A stretch of DNA of 64,000 bases from Telopea speciosissima. Lineage: Eukaryota > Streptophyta > Magnoliopsida > Proteales > Proteaceae. Under the pieces are notes generated by a model. The model saw only the letters and a list, made by a program, of their open reading frames with translations, was not told where the DNA came from and did not search any database. The translations under genes and the position numbers were made by a program. Below, in pieces: positions 1-64,000 of the stretch (positions are counted from its first letter, which is position 1; every line of letters starts with the position of its first letter). The DNA lies in contig NC_057921.1 in assembly GCF_018873765.1 (NCBI RefSeq), positions 27,191,784 to 27,255,783 of the forward strand, in the 5' to 3' direction.

Positions 1-1955
1 ACGAACCTGGCATGGGCTTTGGCCTTTCTGGTAGACTCTTGACCCGGTCCTCCAAGTATGGTGAGGATGGGGGCTCCCTTGGTGCCTCTTGGTTCAAGTA
101 CGTCTCTCCTCTCTTCTGAGCAGTCTCTCTTTTTATCTCGATCCACCCTCCTTTCTTCTCTTTTTCGATCACGACTTCGGTCTCCTTGGCCCGAACGGTC
201 ATCACGCCTTCCCTTTACGTACTTGTTCAAGCTCCCTGCTCTTACAAGTTGTTCTATCTCTTTCTTTAGTTGGTAGCAGTCTTCTGTATCATGTCCATGC
301 TCTTTGTGGAAGAGACAATACTTGTTGGGGTTGCGCTTCTCGGGTCCTGCTAGCATGGGTCGTGGCCAGCGGAGTAGGTCACAGTCCTGGATCTGCATAA
401 GGATCTGGGACCTGGTGGTGTTCAGAGGTGTGAACTCTGGGCTGCTGGCTCATTCACTTCTTTCTGGGCGACGGTCACGCCTACCTGAGCGACGATCACC
501 CTTATCTTGCTGACGCTCGGTCCTCGACCTCTTACTTTCTTTACGGTCATCTGTCGTCGACCTCTTATTATCATGGGGCTTGGCCTCGATCACCTTCTTT
601 CGAGCTTGTAGTACCTTGGCCATGTTGGCGAACTCGTTACACCACTCCAGGAGCTCCTTCATGGTCTTGGTTTCATGGCGTTCCAGGTCCTTGACCAAGT
701 CAAGGTCCCTGATACCCCCAGCCAAAGCTGCATGCTGGGTCTGATCATCTAAGTCTCAGACCTCCAGGGATTCCTTGGTGAACCTGTTGTCGTATTCCCT
801 GAGGGACTCCCCAGGGTTCTGTACCACGTTTCATAGATTGACCGTGGTCTTCTTCTGTTTGACACTGCTCTGGAAACGAGTGATGAACTGTTCACACAAT
901 TCTACGAATGAACCAATCGACCTCGGTCATAGCCTGGAGAACCAGGAAGTAGCTGCACCCTTGAGGGACGTAGGGAATGCTCGGCAGGAGACCACGTCTG
1001 ATCCACCATATAGGGTCATTATTCCGTTAAAGTAGTTGATATGGTCATTGGGGTCCGTGGTACCATTGTATAGTTCAAAGGTGGGTAACCTGAACCTGGA
1101 GGGGAGTGAGGCCGACATGATCTCTTCTGAGAATGGATGCTGTCCAGGGATCGAGTGTGTCTCACCCTTGGTCTGCTTCTTCAGTCCTTCCAACTTCTCG
1201 TCCAAATCTCGGAGTCTCTTGTCTACCTCCTCATCCCATGACAGTCCCTCACGCCTGGCCAGACGCTCACTGCGACCTTGTTCGCGTCCTCTCCTTGAAG
1301 TCCCCTCCCATCTTGACTGTTGGCGAGATGGTGAAGGATCACGCCATGATGAATCTTGACGTGAACGCGAGGGGCTTCCTTCGCGGCATGTCCAGCTTCG
1401 CTCTGGTGTATAACTTCCTCCCAGTTGACCTTGGAACACCGATCTCCAGATGGACCCTTCGGGGTTGGGTACCACGGATCGGTGTGAGGGTGTTCTTCCA
1501 TGGTCCGACCGTACTGGTAGGCCCGTTGTTCTCCTGGGAGGTTGGGAAGGCTCTCCCTGCTGCCTGGTGTGGCTCTCTGACCTATCCCCCCTAGGAGGTT
1601 ATCACCTCCTAGGGCTGTGGTCCTGTTTGGGATCCATCCTACGACGGTGTGATGTTGCACGCTGCCTTAAGTAGTAGCGAAAGAGTTGTTGATCATTGAG
1701 GATCTGTAGTTGCAAGTCGTTGATCTAACCCACAGTCGCTGGTGCATTAGGATCAGGCACTGGGTCCGCGGGGGCGTCAATGGCTACTTCGGGGTTGGGG
1801 TTGACTACCCCCACCTGCTGGTTCTCTGGAACCCCCCTCTCCTGAGAGACACGGTCAGTGGTTCTTCGGCGTGAGCTCTCCGGAGGAGGTGATCCATTCC
1901 CCTCCCTTGCAACATTATTGGTAGAGGGAACGATCTTCTTGCCTCGCGGTGCCAT
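1..1955 (-). pseudogene. Tat-type gag polyprotein, degenerate
   Basis: Gag forms the retrotransposon capsid in the cytoplasm. On the minus strand a start lies near 1955. An Arg/Ser/Glu-rich stretch (about 1475-1180) leads into the retrotransposon gag domain (about 1150-780), with the hallmarks YNGTTDPNDHI and FPTSLKGAATSWF. A charged Lys/Arg-rich linker follows (about 725-450). The zinc-binding motif CLFHKEHGHDTEDC, a Tat-type version of the CCHC knuckle, lies near 330-260. Stops interrupt the frame near 1650, 920, 820 and 450. The same domain order recurs in the third Tat element (53194-54906), but the two differ clearly in sequence. Domain identity is certain; the reading frame is not intact. 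Confidence 0.85.
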
Positions 1956-2003
1956 TGTTGAACAGTTATGGAAACAAGCTAGTAGGTGTAATGGCTAGCG
2001 TCG

Positions 2004-2022
2004 TTCCCACAGATAGCGCCAA
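2004..2022 (-). other. Primer-binding site of the left Tat element
   Basis: Read on the minus strand, TTGGCGCTATCTGTGGGAA follows the LTR end directly. The third Tat element has a near-identical site at the same position (54889-54907). The site would pair with a tRNA 3' end to prime reverse transcription; I could not assign the tRNA with certainty. Confidence 0.7.
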
Positions 2023-2024
2023 TC

Positions 2025-2698
2025 TGTTGCGTCAAGAAATCGTCCGATGGTCCTTCGAGTGTCGTAACCTACAAAAGACCCTGGGTGATAAAGGAGAACC
2101 GGTGTGGTTCTGGCCTAGGCCTCTCTGATGCCTAAGTTAGATCTCTCTAAGCAAACAGATGAGTGAATAGAATTCAAGATGCCTAATGGAGTAACATACC
2201 TTCCTTTTTATAGTGGAGTATGGCGGTGAGGAGAGTCATGGTTGATGGCGAATAATCCCCGTAGCAGATAGAGTCCTGGAGTGTCAGGGGTCTTCCATGG
2301 TTGGTTGCTTCTCTACGGGGAGGTAGTGTCTGGATAGGACTGGTGTTTCCAATAGATAAATGTAGAGTGTTTGTATCCGTCTTGGATTGTGTGATTGATG
2401 GAGGATGGTGTAGAGTCTTGAAGGTGGTATAAGTCTTGTTTATGACGGTGGCACGGAGTCCAGGTGACGGTGTACCTCTTATTGGAGACGATGGTAGTAT
2501 CCTGGTCCAGGTCTTTGGAGGGTGGTTGTTTGGTCCGGGCTTATATCGGACCGTGTGGGGAGAACTTACGATCGGTCCGCCGTTGGCTCGCTTTGGGTCC
2601 ACCTCCTTGGACCGGGGGCACGTGGTGACAACCGATTGGTGGGTGTGAATTTGGGTTCATCACCAAGCAACTCTATAGCGCGCGTTAGAGCCATAACA
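2025..2698 (-). repeat. 5' LTR of the left Tat element
   Basis: The LTR is bounded by TGTTG on the left and AACA on the right (TG...CA on both strands). Its position is set by the primer-binding-like site immediately to its left. It contains a Gypsy-like U3/R region with a TATA-like stretch on the minus strand near 2205-2215. The partner LTR lies outside the window, so divergence cannot be measured. Confidence 0.75.
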
Positions 2699-3025
2699 AG
2701 GTGAGCCAAAGGCTCACTTTCGCCCCTATGGTGGTCGTAGATCAGCTAGTCATTCTATATAGTCAGGCCCTTGCTTCTTTCTTTCGCATGCCTTACTCAA
2801 ATAGGGGCAAAAGCGAGCCTTTGTTCTGGCGTTGTCTTTCTAATAATTGGGACGGAAGGACTTTTTTCATCGTTTATGGACTTAATTCTTTGTAAGGCGT
2901 TTTAAAAAGAAACTTTATGTGTAGTAGAATACCAGAATTTATTTGTCTTCGATTTTTCAAACCCATTTGAACTACGATGTAATAGAGTTAAAGCCATGAT
3001 TAAAATCTAACTTATAACCAATGTG
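2699..3025. other. Intergenic, no gene seen
   Basis: This is AT-rich sequence between the Gypsy LTR and the hAT-like element. Short open frames exist but none has a recognisable domain. Confidence 0.5.
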
Positions 3026-3420
3026 GTGACAATCATGGAATCAAAACTCGGTCAAAACCTGTCGAAACTGCCGAGACAACTCGGTTTCAACAGGTTTCGA
3101 GACCAGTTGGACCTAAACTTTAAAAAAATCCATTAATTCGACTGGTTTGGACGGTTTCGTACTGGTTTCGACCGAAAACAGTGCAAAACTTGTTGAAACC
3201 AAGGCTTTTTACGTGCCCCATTCACTCACTCCACCAAGGCTTTTTTATGTGCCCCATTCACTCACTCCACCACACACCTCCCCCCCCCCCCCACTCCCAA
3301 CCCCACCCCCCACCTCACATGATTCATGAACGACTCAAAGTGTCCTCTTCCGATTGTTTCAGATAAGCCGACCCCATTTATTGGCTTTTACTTTCTTTCT
3401 TTTTTAAGCCAACACCAATT

Positions 3421-3443
3421 CTCTCTCTCTCTCTCTCTCTCTC
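3421..3443 (+). repeat. CT dinucleotide microsatellite
   Basis: An uninterrupted run of eleven CT units plus a C, inside the hAT-like element. Confidence 0.9.
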
Positions 3444-3491
3444 AAGTTGTTGTTCGATTTTGGAACTCAACTTTGATGAAGAAACATGACC

Positions 3492-3569
3492 TTTATCTGT
3501 TGCTGTAACTAGAGCGCTGCTGCGCCGCACGATACACACATCAACGCTCCAGTTACAGCAGCAGATAAA
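3492..3569. other. Near-perfect hairpin with 25-nt arms
   Basis: The arms 3492-3516 and 3545-3569 pair with about two mismatches around a 28-nt loop rich in CTGCTGCGCCG. The arm length is close to that of plant small RNAs, but the hairpin could equally be the remains of a tiny inverted-repeat element. It sits inside the hAT-like element. Confidence 0.6.
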
Positions 3570-4474
3570 AATTCAGCCTCAAAAAGCACAAACTAGCAAT
3601 CAGGGGCAGGGCCTATTTACATGGTAAAGACATTTTTACATTTCCATATATAGAATCTAAAAGGAACTTTCCAGTAATTCCTCTTTCCACCTCTTCCACT
3701 TTTTCATTCCCCAACCCCACCCTCCCTTTCCTCATCTAGAAGGCATTTTAGAGGGATTACAGTGCAAACATCATGGTTTCCAGCCAATCCCCAGTTCTAC
3801 TTCAGTTTCCCTCCAATTTAAGTCTTTCTTCATCTCACTCTCAACTCAGCTAAAAGAAGAAAAAAAAAAAGTTTTTAAGTTTTTTTTTTTTTATTACCCA
3901 ATCATCCACAGTGATTTGAAGTCTCATCATTAATATTTCCAACTCCTATTTCCTTACTAACAAAGGTCTGAAATATCCTTCATGAGTTGGGATAACTACT
4001 TAAACTGCATCAAGCCAACTCCAAAATTTTAATGTTTTATTTGGATTCAATGTATTATTCATTATAATTATGTGAACTAATTATAAATTTATAATACCAC
4101 TGTAGTGTCTGTATTGTATCAGTGTGTACGTTAGTAAACTTGGGTCAATAACCACAAGTACTATTTTCAGTAATTTTTTTGTCAATGTAATTCATAGATT
4201 GTGTTTAAAATGTGAAAAATAGGCAAGCTGCAAAAAATCAGGCCTAAAAAACCTTGTTTTAGGGTCGAAACCTTGGTTTTCCCATCAATGAAACCAACGT
4301 TTCGACCGAGATATGATCGAAACCGAGACGAACTCAATTTCTAGCTAGTCGAAACTTTGGTTTCCCCATCAATGGGAAAAAATCCCAGGTTTCGGTCGAG
4401 ATATGGTCGAAATCGAGACAAACTCAATTTCTGGTTGGTCGAAACCCTGTCGAAACCCGAGTTTTAGAACCTTG

Positions 4475-6430
4475 GTGACAATGCTCCCAAAAATAAAACC
4501 CCTAAGAGGATCATTTTCTTATTGACACATTTTAAGGTGTCAAAGAATTTGTAACTTTAAATTTTTTTTTGCCACTTTTAATATAACATATTTTTTCAGG
4601 GTAAAATCTTGTCGTTGAGTATATGTACTGAAAAAGTGTACGAGACAATAACTTGTCATTTCACATGTGTACTCCAAAAGTGTGTAAGAAAATACCAATG
4701 ACAATGACATAATGACAAAGTATTTATCGAATAAGGCAAATTATTGTTGTCACAAAGGTTTGTTATTAGCATCTGTTGTGTCATGTGGATAGAAATCTCA
4801 ACAAATTTCTGCGATGAAGCCCCTAAGCCATTGTTACTCCACCATGCCTATCGCTAAACCCTTTCAACTCCAAATGCAGCAATTTTTTTTTTTGGGTAGA
4901 AAAGAGGGCTATTCATTCATGCGCGCCCAACGCCAAACAAAGGAAAACAAAATACATAAGATAGATAGAGAGCATGATAAACACAAGGTATGGATATACG
5001 ATATCCAATACCAAGGAGTGGAAATTGACCCGGTCTCACATGCCATTGACTGGATCATCCAGAGTAGGGGATGGATTACAACCATAACCCTAGAGAAAAA
5101 CCTCTAGACACAGCCAAAGATAAGAACACGCACATACGTGCTAATAGAGGGGGGCCCATACGCGCCGAACAGACCCAAAACACCAGACCTCCCATGTGTG
5201 CTGCTACGCTGCCACAGTCTACTTTCAAACAAACTTGCTAGAGAGACAAAGTTCTGCTGGATCGACTAGTGGAGCTTCGATAGACAGTTAAAAAACCATC
5301 TAGAACGTTGCCACAACCTACTTTCGAACAGATCTTCAAGGATCTGCTGGATCGACGAGTGGAGATTCGTTCGGCGACAGGATAGGTATGGTGAAGGTAC
5401 AACATCAGCTGAAATTTCTAAGTCGACGATAAACTCAGTGCCACCAGCACCTGAGTCAGCAACACCAGCAAACAGACAAACAAAGAAAACGGAAAAGACA
5501 GGGCGGTAATGAACCTTGAAAAAAGGGGTGGGTTCATCGTCATCGTCGTCACCGACGAGTCCAAGGATCATGGTGAACGGAGCAAAAAAGGAGAAGAGAA
5601 GTAGTACACGCACAAACGGCAGAGGAGAGACACGCCCAAACGACGGATAAAAAAACACGCACAAATGGCGGAGAAGGGTTTCTGTCAAGAAAGCAGAGGA
5701 TACAAACTTTAATTCTAGGTAGAACAGAAACAAGCAAAACAGCAGCACGAGGTCAGGAGCGTATATGCTCAGCTAGACAAAGTATCGAACACCTTATGTG
5801 CAACAATTGCAGGAAACTTCAACATATAGCGCTCGAGCTTCCAACCCCTTAATTACCGAAGAAATTCCTCAAATGAAAACGAAAACTTGAATGCCTGAGA
5901 CCCTGAAACGTCTTCCACAAGTCTTCATCGACTCTGGTCCTCAAATCCCTTTTCAACAGTCCTTATTGTGTCTCTATAGGAGCTTCGACCTTTCGCTTAT
6001 AGACTTCGTCTTCAAAGCACTCTCGCCAGGTCGTGACATAATAAAGAATTTGGTATTCACTAAATCTGCTAAAAACGAGTCAGGTTGAATATTCGATTAA
6101 TCAATATTGAATTAGGGATTTGGACTAGGTTTTCTATTCTACCCTCTAAATAAAGGGATTTAAAATATTTAAACCACCTGACATTAAGAGTATGAAATAA
6201 CTTTATTTACCCATCTATTAACATTAAAAGCCACTTATTTTCAAGGGCATATAATGTCTGGCTACAGAGTCTGTTTGTAACTTGCTTGGTTACACTTACC
6301 AAGAAAAAAAAAAACCTTGCTTGCTGGAAAATGAATTAGGGACAGAAATGCGATTGGTACAAACTGGAGAAAAGAAATAAGAAATTTGATACTCCGTCTG
6401 TTCTTTTTCTGTTCCTTCAACTTGTACTGT
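4475..6430. other. No gene; possible retroposon tail
   Basis: No convincing gene is seen. A poly(T) run near 4880-4890 followed by GGGTAGAAAAGAGGG resembles the reverse complement of a LINE 3' end, so a minus-strand retroposon may begin there, but no reverse transcriptase and no TSD could be read. About 100-bp units beginning TGCCAC repeat imperfectly at about 5209 and 5309. A 160-codon open frame on the minus strand (5266-5748) has no recognisable domain and strongly biased composition. Confidence 0.4.
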
Positions 6431-6644
6431 TCTTTGAGTTGAGTTGTCTTCCCCAGCACATCAAGACGAACTGCCTCCTCTTTCGCAAGGAACCCCAAAT
6501 TCGGAACTTCTGGAACTACCTCCTCCGTCGCAAGGATTCTTCTGCCTCCAATATTTTCTGCAAATCTTCTTCCAAGGGGAAAATCGTGTTTCTGTAACTT
6601 ACAACTTGCTTGTTCTTGCTCGGTTGGAGAAAATCGTTTGTGTG

Positions 6645-6913
6645 CAAATCTCCCACCTCTCTCACGCTCTCCCTGTGCTGTTCTTGCTGTCGGTGGATTA
6701 AGTTCGATTGGAGACGCACGCAGTTTGGGTAACTCTCTCTTTCTCTCTCTCTGATTTTGCACAAATACTAACCTTTCTTTTTTGCAAATCTGTTACCTGA
6801 GAAAATTTTTTTTTTATCTGCAATTTGTGGAAAATTTACCCAAACTCCCACCGCTCTCGTGCTCTCGCTGGACTGTTCTTGCTCGATTAGAGACGCACAA
6901 AGTACCAGGTAAC
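6645..6913 (+). repeat. Duplicated leader-like sequence with splice-donor-like ends
   Basis: Two related blocks, 6645-6732 and 6841-6913, share the order CTCCCACC, CGCTCTC, TGTTCTTGCT, GATT-GAGACGCAC. Both run into GGTAAC, which resembles a 5' splice donor. The CT-rich composition upstream resembles a plant 5' untranslated leader, but no start codon with a long frame follows. I cannot connect it to a gene. Confidence 0.35.
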
Positions 6914-7992
6914 ATTCCTCATATGAAAAGTAGACGTGGATGAACAATGAATTTGGATTGTGATGATCTGCAATTTCTAATTCATAATTATTTGGGTTAT
7001 CTAATTAGTGCATAGGAGTTGTGCTATGATTTGCTTTAAGTGGGGGAAAATCATTTTAGATAATCTCATGATAAGCTAAGCTCTTGGATCAGGTTTCAGC
7101 TGTTTACTGCGGTTGTTGCCATGTTCTTCATTATAAAATAACTGGGGGAATTGACAGCATTTTATTGACCTAGGCCTCACACTCTCTTCACTGGAATGTT
7201 TTATGCACTGTTTCTCTTTTCTCTTCTAGTTTTTGCTAATAACCTGAACATGAAAAATATATCTTCCATTAGAGATCAATTCCAGTTCTGTAAAAGAAGC
7301 TGATGGTTCCAACTATGGATTACCTGATATACGTCACAACCTAACAGTCCATTCACCAGTCATAATTTGAATAGTAAATATGTGATCAGTGCCTAATCTA
7401 AAACCATCTATAGAAGCCCCAAACTTCTAATCACATGGTAGAACAAAGGTAATGTGTACAACCTACAAGCACAGTGCTGTTATGAAAAATCACACTAATG
7501 CCTCTCAGAGTAGATAGATTGAGCTGACCAATTCTCAATTAGTTTAAAGTCTAGAAAGAAAGTGGAGTATATCCAAAGGCACCAACTTATACTGATTCAT
7601 TTCAGTCTTTTATACTCCCTTCCCTGTTTATCTGCATGACCCAATCCTTCTCCAAATTAATGGTGAAGTGCTGTTAGAAGAATATAGCGAAAGGCAAAAG
7701 GAAAGTTGTTTCTTACTAAGATCTACAAGATACAGTCTTTATTAGCACCTTATATAGGGAGCTGAGTGTTATAAATAATAAGAAGTGCCCTGCATTTCCA
7801 TTGGCTGTAACTATTGACTTAAGTTCTTGGTTCATCTGTTTACATTGTATGCTGTAACCATTAACTTTTCAATGTGAGATGGGTATTTGTTTGAACGGAA
7901 TTTTGGCTCCTTTTTTTATTTGAAAGAACAATGCAGATTGTCTATCTTGTTTTGCCCCTTCTTAGTTATTAGTGTAATTAAGAATTCATAGT
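6914..7992. other. Intergenic, no gene seen
   Basis: AT-rich sequence with no frame longer than about 60 codons and no repeat structure that I could define. Confidence 0.5.
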
Positions 7993-8141
7993 GGGCGAGC
8001 CTTGGTGCAACGGTTAAGTTGCCCTGATGTGGGTTTGAAACATGGAAACAGCCTCTCCGTGAAGTTGGGGATGAGTTTGTGTACATTTGCTCCTTCCAGA
8101 CCCTGCAGTAGTGGGAGCCTCGTGCACTGGGATTTGTTTTT
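7993..8141 (+). mobile_element. Au-type SINE
   Basis: A tRNA-derived SINE. Box A-like GCGAGCCTTGGTGCAACGG and box B-like GGGTTTGAAACATGG are followed by the conserved Au body (GGAAACAGCCTCTCC, CCAGACCCTGCAGTAG, GGGAGCCT-GTGCACTGGG) and a short T-rich tail. Au SINEs are transcribed by RNA polymerase III and moved by LINE enzymes. The copy looks full length but I could not read a clean TSD. A second copy lies in SWC6 intron 3. Confidence 0.85.
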
Positions 8142-8269
8142 TTAAGAGCAGCGGTTAGGGTTCACACTAACTGGATCTTTATGTGTTTTCAAATCTGAAA
8201 TTATTTTTGATTAAATTTGGGCCAGTTTTTTTATTCTTATGACAAGATGAAATCCAAAATTAACCTTGC

Positions 8270-9014
8270 CCCAACTATCCGGAAAGGATAGTGGTGCAGA
8301 TGAAATTGTACTTGGTGTGTTAATTTGTGACCATCTACCTAATTTGAAGTAAATAGATTTTTTTACTTCTTATGATCTTAGTAACCAGATCTATACAAGT
8401 GGGTATATGGTTCTTATTATATCGGAATTAGCTGACTATTGCATGTTATTCATTAATGCTTGACCATGGTCCTTGAATCTCCCACTATTGAATAACATTG
8501 GTTGGGGAATTTGATTAGGATAAATGGATTTTGTAGGCTATTCTTCAACCTACCCAACTATCCTGAAAGGATAGTGGTGCAGATGAAAGTGTACTTGGTG
8601 TGTTAATTTGTGACCATCTACCTAAATTTGAAGTAAATAGATTTTGGGAAGCAGTTTTCTGTCTGGGAGTGTGGCCTACGACAGCACTCCCATGTGTCTA
8701 TCTCTCTCCTCCTCAAAACAAGGGGGCAGAGGTGTCTTTTCATACGGGGATGAGAGAGATAGACTCATGGGAATGCTGGCGTAGGCCACACTCCCGGACA
8801 GAGTTCTTTTTCCCATAGATTTTGTACTTCTTATGATCTTAGTATCCAGATCTATACAAGTGCGTAAATGGTTCTTATTATATCGGCATTAGCTGATTAT
8901 TGCATGTTATCCATTAATGCTTGACCATGGTCCATGAATCTCCCATTATTGAATAACATTGATTGGGGAATTTGATTAGGATAAATGGATTTTGTTGGCT
9001 ATTCTTCAACCTAC
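8270..9014 (+). repeat. Tandem duplication, 283-bp unit
   Basis: Copy 1 is 8270-8552. Copy 2 is 8553-9014 and equals 283 bp plus a 169-bp MITE and its 9-bp TSD. Shared landmarks include CCCAACTATCC, GGATAGTGGTGCAGATG, GACCATCTACCTAA and TTGACCATGGTCC. The copies differ at scattered bases, so the event is not recent. The end of copy 2 coincides with the start of the LTR-like sequence at 9015. Confidence 0.9.
8646..8814. mobile_element. MITE with long inverted repeats (Mutator-like)
   Basis: A 169-bp element bounded by GGGAA termini with arms of roughly 55 bp that pair (CTGTCTGGGAGTGTGGCCTACG against its near complement). It is flanked by a perfect 9-bp TSD ATAGATTTT (8637-8645, 8815-8823). 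Copy 1 of the surrounding tandem duplication keeps the empty site near 8350. The 9-bp TSD points to a Mutator-like source. It encodes nothing. Confidence 0.92.
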
Positions 9015-10316
9015 TGTTGGAGAGGGTTTTTAGCCCAAGGTCTGATGTAGATCCAAGCATGAAGAAGAAAATGACAAAAATAAAATTTGGGAAAGTTCCT
9101 TGCCATATGAACAGTACCAAGAGTTACTGTTCACATGACAAAGTTCACGCGAGCAGTGCTACGGGCTCATATGGACAGCTGGCTTGGAAGATTAGATGCT
9201 GCCAATATCATATCTGTAGTTGCTATTTCATTAGTTTCTATTTTTGCATAGATTTAGTTTCTATTTTGTTAGTTATTTGTTTCTAAGTTAGAGTTTCTGT
9301 TTTTGTGGCTTTCCAGTTTTGTTACTTAGCAAAGTTCAATTACTTGTAACTCAAGTCTCAACTCTTCTAGATGACTTCCTATTTTCATTGTTTCTATTTT
9401 GGGCTCAACCCTCAAGTCTATATAATGAATCTAATGGCCCTTAGAGGCCTCCCCACGATTTATAAAATATAAATAAAGAGTTACATTGCTGTTTGCAATC
9501 CATTGTCCTGAGAGAGGCTGAGAAGGGTGAGATGCCCAGGCTGAGATAGCCACCTATCCCCCTCCCCCTTCTTCGACTCGATCTCCCTACTTTCCCTATC
9601 TTCTGTTTTATTTTTCTGCAACTATTCCTGGCCATCCAAGACCCATATGTGAATCTGTTGAACACCTTTGAAGACCTCCATATAGACCCACAAGGCTACA
9701 ACCATTGAGGGTTTGACTACTGGGTTTTGAGACTAGACACACCTGCGGCAGACTTAGTTTCTAATTCTGTTGCTGATTCAACCTGGCTGATCTCTACAGT
9801 CAGAGCTCCTATTGAGCTGCTGCTTTGGGTTTCCATTCCTCTGTTCTAGATCTCCATTTGATCCACAGGAGAACCAGATCTGAGACCTATAGATTGGAGA
9901 ATCAGAAATCCTAAGCTCAGCACCTGCGGCTCTCTGTTCCTTCAAGTTATTGCTGCAACTTGGGTCAACTTATTGGAGCACCTGAACATTCATTGTAGCT
10001 GCTATTTGGAGGTTGTAGTTCCATCAACTACATCTCCCTTCTCTATCAGTTTTCAGAAATCCATTGGCTGGTTTGTCTGAAAACCTATTTCCTTCTAATT
10101 TCGTGACCTGTGTATATCTTCACATCAGGTCACCATAATTAGCTCCACCTAAGTTTCAGGTCCATCAAAAGGTTGACCATTGGGATTCTGTTATTTCCTC
10201 AAATTCTGGGTAGCTAAACCAAGAGCTGACTTATGGCTAAGGGGTTTGATTGTTGCTTGGGTTATATTGTATTGTGGGTAATATTGGGGTTAGGTTACTT
10301 GTAATCTAGCCTTACA
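9015..10316 (+). repeat. LTR-like sequence followed by a primer-binding-like site
   Basis: The sequence starts TGTTGGAG and may end CCTTACA. Eight bases on, TGGTATCATAGGC (10325-10337) resembles the initiator-tRNA-Met primer site TGGTATCAGAGC of Copia elements. A TATA-like CTATATAATG near 9418 and AATAAAG near 9473 fit a U3/R arrangement. No coding region follows and no partner LTR is seen, so the element would be a 5' stump. The boundaries are tentative. Confidence 0.4.
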
Positions 10317-10337
10317 TTAAGGTCTGGTATCATAGGC

Positions 10338-12130
10338 TCTACCCGAGCAAACAATTCTTCACTTTCATTGTTGTCATGTTAGTTTTGGTATCATAGACTG
10401 CATCTGATTATTTGGTTTGAACTGCTGAAACAATGTTGTACAAGGAGCAGCCACCTCAGTTTTGATTGAGTTTTATAAATTTTTTCTTATATTTGGTTAG
10501 AACTTAGAACTGTTGGAATATAAGGCCCATGCAACTTTTACCCTGGATTAATTGTACTTTATATCTATGGTTCTGTGTAATGAAAGAAAACTAATAAATT
10601 TTTCATAAATTTTTGGTTAGTGTCAAACATGATAATGGGTAATATATTCATAATTATTTGGGTTAAGTATGAACATAATGTCATCTACATAATTATTTTA
10701 GAGGTAAGAAGTGATTTTATTAAGGATCTGTCAAACGTTGTTTCTGTTCTTTCTCTGTTCATGGAACACTTTTGGAACAATTTTATCAAACGCTGTTTCT
10801 GTTCAACCAGACTGTTCTCATAGCACGAAATAAAAAAAGAACACTTGTGTGAAAAGAATATTCTCCTGGAACAGAAGTGTTACCAGATGGGACCTAACCC
10901 CGAGTCCTGACTCTCCAACCTCACATCTCTCATCTTAATGCCGTCTTCCTGAGAGTCACCATCATCTCACTTTGTCTTCTCCGAGAGCGGGGGCAGGAAT
11001 CCTGTCGGCCTTTTTCAGTATGTACCCCTCCCTCTCAGGAATCCTGTGTGTTGATTAAACTCATTCAGGAGCTAGGGTTTAATGTGAACAGCCAAAAGGA
11101 TATTTTTATTTGAAATTCCATCCAAATATAAAACAACCTAAGAATCAGAGAAGTAATCTTCAGCTTGACGAGTGACACAAAAGGGAAAAAAAAAAGGAGA
11201 AACAGAGGATGAATTTGAAAATCACTTTTGATGATCTGTGGAGGAGTGTTAACAGAGATGCAATGATGAGTATCAGCCTTGTTCTTACCAGCCATGATTG
11301 ATCAATGAGAGTTAAAAGAAGCTCAGAAACGAGAGAGAAAAGCCTTTCTTTGTTTTCTTCTTGAATCTTGATGGCTTGTTCGGAGCTGAGGGGAATGAGA
11401 AGCAACGAGAGTGGGTGGAAGTGTGGAACCATCTTCCATCAAAGGTAGGATTTTTGAGTGACTAGAAGGGTCAGGGACTAGCTCTGCCTTCATAACCATG
11501 GATGTTGCATCTCTCCCAGCCTAACAGAAGAATTACTCAAGCATAAACCAGTATTAGATAATTTTTGTTTTTCTTAAATGTCTTGGCCTTCTCTTCACTA
11601 ATCCACAACCCCGTAAATGGGATGACAATGGTGCAGGTTAAATGTGGCTTTGAGAAACCCATCTATTAATAAGGGTGAAGTCAGTAAATCTAGAGAAATA
11701 AAAAGCTATTATACTCTCTTATAAATAATCTGCTCTTAATTCACCTTAAATCACCAAAGTAGCGGCACTCAGGATACAAAAACTATTTAAATGGCCAGTA
11801 CTGTTATCAGACAATAGTAATTTAAAAAGGACTCCATAAATGCTACTTTAATGTCCATGTATCATTCAATATTAAAATTTTGTTAAATGTGTTTCTGTTT
11901 CTTTTTTATCAAGAAACACTTCTGATGCCATGTTATCAAACACGTTTCACTTCGCAAACGTGTTCTCCGAGGACAGAAATAAGAAAAATCACTTCCAATT
12001 TACAAACAGTTTTGTAAAACGGAAGTGTTACTGAACCCGGACCAAACAAGCAGCAGCTAGAAAAATGATTAAAAGTTATAAACACACCTATGATGTATGA
12101 TTCACTCTCCAAACTACTTAAAAGAAAACG
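10338..12130. other. No intact gene; small repeats and a leader-like stretch
   Basis: Two short related segments (about 10735-10900 and 11890-12050) both carry GAAGTGTTAC near their ends and may be DNA-transposon remnants. On the minus strand, 11440-11285 looks like a CT-rich leader running into ATGGCTG followed at once by GTAAGA. It could be the first exon of a gene fragment, but no continuation is recognisable. Nothing else is supported. Confidence 0.35.
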
Positions 12131-12400
12131 CAAGGATGTAAATGGATCGAATTTGGTCGGATAGTGGCATTATCATATTTGTATCTGATTATATTTGGAT
12201 GGATAATATCTTATTAATTTTCAGACGTATTGGGATAGTGATTTTTTGACGGATTTTCCTAAATGGATATGAATGCGGTCCAATCTCCAAAATAGTCCCA
12301 ATTGTTTCGAACTTTCTATTTTTGGAATGGGATATTTACGGAATCTCCATGAATAGGATCAAACCTACAAATTTCCGACTATCCGTTGACATCTTTACCG
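12131..12400. mobile_element. Possible hAT-like short element
   Basis: The ends are inverted and similar: GATGTAAATGGATC on the left, and GATGTCAACGGATA as the reverse complement of the right end. Subterminal sequences repeat GGAT motifs. A related fragment (AATATCCGTTGACAT) lies at 12697-12711. No TSD could be read. Confidence 0.4.
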
Positions 12401-12720
12401 TTTTGTTGATGAGGGTTTGGGCTGAGACTTGAGAGTTCAGCAATTACCATTTCTTCTACTCTTCTTACTCTTTGATTTTCTTACATTTTTTATTTTTGTA
12501 TTTATTTTAATAGATATGTGATTTCATGTATCACTGTGCATAAAATAATATATATAAACCAATAAAAACTTAATCGGATAGACGAACACAAAGATATATT
12601 TTAGACATTGCCAAGACATTTTATTACTGTTTAAATAATCGATTGGATATGGGATTCTCCTAAAAGGATACGAACTGGTCGAATACGGATTTTTTGAATA
12701 TCCGTTGACATAAAAAAAAG

Positions 12721-12838
12721 GGAAATTTTCACATACCACCCCTGAGGTATCACGAAAGTATAATCACACCCCCCCAGTTTGGGAAAATTCTGCATACCCC
12801 CTTGAGGTTCACAAAAGTTAACACATGCCCCCATTCCG
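12721..12838. mobile_element. Mutator-like terminus, single end
   Basis: The sequence begins GGGAAATTTTCACATACC and then repeats runs of C after ACC and ATAC. This resembles the terminus of the Pack-MULE at 30104 (GGGAAAATTTCATGGACACC). The second end is not visible nearby, so this is an orphan terminus. Confidence 0.35.
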
Positions 12839-13030
12839 TTAGTTTATGACTAACAACGTTAAAAGGAACCTGTATTATTTTGGAAATCTATAGACATCCA
12901 TGTCTGAATTTTTTTTCTTAGTCTTTGAAGTCTTGGTGTTTTAATTTGGCTGGGATTAATTTAGGTCTGCATTGGATGTTATTTTGTGTATCTGTTGGGA
13001 TTGGAATAACCCAACCTTATCCATCCATCC

Positions 13031-13058
<28 letters not shown>
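13031..13058 (+). repeat. Poly(A) tract
   Basis: A run of about 28 A residues. It could be the tail of a retroposon, but no element body is recognisable upstream. Confidence 0.7.
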
Positions 13059-13062
<4 letters not shown>

Positions 13063-13344
13063 AACATATCTGATGGTTGTGATGGGACAATAAATATTTT
13101 GGGATAAAACTATGGTCTGTGGTTTTCAGTTTAATTTACCTTGAACTTTTTTTTAGGATGAGTTTATTTTTATATTAATTAATTAATTTATTTTAATGCA
13201 GGTGAGGGTATTCAATTTGATTTCCTGTCTTCAGCTCACACGGGGACTTACTATAGAAGAGACCCGTGATTGACTTATATCTCTTTACTTCGTGTATCGA
13301 TATGGATTCAGTTGACTGAATTGGTTTGTTTCCAAATTTCAGTC

Positions 13345-13590
13345 CCTCCATTGAGAACCAAAGCTTATGGTATGTATGCAAAGCGTGGGAGTTTGGAAGA
13401 TGCCGATTGAGTATTTGATCACATGCAGGATAGAAATCTCTTAACTTGACCAACCTGGGTAGGTACTTATGCTAGAGGAGGACAGGATCATTTTGGAATT
13501 CAGTTATATCTGGACATTTAAAGAGTGGTCAGAATGAAGAAGCTCTCTGCTTTTTTGATTGTTTGATAGGATGCAAGTTGAGGGATTTAT
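13345..13590 (+). pseudogene. Pentatricopeptide-repeat (PPR) gene fragment
   Basis: Translated on the plus strand, the segment gives the PPR signatures GMYAKRGSLEDA, VFDHMQDRNLLT and, after a one-base shift, SGHLKSGQNEEALCFFD. These match plant PLS-class PPR proteins, which bind organellar RNA for editing or processing. At least three stops and a frameshift are present, and only about two repeats remain, so it is a dead fragment. No neighbouring part of a PPR gene is visible. Confidence 0.8.
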
Positions 13591-15763
13591 TTATTTATTT
13601 TTTTTTGGGGGGGGGTTGTGCACTAAATTGAGGGAGTTTAACATCGTTCAATAACAATAATTAGGATCGTAGTAGTTTATTGAGTATTTCACTAGTCTAG
13701 AATTGGGCCAAAATTAGGAATGCTCAGAATTAGAAACATGATCAATCTATGAGGTCGTTCCCCTTAGGTTGCCAAAACCTACCCCCCCCCCCCCCCCCTT
13801 TTTCTTTTTATGCCCTTTCTTTTCTTCTATCTTTACTCTGCAATCTTCTCTCTTTTTCTTTTCGTTCTCCAAAACAGGAATATTCACCTTTCTTCTTCAT
13901 TCCTAGATATCCACGTTCCTTTCTTTCCAGTTTTACTTCTTTGCTGGGATTTTAGAAAATCCTATTTAGCTTCTTATTGAAAAGTTTGGGATAGACGGGA
14001 GAATATGTCTGGGTAGGCCAATATGTCACTCCAGCTATGCATAGATATACTAAAATGGGTTCAGATTATGGTGTTAAAGATTTCTGAACTGCCCCAACTA
14101 CTTGTAATCAGATTTTTTAATTATTATATACCTGTCAAGTGTCATCTCATTTAACCCTCTTAACTTCTTGTTTTTCTATTCATTTTGCAATGCTACTAAT
14201 TATTTCTCTAGAGTCCCCACAGAGAGTTTTAGAAACCTGTATTTTGTGAGAAAGTGATATCTGTTTGCAATCTGTTCTCCGTCAATGGGTTCTTTTTGTT
14301 AGCTTTTATTCCTGCAAGAATGTATTAACTTATCCCTGTAGTCACTGACTGTAGTTTTTTTGATTTTCCACTTGCTTGTGCTCTATGGCAGATGGAGTTT
14401 AGTTTTCCAATTGATTTCTAGCATGCATGAATATGTTGTAGAGAAACTCATCTAAAATGGAATAAGTGCCTTCATCTGATGGCTACTCGATTGCTTGTAG
14501 TGAGTATTGGTAATTTTTAGCTTGTGTTACCTTTGATGGTTATCGAGTCTCATGTGGATGATGCAGATAAATGTCCTAAATGGGGGCATATTTTATTAGA
14601 AATAAGTTTTGGGTTGGGTTATATATGTGTTGGGCCTTTGCTTCAATGGGTTTTCTTTGTAATGAACCACTTTAGTGACCTATAATATAGGTAGAGGCTG
14701 GGTTAGTTAAGTGTTTTTATTTCTTTATTTAAGTTGTTTTACTTAAGTTAAATACCTTTACCTAGTGTAGAGGGTTTACTTTAAGTGTCCCTTTTCTTTG
14801 AAGTTTCCTTTTGGCTATGCGAGTGTGCTTAAACTGGTTTCTTACTTGGCTAGGGAGTCTTTCTTATAAAAATAAATAGCCTGTAGCCTATTTTGGCACC
14901 AACGATTTGAATGAATGTAGTTTATGGTTTGCCTTTTGCTGCTGAGAAAGTGAGCATACTGTGAGAGGCAGTGAGGACTGAGAGACTCTATTGATTGGAG
15001 AGATTCTGCTCCAGGCCATTGGTGGGAAATCAGAGGTCATATCCTCTATCAATACTTTATTTTCGTCTCAAGTTAACTGTTGCTATCATCTACTGTTTAT
15101 TGAGCTTGCTGGAATTTATTTGAATCTCTGATTGGGGAAGAATATCTACTACTTAGGTTTCTGTTTATATGTTAATTACTGAAGTTAAAAGGCACAGCAG
15201 CATCCCATCAAGAACAACCTGGAGGCAGCCCTGTTTTAAGGCCCTTTTTTTGATAAAATTGAGATCTGCTATAAGAGGATTCTGTCCATCAGATTCCAGC
15301 CATCTTTTGGGGTATTAAAGGGGTACCCAAGAGGGTCCCTCAACCTGGGTTTGAAATCTGATCGGACCCTCTGTTTGCTGTTTTAATAAATCACTCAAAT
15401 TTTGGATTACAGGTTTCAGATTTTTACTGTTTTGACTGTTGACTCAAATCTGACCGTTAGAACATTGCTGTAATCTGGGGTTTGCTTATTTGTTTATGAT
15501 CATTCACCAGGATATGAGTTCCATCGGATAAGGTTGAGTTTGACCCTATTGTTGACCTAAATTCTGTTTTGGGCTTTTATTGACATCCTGTTATAAGGGT
15601 TGTGTAATCTAAACCTAGGGTTCATCCTACCTAACCACTACCATTAGCCTATAGTTGCATGGATGATTTTGGCACATATGGAGGTAAAATTTCTTTAATT
15701 GGCAAGCAAGGGAGTGATCAAGGTAGAAGGAAACATTTACAACTTGTGGTGCTATTATCTCCT
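13591..15763. other. No gene; probable decayed retrotransposon sequence
   Basis: No coding domain is found. The segment from about 14565 to 15660 has LTR-like composition: a TATA-like stretch, TTCTTATAAAAATAAATAG near 14861, and long phrases resembling those in the LTR-like sequence at 9015. I could not fix termini or a TSD. A poly(C) run lies at about 13782-13798. Confidence 0.35.
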
Positions 15764-15871
15764 TAATCTATATCAAATACAACAACAACAACAACAACCA
15801 TAACCTTATCCCAATTAAATGGGGTCGGCTACATGGATCCAATAGAGGTTAAAACAATAGTAGGAAAAAGA

Positions 15872-16022
15872 TGTTGTAATATGGGTACAAGGGTAGATCT
15901 GTCATAGGGGTATTTTGGTTTTGTACTCTATTCTGGAATGTTCCTCTATTCTATTATAAAAAAAAGCTGGTCTGTGTCACTTTGACACTAGTCATTCTCT
16001 CCCAATTCCCGAGATTTCATCA
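15872..16022 (+). repeat. 5' LTR of the nested Copia
   Basis: A 151-bp repeat from TGTTGTAATATGGG to GATTTCATCA, with a TATA-like CTATTATAAAAAA near 15950. It matches 20180-20330 at all but about 8 positions. Confidence 0.97.
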
Positions 16023-16023
16023 T

Positions 16024-16036
16024 TGTATCCAGAGCC
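16024..16036 (+). other. Copia primer-binding site
   Basis: TGTATCCAGAGCC begins one base after the LTR and matches the initiator tRNA-Met primer site TGGTATCAGAGCC with small changes. Confidence 0.8.
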
Positions 16037-16407
16037 AAGAAAAATTCTAGGGATTCGCATCATGTTTGAAACAGCCGCCTCTCATATCGCCGCAGCACGA
16101 CCACCATCGTAGCTCTACCACCACTTTCGCCCTCTCCCTTCCATCTCGCCACTCTCCTTTTTTCCGCGAGACTACAGCCCCTCTTTCTCGCCTCCTTCTC
16201 GTTTTTCCCCCCTTTTCTTTTTCCGCCACACCAACCAGCATCCACAGGTTTTTTTTCCCTGCTCTCTTTTTTCCGCCTCCCTTGGTGGTGAGTTTATCCC
16301 ACCAAGGGCTTGCTACTTCATCTGAATGAGATAAATCCCCTTTTGTCGTGGGATTTTTTTATGAGTTGCTTCGTTGAGTGAAGCCTTGGGATTAAATTTT
16401 TTTTTTT

Positions 16408-19400
16408 TTGCGGCAATGTCGGACGAAGAAAATTCTGCTATTTCTTCTACAAGGGGGAACCTCTGTGCATCGTGAGAAGGATTTGCCTAGTTTCCAGACA
16501 AACTCGGTCAAACTGGACGGCAATAATTACCTCATGTGGTCGAGGTCTGTATCGCTTGCCATTGGTTCCCGTGGTTTGAAAGGCCATCTGACGGGTACCC
16601 CTATTCGTCTAACTGCTGCAGGGAAGGCCCAGGATAAATGGGATCTTGAAGAGTGCCTAGTGATGTCGTTTCTACTCAACTCTATTGATCCTGCGATTTC
16701 TCAGAGTTATCTTTTGTTGGAGACTGCTGCCGATGTCTGGAGTGTTGCCAAAGAAACCTATTCTAAGGTTGGTAATGCTGCCCAGTGCTACGAACTCCGT
16801 CAGAAGATACATAAGATGGAACAGAAGGATCTTACTCTTAGCCAGTACTACAATGCCATGAGAGGTATCTGGTAGACCTTGGATTTCTACAGGAAGTTTA
16901 CTGCTACGTGCTAGGCTGACACTATTGCTTACCGTCAATGGGAGGAAAAGCTTCGGGTGTATGATTCTTTGGCCGGACTGAACATGGAATATGATCCCAT
17001 TCGTGCCCATGTCTTGAATAGGGATCCTTTTCCAACTCTTGCCCAGGCATATGCCATTGTTGCCTTTGAAGAAAGCTGATGTGAGGCTATGGTACACCAT
17101 CCTACCATGGAGCCTGCTGCTCCCTTTAAAGGAGCTTTGCCTCTCTTTATAGCTTCTTCTACTGTTCAGAACCGTGGTCCTACTGCCCCATCTGGGCGAC
17201 CTCCTATCAAGTGTGACTACTGTGGGAAAGAGCGTCACACTAAGAATCGTTGTTGGAAGCTTCTTGGACATCCACCTGAGTCCCGTATGCATGGTCAGCC
17301 AAAATCTGGAGGAAGTGCTGCCCATCAGTCCGTCTCTGGGGATGATTATTCTAGTACCACCAGTACACCTCTCTCTACCAATGAGATGACCCACCTATGG
17401 AGTTTGATGTCAAGGCTGGAATCTACTACTTCAGCACCTTCGACCAATGCTAGTGTTGCCTCTGCCACTACTGCTCCTCCCTCTGCCAGTCCTTCTACAG
17501 GTATTTCGTTTTGTGGTCAGAGCTCCTCTGTCAAATCCACTTCTTGGATTATTGACTTTGGCGCTACTGATCACATGACAAGTTCTCCAAAGCATTTTTC
17601 CCAGTATTATCCATTAGCTCGTAATAATAAAGTTCGAGTTGTTAATGAATCCTTTTCTCCTATATCTGGCAAGGGAGTTATAAATTGTTCACCTTCCCTT
17701 TCTTTATCTTCTGTTCTTCATGTCCCACATTTTTCTACTAACTTGTTATCCATTAGTAGCATTACATGTGAGCTCAATTGTAAAGTGACTTTCTTTCCTT
17801 CTCATTGTGTATTTCAAGACTTGGAAATGGGTAGTACGATTGCATGTGGTAAGATGGAAGGTGGCCTATACCTGTTAGAGCAACCCCCTACTGCACTATC
17901 TACCGTGGCTGTTCTCCCAGGATCTAGATCTAAAGCACTGGCTGCTTTACATACGTGGCATCGTCGATTAGGACACCCACCGCTAAGAACTCTTACTAGC
18001 TTATTTCCTAGTTTTTCTAAAGATTGTAATTTGAACAATTTTCATTGTGATGCTTGCATTTTTGCAAAGCAAACCAGATCTACCTACCCAGTGTCGGATA
18101 ATTGGAGTTTAATTCCTTTTAGTTTAATTCATTCTGATGTGTGGGGCCCTGCCTGTGTGGTTTCTTCTTCTGGTTTTCGATGGTTTGTGACTTTTATTGA
18201 TTGTTTTAGTCGTACAACTTGGGTTTATTTATTGCACCAAAAAAGTGATGTTTTTTCTATGTTTCAGCACTTTCATAACATGGTTTCAACACAGTTTAAT
18301 GCTAAAATCAGAATCTTATAGTCTGATAATGGCACTGAATATTCGGTTAGGACATTTCAGTCTTATTTTTCTGCCCATGGGATTGTTCACCGGACTTCCT
18401 GTGTTGATACTCCACCTCAAAATGGAGTGACAGAAGGAAGAACCGACATCTCCTTGAAGTTGCTCGGTCTTTGATGTTTGCTATGAATGTCCATGTTCGG
18501 TTTTGGGGAGATGTTGTCACCACAGCAACCTTTCTTATTAATAGGATGCCATCTCGTGTCCTAAATAACAAGAGCCCTATTGAGACTCTTCTAGGTAGTG
18601 TCACTTTCCTTGTTTCACCTAAGGTATTTGGCTGTGTTGCTTTTGTTCGGAATCATCATGTGCATGAAAAATTAGACCCCAGGGGTCTTTGGTGTATTTT
18701 TTTGGGATATGTAGCTACCCAAAAGGGTATAAATGTTACCATCCCTCTTCTCGAATTCCATGGATGTTATTTTTCAGGAAAATGTTCCCTTTTACCCTGT
18801 CCCTCTTCAGGGGGAGTCTGTTCACCAGAAAGAGGTTCTTCAAATTCCCATAGATTGCCTTGGGAAGAAGAGGACGTTCTTGAGGATGGGGTTACTAGTC
18901 AGGAACAACAAAGTGAGATTTTTGTTCAGGGGGAGTCTCCTACTATATTTCAGCCAAATAATCAACCAAGTAATGGAAAAAAGGTTCAGGGAGATAAATC
19001 ACTACTGACATATGGCTAGAAGGAAAATCTTGACCAGAATAGGCCTACTACCATCTTTCCACTAAAATTAACTCCAGAGGTTCCAAGTTCTACTAACTCT
19101 GAACTCTTTGGTAAGCTTCCATCTGTTCCTCCTAATTATGATCCTACTCTTGACCTTCCTATTGCTACTAGGAAAGATAAACGTAGTTGTACTCAGCACC
19201 CAATTTCAAAATTTGCTTCTTATGACTCATTATCTCCCACTTTGCAGAACCTTTCTTGCTTCCATGTCTTTTGTGTCTCTTCCTAACTCTTGGCAGGAGG
19301 CAGTGGCACACTTGGATTGGAAAGAAGCTATGAAGGAAGAAATGAGAGCCCTTGATAAAAATAACACGTGGGATTTGGTTCAGCTTCCATCGGGAAAGAG

Positions 19401-20172
19401 AGTTGTAGGGTGTAAATGGGTGTTTGCAGTTAAACATAAGGCTGATGGGAGCATTGAACGATATAAAGCCAGGCTGGTTGCTAGAGGCTTCACCCAGATG
19501 TATGGAATTGACTATCAGGAGACGTTTGCTCCAGTGGCCAAGATGAACATTGTGAGGGTTCTCCTCTCATGCCGTAAATCAAGGATGGAACTTATTTCAA
19601 CTTGATGTAAAAAATGTATTTTTGCATGGTGAGTTGACTGAGGAGGTCTACCTGGATATTCCACCAGGATTTGATTCTCTAAAGACTCAGGGAAAGGTGT
19701 GTAAGCTCAATCGAGCTCTTTATGGATTGAAGCAGTCTCCCCGGGCATGGTTTGGTAGGTTTCATAAAGCAATGATCTCCATTGGGTTCAAGCAGAGCAA
19801 TGCAAAACTGTTGTGGCTCGTTCTAGTGCCGAGGCCGAGTTTTGGGCTATGGCCTAGGGTATATGTGAGGCCCTTTGGCTCCAAGGTTTATTGCATGATC
19901 TTGGAATTGAGGTTGACATGCCTATGCGGTTGTACTCTGATAGCAAATCTGCAATCAGCATAGCTCATAATCTTGTTCATCATGATCGAACAAAGCATGT
20001 GGAGATAGATCGTCACTTTATCAAGGAGAAACTTGATAGTGGTCAGATGTGCATTACATTTGTTCCTTCAGATGATCAGCTTGCAGATGTTCTTACCAAA
20101 GGGTTGAGACCTAGTTTATTTGTTTCTATTGTTAGCATGTTGGGCATGATAGATATATATGCTCCAATTTAA
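16408..20172 (+). pseudogene. Copia gag-pol polyprotein, degenerate
   Basis: Domains in order: UBN2-type gag (16490-16870; LDGNNYLMWSRS), CCHC knuckle CDYCGKERHTKNRC (17212-17253), protease with the active site decayed to DFGAT (about 17550; normally DSGAT), GAG-pre-integrase HRRLGHPP with the zinc ligands CDAC (17940-18070), integrase core (SDVWGP, FSRTTWVYL, SDNGTEY; 18110-18460), RT N-terminal half (WKEAMKEEMRAL, RLVARGFTQ, LYGLKQSPRAW; 19300-19790) and RNase H (SDSKSAISIAHN, DVLTKGL; 19930-20170). The RT frame jumps near 19800 straight into RNase H, so the YVDD catalytic box is deleted. Stops and shifts lie near 16875, 18320, 18440, 19017 and 19603. Confidence 0.95.
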
Positions 20173-20179
20173 GGGGGAG
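20171..20179 (+). other. Copia polypurine tract
   Basis: AAGGGGGAG lies immediately before the 3' LTR; it primes plus-strand DNA synthesis in Copia elements. Confidence 0.85.
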
Positions 20180-20330
20180 TGTTGTAATATGGGTACAAGG
20201 GTAGATCTGTCATAGGAGTATTTTGGTGTTGTACTCTATTCTGGAATGTTCCTCTATTCTATTATAAATAAAAACTGGCTTGTGTCACTTTGACACAAGT
20301 CATTCTCTCCCAATTCCTGAGATTTCATCA
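20180..20330 (+). repeat. 3' LTR of the nested Copia
   Basis: A 151-bp repeat from TGTTGTAATATGGG to GATTTCATCA, following the polypurine tract and followed by the TSD AAAGA. Confidence 0.97.
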
Positions 20331-20569
20331 AAAGAGAAGTAAAAAGAAATAAAATGGGTAATAGGAGGTAAAAGGAAAAAAACTAAAGGAAGAAGTCAAA
20401 GCACCATCCCAGAAACACCCTCCTACAAGGGTGTGTTGGCCACATGGGTCCTTGTCCTCCAAACAACTCTATCTGCGGTCATAGTAGGATTGAGCCCTAC
20501 CAGATACATATCCTTTCTTACCACTTCTCCAATAGTCATTTTAGGCCTGCCCTTACCTCTTTTAGCTCC

Positions 20570-23249
20570 GTCAAACTAAATATGGTCAGTCCTTACTAGT
20601 GCATCCATGGGTCTCCTTTGTACATGACTATACCACCTCAAGCGACTCTCACGGAGTTTGTCCTGGATTGGTGCAACATCCAATTCGGTTCTAATAGAAT
20701 CATTTCGTAGTTTATCTCTCCTGGTCTTGCCGCACATCCTCCTCAACGTCTTCATCTCCGCTATACTCATCTTATGTATATTATTCTTCTTAATTGCCCA
20801 ACATTCCGCTCCATATGTCATAGTTGGTCTTATTACTGTCCTGTAGAATTCCCCCTTAAGCTTAACAGGCATGCGTTTGTCACATAACTCCCGATGCACC
20901 TCTCCACTTCATCCATCCTACTTTAATTCTGTGGGAAACATCATCTTCTATATCGCCCTCCTTGTTAAAGGGTGACCTCAGGAATCTAAAGCAATCACTT
21001 TATAGTGGCTCTCGCTCCTCAAGTTTCACCACTTCATCACTTCATTTTCTCTCCTGGTTTGACTGAAGTTACACATTATATATTCTGTCTTGGTTCTGCT
21101 TAACTTAAAACCTCTTGATTCCAAGCTTGATCTCCATTACACAAGTTTCGCATTAATCTTCCACTGTCTCATCTATCAATACAATATTCGCGAATAGCAT
21201 ACACCAAGGAACCTCATCTTAGACGTGCCTAGTTAGGTCATCCATGATGAGTGCAAACAAATAAGGGCTTAGAGCTGATCCTTGGTGCACCCAATTGTAA
21301 TTGGGAATTCATTACTTTGGCCCTCTGCAGTTCTAACACTCGTCACCACGCCCTCATACATGTCCTTAATTATATCCACAAAGTTACTTGAGCTCTCGCT
21401 CTTCCTTAGGACATGCCAAATGAGTTCTCTAGGGACTCTGTCATAGGCCTTTTCTAGGTCGATAAAGATCATGTGGAGGTTCTTTTATAAGCTCTAAAAA
21501 TTTTCTTCAGTCTCCTTAGAAAGTAAATAGCTTCTGTCGTGGATCTCCGTGGCATAAAACCAAATTGGTTCTCCGATATATCAGTATCTCTTCTTAGGTG
21601 TGCTTCAATGATTTTTTCCCATAGTTTCATGGTATGACTCATTAGTGTTATGCCTCTATAGTTATTGCAGTTCTAGATATCACCTTTATTCTTATAAATC
21701 GGAACTACAATGGTTCTCCTCCATTCATCTGGCATTTTCTTTGTACTCTAAATCTTGTTAAACAGCTTGGTTAGCCAAGATACCCCCCGTACTCTTTAAG
21801 CTCTTCCACACTTCAATTGGGATCTCATCTGGTCCCGGTGTTTTGCCTACCTTCATCTTTCGTAGGGCCTCTTTAACTTCGGCTTCACCAACTCGTTGTA
21901 GATGTCCATGACGTGTGTTGACTCCAAGACTACTCCTTCCCACTTCCGAATCCATCCTATGAGTCACGAAGCTCCATTTAGTAGGTTGTAAAAGTATTCA
22001 CCCCATCTCTTCATAATGTCTTCATCCCGTAATAGTACTCTACCATCCTTGCTCTTAATGCATCTAACATGGTCCAAATCTCTGCTCTTCCTTTCTCTTA
22101 TTTTAGCTATCTGATAAATCGTATTTTCTCCTTCCTTTGTATTAAGTTTTTCATAAAGGTCATCATATTTCTTCTCTCTTGCTTTCCCCACAATCTTTCA
22201 AGCTTCGTTTCTGGTTGCATAATATCTCATTTTATCCTTTGCGTCATTAGTCCTTTGCCAGGTCTTAAAACGATCTTTCGTAGTCTTAATGGTTGCTTGG
22301 ACCTCATCATCCCACCACCAAATCTCTCTAGGTGCCGGCCGCATACCCTTTGAAATCCCTAGGACTTCTTTAGCAAACCTCTTAATACAAATCGTCATCT
22401 CAATCCACATCTCATTGGTATCTCCCTCAAAATCCCATTTTCCTTGGAGAGCCACTTTATCAGTAAAAGATTCTAGGAGAACTCCTTGTAGTCGCTCCCA
22501 TCTTATCTTAGGGCAAACCTTTTTTGCCTTCTTACGTTGCCTCGTACCAAGGTACATATCCAAGACCACCAGTCTATGTTGAGCGGTTAAGCTTTCTCCG
22601 AGTAAAGCCTTACAATCCTTACATAGTAGTCTGTCAAACCTTCTAGTTAGGAAGAAATCTATTTGGCTTGCATGATGCCCACTCTTGTAAGTAACTAAAT
22701 GTTCCTCTCTCTTTTTAAAAAAGGTATTTGCAATGTACAAGTCAAACGCTATTGCAAAGTCTAATACTGTGGTCCCCTCTTCATTCCTCTCCCCAACTCC
22801 GTATCCTCCGTGAGCCTCTTCATAGCCTCTACGATCTCTGCCCACATGTCCGTTAAGGTCACCTTTGATAATAGTTTTACACTCTCATCTAATCCTGTCT
22901 GGGGCACCTACGCACTAACTATGTTGATAACCTCGTTGTCTAGCACCAGCTTGATAGATAGGATCCTATCTCCAAATCTTTTAACATGCACTACTTCGTT
23001 CTTAAGGTCTCTGTCTATCACTATACCCACTCCACCTCTCCCACTTTCATCTCCCAAGTACCATAGCTTGAAGTCATCTAATGCCTTGGCTTTGTGACCC
23101 TTCCATCTTGTTTCTTGAATGCATGCAACATTAATCTTTCTTCTCCGCATAACATCTATTAGCTCCATACTCTTACCCGTCAAAGATCCGATGTTCCAGG
23201 ATGCAAATCTGATCCTATGCTTACGAACAAGATTAGTATTAAAGGACAT
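20570..23249 (-). pseudogene. RTE LINE ORF: endonuclease plus reverse transcriptase, degenerate
   Basis: The protein nicks target DNA and copies LINE RNA at the nick. From the 5' side it shows an APE-type endonuclease (about 23249-22400; FASWNIGSLTGK, CIQETRWKG, ASQIDFFLTRR, QHRLVVLDM), a linker, the RT N-terminus (KMKVGKTPGPDEIP, about 21870), the RT core (DLEKAYDRVPRE, about 21460), SPYLFALIMDDLT (about 21280), the catalytic box decayed to FANIVLID, and the C-terminal part (GAECWAIKK, RRMCGKTRRDK; 20899-20576). Several frameshifts and stops separate the blocks. The normal FADD motif has lost its key aspartates, so it cannot act as a polymerase. Confidence 0.92.
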
Positions 23250-24148
23250 GATATAAGAAAAGGTAAGGAAAAATCACAAATTAATAGGATCCATGCAAAA
23301 GGGATTAGCTGGATATAATATGTCGTACCTCCCACACCAATTTAAAACAGACTGCTACCATTACAGTGGAGTAAATTATAATAGAGTTGGTGCCCTTGTA
23401 AGTGTAGGTATAAGTGTAAGAGTGAATGCAAGTGTAGTTAAATCCAGCTATCTCTACTACATATAAGAGTTGACCTAGCCAGATGTATGAAGTAGAGTGT
23501 AGGCAAGTAAATAGACAACTAACTGTAGAAAATACAAGATAATGTCAAAGTGACAATTAAGTGATGTGTAAGTGTGAATAAAGGTGTACAGTGATTAAGA
23601 AAGTGAAAGTGGTAATTTAAGTGTAGGTGTAACTATAAATTCAGGTTCAAGAAATATCCCTTACTAAGGTTATCCGAAGCCAGCAGCCTAACACCAAAAA
23701 TGCCGACAGAGTGGATCAGAGGTCGTGGGTGGAAGTCGAACAATAGGGTGAGATCGGATAGAGGATCAGGGAGCCAAATCAGTAGGTGTGAATCTGTTCA
23801 CCTCTCCCACCCTTCTCAGAGTGCAAAATCAGAATGGTGGTCGGTTCTGGATTTGGTTATATACCAGAAGTTCAAAAGAGGGGTTCGATGTAAGGGGGAG
23901 AGAGAGAGAGAGAGAGTCGATGGTTAGGGGAAAACTAGGTAAAAGAGAGAAAATCGATGGGTATTCGTGTGAGGTCAAGGAAAATCTGGGGTAAGTTGGT
24001 GTTCTGGGGTAATCTATATCAAATATGATCGGCTAATCTTGGAAAATATATGAATGTAAGGTTAACAGATCTATATGATATGTGTGATGGCTACAGTTCT
24101 GTCCAAAATGTACAGCAGAAAAAAGATCAAGTTCTAACTTATAAATAT

Positions 24149-24325
24149 GGGCAAGAGATTGCTATCTGGTCGTGTAGCACCTGCACCAGTGCGGGGGCCA
24201 ATAATAGGTGCACATGAGCATTTGACTGAATGGGATATTTTAGTTCACCGGGGGCTAAGCGGTAATTTCGCGTGGTCCTGTATCTAGGAGCAGAAACCAC
24301 GCGACCGGTGAGCGTTCTTTTTCCC
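24149..24325. mobile_element. MITE upstream of SWC6 (Mutator-like)
   Basis: A 177-bp element with a perfect 9-bp TSD TATAAATAT (24140-24148, 24326-24334). The ends are inverted: GGGCAAGAGATTGCT on the left and GGGAAAAAGAACGCT as the reverse complement of the right, sharing GGTCG-GTG further in. The right end resembles that of the MITE at 8646 (GGGAAAAAGAACTCT), so the two may be related families. It lies 1.2 kb upstream of the SWC6 start codon. Confidence 0.88.
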
Positions 24326-24334
24326 TATAAATAT

Positions 24335-25491
24335 ATATGTGAGAGAGAGAGAGTCAATTTTTTTGCTTTTATTTTTTTGTGACGACATATGTTTCATTAT
24401 TCTTGTTAAGAAAAAAAAAAATCTATCTTACTGAATGTCATTAATTGGAAAAATGATAGTATGGATCAATTTAAGCAACTCACATTTTTTTTTCTGAAAA
24501 TGTCAAAGGAATTTAATGGAATATCTTGAACCATAAAAAATTAGTACATAGGGTGATATGGTTAAACATCATCTCATTATAGATTTGTTGTTTATGTAAT
24601 GGCATATGTATATATCCTGCCTTCTAAACTTTTTACTTTGATTGATTTCTATGCATTTTTTAAAGCATGGGTATTTTATTAGAATCTTATTAATAAGATG
24701 TTACTCACTCTATTGATCCTAGTCACAATAGGTGCAGATTGGAAGAATAGACTATACATCCTAAATAATTGTGGCCTTTCTGGTACCTACCTGATACCAT
24801 TAACTTAGAACTCCTCTTTTATAATTGGGTTTTGTCCTGTCAGCAGTTTATAGTTTTTCCCATGCCTTTTCCTGCATTATTGAGTGAATTGATCTTCACA
24901 TTTATCTTTGAAGTCAGCTCCAATGATGGTCAATCAATCAGAGAGTGTAAGCAGTTTGAACTTGAAACCCTGAAACCGGTCAAATTTTATCGTTGACAAC
25001 AACCAACAACATTGGACAAGTAACAATTTGCAAGTTGTCCTTGTACTCAAGTTTGCATTTGCTTGAACTGAGGCAGTCACTTAACTCAGTTTTTGCCTCC
25101 ACTAAAGATCCTAATGTTTATTCTCCAAACCTACCTGAAACTTTTAGTTCTTCCGTTCCCTTTCCTGTTGTGCAATTCATACCAGAGTTTGGACCTTTCT
25201 AAACAAGCTGCAGAGTCCAACTTGTTTTTGATATGTTATGGTCTTTTTATCTTGCATTTGATTGGTTTCGTTCTTTCTTTTTCTTGACAGAGACAGAATA
25301 TCTCCTTCAAATTCCTTTCAAGAGTCAACCAATCCACTGTTGATCAGTTGATACCTCAACTTTTAAAGGTGGATATCAATTAGGGCTGCCTGTTCATGAT
25401 TGTGTTTTATGGAATTTCTTTCATTCCTTAAGTGGTGATGAAACTTTGAGGTTTATCTTCTACCAGCACAAGCTCTTGTATCTTATCAGCC
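24335..25491 (+). other. Upstream region of SWC6
   Basis: No other gene is seen. The sequence just before the start codon is T-rich and ends TCTTATCAGCC, which could be a splice acceptor for an untranslated first exon. The transcription start is not identifiable. A GA microsatellite lies at 24341-24352. Confidence 0.4.
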
Positions 25492-27892
25492 ATGGATGAT
25501 GAAATATCTGGTTCATTTCGACGCACATCAAGCCGGACTCGAAAGGTTGCTTCAAAAATGGTTGCTGCCCTTGCAAGCAGCGATAATAGAACACAGGTAT
25601 GTGGTCTTTATTTCATCAAACATGCCAAAGTTTTTGTTTCAGTGAGTTTATAAAAATTAACTTTCTTTTTGATTGAAAACATACAATGCTCAAATCTGTA
25701 CTTTATTCCCCGTGTAAAATAGGGGAAAAAACTGTTTTTTGTTGTTTCCGGTTTTTTTTTTGTTTTTTTTTGTGTTACTGTGAGAACCATGCCAATAACC
25801 ACTTAAAAATTAAAATTGAATATTGTTTCTAAGTTTTGAAAATCTGGACTGCCCAACGTATTTGTCATAATATTCACAAGCACAGCCAGGCCCAACCATA
25901 GGTTGGGATCTTAGAGGCTGGACCTGGCCTGTGCAAGTTCATCACAGAAGCTTAGGACTGGGCCGAAGCAGACAGCGTGTGGTATGGGGGTGGATTTAGG
26001 GGTAAGAGAGAGACAAGTTGCATGTGGGGGAGGTAGGGAGAGACTAAAGAGATGTGGGAGTTAGGGGGGGGGGGGGGGCAATGGTGAGAGAGGGAGAGGT
26101 CCAAAAGAGAGGGTGAGAGAGGCGGAATTGGCGGCTATGACATGAGAGATTGGGAGACAGAAGAATCAAGGTTTATGGTGATTTTTTTTAAAGAATGAAA
26201 AACTACCCTCTTATTTCCTGTGTGCAAAACTGCTTTACTTAAAACTCTAGCACAAAAACAGAAAAACTATGGTTCAAACCTATTTTATTTTTGTTTGATC
26301 CCACATCGATTCTGAGTGGGATCATCCATGTCTTCTCCACTGAATAGACTTGTCTTTGAGATGGAAACTTACACGGTATCAGAGCTGGTGTCGATCCTGC
26401 CTCTCTGTTCCATCCTTCCTTCCATGTATAGTGATTCTGAACAGCCTACACGTGAAAGGGAAGTGTTAGATCCCACATCAGTTGAGTGGGATCATCCATG
26501 TCTTCATATACCTGGGAGTACCTCCAATGAACAGATGTCTTTTGAGATGGAAACTTAAAATTTTTTGTTTTGAAAAACCGGCCAAAACTTGTTCTGGAAA
26601 ACAGAGTTTTTTGCTTTTAAAAACTGTTTTTCAATTCCATAAGAGTTTTTTTTTTTTTTTTGAAAAACAGGAAAACAGTTTCTCGAAATGTCATCCAAAG
26701 AGGCTGTGATTTCTAGGATTTATGCCATCTTATAAGCATTGATTGATTTCCTGGAAATGTTCTATTTAGGCAGCCCTTGCTCGTCTTGAAGCTTTGGAAA
26801 GTGACAATGTAGGACCAGAGGTGATAGAGCTTAATGATGATGATGATGCTTCTCTTGATGATGATGATTCAGGTATATCGCATTCGTATTGTTGTAATCA
26901 TGATGCCAAAGCCAGTCCGGAGGCTGAATTGTTTGGGCCCATAGCTCACTGGTGGCTGGTCTGGATGTTCTGAACAATCTTTGGTCTGTACAAGGATCCA
27001 GTTTTTGTGTTTTAAGTTGTTTTTTGCTATCGTTGAGGTTCAACTGGCTCATCCATCCGTACCTGTATGGTTTGCCTGTATTGACAATCTGTACATGTGA
27101 TACGAGTTGAGCTTCTTTTTTCTTTTCGAGTCAAGGGGTATTGGCTTATAGAAAATATACTTCATCTTCTCCTCGAATGCGCTAATGTTAGGATACCTAA
27201 TCAAGAGAATTGTACACATGGGCTATATCCTGTTGCTTGCATTGCCTTATGAACAAAGCATTGTTAATTTTTGGTTATTTGCTTGTGTAATGTTTATACT
27301 TTTATTTTTGTTTATAATTTCCATTTATTTATGGGTGTAGTACATGTACAAAAAAGGCAGTCGAAGAACACAAAACGTAGAACGCGGCAGGCAAAAGCAC
27401 TTGAGAATGCAAAGAAGGCCCCAAGAACATTCCTGGAACTCTTACAGGAGGTGAGGAGAGTGTGTGTGTGTGTGCATATGGTTTGCCACTTATGTTCGTG
27501 TTTGAGTTTGCTATTCTGATGAATCTAGTGGGCGACCTGTTGGTTGGGTTCAAAACTTGGAAACAGCTTCTCCTGCGAAGCGGGGGTTAAGGCTGCATAC
27601 ATTTGCCCCTCCAGACCCTGCAGTAGTAGGAGCCTCCTGCACTGAATGCTCTTTATTCTGATGAATCTAATCATTCCTTTAAAAACAGGCAAATTTGGAA
27701 TCCTTGCCTCTACATGTTCCTTCCTATTTAAAAGCAGCAGTGGGACCCCCAAGCTCAACTTCCCGCCGACATTTCTGCACGGTATGTGGATTCTCAGCCA
27801 ATTATACATGCGTAAGGTGTGGTGTTCGCTTCTGTTCAGGTCGCTGCCAGAATATACACAATGATACTCGTTGTTTGAAGTTTGTTGCCTGA
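25492..27892 (+). CDS. SWC6: SWR1 chromatin-remodelling complex subunit 6, four exons
   Basis: SWC6 (also called SEF in Arabidopsis) is a nuclear subunit of the SWR1 complex, which swaps H2A for H2A.Z and so affects flowering time. Exons: 25492-25596, 26770-26872, 27341-27450, 27689-27892. All introns are GT-AG (GTATGT, GTATAT and GTGAGG donors). Joined, they give 173 residues, close to the family length. The N-terminus is basic (RTSSRTRKVASKM). An acidic Asp run (about 60-69) and a Lys/Arg-rich segment follow, then the conserved FLELLQEANLESLP across the exon 3/4 junction. The C-terminal HIT zinc finger has ligands C136, C139, C147, C150, C155, C159, H163 and C168. All key residues are intact and the gene looks functional. 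Intron 1 carries a TRIM and intron 3 an Au SINE. The start at 25492 begins the family-typical acidic MDDE. Confidence 0.97.
26292..26559 (+). mobile_element. TRIM (miniature LTR retrotransposon) in SWC6 intron 1
   Basis: Two short LTRs (26292-26373, 82 bp; 26464-26559, 96 bp) share GATCCCACATC, GTGGGATCATCCATGTC and TTTGAGATGGAAACTTA. After the 5' LTR comes GGTATCAGAGC (26375-26385), matching the initiator tRNA-Met primer site. GTGAAAGGGAAG before the 3' LTR serves as polypurine tract. A perfect 5-bp TSD ATTTT flanks it (26287-26291, 26560-26564). The 268-bp element has no coding capacity and is in the sense orientation of the gene. The 3' LTR has lost the terminal CA. Confidence 0.93.
27528..27653 (+). 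mobile_element. Au-type SINE in SWC6 intron 3
   Basis: The insertion is flanked by a perfect 16-bp TSD TATTCTGATGAATCTA (27512-27527, 27654-27669). The body matches the Au SINE at 7993 (GGAAACAGC, GTTAAGGCTGCATACATTTG, CCAGACCCTGCAGTAG, GGAGCCT-TGCACTG) but lacks box A, so it is internally or 5' shortened. Its right TSD ends only 19 bp before exon 4, inside the usual branch-point and polypyrimidine zone of the intron. Confidence 0.95.
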
Positions 27893-28504
27893 TTGCTGGG
27901 TGACCCAGCCCCGCAAAATGCTCAAAATACCTTTAAAGCTCGACTCTGTGCATGTTTCATATGAATTGCAAAAATTACTTAGGCTGTGTTTGGAACAGTA
28001 GAAAAGAAAAGAAAAGAAAATTGTACTAAATATGTACGGTTTTCTTGTCATGGAATTTTCTCGTCGCATAATGGAAGATTCTTCTTTTAAAATTTGAAAT
28101 TTACATAGAAATTTATGCAGTTTTCACAACAAAAGTAGAAATTTCCCGAAGTTTATAAAACTTCACTTTAATTGAGAAAGTTGTATTGTCTCCTACTTCT
28201 GCAAGCCGGTTTCCCTAGCCTGCAGCCATGAGTCACAGCAGCGATACCTCTACATGGAAGGGACAGTGAAGGTGAAGGTAGGGAGAGAATAGCTAAGGAA
28301 GAGAGAAGAGGGGGGGGGGGGGGGAGGTTTGCGGGAGAAAGAAATAAGGGAGGGGGAGGGGGAGGGGGAGGGGTTTGTTTGTTGTGTAGGAAGGGTGGGG
28401 CTGCACCGGAGGATTGGGAATATGCGGAAGAAAGACTAATTAGAGAGGAGCTTCAAAGTACTCATCCAACAGGATATTTGAGGACTTCACATCCTGCATC
28501 GAAG
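27893..28504 (+). other. 3' flank of SWC6 with G-rich low-complexity tracts
   Basis: No gene follows directly. An AT-rich stretch is the likely 3' untranslated region, but no canonical AATAAA was seen. A run of 14 G at about 28311-28324 and four GGGGGA units (about 28350-28373) make a purine-rich, G-quadruplex-compatible region. Confidence 0.45.
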
Positions 28505-28890
28505 TTCATGTGAAGGTGTAAGTGCAAGCCCTTGGGCAGCTCCAACAGCTATTCTCAACCGTGTATCGAAGTTCAGTTTTACCTTCTTCCCTGGTCCTAT
28601 TTTTCAGTAAAACCAATGAGAGCTGCATATTACACATCATCCCACAGAGAATCATTCTCAATGTAATCATAGAATAGAAGATTTCCATGCGTAGTAGAGT
28701 AACCATGCAAGTTGACAAGGTTTTTTGGATCAATGCTACCAATGTTTTCAACTTCAAGTTCCAGACTCTCGCAAGATACGTGGATGCTGGGTATGGACGC
28801 TTGATGGCTAATGGGCAAACTGTGCTTGGGGGCATCATAACCGATTATGTACTTCTCTCTCAAATTCTCAATAATAGTTACGATGTCTTG
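28505..28890 (-). pseudogene. ERECTA-like receptor kinase fragment
   Basis: On the minus strand the segment reads through the start of an ERECTA-family kinase domain: ENLREKYIIGYDA, then (after a frame change) AIKR, NLVNLHGYSTTHGNLLFYDY, IENDSLWDD and, in another frame, DTRLRIAVGAAQGLA. ERECTA-family LRR kinases sit in the plasma membrane and control organ growth and stomata. Here the GxGxxG-lysine region is scrambled, stops interrupt the frame, and neither LRR nor kinase C-lobe sequences are present. It is a truncated, dead copy with no adjoining parent gene. Confidence 0.85.
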
Positions 28891-29567
28891 AAAAAAAAAA
28901 AAAAAAAGAGGGGGGGGGGGGGGGGCGCTGTTTGGGGGTTGGTTGTGGGTGGGGTGAGGGCCGTGAGGCAGAATGGAAAAGAGAAACAGGAGGTGGGGGG
29001 CTATGCGGGAGGGGTGGGATGTGTGGGGGAGAGAAACAATGGGAGTTGCGCCGAAAGCGTGGGGATGTGCGTGAGAAAAAAAAAGACAGAGTCATGGGGA
29101 AGATATGCAGGTTTCTCATTACCCCTGCTGGTGGCAATGCCGAAGGTTCCTGTCTCTTTTCTCCTTGTTTCATCTTCTCCTGGGTTGTCTAGGCTGAAGC
29201 CTTTTTGTATATTATTTCTCTTTTTCTTTTAATATAATCTGATATTTAGCAAAAAGCCAAAAAAGGAGATGAACAGTAGTCATGAGTTTTGCTTTGGTGT
29301 TTCATAGTGTATTGTGCATACAATATATATTCCATGTGATTGGCTTCTATAGCATGATTATATTCATTGAATTTAGTTTCCTTTTTTTTGTTCTTTTAGC
29401 AATCAGACACTGAGAAAATCTTTTTTTTTTTCTTCTTTTCCTTTCATTTCATTTCTATTCAACCAAACACAACCCTAGATGACAAATCCTGTCTTTATGT
29501 TATTCTCTTGGTGAACATACTAAAACTCATTGGTCAAGAACTAGCTATTGCCGTAAAAAACTGGATC
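28891..29567. other. No gene; low-complexity A and G runs
   Basis: A run of A residues (about 28891-28908) is followed by a 17-G run and purine-rich sequence. The 181-codon open frame crossing it (28687-29232) is an artefact of low complexity plus the kinase pseudogene read on the wrong strand. The rest is AT-rich with no recognised element. Confidence 0.5.
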
Positions 29568-30103
29568 TGCTTGACGTGGAACAATGTTTGCCCGCAAGGA
29601 TAAGATGTGAGGCACAAGAGAGAATCGAAAGGGTCTCCAGGGGGGACTCTCCGATGCTTAAGTCAAGTTCTTCAACAACAACGATGAGAACTAGTAGACT
29701 AATAGTGCAGAAAACTAGCTAGTAGTGAATTTGATCCATACCTATAAGATTATCTATGTATTTATATCTTGGAGTGGGCGGTGGGGGAAAGTCCAATCAA
29801 GGTAGGTATCTCCAAAAGGAGGTTGAATCTTTGTGGGAGATCAGAATGGAAAGTGGATCCCTAGGGAGAGTCCCGATGTGGAAGGTTTCCTCAAATTGTC
29901 TGGCTATGAAGTTGGTCTCTTGGTTGGAGAGTACTTCCAGTAGAAGGGTGCTCCAGATGGAAAGTCTTAATGTGGAGAGTTTGAATTTGGTGTGGGTCCT
30001 CCGCGGGGCAGAAGAAGAGTTACAATCTACTAAGGAAGCTTGGCATCTCATGATTTAAGGGCTTTTCATGCCACGTGTCGTGCATGCATTGTTGAATAAT
30101 ATT

Positions 30104-31925
30104 GGGAAAATTTCATGGACACCCCCTAAAAGTATCCAATATCTTAGAAACTTACCATACTTGGTCAAAATGTCACAGACACCCCAAACGTTAAGCACAG
30201 TTAGTACCCAAAGGTGAAATATCCATTTTACCCCTTAGTTATTTAAATAAAAGGACAAAATTGTCATTTCATCTTCTTCCCTTTATGGCTCCGGCTCCGG
30301 CGACCACTTGCTCAGGCGACTATTACCAACGGCAAGGCAAGGAGAAAAAAGTCTGAAACAGGGATGGATTTCCCTGAGCTAGGATCGCTAACTCCTTAGC
30401 CTTCTTCAGTAATCAGTTCCTTCGCTTTGAGAAAGTCACCTACCTGATCATCGAATTGTCGATCCTTCGGGTCATGATCTTTCCTCTTTTTTATTTTATT
30501 TTAAATACATCAATAATCTAGTTTCTCTTACTTCAAGCACTTAGTTTTGCTTCTCGGCGTTCTCGGATTTACAATAATCACATAAATAGAGACCTATATT
30601 TGTAGATCGGAGTTATCCACTTCAAGCAACAAAATCAGCTGCTGCTATAGATGTTAACTCCCATAGCACCATTCCAACTCTAGTGGCCATACTTTTGGAA
30701 CTCACACTCATTGTTATCTAAGGGACACACTTGTCGGGTCTTGAGCCATCGGCTGATACAGTGGAAGTGAAACGCATGGTTGCACACACCCCAAGCTACC
30801 GTGCACTCCTCACTGGTCGCGCTAGCTTGATTAACTTGACACTCTATACAAAGATCCATGATATGATTCCTGCAAATTGCACAATTATCCACCACAATAT
30901 CCCAAGCCCAAAGGGCTACGGCATTCCACTTCTTAATCTCGAATAGTTTAGGTTTCTTCGTTGAAGATGAAGGACCGGCGCCGCTCAAACCCTCGCCGAT
31001 GGGAACCATGTTAATATCGGTGTCCAGAGACGCCATGTTTGCAGCACCATACAGAGAGAATCTGGGAGAGAGATGGAAAAACCAAAATTTTTTCCCCGCT
31101 TCTCCATCACGATCTTTCCTTTCCCCATCCCTACCACTTCAGATAGTTAGGGTTTCACTCTCATTTTCTCTCTAAATTTGCGGTAGGAAGGAGAGTTTCA
31201 GCTTTAAGATCTGATTAGAAGACATCATCAAAAGAAAAAACGAAGAAATAAAAAGTTAAATCAGAAAACATTAGAGGAACATATAACCCAGTAAAGATGA
31301 AAAAATTAGAAATCAGAACAGAAAAATTGAAGTTTTCCGGGAAAGATTTAGGGTCTGTACCTGTAGTGACGGCGACCAGAGCTTTTCTACATACGATGAG
31401 TTCTTCGTCAATTCAGTGGTTCTGAGATTGTTCTTTGTGATGTCTTTTTTTTGGGTAACAACAGCTTTTAAAATTATAAGGAAAGGCAAAGAAGCGGTTT
31501 TCAGGATACTGTAACCACTTATTTTCGATCTGTTCAAGTTTTGAATAGAACAAAGCTTGAACAGCAGAAGGAGAAGAAGGAGAAGGAGGGCTGGAGGGGG
31601 TGGCAGTGGTGGTGGTGGTGGCGGCGGTGGAAGAAACAGCAGAAGGAGAAGAAGGAGAAGAAGAAGGGAAGAAAATGGGTTTCACAGGTAAGGGTAATTT
31701 CATCATGTAAGTGGAAAATGGAGAAGAAGTGGGGAAATGGGTTTCACAGGTAAGGGTAATTTCGCCATTTAAAAAGAGTTAACAGACACTTAACTGCAGA
31801 GACTAATGGAGTGGACTAAGTTGAAATAAATTCATAAAAATAGGGGGTGTCTGTGACATTTTGACCAAGTATGGTAAGTTTCTGAGATATTGGATACTTT
31901 TAGGGGGTGTCTGTGAAATTTTTCC
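30104..31925. mobile_element. Pack-MULE carrying an RBX1 reading frame
   Basis: A 1822-bp element with terminal inverted repeats of about 85 bp: the left end GGGAAAATTTCATGGACACC pairs with the right end, whose reverse complement begins GGAAAAATTTCACAGACACC. It is flanked by a perfect 9-bp TSD AATAATATT (30095-30103, 31926-31934), the Mutator-superfamily length. Subterminally, ATGGGTTTCACAGGTAAGGG occurs twice (31675-31694, 31738-31757). There is no transposase. Inside lie an intact RBX1 frame on the minus strand and its leader-like CT-rich sequence. The flanking 30260-30600 and 31320-31430 segments may be other captured pieces. The right-hand portion holds AGAAGGAG-rich microsatellite sequence (31557-31670). 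Confidence 0.95.
30680..31036 (-). CDS. RBX1: RING-box protein 1 (cullin-RING ligase subunit), inside a Pack-MULE
   Basis: RBX1 is the RING-H2 subunit that recruits the E2 enzyme to cullin ubiquitin ligases. The frame is uninterrupted: 118 codons from MASLDTD to the family's C-terminus FQKYGH. The cullin-binding strand [21 protein letters not shown] is at about 32-52. All zinc ligands are present: C52, C55, C63, C66, C78, C85, H87, H90, C93, C104 and D107. One oddity is Cys111, where RBX1 proteins normally have Trp (NNECEF for NxEWEF). No introns interrupt it, so either a retrocopy or an intronless paralogue was captured. It lies minus-strand inside transposon TIRs with a CT-rich leader upstream (31037-31190). 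Coding capacity is clear; whether it is expressed is unknown. Confidence 0.93.
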
Positions 31926-34264
31926 AATAATATTTATGTATATCAGAGGCCCCCACTTAGTATGGGACTGAGGGAGTAGATCAAGCCAAGTGTTGAAGTA
32001 ATTTGATCGTTCTATTTGCTTGATCGAGGCCAAATGTGGTAGGGTTTTCGATGCGGGCCAAACATTTTGATCGACTAGGAAATCACAGTTCGGGGCACAG
32101 TTCGGGGTGTCTTGTTTCGGTTCAAAGCATGTCTCTACAAGCCTTCTTTCCTAAAAGTATTTGTGAGCGGGCTTCTATTGGAACCATCAATTCGTAGTCG
32201 CGTATTCAGGGTTTAGGGTTTTGATTCATCCTTTTGTTGCTGAGGTACTAGGATGGTATGGCATTGCTCCAGCCCAGTTGGTGCCTAATTCCTGGAGGAT
32301 TATAGTGGGCTTATTATCACTTGCGAAACTCTTAAGATTGATCCTTCTATCAAGCATTTTTCTTATTGCCATTCACATACACTTCAAGTGATTCGTATTA
32401 TATTAGCCGTCAGACTAAAGTGGTGAAGGAGTTGGTTAAAGATCTACCTTCTTCCAATCCTTATTGGAAGAAGAAGTATTTTTTTGTCCAACTCCGACTA
32501 TCTAGTGGGAAACCCATTCCCTTCAGTATGGCATGAAGCCTATGTCTAAGGGGCGGTATAAGGAGGTCAATTGTATGTCTCTCCTCGTGTAGTAGCACAT
32601 TGCACCAGTAATAAGGAGGCCAGGCCGATTGAGAGGTCAGTGTTAGAGTCTATGGAGGGGCTCGAGGAGCTCAAGAAGTCGGGTGAGTCTAGGGTTTGAT
32701 TTAACCTGTGGCAGTGTCGCTTCTACTTATTTTAGGCACTAATATTGATTAGCTTTTGCTTTTTGAAGTGAGACTTACAAGGGGGACTTCGTCTACTCAC
32801 GAGGTGGGCAAGTCATCGAAGCGTCAAAGAGTCATTTCTCTACCCGAGGAGGAGGGTCTCGCTAGTCTGGGTATTCTGAATACTGAGGGTGTCCCAACCA
32901 TGGGAGGTCGGGTTCTCCGTCCTACTGGTGAGACTTCGTCTTGAGGCCAGACCTCGGGGGCATCTTTAGATGTGATGGCTTCTGGGGGAGCTATGGATCA
33001 CATAGTTGGTCTTGCCGATAGGGAGACCTCATTGTACGGGAGTTTAGAGCTCGTCCCTTCTCCCGAAGGGGAATGGTTTTCTACCCGAGGAGGAGCCAAG
33101 GACGCCGATACTGTGAGGGGAAACTCTCAGTCTACTGAGGAAGTGTCTCGTTGTGATTGGCTATCTCTAGCTCAGACAGCCATTAGAATGCTAGATGACT
33201 GGAAGCTGCGTAGTGAGGTCCTAGCGTACACTTTCTGGGTAAGTTCCCATCTCTTTGTTGATATTCGTTTCTGGCATTTACCTGTGCTCTTATGCCGTTT
33301 GGGTTTTCTGTCAGGGTCATCTCGCTTTAATAGAGCTATGCAATCGCTACAAGAAGATCTTGGAAGTTCGAGATCAGTTTGAGAATCATCTTATTGAGGA
33401 GGTACACTCAAATCGGAGGTTGTCATAAGTAGTGATCCGAGATCAATCTCGTATGGCTATCCGTCTGAGGACTTGGAAAAAGCTTCGTAAAGAGTGGCAT
33501 AAATTGAGGAAGAGCTCAAGCGAGCACAAGAGAAGGCAGCGCACTTCTCTGAGCAGTCGGAGAGAGCTTGGAGCCAAGCTAGCGAGTCTGACGAATTGCA
33601 GGTGGAGGTTGGGTTGGACCGGGCCTGCCTAAACCCTGACCCTGACCCTGACCCTAGAGGTCTTAACCTAAACCTGACCCTGACCCTGACCCAACCCTGG
33701 CAGGGCCAAGAAACCCTCAACCCTGACCCGACCCTGCCAGGGTTTTCCTTGACCCGGCCAGGCCTGACCCGACCCGATCCTGATAGGGTCGGGCAGCGTC
33801 GGGTTGGCCCTGATTGACCCTATCTTGACCCTGTTTTAACCCTGTCTTGACCCTGATTGATATATATCAAAGAATATATCTAAAAAAAACCTGAAAATTT
33901 TTTGAAAGAAGAAGAATAAGAAGGGAAGGAGAGAGAGAGACTTGATCAAACCTCATTCTATAGCTTTTGGTCAAAAGTTTTAATGAGGATCATTCATTCA
34001 ACAACCACCAGAGCTTTTGACTCTTCTGGGTTATTAAGAAATCATCCAGACAGGGGACCTTGGTGGCATTGAAATAAAACTATAGAAAACTGTGTTAACA
34101 GACCAAACCATTTTTGGGAAATTCCAATTTGATTTGGTTTTTTAGGCAAAAAAAATTATATCTGTGGAAAATAAATCAAATCTACAGTGGGTTTTACTTT
34201 TCTTAGGCTACTTGTGTTGAAAAGAAAGTTACCTTCTTTACTAGTGCTAGAACTCATTGTTAGA

Positions 34265-34273
34265 CTATATAAA
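34265..34273 (+). promoter_or_regulatory. TATA box of the captured MYB promoter
   Basis: CTATATAAATC lies about 95 bp before the MYB start codon, with a CT-rich leader between (34325-34360). The upstream sequence back to about 33950 appears to be the captured promoter. Confidence 0.6.
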
Positions 34274-34361
34274 TCTTGGATTGGCTGTATAGCTTCAATT
34301 CAACTATATTGAGCCCTTTTGTGTTTGTAATCTTTCTTTTAAGTTTGTGGGTTTCTCTCAA

Positions 34362-34527
34362 ATGAGAATTGCTGCTATGTCTTCTCCATCCAAGAGTGGA
34401 TCCAATTATGGTGAAGAAGATAGTGAGCTAAGAAGAGGGCCATGGACCCTTGAAGAAGACACTCTTCGCATCCATTACATTTCTCATCATGGTGAAGGTT
34501 GTTGGAATCTATTAGCTAGATGTTCAG
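34362..34527 (+). pseudogene. Captured first exon of an R2R3-MYB gene
   Basis: The exon encodes about 55 residues: a short N-terminus (MRIAAMSSPSKSG), then LRRGPWTLEEDT and ISHHGEGCWNLLARCSG, the first half of the R2 repeat of R2R3-MYB transcription factors. It ends TGTTCAG followed by GTAAAC, exactly where MYB genes have their first intron. The first two repeat Trp residues are present (PW, CWN). R3 and the remaining exons are missing, so no DNA-binding domain can form. It resembles stress-related MYBs (the group with AtMYB2/62/78/108). It was carried here with its promoter by a DNA transposon. Confidence 0.9.
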
Positions 34528-34782
34528 GTAAACAAACAAACAAACAGTTGTTATCCCAAGTCTACAGCTAATCAAGGAATTGATAAAGACAAATAGATCA
34601 TAGAGAACATGCATTCAAAGATTTAAAAAACACTAAACACAGAAGCTGATCAAGAGAGATGCATTTTCAGATCTGAGTCCACGCAAACACACAAAGACCA
34701 CCCCATATGAAGTACTAGTAGCAGTGTTGCGAGGATGGGGAAAGGCCCAAATAAAAATGAAGTGATGAACATTAGAACATAC

Positions 34783-34925
34783 CTTGATGCGAATCTGGGA
34801 AGGAGGAACCGAGGAAGAAGAAGGCTGCTAGTAGCTATAGTCGAGCGGCGCCTTTCTCAGTTTCTCGTGGATGAAGAAGAAGAATGAAGGGTGAAATTGT
34901 GAAAACGAAAAGGGAATATGGAATT
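34783..34925 (-). other. Second captured fragment: leader-like exon
   Basis: On the minus strand a CT-rich, CTTCTTCTTC-containing stretch runs to CGCATCAAG followed by GTATGT, a strong 5' splice donor. It looks like the untranslated first exon of a second gene, taken up by the same element in the opposite orientation to MYB. No coding sequence identifies the gene. Confidence 0.4.
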
Positions 34926-35603
34926 AGGGTTATCACTCTTATGGGCATTTTGGTATTTTCAGCAATATAAATGCTTATAACTAATTCAGGGTCGGGTCCA
35001 GGTAGGGCCGGGCTAGGCCCGGGGTCTTATCCCCGACCCAACCCGACCTTGCCAGGGTCAGCCAAAATCTCAACCCTGACCCACCCTTCGGGCTGGTAGA
35101 TTAGGGTCGGGTCCGGGCCGGGCTTAGGGCAGGTTTGGGCGGGTTCGGGCCAGTCGGGCATTATTGACACCCCTAGGTGGAGGTTGAGAATAAATCCGAA
35201 ACCTTTGCATGGACGGCCCGAGGTAACTGAAGAGAATTTACGCTCCGTTGAGGGGAAGTTGTAGGCTATGGAGGCGAAGATGGTCAGTGTGGTGGTTGAC
35301 TCTGGCGCCTGTGTCTTAGAGGAGTTTAGAGCTTTCGAAGCTTTCAAAGAAGAGGTCGCGGAGGCTAGCCTTTCTTTGTACTTTGAGGGTAAAGAAAAAG
35401 TTTGAGAGTTTGTCCTCCGGTTGATTCCTAACTTTAACTTCTCAGAATTTGACGCCCTGGACTCTGAGCTTAACATATCCCCTGATCCTTGGAATGAAGA
35501 TACCCATGAAGAGCTTAACGTGCCTCTAAAGTCTTGAGGTGAAGACGCCAATGTCACTAGAGCCAACGTCGATGGTCCGGACGAGGGCAAGCAAACTTGA
35601 GCC

Positions 35604-37198
35604 TACTATTGTCGTGTTTTGCTCTACTTTTTTTCTTCTCCTTTTTTTGGAGTCTATAATCTTTAATGAAAACTTTGATATTTCTATCTAGCTTATTTTT
35701 AAAATGTTTAGCATTCTTACCAAGCATTCCTTACGCGATTCGACAGCTTGTTGAGGTCGGTTAAGGGTAGTTGTGGTTGGGGTCTCATTAGGTCTTCTCG
35801 GCCAGTGAGCTTGACTCTGGCTAATAAGTATCCAGCCGTTCCTAAAGTGTAATCTGGGGAATTGACATTATAATTAAATGTATTTAATGCAATAGTTGAA
35901 GCGTTTCATTTCAAGTCTTGGACGCGTCCTTTCAAGGTCATGTTCCTAAGAGATGACGTTTGAAATCAGCTTTTGGAGAGGTGCCACATTGCCAAATTCC
36001 TTGGAAATTGGAGGGCTATTTGGTGGAGCGAGGAGTTGCCGGATCCCAACCGTTCACTTGGGCAAATCTGGATGATTAACACTTCTATATAAAGGATGTA
36101 CCACTACCTCCTTCGTCTACTTTTGCTAGCCATTACCTTTTCTTTCTGTTGTGGCTCTGAGCAAAGTTTATGGTTCTCTTATTGAGCAAGGGATCAATTG
36201 GTTTGTGATTTTCTGTTCTTCTCCATACTTCACGTTCTTGGGTACTTCTTTCTTTGGCCTAGTAAGCCGGATCTATCTCTGGGAACTTAGTCTTGATGCG
36301 TCGGTGGATGCCTCACCTTGCATAGCGGTGTTGTGATCAATCTCTGGAATGCTCTTTGGTCAATATGGCGGTCTCTAGAATGCTTTTTGGTCAATACGAT
36401 GTTTTGCCGTTTAAAGGTCGTCTAGAGGCTTCCCCTTTTCTCTAGTGGCGGTTATGTTGCCATAGGTTCCAATGCCCTTTTAATTGCTGACTAGAGTAAT
36501 ATGGGGGATAAGATGGGTGCAAGGACGAGCATGCTGGAGGGTTAAGGATGGTGAGGGAGTTGTAGTGGCACCAATGTTATTACTGACTAGGTTTTACTTT
36601 TGGGAACCTGGACTTGTTGAACCTTGCAGTCTCTCTCTCTTTCGTTTTCTTGGATTCTGGGCTTCTGCAACTTTTGCTCTGCTTCAGGCTAGGATGTCCT
36701 TCCTTATCTTCTTTTGTAATGAGCCACATGTTTCTTGTTTTACCTGCCTGATGCCATTTTTGTACCACCACCCTGTGCTCCTCTGTTGGTCAGGGTGTTG
36801 GTCTTTATCCTCCTTTACAGTGAGTTGGAGGTTTATCTCCCTCTATTGTGAGGAGGTGGATGTACAAAATCCGTTACGATCGGTATGGTGAATGTAATGA
36901 GCCGAAGGTCTTTCTTTCATCTTCTTTTGTAATGAATGTACATAAATGTATATCCTTCTTTTTGTGGAATAAACTCTCATTACATTTTTCTCATAAAGTG
37001 TTTTTTACTTTTCTTGCTTGTGGATGGCCTTGTTGATTTTATTGTGTTCATTGGGAATTTGGCATTTGGCTTTATGATTTGTACAACTATACACAACCGA
37101 GTCGTCGGACTGCCTTGAAGTGGGGGAAGGTCCTCATACGAGCCATCTTAAGGCTCCACTCCTTTGTAGTTGAGGAGGTAAACTTAGGTGTAGACATT
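35604..37198. other. Unassigned, probably retrotransposon-derived
   Basis: No recognised domain is present. A TATA-like TCTATATAAAGG is at 36088-36099. Two copies of ATCTTCTTTTGTAATGA (36707, 36919) and AATAAACTCTCATTACA (36967) look like a 3' end region. The 135-codon frame at 36484-36891 has no recognisable family and weak composition. It may be the remainder of the second Tat element or the 5' end of the SIRE-like Copia. Confidence 0.35.
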
Positions 37199-38619
37199 GA
37201 ATTTTGTCACCCCCCCGGCGATGCTGACAATAGGACATGGGCAGACATCGATATCTCTCTCAAGAATGACTCTTGCTCCTACACCCAAGCCATATCACCT
37301 TCACATTCTTAAAAATGATTTATAAGATCCTTTTACCAAATGCTGAAGGAGGTACTGCTCGCCTTTCTCGATCATGGTGGTCTCGCTAGCCGATTAACGG
37401 GCCATAGGGTTGTAGGGGGACGGCAGCCCCTGCCGGAGGATGTAAGGGGGCGGAGCCCCTTAACAAAAAATTTATGAAGAGTCCAAAGGGAGAAAACCCC
37501 AAAAAACCACTTTTAGAGGGATAATACAACAACGGTGCCGCGCTTTTTTTGAACTTTGATGCACGAAAAACCTCCACGGTGCCGCACATATGTTGAGGAC
37601 CACACACGGTGCAGCGAAAGTGGGGGTCACCCCTATAAATAGGAGTAACCCCCACCCTCTATTTTCACGCTATAAAGCTTTGAGGACGGGTTCCACCCCC
37701 ATTTTGCTCCTTTTGAGCCTCTGTACATCTCTTTTAACCACCTTTTGCTAGCTTTGATCATCCTTCCCATGGGTAGATTCTTTGATTATCCTACCTAAAG
37801 GTTGTTTTGGTTCGAAGTCTTGCTTTTCCTCAATCCTTGACCCATATTTAGCTCATATACAGTCGTTGCTCTGTTCAAGTACAAGTAGCGAAACCCCATA
37901 TACAACCATTATTATGCCTGAAGTCTGAGTAGCGAAACTCCCATTACAGTTTTTACTCTGCTCGAAGTCTGAGTAGCGAAATCCCTTTTACCTAGCCATT
38001 ACTTTGTTCGACAAGAGAGAGGCAAACGATCGTTCGTCTCCACCTAAGCCGTGGGAATACTTTATATTTTGTATCTTTTGTATTTTCTTTACTTTGATTA
38101 ATTTCGTTTGCAGGTATATATCTTTACTTTTCCCTTTATTTTGGTTACAATGTAGACCATTAAAGTAATTTACTTTAGTGTATATAGTAAATGATTTTTT
38201 ATTTCTTATGTGTAATGTATCATAATCTAGCCTTGCATGTTGGTATAAGACGTGTTATAATGGGAGAATCTTCTAAATCTAGCATCTAGTAGAAAGATCG
38301 GTTTAACCGGGCAAGATGAGGTGCTAATACCTTCCTACGCTTGTAATTTGACCACTTACCCAAAATCTCTGACCAGACCATATTAACTCACGTAGCCCTT
38401 TTCGCTCACCCTGGATAGGGTTACACCCATTGAGTCCTAGGTCCGAATCCTAGATGGCGACTCCATTTATTTTAATTTATGAAGCATGATCCCAACCCCT
38501 TATATTGATACATCAAAATGTGATGTCATCCACAACTCTTGTTGCCAAGGGGCTATGGGAACCAACGGATCCCATCCACAAGGCGAAGAAACCCGCATCC
38601 GGAGGCCACAGTACCTACA
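37199..38619 (+). repeat. Solo LTR, family X, plus orientation
   Basis: A 1421-bp LTR from TGTAGACATTGAATTTTG to AGTACCTACA, flanked by a perfect 5-bp TSD TTAGG (37194-37198, 38620-38624). There is no internal region, so it arose by LTR-LTR recombination. Shared landmarks with the copy at 42369-43504 include CCCTATAAATAGGAG (TATA, about 37630), ATGGGTAGATTCTTTGATTA (37769), CTGACCAGACCATAT and GTCCTAGG. Superfamily unknown; the length suggests Gypsy. Confidence 0.9.
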
Positions 38620-38624
38620 TTAGG

Positions 38625-41600
38625 CTTTTGGATGAAAAAGTCTAGCATACCTTCAAGGTAATTACTTTATTGCAATATGCATTGAATGAAAGTGAATTCA
38701 ATAAGATTGTCATGTGTGACACAACTAAGGAAATATGAAACACTCTAGTAGTGACCTATGAAGGGACTTCTCAAGTAAAAGAGTTTGTTTAAGATGCTAG
38801 ATAATAAAACTATTTTTGATATGTTTACTAGCTTTACTAACATCATTAACAAGTTGAAGGGACTAGGCAAAGTCTACACCAAGTCGAAAAACATGAGAAA
38901 AATCCTCAGATCACTTCCACCCAAATAGAGCCCAAAATTAACGGCTATCAAGGAAGCCAAGGACTTGAAAAACGTAAGCATTGACAAACTGATGGGATCA
39001 CTCCTTATACATGTAGTGGAACTAAACGAAGATGACAAATAGCTCTCAAAGTTTCAGATGAAGCTGATGAACAGAGTGATGATAATTCTTTTGATCTTGA
39101 GAAAGAAATGTCACTCATCATGAGGAAGTTCTAAAAATTCCTAAAGAGAAGAAGAGGAAGAAAACCCTACAGAAATCAACAGTCCAAAGAATCCAAAGAT
39201 AAGAATTTTTCAAAAAAAAAAGATTTTTTTTTATCCCCAATCTACACTGAGGTATTAACGATGATTCTCAAATATCGCAAATAAAAATGTGATATTTTTA
39301 CTAATAAAAAAGATATGGTTTGGTATGAATGCAGAAAGTTAGGACACTTTAAGATTGATTGTCCAAAGCTCCAAGAAAAGAAAATGCATGCACAGTTGAA
39401 TCTACCTAGGATTCAAGTGATGATGAAGAGGACAAGGATGACTCCGAAGAAGAAACTACCAACCTAGCTCCGATGACTCATCTCAAGGCAAACGCCAAGG
39501 TAAGCTCTACTTATGATAGTTCTAATTCTAAAACTGATGACTTGGAAGACATAATAAACCTTGTCGATGTTGATTAGGATGATATCGAAAAAGGTTTTGA
39601 GATTTTATATGAAACAAGTTATTATCTAAAGATTACTAAGGTAGCTCTAGAAAGGGAAGTTGTTCTAAATGATTAACTCAAGAACATGACTTCATATGTT
39701 GAAAAGTTAGAAAAAGATAATGGACATCTTACCTCTACCTTACACATCTTCACAAAAGGTCAAAAGACTTTGGATACTTTGTTGGGGACCCCTCACAAGA
39801 ACCCTCCAACAAGGAAGGACTTGACTATAAAGGTAAAACACCATCCCAAGTCAAGGGTGGGGATAAAATTGACTATCCTAAGAGAAGGTTATAATATAGA
39901 GACCATGCTTCAACATCCTACATAAGATGTAGAAATTGTAATAAAATTGGTCATACATTATGCATACCTTTTCCTTATGATAATAGTGTAAAAGGTCATG
40001 TTAGTCAAGGACAAAGTCCTAAAAAGAGGAATATACATCACGTGTATTATTACATCTTTCACAAAAGGCCAAATAAACCTAGGAGAAACTACGTGCCTCA
40101 AAGATTAAGAAGAGAATATTATGCACCAAAGACATATAGACCTTGAAGATTATATGGATCTCAAAGACCATCTAGATCACAAAGGGAAAGATCAGCATTC
40201 GATATCTATGATTCAAGATATCAATGATGGTCTAGACCCCAAATGGAAACAAGAGCACGATCACCATTTGATATTTGTGATCCAAAATATCAAAGGAGAA
40301 ATAAATCTTAAAGACCACACACTCACACACAACAAAATCAAAAATATTTTACAAGATAAGTTTGGATATACAAAGGGGTGTTTGATCCTAATCTTGATGG
40401 ACCTGTTATAAATATAACTACCCAATTAGATTGCGCTACTCAATCAAGGGATCGCAACGCCACAATGAACAAAGATTAATAGATCACTCCCATGACCTAT
40501 TCCAAATATGGAACCTACTAAAAATGGTGCAACACGCCACGTCAGCTTGGATTATTCTTTCCTTGTGCCAACCTACTCCATTAAGGAAACTATTAGAGAA
40601 GCGCCCCACAATCCCTATGAAACATGGATCACACTCCTAAAAGAACTCTACTAGTAACGCTCTTGCCAAAGATGAAGCTTACCATATTGGGACTCTCTCC
40701 TTCACCGCCTCTACCAGCCATAAGCGCTATATATACTCAGGTATAGCCACACACAAACCATCTGAATAATTCTCAATTGTTGCTCAGTGAGATCTGACTT
40801 AAGCATCGGAGAGTCCCCCGTTGGTGCAAACCAGCTCTCTGGTGTCCTACTCTTCTGTGCAGAGTACAACGCAGGAGGACTACTTGTGGTGATTTCTTGA
40901 CGGAACAGGACCCATGAGGTTATGGGGACCAATATATAACTGATTTTATTTTGTAGATATGATTGAAGAGCAAAAATCCAAATGAATGGTACATCGACAA
41001 CAGATGCTCCAAGCATATGACATCAAATCCCAAGAAGTTCTCCAAAATACGAAAAATACAATGGAGAATGTGAAACATTCGGAAACAACAACAAAAGAAA
41101 GATTATAGGAATTGGTAAAATCTTCATCTGAGGTACAACTATCTCAAAAGTCTGCTTAGTTGATAAATTAACTTATAATTTATTGAGTGTAAGTTAACTA
41201 TGCAATTTTGGATTTGAAATAAGTTTTAATGTTTCTCACAGTCTAGTTAAAGAACAAATGATAATGTTATCCTAAAAGGTACTAGGGGAGATTACATTAT
41301 TTAGATTTGCATGTTTGATGATAGTAATAGCAATGCATGCTTGATATCTAATGATGAATCAAATGTGTGGCATAGAAAATTTGGACGTGTAAATGTTAAA
41401 CATATTCCAAATATTGCATCAAAGAACCTAGTTAGAAATCTATCTAAACTAAAGTTTGACAAAATCACTATTGTGAATCTTGTCAAAAGTGAAAACAAAC
41501 CAAAGTTTCTCATAAGCTCAAAAATATAGTGTCCACCACTAGACCACTTGAACTGCTACATATAGACTTAATTACTTGGTCCTATTACAACTGACGTTCT

Positions 41601-44600
41601 AAGAGAAAAATTCTATACCTTTGTTATAGAGGATGACTATTCTCGTTACACTTGGACATTATTTTTAAATCATAAGAATTGTGTTTTTTTTTATTTATGA
41701 ATTTGTGTCTCTTTGCAAGAGAATACAAATTAAAAAGGATATCTTATAACAACCATAAGAAGTGACCATTGAGGTTAAGTTTGGATACTTCTGTAATAAG
41801 CAAGGCATAACACGCAACTTTTCTGCTCCTGGGACACTTCAATCCAATGTGGTCGTTGAAAGGAAGAACAAATCAATTTAAGAAACTGCTAGAACAATGC
41901 TCAATGAATATTCATTACCTAAATACTTTTGGGTTGAAATAATTATGAAGCATGTTATCATGTCCTAAACTGTATCCTAATTAGAAAAATCTTATCTAAG
42001 GCGCTTATGAATTATACTATGAAAAGACACAAAAGGTGGATTACTTCCAAATACTTGGTTGCTATTGCTCAATCCTCAACATCAAAGAGTTCAATGGTAA
42101 GTTTGATGCCAAAACCGATGAAGGTATATTTCTTAGGTACTCTACTAACAGTTGTGCCTATAGAGTATTCAACAAAAGAAACTTAGTGGTAGAAAAATCA
42201 ATGAACTTCAAGTTCGATGTCTCACCATCCAAAGATCAGTATAAATCCTTAGTTGATGACGACGAAGAAGTCGTCAGTGAAATAAAGAGAAGAGTTGAGG
42301 ATATAACCTTAGAAGAACTCATTGAACAAGCAAGTGAGTTTCTTAAGGAAATAAAAACTGAAAAGGATTGTAAGTACCGCGGTCCTCGGAGAGGTTTCCT
42401 TTGCCTTTGGCGAGAAAAATTGATTTTTGATGAATAATGGCATATCATTTTAATAAATCTTTATTGGGGATGGGGGTCATGCTTTATATCAAAAGAAATG
42501 GAGTTGCCTCCTAGGATTAGGGCCTAGGACCTAATAGATGTAGCCCTGTCCAAGATGAGTGGAAACGGGCTACATGATTCCATATGGTCTGGTCAGAGTA
42601 TGGGTAAAGCATCAGGTTACAAGCATGAGAAGGTATTAGCACCCCATCTTGCCTAGTTAAACCGATCTTTCTATTATAGATGCTAGATGTTGAATATTCT
42701 CTTTTTATGATGTATTGACATGATAACTACATCGTATACATCCTATCAATATATACACTATTTATATTAATACAAAAAACACAAAAGACTACATTGTGCC
42801 AAAAGAAAATGTAATGATTATACCCTTATGTGCTGATTTCCCATTAGTCAATGATCTCTTGGTTCAGGTAGAGACGGATGGTTGAATCGTCATTTTTTCC
42901 TTGGACAGAATGATGGCTTATAAAAAAGGTTTCCGTTATTTGTACATGAACAGAATAACGGCTATAAAAATAAGATTTTTGTTACCCGTATGTAGAAAAA
43001 GTAACAGCTCACATTGAAACATAAACACTCATTCCTCAAGCGGGGTAATCGAAGGATCTACCCATAGCTTAGAAGAAACTTCTTCAAATCTCTCAAAATG
43101 GACTAGAAAGGATCAAGGGAATTGAGAAAACAAGGTGGGACATCCTCCCTTACAACTTTTTTTCTTTTAAATGAGGGAGGGGGACCCTCCTATTTATAGG
43201 GGGTACCCCACCAAACACAGCGCCGTGGATGATGTCACAAAGGTGATGTTTATCCTTTTGAGTGGCGCTATGTGGATCTTCTATGGTGTCGTGGAAGGCT
43301 TTCCAGGGCGCTATGGTAATCCTACACGGTGCCACGCTTTGGATGTGGCATCACCAACGCATTTTGGGGGTCCAAGTGGGCTTTTGGGTCTTTTTAGGCC
43401 TGTTTGGTCTTTTCTGGGCTTTTCTAAGGGCTATGGTTGCGATGTCTTCCATCCGTGTCCCGTTGTCATCATTGCTAGCGGTGATAACAATTTCAGTGTC
43501 TACAAGGATCACCCTTTAGAACAAGTAATTGAAGACCTTGATAAAGGAGTACAAACTAGATTCAAATTTCAAAATGTGTGGAACTATGTTGCATTTTTAT
43601 CCTCAATAAAACCCAAGAATGTCAAAGAAGAATTAACTGATAGTCATTGGATCATAGCTATGCAGGATGAATTAAACCAATTTGAAAGAAATGATGTATG
43701 AGAACTAGTTCCTAAATCTCAGAACCATTCAATAATTGGTACAAAACTTAGTAAGAACAGGATGTTAGGACTTTTACAAACCAACTATATTGAGAAAGTT
43801 TTAGTTAAGTTCACTTTGTAAAACTCTAAGAGAGAAAATGTTCATTTTGGACACGGTGTAAGTCTCTCCAAAACTTAGTTACCTAAGACTCTTAAGGACA
43901 TTGAGGAAATGATGAGAATTTCCTATGTATCTGTTGTGAGAAGTTTTATGCATGTCAGGTATGGCACTAGACCAAATATCTGTTATATAGTTAAAACAGT
44001 GAGTAGCTTCCAATCTAATCCATGAAAAAAGCATCGGTCTGCAGTGAAGTGTATCTTCAAGTATTTAAGAAGGATCAATGATTATTTCTTTGTATCTAGT
44101 ATAGACAATTTTTCAGACACATATTATACAGACCCGGAATTTCAAACCAACAAAGATTATAGTAAGCCAATTTCAATAATAATATTTACATTAGTAGGAA
44201 AAGCTATCATTTAGAGAAGTGCTAAGTAGAAGTTGACTGCTAATTCCACTACTGAAGTAGAATATTTGGCAAATGATGAAACAATCAAAGAAGGTGTGTG
44301 TGGTTAAAGAAGTTCTTGACTGAGTTTCAAGTGGGATCTTCTGAAGACTCCTATTTTTTTATTGTGATAACAGAGGATCTATTGAGCAACCTTAAGAACC
44401 AAAAGCACACCTGAAGAACAAGTATATGGAGCAAAAATATCTTCTTATTAGAGAGATCTTTTAGCGTGGTGATGTGTTAATTGCCAAAATTGACAATGCT
44501 GAAAAACTTTTCAGATTCCTTCACCAAGGGACTGGAATAATATTATTTGATAGACATGAATATGGGTTTAAAACATGTAAGACAATGGCTTTAATGTACA

Positions 44601-44605
44601 AGTGA
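38625..44605 (+). pseudogene. SIRE-like Copia gag-pol, heavily decayed
   Basis: A plus-strand Copia polyprotein in order: UBN2 gag (about 38660-39050; LLQYALNESEFNKIV, VTYEGTSQVKE), CCHC knuckle CRKLGHFKIDC (about 39328-39362), long Lys-rich spacer, protease remnant (WYIDNRCSKHMTS, about 40977), GAG-pre-integrase (WHRKFGRVNVKHI, about 41370), integrase traces (41540-42000), the domain FDAKTDEGIFLRYS (42100-42140), then the solo LTR at 42369-43504, RT start (HPLEQVIEDLDKGV, 43511), and RNase H (STTEVEYLAND, 44247). Many stops and shifts occur and most of RT is missing. The family resembles the SIRE/Maximus branch. It is clearly dead and older than both solo-LTR insertions. Confidence 0.88.
42369..43504 (-). 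repeat. Solo LTR, family X, minus orientation
   Basis: An 1136-bp LTR from TGTAAGTACC to GTGTCTACA, with a perfect 5-bp TSD AGGAT (42364-42368, 43505-43509), splitting the SIRE-like Copia frame before RT. It is the reverse-complement relative of 37199-38619, with the TATA-like CCTATAAATAGG at about 43189. Many substitutions and indels separate the two copies. Confidence 0.92.
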
Positions 44606-45150
44606 GAGATTATTAGATATTGAGTCAATTAAATAAAAAAAATTGTTTATTTGAATTAATTCATATTTATGAGCAATAGTGTGTCCAGAGGTATGACCTC
44701 AAAGTGTTCGCAACTAGGGACGGATTTAGGCTCTATTCACATGGTTACCACATTGTGTTTTATTGGGAATGGAGATTCCAAATACAAATATTGAGACACG
44801 TGTGTGTATCAGACTCAAGAGGGAGTCTTGAATTTGATTGGATGAAATTCCTTAATTGTAAAGTGTTTACAAAGGATTTATAAAATTATTATATGTAACA
44901 AAAATATTTTATAATGTTTAATCACATTGTTTTGTTGTTCAATCAGTGATCATGATACTCTATACTAGTTGTTTAATGGACTAGGATGGTGACAGTAATT
45001 TAATCTCATGTCTTAAGGTCCATTATGAGATTTTGTAAAGTGCAGGGACCTACTCACAACATTTTCTTCTCCATTAAAGGCTGAGTAGAGATTGATTCCT
45101 ACTTCTACAAATTCAATGTTCAAGTCTTATGAATCGTTGAATGTGCTCTG
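44606..45150 (+). repeat. Probable 3' LTR of the SIRE-like Copia
   Basis: AAGTGAGAGATTATTAGATATTG follows the RNase H region exactly where SIRE-type elements have a polypurine tract and LTR start (usually GGGAGA then TGTTAGA). No partner LTR is seen. The segment is cut on the right by the third Tat element, and its remainder may lie past 55416. Confidence 0.5.
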
Positions 45151-45698
45151 TGTTGTGATGAGATCTGGACGTGCCGGCTTGAAGTTGAACCATCCTGCAA
45201 GAATTGTTAACTTAGGCAGAGGAGTGCCGGTCCGAGCTGGCGGGTTAGCTCTGATGCTTAAATTAGATCGTGCACCACAGATAATCTCAAGACCGATAAT
45301 TTAAGAAGTGAATGTCCCTTTACCTAAGTGACGCCTGGCTATTTATAGGTTTTAGATCATGGATCATCAAAGGACTTTCTGTGGTACTAGATCGTTGTTC
45401 TGGTCTCCAAGACACATAGGTGTAGTTCCTCTGAAGAGGTCACTTGTCCTACAGGGTCATGTGGAATGCGTGACCCTAGCTCATGCAAAGTGCGTGAAGT
45501 GGGTGAAGTGATTCTGTTCTTAACTAATCTGTTGATTAAAGGAACAAAATAGGTCGAGTTGGTTAAGTTCCTCCGACCCGTTCCAAAGGTTTAGCTTGAA
45601 TTGTAGGATTCTTCGGGCCGAGTTATTCTGGCCTATTCTTATGACTTAAAGATCGGTTTGGTATGTGCCGATCTTTCTTGAGGACACATGGCTGAATG
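45151..45698 (-). repeat. 3' LTR of the third Tat element
   Basis: A 548-bp repeat starting TGTTGTGATGAGATCTGG, matching 54909-55416 with scattered substitutions and two indels of about 20-25 bp. It contains the TATA-like GGCTATTTATAGG (45339-45351) on the shared U3. Confidence 0.93.
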
Positions 45699-45966
45699 TC
45701 CTTAGATCGGATTGGCAAAAGTAAGTCTTTTAACCATGGTTTATAGTGGTAGGGAATATAAGTTATCTGAGGTGAAGGGTTCTATAGAGGGGTTCAGCCA
45801 AGGCTCTGACCCTGCTACGTTAGAGAGACTCAACACCGAAGAACTTCTTAGTTCGGCCTTAGAAGGGGTTTGACCAAAAAATCAAATAGCTGGAGGTGAC
45901 CTAGAGAATGTCCGTCCTAATCAGGATGAGGTAGTAGGACCTGATTGAGAGATCCAAAACCCTTTA

Positions 45967-48178
45967 GTGGCCCGTTCAAATTTTAGAAGACCAACCCAGA
46001 CTGCTGGTCCTGCCCTTGAGGCGGACGAGGCCAAAGAGGTCAAAATTGTGGTTGTGGAGAGTCAGGGTTCAGTTGACCACGGGGGTCGAGATCTGGTCGA
46101 CCAGGGAGATCAGGTTGGTTCTGATGAAGAAGATGACGAGCATGATGAAGATATGACGATGATTCCGATAGCAGTAGTGATGAGTCTGAATCGGATGAGC
46201 AGCAAGAAAGTGTGTATAACGTATCTAGCGTTCTAGTCGAATCTGACCTAATCCGAATAAGGAAAAAATATAGGATTTCGGATCAGGTCTCCTTAAGAAT
46301 TCCCTCCGAGGAAGAGATGGCCTGCCACACCCAGAGTCCCTGGGTCAGTCTTTATGAGATGTATTTTTTCAATAGACTTAGGCTTCCCATCCTGAGCCTT
46401 GTTAAGGATATATTTGACCATTGGCAACTGACTCCTTGTCAACTTGTTCTGAATTCTTGGAGGATCATCCTCGGCTTCTATGTGTTCTTTAAAAAGGTCA
46501 AATGTGAACTGATCGTACCTTTATTTTCATTTTACTTCCTGTTAAAAAAGTGTAATACAGATGGGTGGTTCTACTTCACCCGACATAACTTAAGCAAGAA
46601 TAAGAAAGGGCTAACGCTCTTCGTAGTAATGCCCACCTCTGTCAAGAAGTGGAAAGATCGGTTCTTCTATGCCAATATTCCTGCGTCACCCTTCAGATCA
46701 GAGTGGAAGGAGATCAAATTAAAGCATGTGAACCGATCCCTTCCTCTTAATGACGATGAAGAGAAATTCGTTGCTCGGGCTCGTAAAGCAAAGAAGTTTG
46801 ATGTCAGAAAGCTGAACTCTAAAGATTTCTTAAAAGAATGGGATATGGGTGAGTTGAATCGACTCGGCTCAGCTTTGGATTTCAAAGATTTATTCTAACT
46901 CTTTTAGATATATTCTTCTATGTAGCGACTTTCAAGTTGGATAAAAATAGCCTTGCCCGAGCGACTCTTGAGAAGAAAAAGAAAGCGGCAGAGGAGAGGG
47001 AGTCCAGGAAAAAAGGTGAACCGAGCCGTGCTACTGTTCCCACATCGGTTCAGTGGGAAAAAGGAAAGATAGGCGAAATGATCCCATCCAAATCTCAAAA
47101 GGGAGGTTCGAGCATGCCCCCCAACACCGCAGTTGTGATAATTAAGGATAAGGATGGTTGGATAGATAGAGACGACAGAGGGGGGAGAGAGAAGAGAAGA
47201 AGGGATGACCCGGTCCTTCCTCCAGCCAAGCGTACTGATCGGGAGAAGATCATCATCTCTCTCGAAGAGAAAGGAAAAAAATGTGGAGATGAAGCCTCGG
47301 CTTAAGGACCCTGCTGAGCCAAACTATTTAATCCGGTGGAATTTGAAAGCCGGAGATTTGGAAGTGGACGACCGCGCTATGACTCGGGAATGGGTTTGTA
47401 AGTGTCGGCTTCCTTGGGACCAGGATAAAGTGAAGTAGCTCTCTAATGGGGCTTTTCCCATGAGTACCACAAGCATTTGAGTGCGGTATGCTGCTGACTT
47501 CATTTATTTATTTCTTATTATTATTTACGAAGCCAAAACGATGTGATGCCGGGATGTACTTTTTGCTCTTTTTCTCTTTTTCTTTTTTAGGATTTTAATT
47601 TTGCCGCTGAGGCTGGTCTTTGCCTGGAGGATCTTGCTCATAAGCAATGGGATACTAGTCTGAAGCTCAGCACGACTCTAGGGGAGAAGAAAGAGCTCGA
47701 AACGAAAGTTGCTCATCTCGAGGCCACAATTACAGATCTCTAGGACAAGCTTGCCTCTCGAGAACTATAGACCTCCAAGATTACTGAGGAAAGAGATCGG
47801 TATCATAACGAGAACATGGATTTGACCAAGTTTTTGGCGGATGCTCGGGACGAGGCCCAGGAGATCATGGCCATGGCAGATGAAGATCAGATGATGGTTT
47901 GGTTGTCCATAATAAAGGACTTTAAGGCTTTGACGGAGTTCGGTAGGTTGGTCACCTCTTATAATGCGGATGCCTTTTCGATGGGTGCTAACGATGCCTG
48001 TCAACGCGTCTTAAAGGAGATTACGACCTTCAAATTTTCAAACTATACACATTATGATGCACTGGTCGAGACGATCGTACTTGAGACTAAAGATGATCGG
48101 GTTGAAGAAGGCTTAGAAGTTGACCAAGATGGTGAAATAGTTTATGTGACCTTCACGAAGGAGGATAGGGAAATATAG
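45967..48178 (+). pseudogene. Tat antisense ORF (PF04195-type), nearly readable
   Basis: Plus-strand coding sequence antisense to gag-pol. An acidic N-terminal part (45967-46236) leads by a frameshift to the conserved 'putative gypsy type transposon' domain (46212-46898; QLVLNSWRIILGFYVFF, GWFYFTRHNLSK, KKWKDRFFYAN). A Lys/Arg-rich charged segment follows (46937-47438). After an intron-like gap with acceptor TTTTTTAG (ends 47590) comes a coiled-coil-like tail (LEDLAHKQW, GEKKELETKVAHLEAT) and a conserved acidic C-terminus ending at 48178. Only two stops mar the last exon. Long open stretches in a dead element suggest the protein was under selection until recently. Its role is unknown. Confidence 0.82.
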
Positions 48179-48412
48179 TTTTTTTCTTTATTTTGTCTTA
48201 ACTTTGGTTGCTTTTGTTTAAGAAGGATGTATTGAACTTTTGGTGGCCCATAGATGGCCAAGTATTCTGTTCAGGTCGGCTTTTGTTTGCACCGACCTAA
48301 TTAATTCCAAAAGTATCAGGGATATTTTTAGGTGATCTCTTGTGTTTTTTCTCTCTTCTTTTTCCTTTTGTGTATCCGGATGAGGACAATATTCACAATT
48401 TACCTCGAAATC

Positions 48413-49049
48413 GAGGTCTTTACCAACCCGGAGGTCGGCCTCATCAACTCTTAAATGAGGACGATCTTTCCTATTCGCCTCAGAATTCTGGTCTCTGCCA
48501 ACCCGGAGATCGGCCCTTCGCTATTTGCCTCAGAATTTAGGTCTTTACCAACCCAGAGGTCGGCCTCATCAACTCACGAATGAGGAAGATCTTCGTTATT
48601 TGCCCTAGAATTGAGGTCTTTACCAACCCGGAGGTCGGCCTCGTCAACTCCCAAATAAGGACGATCTTTACAGTTTGCTTCAAAATTGAGGTCTTTACCA
48701 ATCCGGAGGTCGGCCTCGTCAACTCACGGATGAGGACGATCTTCACTATTTGCCTAAGAATTGAGGTCTTTACCAACCCGAAGGTCGGCCTCGTCAACTC
48801 ACGGATGAGGATGATCTTTGCAGTTTACCTCAGAATTGAGGTCTTTACCAAATCGGAGGTCGGCCTCGTCAACTCACGGATGAAGATGATCTTTACTATT
48901 TGGCTCAGAATTAAGGTCTTTACCAACCCGGAGGTCGGCCTCGTCAACTCACAGATGAGGACAATCTTCGCTATTTGCCTCAGAATTGAGGTCTTTACCA
49001 ACCCGAAGGTCGGCCTCATCAACTCCCAGATGAGGACGATCTTTGCTGA
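48413..49049 (+). repeat. 75-bp tandem repeat block in the Tat element
   Basis: About nine units begin GAGGTCTTTACCAACCC at 48413, 48488, 48538 (a unit short by 25 bp precedes it), 48613, 48688, 48763, 48838, 48913 and 48988. The 75-bp period is 25 codons, and one frame stays open on each strand (IEVFTNPEVGLVNSRMRTIF on plus). It lies between integrase and the antisense ORF, where Tat elements commonly carry tandem repeats. Confidence 0.95.
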
Positions 49050-49397
49050 TCTATTGATTTTGTATGGTAAAAAAGGTCATGTTGAGAGGGAATTTCTTGA
49101 GTATTCCTTAATTGAAAATGTCTTCATACATGTACCGTGCGACTAAAGAAAAGTAATTGTGTAGAAATTTCACTGATAATATTTTTTCAGGTTCTCCGAA
49201 TTCCATGGGCGGGGCATTTCTTCTCCCCCTGGAGTTTTGAGGCGATACGTCCCTGGTCGGATCGTCATGAAAACTATATATGGTCCCTCCCAGTTGGGTG
49301 ACAACTTGTTGATATTCCTCGGATCAGAAGCACTTTCTTTCCGTAAGACAAGATCTTTAGGTTGGAAAGTTCGAGATCGGACTCTACGGTTGTAGTG

Positions 49398-50245
49398 CTA
49401 AGCCGTTTGTCTCTGGTATTTGGCATTTTTCATCAATGCGTTCTCCTGTACTTCCCCTAAAAAATCTAAATTGGCTCGAAGTCCATCTTCATTCAATTGT
49501 TCATCAAAAGATAAGACCCGATGTGAGGTGGCTACGACTTCAACAGTAGCCAATGCTTCGGTGCCATAGGCCAGTCTGAAAGGAGTTTCTCCGATCGGTG
49601 TTCGAATTGTAGTTCTGTAAGACCATAATACGTTGGGCAGCTCGTGAACCCATTTTTCCTTTGCTTCAAAGAGCCGTTTCTTGATGTTGTGAAGAATAGT
49701 CTGGTTCGTTACCTCTACCTGACCATTACATTGAGGGTAAGCAACTGGGGTCTTTCGGAACTCAATTTGATACATATCACAAAAGGATTGGAACACATTG
49801 TTGTCAAATTGTTTTCCATTATCGGTGAGGAGGACTCGCGGTAGGCCAAACCGATAAATGATCTTATCATGGATTTTTTTTCCTTTTTCTTCTCAATAAT
49901 TGACGCCAAAGGTTTAGCCTCGACCCATTTTGTAAAATAGTCGATTGCCATAACAAAAAATTTTCAATTTCCCAAGACTGGAGTGAAGTTATAGAGCAAA
50001 TCCATTCCCCACATTGTAAAAGGGGATGGGGCTGAGGACCAAGGCCAATGGCGTTGAAGATCGGTGTGGTATCGAGCCGTGCATCTGACATTGCTCACAT
50101 CGTCTGACTTATTTTCTGGCATCGTTCTACATCTTCGGCCAATAAAAACCCTACCGCAGTATTTTATATGCCAAGGCCCGTCCACCCATATGACTCCCAC
50201 AAATACCCTCGTGTACGTCGGCTAGTGCATACTGAGCTCCATTTG
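49398..50245 (-). pseudogene. Tat integrase, degenerate
   Basis: Integrase joins element DNA to the chromosome. The HHCC zinc domain (HEGICGSHMGG, CEQCQMH; about 50220-50070) precedes the DDE core. The first aspartate is in AIDYFTKWVEA (about 49950-49920), the second in a shifted frame (LLTDNGKQFD, about 49835), and the glutamate in NGQVEVTNQT (about 49725). The conserved tail YGTEALATVEV is near 49560. At least two frameshifts and a stop break it. Confidence 0.92.
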
Positions 50246-50499
50246 GTCCTAGACAATGCAGCAGCGGGTTGGGGATTGACCTCTTATATAATACTCCATC
50301 TACATATGTATAGTTCACCGCTCGTTGCCGAACAGTTCTTGCCTCGGCTCAGTCCCCTGGTAAAATATCATCTATCAAGAAGCTTATGCTTAGGTCCATT
50401 CAACTCAGCCCTTCTTCAAGAACGTTAATCTTTTCTTAACCATAGGAAGGTCTGTTCAACTCTTCAATATACACCATTCTTTCCAAGGTGGAGTGCTTT

Positions 50500-50870
50500 A
50501 CTGTGGCTAGTCTTGATAGGGCATCAGCCGAGCTATTTTATTTTCTAGGAATTTGCTGGATATTAAAGCTCTTAAACTGAGCTATCATCTCTTTTGCTCT
50601 CGCCAGATATCATATCATTCGCTCCTCTTTGGCTTCATAATCTCCTCGCACTTGTTTCACGATCAGCTGAGAGTCGTTGTGCACCAAGATTCGGGATGCC
50701 AGAATGGCTCGGGCGACCCAAAATCCGACCAGGAGCACTTCATACTCGGCTTCATTGTTCAACGCAGGGAAAGTGAATCTCAACGCATACTGGATCTTAA
50801 TCCTTCTGGGCTGGTGAGAATTAAACTGACTTCGATCCCTACTGAGCTACTTGACCCATAAACAAAAAGG
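50500..50870 (-). pseudogene. Archaeal-type RNase H, degenerate
   Basis: The motif FPALNNEAEYEVLL (about 50775-50735) and HNDSQLIVKQVRGDYEAKE (about 50690-50635) match the second, archaeal-like RNase H that distinguishes Tat elements from other plant Gypsy lineages. The first catalytic Asp region is decayed (stop near 50840). Confidence 0.82.
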
Positions 50871-51100
50871 ATTCAGGTACCCTCATCTGGATGGCCCGGC
50901 CCCACATTCGGGTCTTCTTCGGTGAGAGTACATTCTACCATGAAATTTCCTAACGCCTGATCTTTTATGGCGGTCCGAGGCTGGAATTCAATTTGGTCCT
51001 TGCTCAGCTCCACTGCCCATCCAATGAGCCGACCGGAGAGGTCTAGCTTATGCAAGATCTTCTTCGGGGAGTAATTTGTTAGAACGGTGATAACATGAGC

Positions 51101-52900
51101 TTAGAAGTACTGTCGTAACCTTCTTACTACAATGATCAAAGCAAAGGCGAGCTTCTCAACCTGTGAATATCTGGTTTTTGCGTTCACTAGTACATGACTA
51201 ATATAATAGATCGGCTTTTGAAGTCGGGTTTCCTGTTCTTCCTTCATAACTATAGCACTCACTGCCACTTCTGATGAAGCCAAGTACATCAGCAGGATCT
51301 CTCTGTGGTCGGGTTGGACCAATAATGGCGGACTTTCTAAATATTTCTTCAATGCTTTAAAGGCCTCCTGACATTCATCAGTCCAGCAAAAATCTCATGG
51401 GCTCCTCAGACCTTTCAAAATTTTGAAGAACGGATGGCACTTATCCCCAGCTCAGGACATGAATCTATTCAGTGCAGCTACCTTCCCCATCAATCACTGC
51501 ACTTCTTGCACTGTTCTGGGCGGCTGCATTTCTCTGATTGCTTTGATCTTGGAGGGATTAGCCTCGATTCCTTGCTTGACACCATGTAGCCGATGAATTT
51601 TTCTGACCCGACCCCGAAAGCACACTTTGCGGGGTTGAGCTTCAAATGGTTCTTTGTTAGCACCTGAAAAACTTCTTCCAGATCGGCAATGTGATTTTCA
51701 GCCTTTTTGCTTTTCACCAGCATGTCATCAACGCATACCTCCATGTTTCTACCGATCTAATCTCTGAATATTGAGTTCACCATCCTCTGATAGGTTGCTC
51801 CTGCGTTCTTCAGACCAAGAGGCATAGCCCGGTAATAAAAACTTCCTCGTTCGATTCGAAACTCGGTGTATGGCTCATCCTCTTCGTTCATTTGTATCTG
51901 GTTATAACCAGAATACACATCCATGAAGGAAAGCATCTCATAACCTGCCATAGCTTCGATTAAATGGTCGATCCAAGGTAATAGGTAGTTGTCCTTTGGA
52001 TAGGCCTTGTTTAAGTCTATGTAGTCCACGAACATCCTCCACTTCTTGTTAGCCTTAGGGACCATGACCACATTTGCTAGCCAAGTCAGAAATTCTATAG
52101 GTCGGATAAAACCCGACTTCTCCAGCTTCTCCAGCTTCTCCACTTCTTCTTCAATCACAGCAAGTCTCTTAGGGGCAAAATTCCGTTGTTTCTGCTGAAC
52201 AAGTTTTTTGCTAGGGTCGATCCATAGCTTATGCTCAGCTATGTGATGAGGTATTCCCAGCATATCCATGGATGACCATGCAAAAACATCCATATTTTCT
52301 TTCAAAAAACCAACCAACTCCATCTTCAATTGCGGGTTTAATTGGCTGCCGATCTGAGCTTTCTTGTTGGAGCCTTCTTCTAGTTGTATTGGGACGAGTT
52401 GCTCGACTGGTTCTCCTCTTCGTTTAGTTTGCTCGTCCCTCTGATCAAAAACTTCAACGTTGCAGGCCATAGCTCAGCAATTGCCCTTCGTGAGTTTCAC
52501 AAAGGCCACGTAGCACTCTCTAGACTTCTTTTGATCGGCTCGACATTCTCCGATGCAGTTTTTCATTGGGAACTTCATCTTTAAATGTTTGGCTGACATG
52601 ACGGCCTCGAGGGAGTTCAACGATGGCCGGCCCAATGTAATATTAAAGGCTGATACAACCTTCACCACCATGAAATTCACTAGGACTATCTTTATGTTTG
52701 GGTAGGTTCCCGCCGTCAAGGTCATCTCAATACTTCCTTCTATTGTTGCTGGCGCCCCTGAGAACCCATATAAGTTCATCCCGTTTGGCTTGAGGTTGTC
52801 ATCCCCGAGCTCGAATTGGCGAAAAGCATCATATGACATCATATCCACTGATGCACTAGTGTCGACCAAGATTCAGTGGACAGATTGGTTGTCAATCACG
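51101..52900 (-). pseudogene. Tat protease, reverse transcriptase and RNase H, degenerate
   Basis: The protease has VDTSAS (52865) and FNITLGRPSLNS. RT covers 52470-51490: FIRPIEFLTWLANVVMVPK, KWRMFVDYIDLNKAYPKDNY, FMDVYSGYNQI, MPLGLKNAGATYQRMVN, and the catalytic CVDDMLVKS (51730; normally YVDD). The first RNase H lies at 51352-51101 (VSAIVMKEE, KPIYYISHVL). A stop separates MVNSIFRD from the catalytic box and further shifts lie near 51500 and 51380. RT copies element RNA in virus-like particles; this copy cannot. Confidence 0.94.
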
Positions 52901-53193
52901 GCCTGTATCACTATTGCATCATCGTGGGATCAGCTGACATTTTCCATTTCATTCTCAGAAAAGTTGATGATTGGCTTTTTCTTTATCTACTTGTTTGCCA
53001 CTTCTGCCACTCCCATGAACCTAGCATGGGCCTTTGCTTTCCTGATTAACTCTTCCCCCATTCCTATGACAATTGTGAGAATTGGGGCTACCGGAGCTAC
53101 TTAACTTGGTCCGTCCTCTCTTTGATCATCGGCTCATTTTTTGTCGATCCGAACAGTTCCCCGATCCTTTCCTCTTTCTCCTTGTTCTTTTCC

Positions 53194-54906
53194 TCATTCA
53201 TCTCTTCTTTCATCTCTTTTGTCATTCCTTCCATCTCTCCTATCATCTCTTTGGTCGGTTCGGCCAACTCTTTTTTCTACTTTCGCCTTGTCCACATATC
53301 GGGTGAGGCGTCCTTCACTAATCAGCTTCTCAATTTCTCTTTTCAACTGTCTGCAATCATTAGTGTCATACCCAGTGTCTTTATGAAATCTACAGTACTT
53401 GTTCGGGTTCCTATCCTTTGCGTCTGAATACATTGGGTCAGGCCAGTTGAGTAAGCCACAATTCTGAATCTGCATTAGGATCTCCGATCTTCTCGTGTTG
53501 AGTGGGGTGTAGTCCGGGCTCCGAGCTCTTTCCCGCCGATCCGATCTAGACCTTTTGTCATCTTTTCTGTCATCATGCCTATCTTTTCGGTCCTCTCTAT
53601 CATTATTTCTTTTCTTGTCTTGACCTCCATAAGTCTCCCTTCGAGCTGTGAGTACCTTGGCCATATTGACGTATTGGTTACATCGCTCCATCAGCTCAGC
53701 CATTGTAGTTACCTGATTTAGGACCAAAGATTTGACCAATTCTACGTCGGTTACTCCTTTATGCAAAGCGTTGAACACCATCATTTCATCAAGGTCTTCA
53801 ATATCCAAAGACTCGTTCATGAACCGTGTCAGAAAATCTCAGATTGGCTCCTCCATTTGTTGCTTTAATGCAAAAAGATTTGCCACGGTCTTCTTTTGCC
53901 GAATACTACTCTGAAATATGGTCACGAAGGCCTCAGCCAACTCCTTCCAGTTGTTGATCAACTTTGGCTTTAACTTTGAGAACCAGAGGGTTGCCGATCC
54001 CTTTAATGATGCTGAGAAAGCTCGACACAGTAGCGTATCCGTTCCTCCGTAGATCATCATGACGAAAATATAGTAACTGATGTGGTTGATTGGATCGGTT
54101 TTTCCTTCATACATTATGAAATTGGGTAGTTTGAAAGTTTTGGGAAGGTCGGCATTCATGATTTCATCGGTACAAGGATGATGCCGTGTCAATGAGAGGG
54201 GACCCGACCCTTTTTTGTCTAGATTTTTTATTCGGTCATCCAACTCCTGCAACTGCTTTTCCACTTCTTGTTTGAAGCACTGTCGAGCACCTTTAACTTC
54301 GATTCTCCGACCTCTGCTTCCTCAAATCTCTTTCCTTTATCAACCAGAGGACTTTCGGATCCGAGCCAAGATTGCTTCGAATTGTTCCAAGCTTCTCTAT
54401 TTTCCTCCGAGATGACTCCCTGTTGTGCCCCTCTCCTGTTTGGGCCATGCTGCCCTGCGTTAGAACCTTCTGGGCTCATTGACTGTCATGCCGATCTTCC
54501 CTCGAAAGGAGGTGGTATTATAGGATTAGGTCGGGGCCTTTGCTGAGTCAATGTCTCGAGCCGATCTAGACATGCCTTGAACAAAGTCTGATTTTCAAGG
54601 ATCTGGAGCTCTACGTTGGACTTGTGCATTGGTCGTTGGCGCGTTCGGCTCGAGGGTGCCGAGTTCGATCAATGAGGGTGGAGGGGGTGGGGAATAGTGC
54701 CACTGCCTTGATCGGATGTTAGGATCTCCGTGCACCATTGGACCCTGCTGGACGCCAGCAGCTGGCAGTGGTATTTCTCTCGTTGTTCGCTTGGTGTTTG
54801 GTCGGCCAACTCGACCCAGTGCCTGAGTTGACCTCTGTCGAGACGTTTCCGACCTGTCGGTAACCATATTGGCTTTTCTAATGCAGTTTCCCACAGACGG
54901 CACCAA
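53194..54906 (-). pseudogene. Tat gag, degenerate
   Basis: From the start near 54906 there is a Pro/Arg-rich N-terminus, a Ser/Glu-rich segment (54479-54228), the gag domain (54264-53839; YEGKTDPINHISYY, FSASLKGSATLWFSK), a second half after one stop (53820-53194; FNALHKGVTDVELVKS), and the zinc motif CRFHKDTGYDTNDC (about 53400-53360). A very charged Arg/Asp tail follows. Two frame breaks. The same order is in the left Tat element. Confidence 0.93.
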
Positions 54907-54907
54907 T
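54889..54907 (-). other. Primer-binding site of the third Tat element
   Basis: On the minus strand TTGGTGCCGTCTGTGGGAA directly follows the 5' LTR, near-identical to the site of the left Tat element. Confidence 0.8.
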
Positions 54908-54908
54908 C

Positions 54909-55416
54909 TGTTGTGACGAGATCTGGACGTGCCAGCTTGAAGTCGAACCGTCCTTCAAGAATAGCAAACTTAGACAGAGGAGTGCCGATTCGAGCTGGCG
55001 GAGTTAGCTCCGATGCCTAATTTAGATCGCGCACCATGGATAATCTCAAGACCGAGAATTTAAGAAGTGAATGACCCTTTACATGAGTGACGCTTGGCTA
55101 TTTATAGGTTTTAGATCATGGATCATCATAGGACTTTCGGTGGTACTAGATTGTTGTTCTGGTCTCCAAGACGCATAGGTGGAATTCCTCTGGAGAGGAC
55201 ACCTGTCCTTCCGCATGACCCTAGCTCACGCGAAGTGCGTGAAGTAGGTGAAGTGATTCTGTTCTTAACTAATATGCTGATTAAAGGAACAAAATAGGTC
55301 AGGTTGGTCAAGTTCCTCCGACCCGTATTCTTCGACCGAGTTATTCCGGCCTGTTCTTAGGGCTTAAAGATCGATTCGGTATGTGCCAATCTTTCTTGAG
55401 GACACGTGGCTGAACA
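54909..55416 (-). repeat. 5' LTR of the third Tat element
   Basis: A 508-bp repeat from TGTTGTGACGAGATCTGG to GGCTGAACA, paired with 45151-45698. TATA-like GGCTATTTATAGG is at 55097-55109. Confidence 0.93.
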
Positions 55417-56722
55417 TCACAGACCGTGCAAGAATAGATATATCACTCCGCTTGCGACACTAAAAATGTAAGCCTAAACCCTATTTGAGATGTTTCATTT
55501 GAATATCTTATACTGCGTGAGTTTCATTCCATTGTAAACCTTTTGAACATACACTGCTCATTGAATTATGATTCTCCACCAATCTTTTTATTTGCAAAGT
55601 GTGAGTAGAGTTAATCATTACGGTACTTAATTTTTATTCAATATATTGGTTGCCCTACTAAAAAATTACGCATCATATCTTTGTTTATAATTTTCAAGGG
55701 CTGATCCATCAATCATTCCCAAGTAGGAAACAAAATTGCCTCTTTTAGCTTTATAGCTAATAAGATTTTACACCAAGACATTTAAGTAATGATATCTTTG
55801 TTATTTGGTTGAAATAATTATACTTCTTTGGCAACTAATTGATTTAAGCTTAGACTAATTAAGAACAACCAGTAGTAGACCCAAAGGAAATTGCTAATTA
55901 ATCAATTAGGTATGTGATTATGATGGTTCTTTTAAATTAACCAAGAAATTATTATTTTTCCTAATATAAATTAACATAAGATTGTCTCTATCTTTAGATT
56001 AGCCACATGATTGCTGATCTATCCATGTGGCCTATATCGTTGACCAGCCGTCTTGATGATCTTTGTTTTGTTTTATTTTTCATCTTTATGTCTTAAATCT
56101 AAATTCTATTTTCCCACTTCAAATATTTTAAAGTGTAAAGCATTGCAGCCATGTTATTAATTTTAGGCATGGGTGAGGAACATCTAACCTATAGCCTATG
56201 AGGCATGAGGCAATGGATGAGTGGGTTCAAACCGGGTTGGCCAATTGAGTAATGGCTTAGTACCTACCCAAGAATGAAACGTTCTACTGATAGGATTTAG
56301 CTATTTGGATGGGATTCTTATAATCTAGAATCGAGAGTGGAATTTAGTTCGTTTCCAGGGAGTCCAGCATATCCAGGGTGCTGCCAGTCGTTGGGCTGTG
56401 CCGTACACATCCCTAGACGTGCATCGAAATATGTGCGGCACAGCTCAACTGTTGGATGCCCTCTGGGCTCACCCTGGGCGTTGGGCTCCTTAAGGACGAT
56501 CCTGATCCTCAAAAGTGGGCTCTTTTTTTTTTATAGGGTTTTATTTGAAAATCAAATCAGAATTGGTGGAACACTTTGATTCCAATGAATGCCGATTCCT
56601 AGACTTTTGGAATCAGCCATGAATATATTTTGATATTTATTTTCTTACCATTTTCGTCATCTTTTAGTGAGTAATATAGCAGAAGATCAATGAAACTTAC
56701 CACTTGGAGTTAGATGTATAAG
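55417..56722. other. No gene; short hairpin
   Basis: AT-rich sequence, perhaps including the rest of the SIRE-like LTR (55417-55680). A 16-bp inverted repeat (GCTGTGCCGTACACAT at 56395-56410 against 56429-56444) sits in a GC-richer patch (56340-56520) that may be a MITE, but its ends could not be fixed. Confidence 0.4.
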
Positions 56723-57666
56723 ACTTTTGAATTAATAACTTCCAAAAAAAAAAAAAAAAACCAAAGATATGAGAAACTGAATGTTTCTTTTCTCAATTTT
56801 AATTTTTTAGGGTTTTGACCCATTTTGGCTGATTTCCGATTAATTGTTGTTTTAATCACCACAACTCCAATCAATAATCACTAACCATTTTGTTGGCATG
56901 GGATTCTGCTGGTTCAACTAAAGGGCGTAGCTAGTGCACGAGATTTCCGTCATTACTGGGTTAGAGGAGGATTATAATGTTGCATCCCTACCCACTCTTT
57001 GCAAAGGGACAATTTCTCCGCACACCTCGGCAACTTTTGAATTAATAACTTAAAAAAATACAAAGATATGTGAAAATAATTGCTTCTTTTTCTCTATTTT
57101 AATTTTCTAGGGCGTTAACCAATTTTGGCTGATTTCCCATCAATTCGTTGTTCTAAACACAACTCCAATCAATAATCACTAATCATTTTGTAGTACTCGT
57201 TCAACTAAATGGCATACCCAATGCACAAGATTTCCATTGCTACGAGGTTTGAAGAGGATTATAATGCTCACAGCCTTACCCCGGGTTTGTGGAGGGACAG
57301 TTTCTCCGCACACCTTGGCAACTTTTGAATTAATAACTTTAAAATAAAAAAAGAAAACACACACTCAAAAGATATGTGAAAATGGTTGCTTTCTTTTTCT
57401 CAATTTTAATTTTCTAGGGTTTTAACCCATTTTGGCTAGTTCCCATCAATTCTTTGTTCTAAACACGGACAGTCCAATCAATAATCACTAATCATTTTGT
57501 AGGATTACTCATTCAACTAAAGGGCGTACTTAATGCACAAGATTTCCGCCACTACGAGGTCTGAGGAGGATTATAATGTTCATAGCCTTAACCCCCTCGT
57601 CATGGATAGATTTTAATTTTCTAGGGTGTTACCTGATTTTGGCTGATTTCCCATCAATTCGTTTTC

Positions 57667-59083
57667 CTTTTTTTTTTTTTTTTTTTGGTTGGAAATGAAT
57701 TTATTCAGCAAGCCGGGAAACACTCCTGCTACTTGAGGCGACACACTCAGAAAAACAGGGATTGGAATTGGGCCAAACCATCCTTCCCGAAACGGATAGG
57801 GCCCTCCTGGCAAGGCTATCTACTATTGAATTAGTAGACCTTGGAACAAAAGAAAAGATACAATCACCCAAATAAGAAGAAATATGCCTAATATCCTCCA
57901 AAATAGGCAGTATTCTAAGATCAGGCGATTTTGAAGGATCAAGAAGGTAGGAGATAACAATTTGATTATCACTCTCAACGACAATGGAAAGAGTCCCCTC
58001 AAAAACAGCCTCCAACAGCCCCTCCCGGATCGCCAAAGCCTCCCCAACAAGGATATCCTCAAAGACCACCGGGCTATAAACCGCAATGCAACTCCTGCTG
58101 AGATGATCACGAATGACAAAATCCACTCCACTTCTCTTCAAGTCCTGATCCAAATACACATCACAGTTAAGCTTGTAAGCCCCCTGAGGCGGAGGAGACC
58201 AGGCAGGGATCTGATCCACCCTAACACGGCTTTGTTGTGACTCAGGTTTGGAACAGGCAATTAAGAACTCAGAACAAGCTTTGTGGGCTGCTTGGACCAC
58301 CTCCTCACCCGACCAAGACCTTCCATTAAAGAGCAAATCATTCCTAGAAGACCAGAGGTACCAAAGCACAAAACAGAACAAGGTCGTAAGCTCCTTGTAA
58401 ACCGTCTTCCCACGCACTAAGAGGCTACTCCAGTTTTGAATGACTTGATAAAGCTTAAGGTTGTGCCCATTTGGAAGCAAGGAGTGCAAGCTACAACCAA
58501 ACCAGACCGCCCGCGCATACGAACAATGAAGAAAAATATGATCAATGGATTCCTCCTGAAACCCACACTTGCGGCATTGGATGTCAACAGGAATTTGGCG
58601 TTGATGTAAAGCTGCAGCCGATGCCAAGCCCCCTGCGCAAGCTCTCCAGATCAGGGTTCTAATCTTAGGAAGTGTGTTGCTCGACCAAATCGCTTTCCAA
58701 ACAGAAGAAGGAATCTGTTCCCAAGAATGGGACTTAGTCGTGGAAGGCTTAGCAGCCTCGCTCGCTGCCCACTGATTGGAAAGAAGATGGTATGCACTCT
58801 TGACCGAGAAGCGACCGTTCTTCGCTGCCCCCCACACCAGACAATCACCTCTAGGGAACAGACTTAGCTGAATTCTTTTGATGGCCTCCCTATCACTCGG
58901 ATGGAAATACTTTACAAGCATCTCCTCATTCCACTTTCTATTGCCCTGGTCAATTAGATCTGCAACAATCTGAGGAGGATCATTAACAGAGGGAGGAAAT
59001 TGCGGGCGAAAATTTGGAAGGGTTGGAACCCAACTATCAGCCCAAATTCGGATGCACTCTCCATCCCCAACTCTCCAGAGCAG
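57667..59083 (-). mobile_element. 5'-truncated L1 LINE
   Basis: Minus-strand insertion into the tandem array, flanked by a perfect 17-bp TSD CCCATCAATTCGTTTTC (57650-57666, 59084-59100). The poly(A) tail appears as a T run at 57668-57688. Only the 3' 1.4 kb of an L1 remains; endonuclease and RT are missing through 5' truncation during insertion. Confidence 0.96.
57701..59083 (-). pseudogene. L1 ORF2 C-terminus: zinc-binding RT-associated domain plus RNase H
   Basis: An unbroken frame of about 460 codons, unusual for a truncated LINE and so probably a fairly recent insertion. It starts at LLWRVGDGECIRIWADSW, continues through the zf-RVT domain (FSVKSAYHLLSN, WKAIWSSNTLPKIRTLIWRA, CRKCGFQEESIDHIFLHC) and ends in an RNase H fold of the RVT_3 type (KLNCDVYL, GEALAIREGLLEA, VVESDNQIVISYL, FVPRSTNSIVDSLAR). 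The first nine codons of the longest frame (before GLLWR) come from the target-site duplication and flank, so no LINE start codon exists. RNase H motifs look intact (acidic residues in NCD, EALA, ESDN, and D of VDSLA). Confidence 0.93.
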
Positions 59084-59661
59084 CCCATCAATTCGTTTTC
59101 TAAACACCACAACTTCAGTTAATAATCACTAACCATTTTTGTAGTACTTATTCAACCTAAAAGGCGTACCCAATGCACAAGATTCTTGCTTACGAGGTCT
59201 AAAGAAGATTATAATATTCACAGCCTTACCCTTGCTTTGCGGAGTGACAGTTTCTCCGCACAACTTGACAACTTTTGACTTAACAAATTTACAATTAAAA
59301 ATTAAAAACAAAAATATGTGAAAATGGTTGCATCTTTTCCTCAATTTTAATTTTCTTGGGTTTTAATTGATTTTCGGTGATTTCTGATCAATTCATTGTT
59401 CAAAACACCACATCTCCAATCGATAATCACTAATCATTTTGTAGGGGTACTCGTGCAACTAAAGGGCGTACTTAATGCATAAGACTTCGAAGGATTATAA
59501 TGTTCGCAACCTTACCCCATCTTGGCAGAGGGATAGTTTCTCCCCACGACCACGCCTACATTGATGGAACCGAATCTTCTCAACCACGCATCGGACGACT
59601 GGGCGGGTGGCATGCATCCCAAAGACAGCACCCAGCAGTGGAGAGGATCCATTTCCTCCAA

Positions 59662-60712
59662 TTACTATTTGGTGGAAGAGACAACTAAACCAATGTGCCC
59701 TCGTCCTCATGTGCATTCTTCTGCCCATCCTCGTTGTCACTAAGCCATACTCTCCCTGTCCCTTTCAACCCACCCATAAAACCAACTTTTCCCCTACATT
59801 GGAAACTCTTTTCCATCGTTTGCCATTATAGCGATGATTCAGTCAATCTGGTACAGCTCTGCCTCACGTATGTTTCTTAAGGGTGTTAAAACCTAGCCCG
59901 AACCATTAAGATGCACAAAAAAATCCGGATTGAATCGAATCGATTCTTATTGGATTGGTTTTGTGTTCGGGTACGGGAGGATCGATTGAAAATCGAATCG
60001 CACCAAACCAATCGATAACAAACTGAATGAAATCGATAAAAATATCATTGAGTATACGGTTATGAATAATTGAATTGATTTCAATATTAGTGAGCAAATT
60101 TATGATTGTAAGGGGAATTATTACAAGTCAACGCATGTGAAGTTATGAAAATATGGAAATTGATTTGTAACAATGCTTTTTCCATTGATCTCCTTTTTTA
60201 GTGTGGGGCTAATGAAATATTTAATGTAGTTGAAAAGAGAAAGAGAAAAAAATAGACACAAACGAACCCAACCCGTTTTACAAAACCCGGTACCGAATTG
60301 AATCCAAACCATTATCAACATGTTATCATAAAACTGAAGCGAAACTAAATCACACCAAAATCGAAACCGAATCGAAACTGAAAAAATCGATCCGAACCCA
60401 ACCCAAACCGACCGATTGACAACCCTAATACTGCTTCTCCTACTTATGAATGTTGGATTGGAATCTACGACCTCAAATCGTAACCTCATGAGCATATATA
60501 ACATCATCAATGAAGACATTTTGTGTTATGTGGGATCCATGCATGAGCTTTTAATATAATGGTTGAGTCTAGTAGTCGACCAACTTGACAAGCTAACAAC
60601 CCAAACCTTATACGTGGGGACACAGATCATGCATGGAGTGTTTAACTAACGATTTGTGCCAGAAGGGATTCGTGCCATGCAAGGTTGTAGTTTATTAATA
60701 TAGTTGAGGCAT
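59662..60712. repeat. Segmental duplicate, copy A
   Basis: Shares GGAAGAGACAACTAAACCAA, GTGCATTCTTCTGCCCATCC, ACTTATGAATGT-GGATTGG, ACGTGGGGACACAGATC and GGTTGTAGTTTA with copy B (62236-62718) in the same order and strand. A 0.55-kb hAT-like insertion (59878-60428) explains the length difference. No protein frame is shared. Confidence 0.9.
59878..60428. mobile_element. hAT-like non-autonomous insertion in copy A
   Basis: Absent from copy B, which shows the empty site (CTCACGTGTGCTTCTCC, 62417-62433). The ends are inverted: TTAAGGGTGTTAAAACC on the left and TTAGGGTTGTCAATCGG as the reverse complement of the right. The flanks TATGTTTC and TACTGCTTC are a diverged TSD of about 8-9 bp. Inside are many ATCGATTGAAA / CCGAATCGAAAC motifs. 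No transposase. Confidence 0.75.
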
Positions 60713-61259
60713 TGTTTGGTTTGCATTCTTGGAATGCATTTTAAGTTGATTTCGCATTATCAGATGATAAAATAATTGTTTTTATTGTTCGAGAATGCAA
60801 AATCGATCTAGAATGCATATCAAACACGATTTAAAGTTTGTAGTTTAATGATTTTCCAACTTTTATAGGCCTACATGCCTCTATGGATTGTTATTAAGTT
60901 TAGAACCAGTTGGCAAGGAAGAATCAAATTTTCCCAACTGAACTTAGAGCCTTACGAGGTATGGGAGACTGCCTCACAAGTGGAAGGTTCTTGATTATAA
61001 ATAGGAAAATTTTCTTTGATCCACGAGATAAGAATAAAAATTACAAGATAAGTAGGTTTTTATTTGTTTTACATCCACAACAATCTATTTTAAAAAGATT
61101 TACTTAATTCCCAAAGTTGGTTAGTACTCATACCAACAATAATAAAATAAAAGCACACTTTCAAAATTGCCCTAACCTCATTTAACTATTTTAAAAACCG
61201 TGAAATCCGATGAAAGTGTGCCTTAATTGTAAGAGGAGAAATCAAAGCTTCTATTGCCC

Positions 61260-61299
<40 letters not shown>

Positions 61300-61945
61300 A
61301 AAAAAAGAAAAAAAAAAAAAAAAAAGAAAAAAAAGAAGAAGAAGAAGAAGAAAGCTATATCATTTAAGTGCAAAGGGAAGTACACTTTAATTGTTGGAAT
61401 AGAAAACATTAGAAACTTATTAAGAAAACAGGATAGTTCACCCAATATCCTATGGTTCACAAATCCTTCCTAGGGTTTTGGTATGTTCCAAAATACCCTC
61501 CTGATACCTATTCCCGCCCCACAATGAATATGGGACTGTGGAAAGAATCTCAGTCAAAAGTAATAAACAAAACAAAACAAAACAACAAGAGTGAGAGAAA
61601 TAATAAAAAAATACAGGTAGAAAAAGTTGCGCACCCCTTCCCTCCTTATTTTCCCATTGTAGTTTAAAACAAATTTTTTAAACAATTTTGGGAGTTCGTT
61701 TTATTTTATTCTTGGGTGGCATGAGTACTAACCAACTTTGGGGATTTGAGTAAATCTTTTCAAAATGCATTGTGGATGTAAAACAAATTTGAAACCTACT
61801 TATCTTGTAATTTTTATTCTTATTTAGTAGATCTAAGAAAATTATCCCAAAGAAATAATAATATTAAATAAAAAAGAAAAGTTCTATTGGAATGTACCAT
61901 CTACGCCCACACATAAAGACAAAAATCCTACCCCCATGATATGCG
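60713..61945. other. No gene; long A-rich tract
   Basis: AT-rich. A purine tract at 61263-61353 holds a run of over 30 A followed by AAAG and GAA units; frames crossing it are artefacts. Confidence 0.5.
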
Positions 61946-62135
61946 GAATCGTTATCACCTCCAATTCCTGTCCGCTCCAATTCCCTCCAATCCCTCACAT
62001 AGGAGCGAAAATGATCGACCACCTAACCCACTATTCGAACACACTGCCCAAGGTGAGGTAGGATGATCATTTTAACTACTATGTGAGGGATTGGAGGGAA
62101 TTGGAGTAGACAGCGAATTGGAGATGATAAAAATT
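61946..62135. mobile_element. MITE with about 56-bp inverted repeats
   Basis: A 190-bp foldback element. The left begins GAATCGTTATCACCTCC and the reverse complement of the right GAATTTTTATCATCTCC; arms stay paired through CCAATTCCCTCCAATCCC and CTCACATAG with one small indel. CATGATATGCG flanks both ends (61935-61945, 62136-62146); 9-11 bp fits Mutator-like transposition. It lies 100 bp left of copy B of the duplicated segment. Confidence 0.93.
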
Positions 62136-62235
62136 CATGATATGCGTGCTCTCATTGGCTTGCAGGGCCATGCTGCCCCACTGAGAACGCCGACCCTTAA
62201 ATTGGGATTAAGAAATGGAGTCGCAAAGCTATTCG

Positions 62236-62718
62236 TTATTTGGTGGAACTTGGAAGAGACAACTAAACCAAAGTGCCCTCGTATTCGTGTGCATTCTTCT
62301 GCCCATCCTCGTTGTCGCTAAACCATACTCTCTCTGTCTCTTTCCCAACATTGGAAACAACTCTCTTCCTTCGTTTGCCATTCTTGCGATGATTCAGTGA
62401 ATCTGATACAGGTCTTCCTCACGTGTGCTTCTCCTACTTATGAATGTCGGATTGGAATCTACCCTTCAAACCATTTACTAAACGCATGAGCATAATAACT
62501 TCACATCATCAATGAAGACGTTTTTGTGTTAGATATGGGATCCATGAGCTTAGTGGTTGATTCTAATAGGCGACTAATTTGACAAGCTAACAAACCAAAC
62601 CCTTAAAAAAAAATATAAAAAAAATTCTTACGTGGGGACACAGATCTTGCATGGAATCTTTAAGTGACGATTTGTGCCAGAAAGGGTTTCGTGCCATACA
62701 AGGTTGTAGTTTAGTGAT
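62236..62718. repeat. Segmental duplicate, copy B (empty site)
   Basis: The uninterrupted relative of 59662-60712, without the hAT-like insertion. A short A-rich expansion (62608-62628) is private to this copy. Confidence 0.9.
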
Positions 62719-63212
62719 ATTTTTATATTCACTATTCTCTCTTAGAATGTCTGCTAATATATGATTAGACTAATGCCCGCTAAATAATGACATTGCTTAT
62801 ACTTTACACCAACACGTGGCAACCTCCCCATCATTAGATTCTCTCTGATCCGTTTTCACCCTAAGCTTATGACGAGACTTTGACAGCAAATCACCCACTT
62901 AGTCAAAACCGCACAGTTTGTTAGATTCTTTTGTTGACTGAGGACATTTCAGTAAATTCAAAAACAAACGTCATAAAAAAAAATTCCAAAGAACATCGAA
63001 GGTCGGCGAAAGTGTTAACAGAGCAGAAAAGGAAAAGAAATTAACTAATTAGAAACATTTACAAAGTGGGAAAATCTCTTCTTAGTACGTAATTCGTTAA
63101 AATAACTATAATATCCAAAAAAAAAAAAAAACAAAATTATATACTGAAAAAGAAAGAACAAGGAAACATGTATCTGTTTAGATTCTCGAAAATCTTCAAA
63201 GGTGAAGAAAGT
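62719..63212 (-). other. 3' flank of the terminal gene
   Basis: AT-rich sequence with no other frame. It would include the 3' untranslated region of the minus-strand gene at 63213; a T-rich tract appears on that strand near 63118-63132. Confidence 0.45.
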
Positions 63213-63851
63213 TCAACTTCTGCTCAAAGGAGAAAGTTCTTGAACAACCTTGGTCGTCTTATGCTGCCGGAAAACCTTCATCGAACTCGGAAAATACCAA
63301 CGCCTACCTTTCAATTTGCAATCACCACCGGCAGATTCAGAGATAGAAGAAATTCCGACCGATTTAGACCTGATCATCTTCATGTTTTCAATCTGTAGGT
63401 TCTCTTTCTCTTCCTTTACTTCATCTGCTTTCTTCGTCTTTGTTGAAGACTTGAATACAGGCGGCCACAGTGATGATCTGGTACGACTCACAACAGGTGG
63501 AATCAGTGCTACGGCGTCCTTATGGGACGGTCTGCGTCGGATGAAGCTAAAGGTAGTGGATCTGGACCGTTGGAAAGCAGGATCGCAGTCGATAAGATTG
63601 GAAAAGGATCCGACGGTTCGTACTCCGATTTCGGCGCTGGATTTGGGAGCGTCGATAGAGGAGGAAAGAGAAAACGAAGAGGAAGATGAAGAAGAAGAAG
63701 AAGAAGATGAGTAGCAGCACGAGCACGGCCGAACGTTAGCGCATTCGGGGCAGAGGCGAAGGAGACGATCTCTGAGACAGAGAGGGCAGACACCGGTGCT
63801 TCTTCGCTTCAAGGGGTGATTTCGACATTTCCATAGCTCTTCTTCGTCCAT
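63213..63851 (-). CDS. Conserved plant protein of unknown function, Cys-rich N-terminus
   Basis: A single-exon frame of 212 residues starting MDEEELWKC; an in-frame TTG four codons upstream is not a credible start. The N-terminus has metal-ligand-like spacing: C9, H12, C22, C25, C34, C37 and a C43-C46 cluster. A serine run of about 12 (about 47-60) and low-complexity linkers follow. The C-terminus has the basic motif RSKSVGIS (about 155-162) and WYFPSSMKVFR (185-195) with a VVQELSPLSRS end. I recognise this arrangement from small plant proteins without an assigned role; I do not know the name. There is no signal peptide or membrane segment, and the basic tail could suit a nuclear or membrane-peripheral site. 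The frame looks intact and functional. Confidence 0.88.
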   Translation of the reverse strand: MDEEELWKCRNHPLKRRSTGVCPLCLRDRLLRLCPECANVRPCSCCYSSSSSSSSSSSSFSLSSSIDAPKSSAEIGVRTVGSFSNLIDCDPAFQRSRSTTFSFIRRRPSHKDAVALIPPVVSRTRSSLWPPVFKSSTKTKKADEVKEEKENLQIENMKMIRSKSVGISSISESAGGDCKLKGRRWYFPSSMKVFRQHKTTKVVQELSPLSRS

Positions 63852-63973
63852 TGCGAATAGCAAACTAAGCTCTGCTACTGCTTCTTCTTCTTCTTCCTCG
63901 CAAAGTGTGTCTCCGTGCTTTCGCTCTGATCCAAGCTTGTGTGTGTTCTAGATTGCAGAGATTTTGGTTTTGG

Positions 63974-63982
63974 ATTTAAATA
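63974..63982 (-). promoter_or_regulatory. TATA box of the gene at 63213-63851
   Basis: On the minus strand CTATTTAAATCC lies about 125 bp before the start codon, followed by a CT-rich leader (63870-63900), a usual plant promoter layout. Confidence 0.6.
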
Positions 63983-64000
63983 GTCAAGCAGCAAGGATTA

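Follow-up and report, generated by a model that had tools for sequence, protein, structure and literature searches.

A Pack-MULE of Telopea speciosissima that probably acquired RBX1 by retroposition into a captured MADS-box segment

A 1822-bp element in the genome of Telopea speciosissima carries an RBX1 reading frame that is complete and intronless. Our reading, to which we give a probability of about 0.92, is that this element is a composite transposon, built by capture of a MADS-box segment, subsequent retroposition of an RBX1 messenger into that segment, and finally mobilisation as a Mutator-like element (MULE) followed by drift. The element itself is of a known kind; what is unusual is the way in which it was loaded, which is well resolved, and the cargo is decaying. 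The stretch of DNA that was analysed (the window, 64,000 nucleotides) corresponds to C6:27191784-27255783 of the 823-Mb genome, and the features discussed below are collected in Table 1.

The element is bounded by inverted termini (TIRs) of 82-91 nt. The two arms (30095-30185 and 31844-31934) are 95% complementary over 91 nt if the near-palindromic target duplication (TSD) is included, and the same perfect 9-bp TSD, AATAATATT, is present at both ends. Besides RBX1 there is no stop-to-stop frame of at least 150 aa in the element, and a family scan found no transposase family in ten shorter frames of it; the scan returned two weak matches, below the cut-off, in one proline/leucine-rich frame. 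The inverted termini of about 85 bp (about 82 bp by our measure), the perfect TSD and the lack of a transposase that the original prediction had proposed are thus all borne out. The terminus at 30104-30190 has at least 40 genomic matches of at least 95% (40 of the 901 candidates were scored). When the loci found by the TIR search, each covering about 1.5 kb either side of the match, are compared with the element, the match in 27 of the 29 (the window's own excluded) touches neither the MADS nor the RBX1 part; of the remaining two, one is the RBX1 copy on C658 and one an RBX1-less sister. No MULE transposase was found in ten long frames (of the 25 longest) from the loci of the TIR and flank searches, again with about 1.5 kb per match. 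With its long TIRs, 9-bp TSD, captured host segment and no transposase, the element is a Pack-MULE. At another locus, C5:895.3-897.1 kb, a terminus of the same family adjoins a frame that stays open for at least 343-369 codons and contains an RNA recognition motif; this may be a further element whose cargo frame is long and open.

Table 1 Features of the element and its immediate ends, in window coordinates.
Feature	Position	Strand	Basis
Whole MULE-type element	30104..31925	- (cargo sense minus)	TIRs, 9-bp TSD, four more RBX1-bearing genomic copies
MULE TSD copy 1, AATAATATT	30095..30103	.	read from sequence
MULE TSD copy 2, AATAATATT	31926..31934	.	read from sequence
TIR, element 3' end in cargo sense	30104..30185	+	inverted-repeat comparison, genomic matches
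TIR, element 5' end in cargo sense	31844..31925	-	inverted-repeat comparison, matches in other copies
Subterminal MULE sequence, partly common to family members without RBX1	31529..31843	-	family comparison
Subterminal MULE sequence, 3' side	30186..30380	-	family comparison
Captured MADS-box 5' part: leader with likely intron, start codon 31128, first codons	31106..31528	-	91% to donor L059; intron inferred from letters
Captured MADS-box exon sequence, downstream of retrocopy	30381..30487	-	91% to L059
Retrocopy 17-bp target duplication, 5' copy	31106..31122	-	repeat comparison among copies
Retrocopy 17-bp target duplication, 3' copy	30471..30487	-	repeat comparison among copies
RBX1 retrocopy: 5' leader, CDS, 3' UTR; four parental introns missing	30503..31105	-	comparison with parent
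Poly(A) tail remnant (clean A run in C658 copy)	30488..30502	-	copy comparison
RBX1 ORF, 118 codons + stop	30680..31036	-	profile match, alignment to solved chains
Upstream frame from captured MADS ATG	30985..31128	-	frame listing; overlaps RBX1 start, different frame

The claim that the element is nested in a Tat LTR is not supported. No direct repeats longer than 120 bp (E up to 1e-20) bracket the element within the window, and a Tat LTR was rejected as the host site since no LTR pair was found around it. The right flank is nearly unique: 31935-32435 matches itself and three other genomic sequences, the latter at 73-76% and to its last 150-230 bases. A gypsy-type ORF remnant (PF04195, E=6e-9) lies to the right of the element at 32167-32388 on the plus strand, and it is possible that the element sits beside or inside a degraded gypsy element. 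Elsewhere in the window there is a second PF04195 frame ('putative gypsy type transposon') at 46149-46895 (+), a Myb DNA-binding domain frame at 34293-34568 (+), and a tandem repeat of about seven 75-bp copies at 48516-49047. A zf-HIT zinc finger frame, which we take to be SWC6-like, lies about 2 kb from the element at 27683-27889 (+) and is probably an exon of a host gene. A LINE-like frame with zf-RVT and RVT_3 occupies 57704-59125 (-), and nothing ties it to the retroposition of RBX1.

The RBX1 frame of the window copy matches PF12678 (zf-rbx1) with E=6.7e-25, and its residues 19-118 align with solved RBX1 chains. Cys, His or Asp is present at all of what we take, by human RBX1 numbering, to be the 12 zinc-ligand positions, confirming that the 118-codon frame is complete and retains every ligand. 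Its best relative at the protein level is from Cinnamomum micranthum (94%). A six-frame protein search of the genome (137/137 candidates scored) yielded five full-length intronless RBX1 copies, namely that of the window and those at C4:58.24, C1:29.94, C9:55.61 and on C658. All five sit in the same type of element, on five contigs. Of further copies with the same TIRs, which it had been suggested to look for, there are four more RBX1-bearing elements, plus relatives without RBX1. Each of the five is flanked by a perfect 9-bp TSD, and all of these differ (AATAATATT, AAATAAAAA, TTTTATTTA, AAAGAATTA and TTATATTTA); the five copies therefore represent five separate transpositions. Over the 5' 1.2 kb of the element, the part to which this comparison is confined, they differ pairwise by 4.6-7.6%. 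The C1, C4 and C9 copies have one deletion in common, where the 3' UTR ends. RBX1 is complete in the C9 element, but about 5 kb of inserted sequence interrupts its 3' UTR and places the 3' half at C9:55.614. This insertion (C9:55609.4-55614.5 kb) looks retrotransposon-like by eye.

How did a whole intronless gene come to lie in a Pack-MULE? The genome contains two intron-bearing RBX1 genes, at C3:27.831-27.842 Mb and C7:65.208-65.214 Mb. The C3 gene matches the element exon by exon at 94.8-100%, 5' leader and 3' UTR included, and it has introns of 201, 175, 9911 and 95 nt, so that the proposed search for a parental locus and comparison of introns led to a gene of which all four introns are missing from the element. 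The C7 gene was rejected as the parent, with 27-32 differences from the copies vs. 10-18 for C3. The RBX1 segment also has characteristic ends. Following the 3' UTR there is a poly(A) stretch, of about 15 A in C658 and reduced to A-rich remnants in the other copies, and the 17-bp word AGAGGAAAGATCGTGAT is found on both sides of the segment in 5/5 RBX1 elements. Comparing one side with the other, this repeat is identical in C4 and C9, one base apart in C1 and C658, and three bases apart in the window. A flanking target duplication together with poly(A) is what target-primed reverse transcription leaves behind, and retrogenes made by LINE machinery are recognised by intron loss, poly(A) and a long target duplication (about 7-20 bp), whereas retrocopying mediated by LTR retrotransposons should leave a short duplication of about 5 bp.

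Judged from these sequence comparisons, the window RBX1 is a processed retrocopy of the C3 messenger and not genomic DNA captured by a MULE, and LINE machinery probably made it; LTR-retrotransposon-mediated retrocopying is not favoured, given a duplication of 17 bp instead of the expected short one. Capture of RBX1 as genomic DNA, in the usual manner of Pack-MULEs, would account for the MULE termini and the 9-bp TSD, and is in keeping with the second captured gene piece within the element. Such capture should, however, retain introns, and all four are gone, one of them of 9.9 kb; nor does it explain why the RBX1 segment ends in poly(A) and its own private 17-bp duplication, or why sister elements without RBX1 exist (see below). 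We regard it as scarcely credible, and the variant in which introns were lost after genomic capture is ruled out by the poly(A) and the 17-bp duplication. The earlier proposal of a Pack-MULE capture of RBX1 was therefore right about the type of element, the whole frame and the existence of a parent, but RBX1 arrived as a retrocopy, and the true capture is that of the MADS 5' end.

Two observations concern the RBX1 genes themselves. In the parental C3 gene (C3:27831317-27842233) the donor of the 9.9-kb intron 3 is GA and not GT, the C7 paralog having GT, and the C3 gene has a private A41V; the C3 parent may itself be decaying, or this may reflect a rare splice site or an assembly error. At C10:25.84 Mb there are pieces of RBX1 exons 4 and 5 with a short intron-like gap between them, at a distance to the element equal to that of C7, perhaps representing a partial gene duplicate.

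The sequence surrounding the retrocopy allows the events to be put in order. The MADS donor is a locus at C5:3.76 Mb (L059) with a PF00319 SRF-TF frame (E=9e-27); it matches the element along a stretch of 520 bp, at 91% identity. No TIR match was found within the 3422 bases examined at the donor, which also has no RBX1 and a single 17-bp target word. Four further elements have the same MADS capture and no RBX1 (C1:33.70, C4:62.06, C8:52.62 and C4:9.97 Mb). Both termini are seen in three of these empty elements; for C4:62.06 only the 5' terminus was seen, and the match ends at element position 1535. The 17-bp target is single-copy in all four. The capture starts at donor position 1497 or 1501 in 9/9 elements and ends at 2016 in seven of the eight compared for the 3' part (C4:62.06 ends at 2006, and the C9 element was entered without its 3' half). 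Since the empty elements share the capture limits and hold a single 17-bp target like the donor, the MADS capture preceded the retroposition. Additional loci with the 3' MADS piece are present at C9:25.24, C9:55.87 and C10:44.96 Mb, and the six-frame protein search found no full-length RBX1 at these three. An insertion of about 430-445 bp in the MADS leader is likewise common to the four empty elements and is present neither in the RBX1 copies nor in the donor.

An unrooted tree built from the 5' sequence that all nine elements share splits the four empty from the five RBX1 elements with a support of 93. Rooting on the donor makes RBX1 copies and empty copies sisters when all columns are used (supports 51 and 87), and places the empties inside the RBX1 set when the 351 donor-covered columns are used (supports 26-58 on the nodes concerned); the tree is nearly star-like and the donor-rooted order is poorly resolved. 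The second of these rooted trees, with its low support, is what one would expect if RBX1 had retroposed into the MADS-box gene first, a MULE had then taken both, and the empty elements had lost RBX1 later. That order of events would require a loss that exactly restores the single-copy target, as seen in 4/4 empties, and the donor is without RBX1. The insertion common to the empties would allow one loss to serve for all four, but this loss would still have to be exact, and we consider such joint capture improbable, at roughly one chance in twenty.

Our preferred reading, a MADS capture followed by retroposition, comprises three steps. First, in a classic case of Pack-MULE capture, a non-autonomous Mutator-like element took up some 520 bp of a MADS-box gene at its 5' end, as the donor and the common breakpoints show. 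Second, as the sequence shows, a spliced and polyadenylated messenger of the C3 RBX1 gene was reverse-transcribed and inserted into the captured MADS piece at a distance of 23 nt from the MADS ATG (counted from its A), generating the 17-bp target duplication. Third, MULE transposase, presumably supplied from elsewhere, would have mobilised the loaded element. The outcome is a minimum of five copies, one on each of five contigs and each flanked by a 9-bp duplication of its own, after which the RBX1 frames drifted without detectable selection.

An important question is whether the RBX1 of the window works as a gene and thereby increases or perturbs the dosage of cullin-RING ligases, as had been envisaged. 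Its frame is open, its ligands are all retained, and stop to stop it spans 152 codons. Codon ML on seven sequences (codon 101 of C658, a stop, set to missing, the terminal stop dropped and the stem branch pooled with the gene branches) put omega for the element copies at 0.73, 0.80 and 0.73, each value belonging to one of three topologies, with p values for omega=1 of 0.41, 0.55 and 0.40, vs. an omega of 0.020 on the gene branches; comparing two ratios with one gave p values of 8e-9 to 2.2e-8 across the topologies. The Ka/Ks analysis called for earlier thus returns a value for the copies that is not different from 1, and weak constraint is possible because the changes behind the estimate are few (5 to 13 in each copy vs. 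the majority). Third codon positions account for 25-45% of the differences in the ten copy pairs, and for 24 of 27 between C3 and C7. Zinc ligands have been lost in four of the five copies (C66S in C4, C93Y in C1, C93S in C9, and C66G plus H90P in C658), and in the C658 copy codon 101 is a stop.

The window copy departs from the copy majority at five codons, and every one of these changes the amino acid: V13I (the same residue is found in C658), S17L, R31L, A68V and W111C. Among the 120 relatives listed, Trp is present at position 111 in 112, Arg at 31 in 112 and Ala at 68 in 119. Neutral simulation left the frame open and all ligands in place in 45% of the copies that had 6 changes and in 19% of those with 13; because neutrality so often preserves both, the intact window frame needs no selection. 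The ATG that came with the MADS-box segment (31128) precedes the RBX1 start (31036) and is in another frame, which crosses the RBX1 start before its stop ends at 30985. Any RNA transcribed from the MADS leader would carry this overlapping upstream frame, which would probably hinder RBX1 translation further.

On this evidence, the window frame appears to be open since it is short and little diverged and not because it is maintained, and the element copies of RBX1, drifting without detectable selection, look like decaying passengers and not working genes. A protein function for the window RBX1 is unlikely, and a copy that affects ligase dosage is very unlikely indeed, with omega among the copies not different from 1 and ligands lost in four of the five. 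Alternatively, siRNAs from the RBX1-bearing elements might dampen the parental gene. Several dispersed copies match the exons of the parent at about 95%, and Pack-MULEs with captured genes are described as siRNA reservoirs in maize in the accessible text of a recent review (PMC13317346). Five copies were found, however, and the same text notes that selection may remove silencing of essential donor genes (PMC13317346); we consider dampening by siRNAs unlikely, at about one in ten.

With plant Pack-MULEs the element shares long TIRs, a 9-bp TSD, no transposase seen, a captured host piece (here the MADS 5' end) and presence in several copies; it differs in that RBX1 was loaded into the element by retroposition and consists of a whole intronless CDS. 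With LINE-type retrogenes it shares intron loss, poly(A) and a long target duplication, but the integration site here was a mobile Pack-MULE, so that DNA transposition multiplied the retrocopy. Among the open-licence papers listed by a literature search, none described a Pack-MULE with a retrocopy in it from a plant, and the accessible text of a 2026 review of plant gene capture (PMC13317346) makes no mention of retrogene, retrocopy or intron. The closest precedent found, going by the accessible part of that paper, is a fungal hAT element with an intronless histone H3 in Pseudocercospora fijiensis (PMC6710886). There too a DNA transposon multiplies an intron-free housekeeping gene whose copies are inactivated; the element is described as having hundreds of copies inactivated by RIP and a parent under purifying selection, and its authors state that a transcript or retrocopy was captured (PMC6710886). 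The present case differs in being a MULE with five copies and plain drift, and in that the order of events can be read from empty sisters, poly(A) and the 17-bp duplication. Likewise, the human ARF6 retrogene in MER20 lies nearly whole between DNA-transposon termini, and the available text leaves capture vs. recurrent retroposition undecided (PMC8277862).

Taken together, the donor, the empty sisters and the two kinds of target duplication show how a plant DNA transposon can come to contain a whole host gene that no MULE copied from the genome, which accounts for the appearance of a 'whole captured gene' in a Pack-MULE. They also caution against reading function into an intact frame: even with every zinc ligand in place it is weak evidence, given the decay of four sister copies. 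Screens that discard intronless cargo would, this suggests, miss the retroposition route, and one metazoan survey, as far as its accessible text goes, did exclude intronless captured copies of multi-exon genes (PMC8277862). More tentatively, and still rather doubtfully, retroposition into Pack-MULEs might be a regular second route by which whole intron-free host genes come to lie in DNA transposons. If so, captured 5' ends would provide a leader and possibly a promoter, the retrocopy would provide a full CDS, and the TIRs would multiply the composite; the class would be hidden by surveys that drop intronless captures, and some of the composites could be expressed.
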